Part shown: positions 1 to 14,024 of the stretch, piece by piece | Layout of the letters: each line of letters begins with the position of its first letter | Numbering within the stretch: position 1 is the first letter of the stretch | NCBI GenBank assembly: GCA_947384095.1 | Contig: CANDFU010000009.1 | Location: 1-14,024, forward strand | DNA length: 14,024 bases | Origin: an uncultured Roseburia sp. | GTDB taxonomy: Bacteria > Bacillota > Clostridia > Lachnospirales > Lachnospiraceae | Direction of reading: 5' to 3' | Program-made: the position numbers and the translations under genes | Notes under the pieces: generated by a model | Told to the model about the DNA's origin: nothing | Database searches by the model: none | Seen by the model: only the letters and a program-made list of their open reading frames with translations

Positions 1-45
1 ACACTATAACCTACACTCTTTCCCTACACGACGCTCTTCCGATCT
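1..45 (+). other. Illumina sequencing adapter (artefact)
   Basis: Bases 13-45 are an exact 33-base match to the standard Illumina TruSeq read-1 primer segment, which begins ACACTCTTTCCC and ends CTCTTCCGATCT. Bases 1-4 (ACAC) and 5-12 (TATAACCT) fit the upstream part of the dual-index i5 adapter. The 8-base stretch differs by one base from the common i5 index TATAGCCT. This is recalled adapter sequence, not a search. The segment is untrimmed library sequence at a contig end and carries no biology. Confidence 0.97.
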
Positions 46-1290
46 CTATAGCTTGTTCTCTGCCATGAAACGTTCGATCGCATCCGGGTCGCGGATGACC
101 GCCTCGGAGAGCACCTCGCATCCGTCTTCTGTGATCAGCAGATCATCTTCGATGCGTATGCCGATGCCCCACTCGTCGATGTAAAGGCCCGGTTCGTCGG
201 TGATGACGGCGCCGGGAAGGAGTTTCGGCTGTGAAGGGGCGGAGACGTCGTGGACGTCGATGCCGAGATGATGGGAAACGCTGTGCATGTAGTATTTTTC
301 AAGTCCGCTTTCTTCTTTTATCAGCCCGAGCGCGATACAGCCCTCCGCGAGTACCTTTTTACAGACTTCGTTCAGCTCTTTTAAAGTCATTCCGGGTTTT
401 GCGGCCCGGGCGACTGTGCGATTGGCTTTTAAAACGATATCGTATACCTGGCGCTGCCTGTCCGTGAACGTACCGTTTACCGGGTAAGTTCTCGTGATGT
501 CTGCGCAGTACCCCTGCCATTTTGCACCAAGGTCGAGCAGCAGCAGGTCGCCGTCGGCGCAGACGTCGCGGTTGGTTTCATAGTGAAGCATTGTGCCGTT
601 TATGCCGCTTCCGGCGATCGTCGGAAAGGCTGTCCCGTCGGCGCCGGAGTGTTTTACGGTATATTCAAAATCGGCCTGTGCCTCGTACTCCCGGCTGCCC
701 GGCTTTAAGCGGCGCATGACGTTTTTTAATCCTTCGTCCGTGACGGCGACGGCCTGCCGGATCTGCGCGATCTCATCCGGGCTTTTCTGCATCCTTAGTG
801 CGGCCAGGATCGGATGAAGGTTTTTTAATGCGACGGCGGGATAGTTTTTGTGAAATTCTGCGGCGCGCAGCGTATTGTAATCCATCATGTCGCTCATCTG
901 CTCGCGGTAGAGATCAAAATAAAACGTCTCGACACCGCTGCGCGCGAGCGTGCGGCTGACGGAGTCTTCAAAATCTTCCAGAAAGGAGATTCCGGTGATC
1001 CCGGAGATTTTTTCCGCCTCTTCTTCCGTCACTTTCTTTCCGCGCCAGCGCTCGGCGTGCGGATCAGCTTTTTCGATAAACAGTGTCGTTTTCGGCTCTT
1101 CGCCGGTATTGTCCATCACCAGAATCATCTGTTCCCTGCGCAGCCCGGTGAGGTAAAAGAAATTTCTGTTGGCCTGAAAGGGGGCATATTCGTCTGCGCT
1201 CACGTGGGAGGGGATTCCCGAAAAGAGAATCAGGACGGACTGCTCCGCCATTTTTTCGTATGTTTTTTTGCGTCGTTCTTCCAAATTCAT
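46..1290 (-). CDS. pepP: Xaa-Pro aminopeptidase (M24B metallopeptidase)
   Basis: A 414-aa cytoplasmic aminopeptidase that removes N-terminal residues preceding proline, using a two-metal centre. The N-terminal half is the aminopeptidase P N domain (residues about 1-140). The C-terminal half is the pita-bread M24 fold. All five metal ligands are visible: D253 (LLLLDLGA), D264 (CADITRTYPV), H340 (SVSHHLGIDVHD), E366 (TDEPGLYI) and E380 (GIRIEDD). Length and ligand spacing agree with E. coli PepP. The frame is open further upstream, to about 1461. The ATG at 1290 was chosen because homology begins at MNLEERRKK, a GAGG lies a few bases before it, and the longer frame would run through the promoter at 1358-1387. 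There is no signal peptide. The TAG stop occupies 46-48, directly against the adapter, so the gene is complete but only just. The gene is monocistronic as far as can be seen. Confidence 0.95.
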   Translation of the reverse strand: MNLEERRKKTYEKMAEQSVLILFSGIPSHVSADEYAPFQANRNFFYLTGLRREQMILVMDNTGEEPKTTLFIEKADPHAERWRGKKVTEEEAEKISGITGISFLEDFEDSVSRTLARSGVETFYFDLYREQMSDMMDYNTLRAAEFHKNYPAVALKNLHPILAALRMQKSPDEIAQIRQAVAVTDEGLKNVMRRLKPGSREYEAQADFEYTVKHSGADGTAFPTIAGSGINGTMLHYETNRDVCADGDLLLLDLGAKWQGYCADITRTYPVNGTFTDRQRQVYDIVLKANRTVARAAKPGMTLKELNEVCKKVLAEGCIALGLIKEESGLEKYYMHSVSHHLGIDVHDVSAPSQPKLLPGAVITDEPGLYIDEWGIGIRIEDDLLITEDGCEVLSEAVIRDPDAIERFMAENKL

Positions 1291-1357
1291 GTCTGCCTCA
1301 TTTCCGCACGGGTTTCGTGCTTCTTTTTTGTATTGTTCAGTGTGGTTGTCCGGTTTT

Positions 1358-1387
1358 ATTATAGTATACCGCGGGCAAAAAAGGCAA
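1358..1387 (-). promoter_or_regulatory. Promoter of pepP
   Basis: On the minus strand, TTGCCT (1382-1387) is followed after 18 bp by a perfect TATAAT (1358-1363). Transcription would begin near 1351, giving a leader of about 60 nt before the ATG at 1290. Confidence 0.65.
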
Positions 1388-1464
1388 GGAGGATGTCTGC
1401 TGTCGTTATCGTCTGCGTATGGGGTAAATTGCGCGGAAGCATGGGGCAAGAGAGCGTGCAAAGT

Positions 1465-1505
1465 GCGGGAAACCGGTCAGTCTGAAGCCGGTTTCCCGCT
1501 TTTTT
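1465..1505 (+). terminator. Rho-independent terminator with no upstream plus-strand gene
   Basis: A perfect 12-bp stem, GCGGGAAACCGG (1465-1476) with CCGGTTTCCCGC (1488-1499), has an 11-nt loop and is followed by six T (1500-1505). The T tract is only on the plus-strand exit side, so it should stop plus-strand transcription. The only gene to its left, pepP, points the other way. It may end a short RNA or insulate the marR promoter from antisense reading. Confidence 0.8.
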
Positions 1506-1517
1506 CCGGATTCTGTC

Positions 1518-1545
1518 TTGACAAACCCGTTTTTTGTGATAATAT
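1518..1545 (+). promoter_or_regulatory. Promoter of the marR-MATE operon
   Basis: A consensus TTGACA (1518-1523) is followed after 16 bp by TAATAT (1540-1545). The start would be near 1552, leaving a leader of about 115 nt before the TTG at 1667. The -10 overlaps the left arm of the inverted repeat at 1544-1578, as expected for a repressed promoter. Confidence 0.7.
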
Positions 1546-1578
1546 AGTTTGTGCGAGAACAGTTTTAATGCAAACTAT
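1544..1578. promoter_or_regulatory. Inverted-repeat operator candidate for the MarR regulator
   Basis: ATAGTTTG (1544-1551) and its exact complement CAAACTAT (1571-1578) are 19 bp apart and cover the -10 and early transcribed region. Read outwards in, the two half-sites share more than the 8-bp core (ATAGTTTG, six variable bases, AAC). A further GTTTGTGC near 1590 repeats part of the left arm. Autoregulation by the MarR protein encoded next is the obvious inference, based on position and symmetry only. Confidence 0.55.
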
Positions 1579-1666
1579 TCATATGTGAACGGTTTGTGCC
1601 GGCTGATAAGACCGGATGACAGCTGGAAGAGATATAGCCTGAAAATCCGGAAAGGAGATGATGTGA

Positions 1667-2131
1667 TTGAGCCCGATGTTAGAGATTTTGTCTGGGTTTA
1701 TGCTGACCGGGAAGCTCTATGAAGAGCATTTTTCGGAGATCCGCAGAAAGTATCAGATGACACAGATGGAAGTGGATATCCTTACATTTCTGCACAACAA
1801 TGCGCCGCTGGACACGGCGAGCGATATTGTCAGATGGCGTATGCTGCCGAAAGCGAGCGTGTCTCAGGCCGTGGAGCTTCTGATCCGGAAAAAGTTGGTA
1901 CAGAGGCGTCCGGATGAGAAGGACCGGAGACGGATTCACCTGGCGATGCTTCCGGAGGCAAAACCGCTGCTCGACGAGATTCTAAACGCGCAGGAGGAGT
2001 TCTGGGATATTATATTTGCGGGGGTAGAGGAGGAAGAGCGGGAGCGGTTCTGGAAGATGAGCCGCAGAATTTCAGACAATGTGAAGAAAGGACTGGAAAA
2101 GAATGGAGCAAAAAACGGAACAGAAAAGTGA
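1667..2131 (+). CDS. MarR-family transcriptional regulator (MepR-like)
   Basis: A 154-aa winged-helix repressor of the MarR type. The helix-turn-helix core lies at about residues 30-95 (QMEVDILTFL, then KASVSQAVELLIRKKLVQRR). The wing carries the family signature DEKDRRR, which is followed by a hydrophobic/acidic dimerisation helix and a basic C-terminal tail. The start is TTG at 1667, chosen because AAAGGAG (1651-1657) is 9 nt upstream. The ATG at 1661 runs straight into TGA, and the next in-frame ATG (1676) is too far from the ribosome site. Its 3' end overlaps the MATE start by 29 bp, so the two genes are translationally linked. The layout resembles MepR-MepA, in which the regulator represses itself and a multidrug pump and is released by ligand binding. 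The ligand cannot be read from the sequence. Confidence 0.9.
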   Translation: MSPMLEILSGFMLTGKLYEEHFSEIRRKYQMTQMEVDILTFLHNNAPLDTASDIVRWRMLPKASVSQAVELLIRKKLVQRRPDEKDRRRIHLAMLPEAKPLLDEILNAQEEFWDIIFAGVEEEERERFWKMSRRISDNVKKGLEKNGAKNGTEK

Positions 2132-3482
2132 GTTTTTAGGAACAGAGCCGATCGGAAAGCTTTTGTGGAAATTGTCGCTCCCGGCGATTGTGGCGCAGAT
2201 TATCAATCTTTTGTACAATATGGTGGACCGCATTTATATCGGGCACATACCGGGAGACGGGGCGCTGGCCCTGACGGGCGTGGGTGTCTGTATGCCGGTC
2301 ATCATGATTGTATCAGCGTTTGCGGCTCTTGTCAGCAACGGAAGCGCGCCGCGGGCCTCCATGGCGCTGGGAAAGGGGGATACGGACGGGGCGGAAAAGA
2401 TTCTGAGCAACAGTTTTTCACTGCAGCTTCTGATCTCGCTTGCGCTTACGGTGATTCTGCTGCTGTTTCACCGTTCATTTCTTCTGATGTTCGGGGCCAG
2501 TGAGAATACAATCGGATATTCGTCCGCTTATATGGGTATCTATGCGCTCGGGACGGTATTTGTACAGTTAACCCTGGGCATGAATGCGTTTATCACAGCC
2601 CAGGGGTTTGCAGGAACGGGAATGTTAAGCGTCCTGATCGGGGCTGTCTGCAACATTATCCTTGACCCGGTTCTGATCTATGGTTTTCACCTGGGAGTGC
2701 GGGGAGCGGCTCTTGCAACGATTCTTTCCCAGGCGGTGTCCACGGTGTGGGTGCTGCGTTTTCTCACGGGGAAGAAGTCGAGCATACGGATCCGGAAGGA
2801 ATATCTGAAACTGGAAAAGGAAAGCGTGACTGCGAGTGTGACGCTGGGGCTTGCACCGTTTATCATGCAGGCCAGCGAGAGTATCATCATTGTGTGTTTC
2901 AATTCTTCCCTGTTAAAATACGGCGGGGATATGGCGGTCGGTGCGATGACGATTTTATCAAGCGCGATGCAGTTTTCGATGCTTCCGCTGCAGGGACTCG
3001 GGCAGGGGGCGCAGCCGATTTCAAGTTTTAACTTCGGGGCCGGCAATGTCGCGCGTGTGAAAAAGACGTTCCGGCTGCTTCTCATATCGACGTTAAGTTA
3101 TTCGGCAGTGATGTGGGCGTTGATTATGCTGTTTCCACAGGCGTTCGCGATGATCTTTTCGTCGGATCCCGGGCTGATCAGTTTTACCGGGTGGGCGCTG
3201 CGCATCTATTGCGGCGCAATGTGCGTGTTTGGCGCACAGATCGCCTGCCAGATGACCTTTATCTCGGTCGGGAATGCAAAAGCTTCCATTATGGTAGCGG
3301 TAATGCGAAAGTTTATCCTGCTCCTGCCGCTGATCTACATACTGCCGCATCTGGTGGAGAATAAAACGATGGGCGTGTATCTCGCGGAGCCGGTGGCGGA
3401 TGTGATCGCGGTAACATTTACGGTGATCCTGTTCTATTTTCAGTTCCGGAAGTCGATGAACCGGCCTGTGTCGGCGGAATAA
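2103..3482 (+). CDS. MATE family multidrug efflux transporter (MepA-like)
   Basis: A 459-aa integral membrane protein with about 12 hydrophobic segments in two homologous MatE halves (about residues 15-175 and 235-400). It is expected to export cationic drugs or metabolites in exchange for Na+ or H+. Typical features are the opening PIGKLLWKLSLPAIVAQ, the loop NLLYNMVDRIYIGH, and the mid-protein stretches ILDPVLIYGF and QPISSFNFGAGN, the last seen in MepA-type members. Length is normal for the family. The ATG at 2103 lies inside the end of the marR gene, with GAAAGGA about 9 nt upstream. Expression should therefore follow the MarR-controlled promoter at 1518. No terminator is obvious after the stop. 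Confidence 0.93.
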   Translation: MEQKTEQKSEFLGTEPIGKLLWKLSLPAIVAQIINLLYNMVDRIYIGHIPGDGALALTGVGVCMPVIMIVSAFAALVSNGSAPRASMALGKGDTDGAEKILSNSFSLQLLISLALTVILLLFHRSFLLMFGASENTIGYSSAYMGIYALGTVFVQLTLGMNAFITAQGFAGTGMLSVLIGAVCNIILDPVLIYGFHLGVRGAALATILSQAVSTVWVLRFLTGKKSSIRIRKEYLKLEKESVTASVTLGLAPFIMQASESIIIVCFNSSLLKYGGDMAVGAMTILSSAMQFSMLPLQGLGQGAQPISSFNFGAGNVARVKKTFRLLLISTLSYSAVMWALIMLFPQAFAMIFSSDPGLISFTGWALRIYCGAMCVFGAQIACQMTFISVGNAKASIMVAVMRKFILLLPLIYILPHLVENKTMGVYLAEPVADVIAVTFTVILFYFQFRKSMNRPVSAE

Positions 3483-3493
3483 ATGTCAAATGG

Positions 3494-3554
3494 TTGAAAA
3501 TGCGTGTTTTGTGCGGAAATATGGGTACAAAGTACGCATTTTCTGTTATATAAT
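3494..3554 (+). promoter_or_regulatory. Tandem promoters and inverted-repeat operator upstream of lacZ
   Basis: Two sigma-A-like promoters can be drawn. The first is TTGAAA (3494-3499), 17 bp, AAATAT (3517-3522). The second has a perfect TATAAT (3549-3554) with a poor -35 (TACAAA, 3526-3531). A perfect 10-bp inverted repeat, GAAAATGCGT (3496-3505) with ACGCATTTTC (3534-3543), overlaps the -35 of the first and the spacer of the second. This is a good position for a repressor or activator. The regulator is not encoded in the window. The arms do not match a catabolite-response element well. Confidence 0.5.
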
Positions 3555-3605
3555 AAAAAAGAACCAGGAATCAAAGAATCAGAATATGTAACAGGGAGAA
3601 CAGCT

Positions 3606-6600
3606 ATGGGAGAATTTGATGTGAACAGACTTAAGGATCCGGAATTTTTCAAAGAGAATTGTATTCCGGCCCATTCGGACCATGTCTGCTTTAAGGACTG
3701 GGAGGAAGCGGGGGAGCGCCACTGTGTGGGGCTGGGAGAGGGGAGCAGTTTCCGCCTCTTTTTAGACGGCAGTTTTAAATTCCACTATGCAAGGAATGAG
3801 GCGCAGGCGATACCGGGGTTTGAAAAGGATTCTTATGACTGCAGGAACTGGGAAGATATCCGTGTACCGGCGCATATCCAGATGGAAGGCTATGGAACGC
3901 CGCAGTATGTCAATACCCAGTACCCGTGGGACGGGCGGGAGGAAATCTGGACGGAGCAGATACCGGAAGAATATAATCCGACAGCCTGCTATGTGAAGTA
4001 TTTTAATCTTCCGGGGGAGTGGGAAGGAGAGCGGATCTTTGTCTCGTTCCAGGGAGTCGAGAGCGGGTTTGCCCTCTGGCTCAACGGAGAATATGTGGGA
4101 TACAGCGAGGATACGTTTACGCCGTCTGAGTTTGAACTGACGCCGTTTGTGCGCGCGGGAGAGAATAAGCTGGCCGTTAAAGTTTACCAGTGGACGATCG
4201 GAAGCTGGTGCGAGGATCAGGACTTTTACCGGTTTTCCGGTATTTTCCGGAGTGTGTATCTGTATATGGCGCCGAAGGTGCATGTGCAGGATCTTAAGGT
4301 GCGCCCGGTTGTGGAGGAAAATCTTTCCGATGCGAGACTGATCGTGGAGCTTGGCGTGCTCGGGGGCGTTGCGGAGAAGGAAGTGGCCGGAAGCGTGCGC
4401 ATCCGCCTTTTTGACAGGGGATGCATGGACCGGGAGGACAGCCTTTTCGGCGGCTGTCTGAAAACGCCTGTTCTGGAGGCTGAGGAGGCGCTGGGAGCGG
4501 CGTGCTGCTTTTCGTATCCGGTGAGCGCGCCGAAGCTGTGGAGCGCGGAGATTCCAAATCTTTATGAACTGCAGATGGAGGTTTATGACAGGGACGGCAA
4601 CCAGACGGAGGTATTATCGGTGAAGGCCGGTTTCCGGCGTTTTGAACTTAAGGACGGGCTTATGCGCCTTAACGGAAAGCGGATTGTCTTTAAAGGGGTG
4701 AACCGCCATGAATTTAGTTCTCTGACGGGACGCTCCGTCACGATGGAGGAGACGATAAAAGACATTGTGACGATGAAACAGAACAATATCAATGCCATCC
4801 GCACGAGCCATTATCCGGAGGGAACGGGTGTGTATGAGCTGTGCGACCGGTACGGCATCTACATGATCGCGGAGAATAACTTAGAGTCCCACGGGACCTG
4901 GGACGCAGCCGTGGGCCGTAAGTGCGTGCCGATGGAAAGTATCGTGCCGGGTGACAATGAAAAATGGACGGCGCGGATGCTGGATCGTGTTAATTCCTGC
5001 TACCAGAGAGACAAAAACCATCCGTCCATTCTGCTCTGGTCCTGTGGAAATGAATCCTATGGGGGAAAAGTGATCTATCAGATGTCGGAGAAATTCCGTC
5101 AGCTCGACCCGGACCGCCTGGTGCACTACGAGGGTGTCCGCAACGACCGCCGCTACAATGACAGCAGCGATATCGAGAGTCAGATGTATTCGACCGTGGA
5201 GCATATCAGACGGCATCTGGCGAGGCAGAAGGAAAAACCGTTTATCTGCTGTGAGTACACGCATGCCATGGGAAATTCCTGCGGTGCCATGCACAAATAT
5301 ACCGATCTGACTGACACGGAGCCGCGTTATCAGGGCGGATTTATCTGGGATTTTATTGACCAGTCCATTCTGAAAAAGGACCGGTACGGGAAGGCGTTTC
5401 AGGCATACGGCGGAGATTTCCTGGAACGACCGACGGACTACAGCTTCAGCGGAAACGGTATCTGCTACGGCGGCGGGCGCAGACCGTCTCCAAAGATGCA
5501 GGAGGTAAAGTTTAATTATCAGAATATCAGTATCTCTTTTGATGAGAATGGATTTACGGTTGCAAATAAAAATCTGTTTGCAGACACCGGGCGGTATGAC
5601 TGCTTTGCCCTTTTGTTTCAGAATGGTGTTCTGGTCGGGAGAGAGAAAGTGGAGACGGACGTGGAGCCGCTTTCCGCGAAGACGTATCCGCTTCCGGAGG
5701 CGTTTACGGCCCGCATCGCAACAGACCGGTCCGGAGCAGAATATGCCGTGACCATTTCCATGTGTTTAAGGGAAAATATGCTCTGGGCCGCTGCGGGACA
5801 TGAAGTCGCGTTCGGCCAGAAGGTATTTCCGGTGCGGCCGGCGGAAAAGAAGGTGGTGTCTGCGGGGCGCATACGCGTGATTCACGGGACTTGTAATCTG
5901 GGTGTGAAAGGCGAAAATTTTGACGTTCTGTTTTCTTATCTGAACGGCGGCCTGGTGTCTTACCGGTATATGGGCCGCGAGATGATTGAGCAGATACCGA
6001 TGCCGAATTTCTGGCGGGCTCCGGTGGACAATGACCGCGGGAGCCGTCTGCCGGCAAAAATGGCGCAGTGGAAGATCGCAAGCCTTTACGCCGCAGTGTC
6101 CGCGCAGACGCCGCAGGTGGAGGAGAAAGAAGACAGTGTTTCGATCACGTATACCTATCAGCTGCCGACAACGCCAGGGGCGGAGTGCCTGGTTACTTAT
6201 ACGGTGCGCGGTGACGGAACCGTGGAGACGGCGCTTTGCTATGACCCGGTAAAAGAGCTCGGCGATATGCCGGAGTTCGGCATGCTCTTTAAGCTGAACG
6301 CTGATTATGACAGCCTGGAATGGTACGGGCTGGGGCCGCAGGAAACATACGCGGACCGGAAAAAAGGCGCAAGGCTTGGCATATATAAAAATCTCGTGGC
6401 TGAGAATATGGCGGAATATCTGGTGCCGCAGGAGTGTGGGAATAAGCTGGGCGTCCGCTACGCAAAGGTGACGGACAGGAAAGGACGCGGCATGCTTTTT
6501 ACGGGAGACGCAATGTCCTTTTCGGCATTGCCGTACACGCCGCATGAGGTGGAAAACGCCGCGCATGCGTATGAGCTTCCCGAGGTGCATTATACCGTCG

Positions 6601-6725
6601 TGCGGGCGGCAAAAGCACAGATCGGTGTCGGCGGGGACGACAGCTGGGGCGCTCCGGTGCATCCGGAATATCACATTGATGTGACGGAACCGCTCCGGTT
6701 TACGTTTTCATTCCGCGGGATATAG
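3606..6725 (+). CDS. lacZ: Beta-galactosidase, GH2, LacZ type
   Basis: A 1039-aa cytoplasmic retaining glycosidase that cleaves terminal beta-galactosides such as lactose. Domain order matches E. coli LacZ (1024 aa): jelly-roll sugar-binding domain, Ig-like domain, catalytic TIM barrel (about residues 350-630), second Ig-like domain, and large C-terminal beta-sandwich. Acid/base E483 sits in WSCGNES and the nucleophile E550 in CCEYTHAMGN. Other LacZ active-site positions are present: H368 (GVNRHEF), H402 (RTSHYP), Y528 (SQMYSTVE), the EDQDFYRFSGIFR loop, and a C-terminal GGDDSW corresponding to the Trp999 region. There is no signal peptide. The frame is open from 3504, but the ATG at 3606 was chosen because AGGGAG (3593-3598) is 7 nt upstream and homology begins there. 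No galactoside permease, galactokinase or LacI-type regulator is adjacent, so uptake must be encoded elsewhere. Confidence 0.96.
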   Translation: MGEFDVNRLKDPEFFKENCIPAHSDHVCFKDWEEAGERHCVGLGEGSSFRLFLDGSFKFHYARNEAQAIPGFEKDSYDCRNWEDIRVPAHIQMEGYGTPQYVNTQYPWDGREEIWTEQIPEEYNPTACYVKYFNLPGEWEGERIFVSFQGVESGFALWLNGEYVGYSEDTFTPSEFELTPFVRAGENKLAVKVYQWTIGSWCEDQDFYRFSGIFRSVYLYMAPKVHVQDLKVRPVVEENLSDARLIVELGVLGGVAEKEVAGSVRIRLFDRGCMDREDSLFGGCLKTPVLEAEEALGAACCFSYPVSAPKLWSAEIPNLYELQMEVYDRDGNQTEVLSVKAGFRRFELKDGLMRLNGKRIVFKGVNRHEFSSLTGRSVTMEETIKDIVTMKQNNINAIRTSHYPEGTGVYELCDRYGIYMIAENNLESHGTWDAAVGRKCVPMESIVPGDNEKWTARMLDRVNSCYQRDKNHPSILLWSCGNESYGGKVIYQMSEKFRQLDPDRLVHYEGVRNDRRYNDSSDIESQMYSTVEHIRRHLARQKEKPFICCEYTHAMGNSCGAMHKYTDLTDTEPRYQGGFIWDFIDQSILKKDRYGKAFQAYGGDFLERPTDYSFSGNGICYGGGRRPSPKMQEVKFNYQNISISFDENGFTVANKNLFADTGRYDCFALLFQNGVLVGREKVETDVEPLSAKTYPLPEAFTARIATDRSGAEYAVTISMCLRENMLWAAAGHEVAFGQKVFPVRPAEKKVVSAGRIRVIHGTCNLGVKGENFDVLFSYLNGGLVSYRYMGREMIEQIPMPNFWRAPVDNDRGSRLPAKMAQWKIASLYAAVSAQTPQVEEKEDSVSITYTYQLPTTPGAECLVTYTVRGDGTVETALCYDPVKELGDMPEFGMLFKLNADYDSLEWYGLGPQETYADRKKGARLGIYKNLVAENMAEYLVPQECGNKLGVRYAKVTDRKGRGMLFTGDAMSFSALPYTPHEVENAAHAYELPEVHYTVVRAAKAQIGVGGDDSWGAPVHPEYHIDVTEPLRFTFSFRGI

Positions 6726-6752
6726 GCAGGGGGTACGGAGGGCTGTCATGAA

Positions 6753-6911
6753 AGTCAGACAGTTCTGAACGCGGGAAAGCGCCACGGGAAACCAGTGGTG
6801 CTGAAAGTACACAGCGGGGCCATGTACAGGGCAGGATACCGGTTTTAACTGTCTGCAAATGGCGTGTGGCTGACAAAAGCAGCCGACAGCAGATATTTTG
6901 AAAGGATCTGA
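6753..6911 (+). pseudogene. kptA: Decayed C-terminal fragment of RNA 2'-phosphotransferase (Tpt1/KptA)
   Basis: Reading codons that start at multiples of three, the plus strand gives TVLNAGKRHGKPVVLKV, then HSGAMYRAGYRF, a TAA stop at 6846-6848, then LSANGVWLT and a short tail ending at TGA 6909-6911. These blocks are the C-terminal third of Tpt1/KptA, the NAD-dependent enzyme that removes a 2'-phosphate from RNA. Family members have RHGKPVVL, then a GAMYxDGYxFYLSxNGVWLT-like run, so the TAA replaces the tyrosine codon of FYLS. The N-terminal two thirds are missing. The recognisable part begins only about 30 bases after the lacZ stop, so a deletion probably joined lacZ to the remnant. Recognition is from memory of the family, not a search. 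It cannot encode a working enzyme. Confidence 0.8.
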
Positions 6912-6992
6912 TCCTGGGGAGACTATAATACGAAAGATCCCGGCAGCCCGCACGTCTGCTGCGGGCTCCGTGCCTCTGCGCAGGGGCGCAGG

Positions 6993-7016
6993 AAAAAAAT
7001 CAGCTGCGGGAGCAGC
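6993..7016 (-). terminator. Likely terminator of the small XRE regulator gene
   Basis: On the minus strand GCTGC-TCCC-GCAGC (7003-7016) is followed by TGA and seven T (6993-6999), about 90 nt past the regulator's stop. Two other stems lie nearby without T tracts: AGCCTGC/GCAGGCT at 7014-7020 and 7035-7041, and AGCCCGCA/TGCGGGCT at 6945-6952 and 6960-6967. Apart from these hairpins and the kptA remnant, I see nothing coding between 6726 and 7106. Confidence 0.45.
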
Positions 7017-7106
7017 CTGCGTCCCGCGCGCCGGGCAGGCTGTGTGCATCTGCCGGAAACTTCCGTGAACGGCGCCGCCTGGTTACTGACGGCCTGAAGG
7101 CGAAAA

Positions 7107-7313
7107 TCAATGATTTTCCTGTTCCACACAAAGCAGTTCCCCGACATTACAGCTCAGATAAATGCAGATTTTTTCCAGCACGTCAAAGCTGATCCGGGTA
7201 GTTCTGTTATGGTTGAGATTTCTGAGTGTGGAAACGGATATTCCTGTGTCTTTTGCAAGCTGGTTCTGCGATATCCCTTTTTTGTTTAAAATCTGGTCAA
7301 GCATGATTTTCAT
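7107..7313 (-). CDS. Small XRE/Cro-C1 helix-turn-helix regulator (YozG-like)
   Basis: A 68-aa protein that is almost entirely one Cro/C1-type DNA-binding domain: LDQILNKKGISQNQLAKDTG for helices 1-2, then ISVSTLRNLNHNRTTRISFD for the recognition helix and following loop, and LEKICIYLSCNVGELL to close the fold. This size and pattern match the YozG-like single-domain XRE regulators common in Firmicutes. The ATG at 7313 is preferred because GAGG is 8 nt upstream. A GTG at 7322 would add three residues and also has an AAGG ahead of it. It lies 94 bp downstream of argG on the same strand, with only a weak hairpin between, so partial co-transcription is possible. Its targets are unknown. Confidence 0.85.
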   Translation of the reverse strand: MKIMLDQILNKKGISQNQLAKDTGISVSTLRNLNHNRTTRISFDVLEKICIYLSCNVGELLCVEQENH

Positions 7314-7407
7314 TCCGGTCACCTCATTCCTTATGATAAATCAGAATGTGCAGAAATCGGATGGAATATACAATCAGAACAGGGGATCCTGCACCGCAGG
7401 GTTCTTT

Positions 7408-8631
7408 TTACTTATTCTGGTTTTCCTGTCCGCTGAGTTTCATCGCGCGGACTTTTAATGGAAGTCCGAACAGTGTGATAAAGCCCTCGGCATCGTGGTG
7501 GTCATAGAGTTCGCCCGTAGTAAAGCTTGCGAGGGATTCGCTGTAGAGCGAGTACGGGGAGGTCGTGCCGGCTTTGATGATATTGCCTTTGTACAGTTTG
7601 AATTTTACCTCTCCGGTCACATACTCCTGGGTGGAGGACACAAACGCTTTTACGGCGTCGCACAGCGGTGTAAACCATTTTCCCTCGTAGACGATCTGTG
7701 CCAGTTTATTGCCCATATCTTTTTTCACATCCATGGTTGCGCGGTCCAGGACAAGCTCTTCGAGCTGCTGGTGCGCCTCCATCAGAATCGTCCCGCCGGG
7801 CGTCTCATACACACCGCGGGATTTCATGCCGACGACACGGTTTTCCACGATATCGACAATACCGATGCCGTGTCTGCCGCCCAGGCGGTTTAATTCACGG
7901 ATAATATCGGAAACTTTCATGGCCTTTCCGTTTACGGAGGTCGGAACGCCTTTTTCGAAGGTCATTGTCACATATTCGCCCTCTTCCGGCGCTTTTTCCG
8001 GAGAGACGCCGAGTACAAGCAGGTGGTCATAATCCGGTTCACACGCCGGGTCTTCCAGTTCAAGCCCTTCGTGGCTGATGTGCCAGATATTGCGGTCGCG
8101 GCTGTAGCTGGAGTCGGCGGAGAACGGGAGATCAATGCCATGCGCCCGGCAGTAGTCGATTTCATCCTGGCGGGACTGCATCGTCCACTTGTCATCTCTC
8201 CACGCGGCGATGATCTTTAAATCCGGCGCAAGCGCCTTGATGCCCAGTTCAAAACGAATCTGATCGTTGCCTTTTCCGGTGGCGCCGTGGCAGATGGCCG
8301 CCGCACCTTCTTTTCTTGCGATTTCCACCAGTTTTTTTGCGATCAGAGGGCGGGCCATGGAGGTTCCGAGCAGATATTTGTTTTCATAGACTGCATTGGC
8401 TTCAACGCACGGCATGATATAGTCGTCACAGAATTCGTCAATGATGTCCACGACGTAAAGCCTGGAAGCGCCGCAGGAGACAGCCCTTTCTTCCAGGCCG
8501 TCAAGTTCTTCTTCCTGGCCGCAGTCGATGCAGCAGCAGATAACGTCGTAGTCGTAGTTTTCCTTTAGCCATGGAATGATGGCGGTTGTGTCGAGTCCGC
8601 CGGAGTAAGCTAAAATCACTTTTTCTTTCAT
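7408..8631 (-). CDS. argG: Argininosuccinate synthase
   Basis: A 407-aa cytoplasmic enzyme of arginine biosynthesis. It joins citrulline and aspartate with ATP to form argininosuccinate, AMP and pyrophosphate. The N-terminal nucleotide-binding P-loop of the ATP pyrophosphatase type is AYSGGLDTT (residues 8-16). Later family blocks include HGATGKGNDQIRFE, SYSRDRNIWHISHEG and a C-terminal KGNIIKAGTTSPYSLYSESLASF-like stretch. The length is normal for the bacterial enzyme. An in-frame ATG exists at 8694, but the ATG at 8631 is used because AAAGGA (8641-8646) lies just upstream, the family begins at MKEKVILAYSGG, and the upstream part overlaps the promoter. argH is not next to it in the window, so the arginine genes are split. 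A promoter and an ARG-box-like site lie just upstream. Confidence 0.97.
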   Translation of the reverse strand: MKEKVILAYSGGLDTTAIIPWLKENYDYDVICCCIDCGQEEELDGLEERAVSCGASRLYVVDIIDEFCDDYIMPCVEANAVYENKYLLGTSMARPLIAKKLVEIARKEGAAAICHGATGKGNDQIRFELGIKALAPDLKIIAAWRDDKWTMQSRQDEIDYCRAHGIDLPFSADSSYSRDRNIWHISHEGLELEDPACEPDYDHLLVLGVSPEKAPEEGEYVTMTFEKGVPTSVNGKAMKVSDIIRELNRLGGRHGIGIVDIVENRVVGMKSRGVYETPGGTILMEAHQQLEELVLDRATMDVKKDMGNKLAQIVYEGKWFTPLCDAVKAFVSSTQEYVTGEVKFKLYKGNIIKAGTTSPYSLYSESLASFTTGELYDHHDAEGFITLFGLPLKVRAMKLSGQENQNK

Positions 8632-8650
8632 GGAAAATAGTCCTTTCTGA

Positions 8651-8671
8651 ATGTATAAAATTTGAAATACA
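8651..8671 (-). promoter_or_regulatory. ARG-box-like operator in front of argG
   Basis: On the plus strand the site reads ATGTATAAAATTTGAA (8651-8666). By eye it matches 13 of 16 positions of the Bacillus-type ArgR/AhrC box ATGAATAAAAATTCAA. It also contains a TGTAT-N10-ATACA dyad (8652-8671). It sits just after the predicted transcription start, where ArgR binding with arginine would block argG. No arginine repressor gene is in the window. Confidence 0.5.
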
Positions 8672-8682
8672 GGCTCTACAAT

Positions 8683-8711
8683 AATATACAACAAACAGGG
8701 GGGAATGACAA
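8683..8711 (-). promoter_or_regulatory. Promoter of argG
   Basis: On the minus strand TTGTCA (8706-8711), 17 bp, then TATATT (8683-8688). Start near 8676 gives a leader of about 45 nt containing the ARG-box-like site and the AAAGGA ribosome site. Confidence 0.6.
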
Positions 8712-8800
8712 GCAGAAAAGGCTGCCGGAATCAGCAGGGACGCCGGGCGCAGGCCGCAGTCCGTGGAAAATATTGGCGGCGGCGCCGCGGTTGTTTCGTG

Positions 8801-8829
8801 TTGAAAAGGAAACTACGCCGTGATAAACT
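8801..8829 (+). promoter_or_regulatory. Promoter of the alpha/beta hydrolase gene
   Basis: TTGAAA (8801-8806), 17 bp, then TAAACT (8824-8829) preceded by a TGN extension (8821-8823). Start near 8836, about 30 nt before the ATG at 8867. This supports the short form of the protein. Confidence 0.55.
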
Positions 8830-8866
8830 ATTTTTAGAACGAAAGAAAAGGGTAGTGTATGCAGTG

Positions 8867-9877
8867 ATGAGAAAGAGTAAGAAAAAACGAGGAATCGTTG
8901 CAGCGGTGGTTGTATTTCTGCTTCTGGCGGGGTATCTGACGGCGGTGAATACGCTTGTGAGCGCAGCGCTGGTGCCTTCTTTTATGGAGAAGCTGGAGGC
9001 GTTTGAACGGATTACGGAGGAGAGCTATGCGGCGCTGGCGCAGAGTCCGAAGATCGAGGAAAACCGTCGGGCGGCGCTGACTGACGCGCAGAAATGGTTC
9101 CGGGATGTAAAGCCCGGGAAGCCCGCCGTAGAAACCGGGGACGGGTATCGTCTGATCGCCGCGGAGTTTGCGGCGAAGGAGGAGAGCCATAGATGGGTCG
9201 TTCTCCTGCACGGCTATACCGGGTGGAAGGAGGAGATGTACCCTTTTGCCTACTGGTATGCCACAGAAGGATACCATGTCCTTGTGCCCGACCTGCGGTG
9301 CCAGGGGGAGAGCGAGGGAGACTTTATCGGGATGGGCTGGACCGATCATTTTGACTGTATGCTGTGGATTGAGTATATCCTCTCCTGCGACGAAGAGGCG
9401 CAGATCGTGCTTCACGGGCAGTCCATGGGGGCGGCGACGGCGCTGATGATGACGGGGGAGCAGTCGCTGCCCGGCAATGTCGGTGCGGTCATCTCGGACT
9501 GCGCTTATACGGACGCCTATTCCATGTTCGGAGAGAAGGCAGGAGAGTGGTTTCATCTTCCTGCATTTCCAATTGTGGACACAGCCCGTATTCTTTTAAA
9601 ACTGCGCGGCGGTTACGACCTTAAGGACGCGTCGGCCCTTGACGCGGTAAAAAAGAGTACGACGCCGACGCTCTTTATTCACGGGGATTCAGACGCCATG
9701 ATTTCTGTGGAAATGTCAAAGCGGCTCTATGAAGCGGCGGCGTGTGACAAGGAGCTTCTGATCGTCGAGGGAGCCGGACATGCACAGTCACAGGATATCG
9801 ATCCCGCTGCGTATTACGATACGATCAGAACATTTCTGCAGTCCCATCTGCCGGATACCGGGGAGGCTGGCTCGTAG
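8867..9877 (+). CDS. Membrane-anchored alpha/beta hydrolase
   Basis: A 336-aa serine hydrolase of the alpha/beta fold. A basic start (MRKSKKKRG) is followed by one hydrophobic segment (about residues 10-32), so the enzyme is probably tethered with its catalytic domain outside the cell. The fold core carries VVLLHGYTG (oxyanion hole, about residues 111-119), the nucleophile elbow GQSMG with S186, the acid in HGDSD (probably D276), and H305 in EGAGHA. This is the pattern of the YqkD/FrsA-like esterase or peptidase-like hydrolases often seen in Firmicutes. The substrate cannot be deduced. The frame is open from 8705, but the ATG at 8867 is chosen because the extension is a low-quality basic stretch that overlaps the promoter. 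GTG at 8864 is an alternative start, 11 nt from AAGGG. It diverges from argG and appears to be a single-gene unit. Confidence 0.88.
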   Translation: MRKSKKKRGIVAAVVVFLLLAGYLTAVNTLVSAALVPSFMEKLEAFERITEESYAALAQSPKIEENRRAALTDAQKWFRDVKPGKPAVETGDGYRLIAAEFAAKEESHRWVVLLHGYTGWKEEMYPFAYWYATEGYHVLVPDLRCQGESEGDFIGMGWTDHFDCMLWIEYILSCDEEAQIVLHGQSMGAATALMMTGEQSLPGNVGAVISDCAYTDAYSMFGEKAGEWFHLPAFPIVDTARILLKLRGGYDLKDASALDAVKKSTTPTLFIHGDSDAMISVEMSKRLYEAAACDKELLIVEGAGHAQSQDIDPAAYYDTIRTFLQSHLPDTGEAGS

Positions 9878-9919
9878 GGATTGGCGTGATAAAAAGAAAA
9901 TGAATACATATGCGGCCGG

Positions 9920-9978
9920 TTCCTGTCTGGTTTCATTCGTGGTGACGCTGAAAACGGCGGCATGGGAGTTTACAGGAA
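9920..9978 (+). repeat. Copy A of a short dispersed repeat
   Basis: The core TTTCATTC.TGGTGA.GC, then CATGGGAGTT.ACAG, recurs in reverse orientation at 11009-11066. By eye about three quarters of 50 bases match. Short complementary arms TTCCTGT (9920-9926) and ACAGGAA (9972-9978) flank the core, as longer arms do in copy B. The rest of the gap 9878-10208 holds no gene that I can support. I see only a TATGAT-like -10 at 10063-10068 without a good -35, and the ribosome site of the next gene. Confidence 0.55.
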
Positions 9979-10208
9979 GAGGCTGTATGAGAATATAACG
10001 TCGTTTTAGTGCAGTTTCGGGTCGATTCATGACAGGCATCACCTTTTTGCAAACAGTTCCTGTATGATATACCTGTAGCAATCGTGACGGAATCGCGGTT
10101 ATGTGCAGAAGAAAAGCGGTATGACGATCTGTGCTGGCTGCACGCGCCGGTTTCTGACGGGCAGAGGCAGGATTGCTGCAAATATGTGATCAATCATGGA
10201 GGAAAAAG

Positions 10209-10823
10209 ATGAAAAAGAAATTTGTATCAGGTGTACTGGCGGTATTGATGGCGGTGTCAATGACAGCAGGCTGCGGCAGCAAGCCGCAGGCAGCAGCAGA
10301 CCCTGCGCCGTCTGCTGAGACAAAGGCGGAACCAAAAACAGAGACAAAAGCAGAGACGGAGACGAAAGCGGGAACGGAGACAAAAGCAGGGACAGAAAGT
10401 GAAGCTGCAGCCGACGACAGTGCGTCGGAGGATTTTACACTTCTTGATGTTTCCACAGACATGGTTCAGGCAGGAGTATACGCTGTGAGCGAGGAGGGGA
10501 CGGAGCTTGTATTCTCAATGTTTACGGAGCCTTCGGGAACGCCGATGACTTCCCTGTTTATATTTCCGGCAGCCGGCGGGGGCGATGTAATCTGCGGTAC
10601 TTATGAAGCTGAGACTGAGACGGACGAAGACGGAATTGCCTGGACATTGCTGACGGTTACGGATGCATACACAGGCGGCGAATTTGAGATTGGATTTGGC
10701 GAGTCAGACGCCGGAGAGGTATATATCTTTGACACAGAGGGGACTCCTTATGAGGGAGAGTATCTCTCCGCAGATGAGACAATCGATTATATGGGCGTGG
10801 CTGCGGCGCTGATGGAAGAATAA
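10209..10823 (+). CDS. Secreted lipoprotein of unknown function
   Basis: A 204-aa exported protein. The signal peptide has a KKK start, a hydrophobic run (VSGVLAVLMAVSMTAG) and lipobox TAGC with the modified cysteine at residue 22, so it should be a lipid-anchored surface protein. A low-complexity linker follows (about residues 28-75), rich in Glu, Thr, Lys and Ala with repeated ETKA units. The C-terminal part (about 76-204) is acidic and probably beta-rich, with no domain that I recognise. The ATG at 10209 has GGAGG (10198-10202) 6 nt upstream, and a longer in-frame start at 10173 lacks this. A strong hairpin follows 27 bp after the stop. The repeated linker DNA could vary in length between strains. 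No function is proposed. Confidence 0.88.
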   Translation: MKKKFVSGVLAVLMAVSMTAGCGSKPQAAADPAPSAETKAEPKTETKAETETKAGTETKAGTESEAAADDSASEDFTLLDVSTDMVQAGVYAVSEEGTELVFSMFTEPSGTPMTSLFIFPAAGGGDVICGTYEAETETDEDGIAWTLLTVTDAYTGGEFEIGFGESDAGEVYIFDTEGTPYEGEYLSADETIDYMGVAAALMEE

Positions 10824-10849
10824 GGACAAATTATTGTATATGGAAGCGA

Positions 10850-10879
10850 CAGAGCCGGCCGCAGATGGGGCCGGCTCTG
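10850..10879 (+). terminator. Strong hairpin after the lipoprotein gene
   Basis: A perfect 11-bp stem, CAGAGCCGGCC (10850-10860) with GGCCGGCTCTG (10869-10879), has an 8-nt loop. It lies 27 bp after the stop. There is no T tract after it, so it is a weak terminator candidate or an RNA-stabilising structure. Confidence 0.4.
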
Positions 10880-10946
10880 CCTGTGTGTCCGGTGCCGGTT
10901 TGATTGTGATGGCAGACTGTGGTATCATAATTCTGTGAAGTCGCAC

Positions 10947-11281
10947 GATTCTTTGTTCTTTCATAGGAAAGGCCTCGTTGCTGTGAAACACGGAAGTATC
11001 CGGCTTTTCTGTGAACTCCCATGGCGCGGTATCTGGCATCACCATGAATGAAAGGGAGTTCACAGAGCCTCCGGCGGATGCACGCAAAACGCCGGAAACG
11101 GGGATTCTGGCGCTGATACGGCCAGCGCGGCGGGAGCGCAGTCCTGTCTTTAGGATTCGCTGCTTTTCTGTGAAAGAAAAAGCCCTCCGGGCGGGAACGC
11201 ACTGCGCCTGAGAAGAAGTATGCCGCAAAAGCGGCCCGGCGCAGGCGGAGAATCCTGCTCTGCCGGATTCTTTGTTCTTTC
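10947..11281. repeat. Hairpin-rich element with copy B of the repeat, bounded by 16-bp direct repeats
   Basis: The 16-mer GATTCTTTGTTCTTTC occurs at 10947-10962 and again at 11266-11281. Between the two copies are a perfect 13-bp inverted repeat, TCTGTGAACTCCC (11008-11020) with GGGAGTTCACAGA (11054-11066), and further stems TCCGGCG/CGCCGGA (11070-11076 and 11090-11096) and GCCGC-AAAA-GCGGC (11222-11235). CTGTGAA recurs four times on the plus strand. The loop of the 13-bp repeat carries the core shared with copy A (9920-9978). The stretch 10824-11308 shows no gene I can support. Open frames on both strands here lack ribosome sites and overlap the lipoprotein gene or the hairpin. It may be a small non-autonomous repeat element, a structured RNA, or a regulatory region for the next operon. 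Confidence 0.55.
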
Positions 11282-11308
11282 GAATAATTAAGTGTGGAGG
11301 ATGGAACC

Positions 11309-12748
11309 ATGCGGATAGCAGTCTGCGATGAAGATGATCAGGAGGATTCGGGCATCAGGAAACTGCTGGCAGGATATCGGGTCAGCCGGGAGGAAGCTGT
11401 TGATTGTCATTATTTTACGAACACCATTGATTTTTTGTGTGATCTAAGAGGCGGTGAGTACGATCTTGTCCTGTTTCATGTTCTGACGCCGGGAACCGGC
11501 GGAATACGGGCCGCGCAGGAGCTGAGAAAACTGGACAGGAATGTCCGGCTTATTTTTGTATCCGCATCGCCGGAGTTTGCTGTGGAAAGTTACAGCGTGG
11601 GGGCATACTATTATCTGATAAAACCGATCGATGCGGATTCTTTTTTTTCGCTGCTGGATGAAATAGGAAGAGAACTGTCCGGCCAGACGGAGCAGGGATT
11701 TGTACTAAAGAGCAGGGACGGCGTTGTCAGGATCGCTTTCGCGAGGCTTGTATATGTGGAGGTCGTGAATAAAACGGTGTTTTTGCATCTGGCGGATGGG
11801 ACTGTCCGCGAGACGACGGCTACTTTGGCGGATTTTGAGAAGAAGCTGCTGCCAAGACCAGAGTTTTTGAAGACACATCGCTCCTATCTGGTCAACGCGG
11901 ACTATATTCGTGCAATTGAAATCAATTGTGTCGTGATGAAGGACGGGCAGAATATTCCGGTGTCGCGCCAGCGGCACAGCCAGATCCGGGATGACTGGAT
12001 GCGTTTTTTGCACCGGGAGGGAGCGGGAGATCTGGTGTGCGCCGCCGACGGGCAGGAGCGTACCGACGGTCCCTGGCGGATTCTGCTGGTAGACGATGAT
12101 CCGGCGGATCGCGCTGTCTGGGGGGATATCCTGCAAAGCCATGGCTGTATTGTACATCTTGCGGACAATGGGGAGGATGCCCTGCGGCTGGCGGCAGAAA
12201 ATCCTTTTGACTGCGTGCTGCTGGATGTGATGATTCCCGGCGAAGACGGTTTTTTTGTCTGTGAGAAGTTTCAAAAGTTAACGGATACACCGATTATTTT
12301 TCTGAGCTGCCTTTCAGAGCCCGACAAGCAGATGCAGGGGTTTGCATCCGGCGGTATTGATTACATTACGAAGGATACGCCGGCGGAGCTTTTCTGGGCG
12401 AAGGTAAAGACGCGCATCCGGCTGGCGGTGTCAGAGCGCACACAGCTGTGCTATGGCCCTCTTCTCCTGGATCTGAAGAGGAGGAGGGTGCTGATTGCTG
12501 AAAAAGAGCTGACGCTCTCGCCGGCTGAGTTTGATATCCTGTGCTGCCTTTCGGAGCACGCGGGGCATGTCATTACGCCCGGGGAAATGCATGGCATGAT
12601 CTGGGGCGGTCAGCCCTGGGACGGAGGGCAGATGGTGCAGACACATACGTCGCGGCTTCGGCGGAAGCTGGAAAAGGCGTGGGAGGGGCACCGTTTTATA
12701 GAGACGGTATGGGGGCAGGGTTATCGATTTGTGCCTCCGGAACGATAG
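11309..12748 (+). CDS. Dual response regulator: REC-LytTR-REC-winged helix fusion
   Basis: A 479-aa cytoplasmic transcription factor containing two complete regulators in one chain. Residues 1-120 form a receiver (MRIAVCDED acidic pocket, S85, K105 in YLIKP). The phosphoacceptor position is His57 (LVLFHVLTPG) instead of Asp. Residues about 130-235 form a LytTR DNA-binding domain (LVYVEVVNKTVFLHL, FLKTHRSYLVN, IPVSRQR). Residues about 257-375 form a second receiver with all key residues (ILLVDDDP, phosphoacceptor D306 in VLLDVMIPGEDG, S333, K355). Residues about 380-479 form an OmpR/PhoB winged helix (LTLSPAEFDILCCL, HTSRLRRKLE, ETVWGQGYRF). The start at 11309 has GGAGG 8 nt upstream, and nearby alternatives (11294, 11301) are badly spaced. 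The kinase gene follows after 33 bp. Phospho-control probably acts only through the second receiver (inferred). A joining artefact seems unlikely because the frame and linker are continuous. Confidence 0.9.
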   Translation: MRIAVCDEDDQEDSGIRKLLAGYRVSREEAVDCHYFTNTIDFLCDLRGGEYDLVLFHVLTPGTGGIRAAQELRKLDRNVRLIFVSASPEFAVESYSVGAYYYLIKPIDADSFFSLLDEIGRELSGQTEQGFVLKSRDGVVRIAFARLVYVEVVNKTVFLHLADGTVRETTATLADFEKKLLPRPEFLKTHRSYLVNADYIRAIEINCVVMKDGQNIPVSRQRHSQIRDDWMRFLHREGAGDLVCAADGQERTDGPWRILLVDDDPADRAVWGDILQSHGCIVHLADNGEDALRLAAENPFDCVLLDVMIPGEDGFFVCEKFQKLTDTPIIFLSCLSEPDKQMQGFASGGIDYITKDTPAELFWAKVKTRIRLAVSERTQLCYGPLLLDLKRRRVLIAEKELTLSPAEFDILCCLSEHAGHVITPGEMHGMIWGGQPWDGGQMVQTHTSRLRRKLEKAWEGHRFIETVWGQGYRFVPPER

Positions 12749-12781
12749 TCTGGAATGATCTGACAAAAAGGGGCGGGGGAT

Positions 12782-14024
12782 ATGAAGCAGTATCGGCTCT
12801 GGTGGAGGCCATTGTGTGTAATGGCCATGATGGCGTTTTTTTTTCATATTTTTATTTTATGCGGATAAAAAATATAACACACCGCCACCAAACGGCAAAA
12901 CCGGTGTGATTCGTCTGACTGAGGCAGATCTGAGGCGGAAAAATCCCGTCTTTCTGATTGACGGATGGCTTCTGACGGATGCGCGTGTGACGGATAAGCC
13001 GACTTATATCGGGGAATTTTCCAACCTGCAGCGCAGGGATCCGGAGGTTCCGCCGCATGGGCGGGCACACTATCAGCTGACGCTGCGCTATGATGGAGCG
13101 GAGCAGATTGTGTCGGTGGATTTTCCGCAGCTGTATTCCCAATATACGATTCTGCTGGACGGGAGAAGGCTTGCAGACGGAATGGGCAGCGGACGGGTTA
13201 CGTTTTTGCTGACGGCGGGCGACCACATACTGACTGTGGAGACTTCGTCTGAACAGGGATATTACAGCGGAATGTATTTTCCGCCTGCGCTGGGTACGGC
13301 GGAGACGCTGTTTCGGGTGAGCAGTGTCCAGAGCTTTGCCTATGCGCTGGCATTTGTGATTCCGCTGGCGCTGGCGGTATTTACGTTTTTTTTGTGGAGG
13401 ACAGGAGGGGGGCTTGCACGCTCATTCGGGGTGCTCTGTGGCAGCTATGCCTTGTACATGGCACGGTATTTTGTGTTTCTGCTGTCGTATTTTGTCTTTT
13501 TTCCCATTGTTCTGTACTGGTTTCTGATACAGAGCCTGGCGATGTACTGTCTGTGTTTCTGCGTTGCAGAGCTTACGGTTCTGGCGTCCGGAGCGGTGAG
13601 CGGTAATGCATGGCGGTGGGTGCGGGTATTTCTGCTGGTACTTCCAGCCGTTCTGGTGGCGCTGGAGCTGCTGATCCCGGTGCTGCCCTGGGCGGTCCTG
13701 GTTCATGGCAGGATTACGGATTTCTATTATGCTGCCACGTTTGGTGCAGCCGCTTTCTTTTCGGTGAAAGGCGTCACGGCGCAGAGCTGGGAAAGCCGCT
13801 ATACGCTGGCGGGCTGTATCGTGTTCGGGGCGGGGCTGCTGGCCAATCTTTTTTTTTCCAACCGTTTTGAACCTATCCGCTTTTTCTGGCAGTCTGAATG
13901 GTGCGGGTTTTTGCTGGTACTGTTATTTGGCGCCCTGATGGTATCGCGCAGCCGTCGTATCCTGAAGGAAAATGAAAAGCTGACCAATCACCTGGAGGAA
14001 CAGGTGAAGGAGCGCACGAAAGAG
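12782..14024 (+). pseudogene. 7TMR-DISM-like sensor histidine kinase, frameshifted at T9 and cut by the window end
   Basis: The partner sensor of the preceding regulator. From ATG 12782 (AAGGGG 8 nt upstream) the frame encodes a signal anchor (MKQYRLWWRPLCVMAMMAFF) and then stops at a TAA near 12866. The tract at 12836-12844 is nine T. Dropping one T joins this start to a frame open to 14024, giving 414 codons. The joined protein has the anchor, an extracellular domain of about 150 residues (VFLIDGWLLTD, YTILLDGRRL, HILTVETSSEQGYY), then seven hydrophobic segments from about 13340 to 13950. It ends in a linker (SRRILKENEKL, NHLEEQVKERTKE) of the kind that leads into a HisKA domain. The catalytic core is beyond the window. 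It may be a true pseudogene, a slippage-controlled gene or a base error. The extracellular ligand is unknown. Confidence 0.82.

Follow-up and report, generated by a model that had tools for sequence, protein, structure and literature searches.

Response regulators are normally single-output modules. Those of the OmpR/PhoB type carry one receiver with an intact phosphorylation site and one output, a Trans_reg_C winged helix, per chain, and they dimerise through the alpha4-beta5-alpha5 face of the receiver. LytR/AgrA regulators place a LytTR domain behind a receiver with a phospho-acceptor Asp. The DNA-contact motif of LytTR domains is given as FhRhHRS in PMC4227749. The LytTR promoters described in PMC6193735 contain nine-base repeats 12 bp apart, with a strong bias to a position 10 bp before the -35 element, and the LytTR regulatory systems (LRS) of that paper pair a LytTR regulator with a membrane inhibitor. 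The loci analysed here differ from all of these: a REC-LytTR module stands in front of an OmpR/PhoB-type regulator in the same chain, and the loci use receivers and kinases, the encoded partner being a HATPase_c sensor kinase rather than a membrane inhibitor.

The window, a stretch of 14,024 nucleotides, corresponds to the whole of contig C9 in a fragmented assembly (396 contigs, 61.6% complete). On its + strand, positions 11309 to 12748 form a single open frame of 479 aa, free of internal stops. The initial annotation had read this as one continuous frame with the domain order REC-LytTR-REC-winged helix, and both the frame and a Pfam search confirm it: Response_reg (in two stretches, the best at residues 258 to 361), LytTR (residues 138 to 228, E 2.6e-17) and Trans_reg_C (residues 399 to 474, E 4.1e-18) were all found above the curated cut-offs. 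The first receiver, REC1 (11309..11674, + strand; residues ~1 to 122), is defined by the second Response_reg stretch and by modelled strands and helices over residues 2 to 120. The four-domain reading needs one correction, as alignment with homologues places a His at codon 57 of the window's REC1 (11477..11479, + strand) instead of the phospho-acceptor Asp. The LytTR domain (11720..11992, + strand) includes the motif FLKTHRS at residues 186 to 192. Behind it, residues 236 to 255 (12014..12073, + strand) form a variable linker, recognised from conservation and pLDDT, which is the fusion joint between the two halves. The second receiver, REC2 (12074..12424, + strand; residues ~256 to 372), keeps D262, D263, D306, S333 and K355 intact, with the conserved phospho-acceptor Asp at codon 306 (12224..12226, + strand). 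The winged helix (12503..12730, + strand) has an OmpR/PhoB-like fold. The ATG at 11309 is the family start, with Met1 present in all 120 listed homologues, the window protein among them; a GTG at 11294 is also in frame.

All four domains fold in an AlphaFold2 model (mean pLDDT 81.6, pTM 0.46), and confidence is low at residues 237 to 251, which marks a loose linker. At this pTM the domains themselves are modelled with fair confidence, their mutual placement with low confidence. A Foldseek search with the model matched OmpR/PhoB regulators and also listed full-length ComE, whose likeness a sequence search assigns to the LytTR half. REC2 and the winged helix together align over their full length with the MtrA, RpaB and PhoB family models, all below curated cut-offs, and with structures of RpaA, PrrA, DrrB and MtrA. 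The front half, REC1-LytTR, is a complete regulator of the LytR/AgrA type and is related to stand-alone ones; it differs in having no free C-terminus, since the second receiver and winged helix follow, and in that REC1 is missing in some relatives.

The assembly is fragmented and the next gene changes frame within a run of T, so two genes could in principle have been joined through mis-assembly or a lost stop, and the initial annotation had allowed for a frame break at about 12030 to 12080. That stretch proves to be the weakly conserved linker: over residues 236 to 255 the majority residue averages 47%, against 75 to 82% in the domains, among the 120 listed homologues. The same full-length protein occurs in 120 listed clusters, and the join recurs in 30 other genome loci, which argues against a break. 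We regard the artefact as refuted, its remaining probability being negligible.

A search of 5.8 billion proteins yielded 1070 homologues at E<=1e-3, of which the best 120, including the window's own protein, were examined. The three Pfam accessions are present in every one of the 120, at lengths of 471 to 505 aa, and 28 of 28 diverse members picked from them match all three models. In a collection with one genome per species, relatives were found at at least 42 loci (L039-L080) among the best 80 of 563 matches; rows ranking below these are far weaker and mostly cover the OmpR half only. The 42 loci are named Lachnospiraceae, Clostridia, Roseburia, Dorea, Hungatella, Lachnoclostridium, Eubacterium or plain bacterium, and the family is found in Lachnospiraceae-type genomes. 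An even draw from the window's GTDB family gave matches at E<=1e-60 in 4 of 397 genomes, a count that takes in the window's own; in G425, another of these, the copy has no REC1. The fusion family is rare, scattered and real. Before the automatic REC1 count and the trees of 39 and 81 rows described below were made, we left out the window (L001), a second copy of L055 (L009), two loci with broken frames (L064 and L074) and two cut by contig ends (L075 and L080); the 44 loci compared for gene order include the window and L009, and the protein and locus sets overlap. The broken frames of L064 and L074 lie in the fusion copies themselves, and a tblastn search next to the broken copy of L074 did not find REC1.

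Two features could point toward decay of the window copy: His57, and the relatives' promoter-like sequence, which was not seen upstream. Decay is unsupported at the protein level, where four near-invariant positions are broken, as at least four are in 36 of the 120 listed homologues.

Immediately downstream of the fusion lies its likely partner, the sensor kinase HK1 (12782..14024, + strand), which is cut by the contig end. The window HK1 is 80% identical over 373 aa to that of L041, in which HATPase_c is found at 3.8e-27 and HisKA at 7.1e-5, the latter below the curated cut-off; that the gene following the fusion in relatives encodes a HATPase_c kinase, with HisKA matched weakly, is a further likeness to OmpR/PhoB systems. 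The start of the window HK1 (ATG 12782) and its body are in different frames, with the change falling within a run of nine T at 12836 to 12844, which may be either a sequencing slip or real. A comparison of neighbourhoods, as the initial annotation had proposed, found an HK1-group gene in 42 of the 44 loci and, in many relatives, a second two-component pair next door. SECR, a secreted-looking protein with no Pfam match, is encoded in 33 of the 44 loci. In many of them SECR and HK1 run convergently, and SECR points away from RR2, a REC-LytTR regulator, and HK2, a GHKL kinase; RR2 usually precedes HK2, and SPFH, zinc-ribbon-like and TPM genes follow in many loci. The window contig stops inside HK1, short of the region that would hold RR2 and the candidate operator described below, and the window's 61.6%-complete assembly gave no match to RR2 (E<=1e-60) or HK2 (E<=1e-40) and no site pattern.

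Two side observations concern these neighbourhoods. About 2.1 kb past the fusion in L048, a single open frame of some 614 to 622 aa covers both RR2 and HK2, with RR2 residues 1 to 208 running into HK2, perhaps another fusion of a regulator and a kinase. In the window, a lipoprotein-like gene of 216 aa lies upstream of the fusion at 10173 to 10823; it has relatives in 10 of the 44 compared loci, nearly always immediately upstream of the fusion.

An unfused relative indicates how the fusion may have arisen. Genome G399 encodes a 228-aa REC-winged helix protein (P0121; its sequence is identical to that of a protein named Diplocloster modestus) in the gene order RR2, HK2, P0121, HK1, SECR, with the neighbours recognisable by identity (HK1 53%, SECR 34%, RR2 63%, HK2 53%). 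P0121 thus shares the kinase, the neighbours and the family K-D signature of REC2 (YIQKDCPHELFWAK in P0121) with the fusion, and differs in its length and in having no REC1-LytTR. This locus makes it most likely that REC-LytTR was added in front of an existing OmpR regulator already partnered with HK1. REC2 of the fusion reads K-D-T at the signature, a departure from the OmpR/PhoB regulators of the outgroup, of which five carry K-P-F and two K-P-Y. The residues after the receiver Lys vary among 39 unfused proteins in the tree described below (KDC in 20; KNT, KEA and others in the rest), which suggests an unusual receiver subfamily.

Further unfused loci were sought in 392 genomes of the order, and 40 genomes gave a match; once the fused rows from G000 and G374 are set aside, the matches listed are 31 to 39% identical. 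We rejected the four best (L168-L171) as unfused relatives, because their adjoining kinase sequence is just 23 to 28% identical, and judged them to be general regulators. The idea that REC1-LytTR is a copy of the neighbouring RR2 is also unsupported, as the two fall in separate clades (SH-aLRT 99 and 100).

Other relatives lack the first receiver. Read from their N-termini, 8 of the 42 loci L039-L080 have no REC1; an automatic count called six of these and left two undecided owing to an upstream frame. REC1-less frames often open with the first strand of REC1 (e.g. MQIEICDAD) and then pass directly to the LytTR start QGFVLK. A second protein search, whose length limit excludes full fusions, returned 92 proteins, 40 of which are LytTR-REC-winged helix chains of 347 to 381 aa. 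By a simple pattern, 30 of the 40 keep a REC1-like first strand.

We built a tree of REC2 and the winged helix from 114 rows, comprising 39 unfused, 40 REC1-less, 28 full (a subset of the 120) and 7 outgroup proteins, with six fragments left out (P0134, P0156, P0158, P0202, P0204 and P0205). All fused forms fall in one clade (SH-aLRT 100, stem 1.03) with the unfused forms outside, and a single fusion event of two regulators is likely from this sequence comparison. The REC1-less forms are scattered among the full ones, and the branches starred in the tree force at least four changes. With a smaller tree of 39 locus rows, an AU test does not reject one single REC1 loss (p 0.119), though none of 200 bootstrap trees shows one, and the changes forced by the 114-row tree led us to set that reading aside. 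In a third tree, of 81 of 158 rows, REC1 requires 3 changes and Asp57 requires 6. Probably, then, REC1 was lost repeatedly, by several deletions.

The LytTR domain has been kept in the fused forms. F186, K188, H190 and R191 are invariant in 28 of 28 diverse members, and the FLKTHRS sequence conforms to the FhRhHRS-type motif, with Lys at the first Arg. Fused domains can drift, and the linker is flexible in the AlphaFold2 model, so the LytTR domain could have become a structural or dimerising part that no longer binds DNA, leaving the winged helix as sole actor. We consider this very improbable. The domain is conserved nearly like the others (mean majority residue 75%, with 22 of 100 columns above 95%, among the 120 listed homologues), it keeps the contact motif, and it is retained in all 40 REC1-less proteins.

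The two receivers differ sharply in how strictly they are kept. D262, D263, D306, S333 and K355 of REC2 are invariant in 120 of 120 listed homologues. Position 57 of REC1 is D in 110 of these, N in 6, E in 2, G in 1 and H in 1, the window copy. The invariant REC2 site, set beside a REC1 that is mutated or missing in relatives, makes it most likely that REC2 and its kinase command both DNA-binding domains. The proposal of the initial annotation that phosphorylation of receiver 2 could act on both outputs thus gains support from comparative sequence data. That REC2 is the main input is also suggested by HK1, which adjoins the unfused REC2-winged helix form too, and by the loss of Asp57 in 10 of 120 listed homologues or of REC1 altogether. 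As the window REC1, with His57, cannot take phosphate by the usual route, REC2 alone would command the window copy.

In most listed members REC1 signalling probably does matter, given the 110 of 120 that keep Asp57. One could therefore picture a GHKL AgrC-like kinase such as HK2 acting on REC1 and HK1 acting on REC2, with both inputs needed for full activity. REC1-LytTR is similar to stand-alone REC-LytTR regulators, and several of these adjoin HK2-like kinases; many relatives also encode HK2 at the same locus. The distribution of the parts fits such a two-input arrangement less well and leads us to think it doubtful: Asp57 is lost in 10 of the 120, REC1 is missing in many relatives while HK2 stays (L065, L068, L070 and L078), and loci without RR2 (L051, L053, L054, L055, L063 and L071) still keep Asp57. 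We prefer REC2 as the commanding receiver, with REC1, where intact, as an accessory, modulating input.

A candidate target for the LytTR head lies in the divergent promoter between SECR and RR2. In relatives this region shares TTACCGTTCGCGCAGTTTCRGCTACATTTCGCRC, a 21-bp direct repeat of the form ACCGTTCGC, 12 bp, ACATTTCGC, with a lag-21 identity of 0.59 against 0.13 to 0.35 at other lags from 6 to 27. The element ends ~9 bp before a -35-like GGTTTT, with a TATATT-like -10 behind it, a geometry of nine-base repeats, 12-bp gap and spacing close to that of the LytTR promoters described in PMC6193735. Such a LytTR-type repeat nearby is a further likeness of the relatives to LytR/AgrA systems. The initial annotation had suggested that the protein might bridge two different promoter motifs; the one conserved candidate target that was found is this single LytTR-type operator.

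We scored loci with a matrix built from 13 sites, which match by construction, and found the others by scanning. Sites above 25 bits are present in 29 of the 42 loci L039-L080, the maximum in shuffled loci being 14.7, and six of the 13 siteless loci end too early (L039, L040, L046, L058, L059 and L064). All 25 RR2-bearing loci have a site, including L074 with its broken fusion and L075 and L080, where the end of the contig truncates the fusion. L044 and L067 have the site too, and their contigs stop beyond it. Five REC1-less loci have it as well (L065, L067, L068, L070 and L078). Nine fused loci with long flanks have no RR2, and of these two have a site, L071 (41.5 bits) and L063 (26.5 bits), and seven have none (L051, L053, L054, L055, L066, L069 and L073).

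This pattern could mean that the repeat is an autoregulatory site of RR2 itself, with the fusion's LytTR domain binding elsewhere. RR2 is a LytTR regulator, every RR2-bearing locus has the site, L074 keeps it beside RR2 despite the broken fusion frame, and the LytTR regulatory systems of PMC6193735 are described as autoregulating through such repeats. L138, one of five genomes with RR2 and no fusion match, carries another 21-bp direct repeat, perfect and of different sequence (two copies of ACATTTCAG), between RR2 (8850 to 9578, - strand) and another divergent REC-LytTR gene, on the upstream side of RR2. The seven siteless loci without RR2 fit as well, although the site would be lost together with RR2 whoever binds it, because it stands in the promoter of RR2. 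Other observations speak against this reading. None of the five genomes with RR2 and no fusion match has the site (the best scores in L011 and L124-L127 reach 2.4 bits, and 8.0 over wider stretches), and direct repeats in these RR2 promoters include no shared element; the absence of the fusion there is judged from sequence searches, one of the genomes (G233) being 76% complete. In G399, which has RR2, SECR and the unfused regulator, the matrix finds nothing beside RR2. L071 has the site, and its genome gave no RR2 match at E<=1e-40, a search in which the control L048 was detected. An RR2-owned site is thus a real possibility, though one we lean against.

That RR2 without the fusion has no site in any of the five genomes favours the fusion as binder. 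In a tree of RR2, the genes of fused loci group together on a weak branch (support 81), and gain of the site coincides with gain of the fusion; owing to this grouping, the coincidence counts roughly once. From these comparisons we slightly favour binding of the 21-bp repeat by the fusion, alone or shared with RR2.

Conservation is not confined to the repeats. Information per base is 1.53 bits in repeat 1, 1.38 in the 12-bp centre and 1.39 in repeat 2; the 15 bases before the site are mostly under 0.4 bits, and the GGTTTT after it reaches 0.87 to 1.43. A centre as conserved as the repeats suggests that some protein reads it, which might be the winged helix of the fusion or another protein. TTC/TTTC elements in the site stand 10 and 11 bp apart. 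A more specific arrangement, with the LytTR head on the outer repeats, the winged helix on the 12-bp centre, REC2 alone licensing binding and REC1 shed by lineages, is offered tentatively and is rather unlikely to hold in every part.

The initial annotation had also suggested that one DNA-binding domain might serve autoregulation, an idea that the region in front of the fusion gene leaves unsupported. A sigma-A-like promoter, TTTGATTG ... TGTGGTATCAT, recurs there in many relatives, and inspection by eye saw no common repeat. In the window, this promoter was not seen within 11000 to 11308. An inverted repeat, GAATCC...GGATTC, occupies its place.

Taken together, we propose that the protein is an OmpR-type regulator to whose N-terminal side a complete REC-LytTR regulator has been joined, and that the whole would work as one switch. 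HK1 would phosphorylate REC2, as its pairing with the unfused form also suggests, and two chains would then pair through REC2 in the manner of OmpR kin. Pairing would deliver two domains of each kind, LytTR and winged helix, to DNA together, and the LytTR head would bind the 21-bp direct repeat in the SECR/RR2 promoter of relatives, so that the second system, RR2-HK2, would be placed under the first as a cascade. The architecture, its conservation, the gene order, the monophyly of the fused forms, the existence of REC1-less relatives and the strict conservation of the REC2 site are established; for the entire chain from HK1 through both heads to the cascade, read from sequence, we see the case as evenly poised.

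The domains and partners are of known kinds, and their combination appears to be new, at least to us. The initial annotation knew of no described family with the order REC-LytTR-REC-winged helix, and a search of the open-access literature, with most subscription journals outside its scope, found no description of this architecture either. That annotation did not mention His57, nor did it cover the unfused relative, the proteins without REC1 or the second two-component pair of relatives. In this family one conserved chain combines two DNA-binding folds that are unrelated to each other, and it has relatives that are unfused or lack one receiver. The family thereby lends itself naturally to testing how the domains of a fused signalling protein are wired, which of the receivers is in charge and whether two DNA-binding folds can work on one operator. 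If the operator reading is true, one two-component system would control its neighbour by having captured a DNA-binding domain of the neighbour's type.
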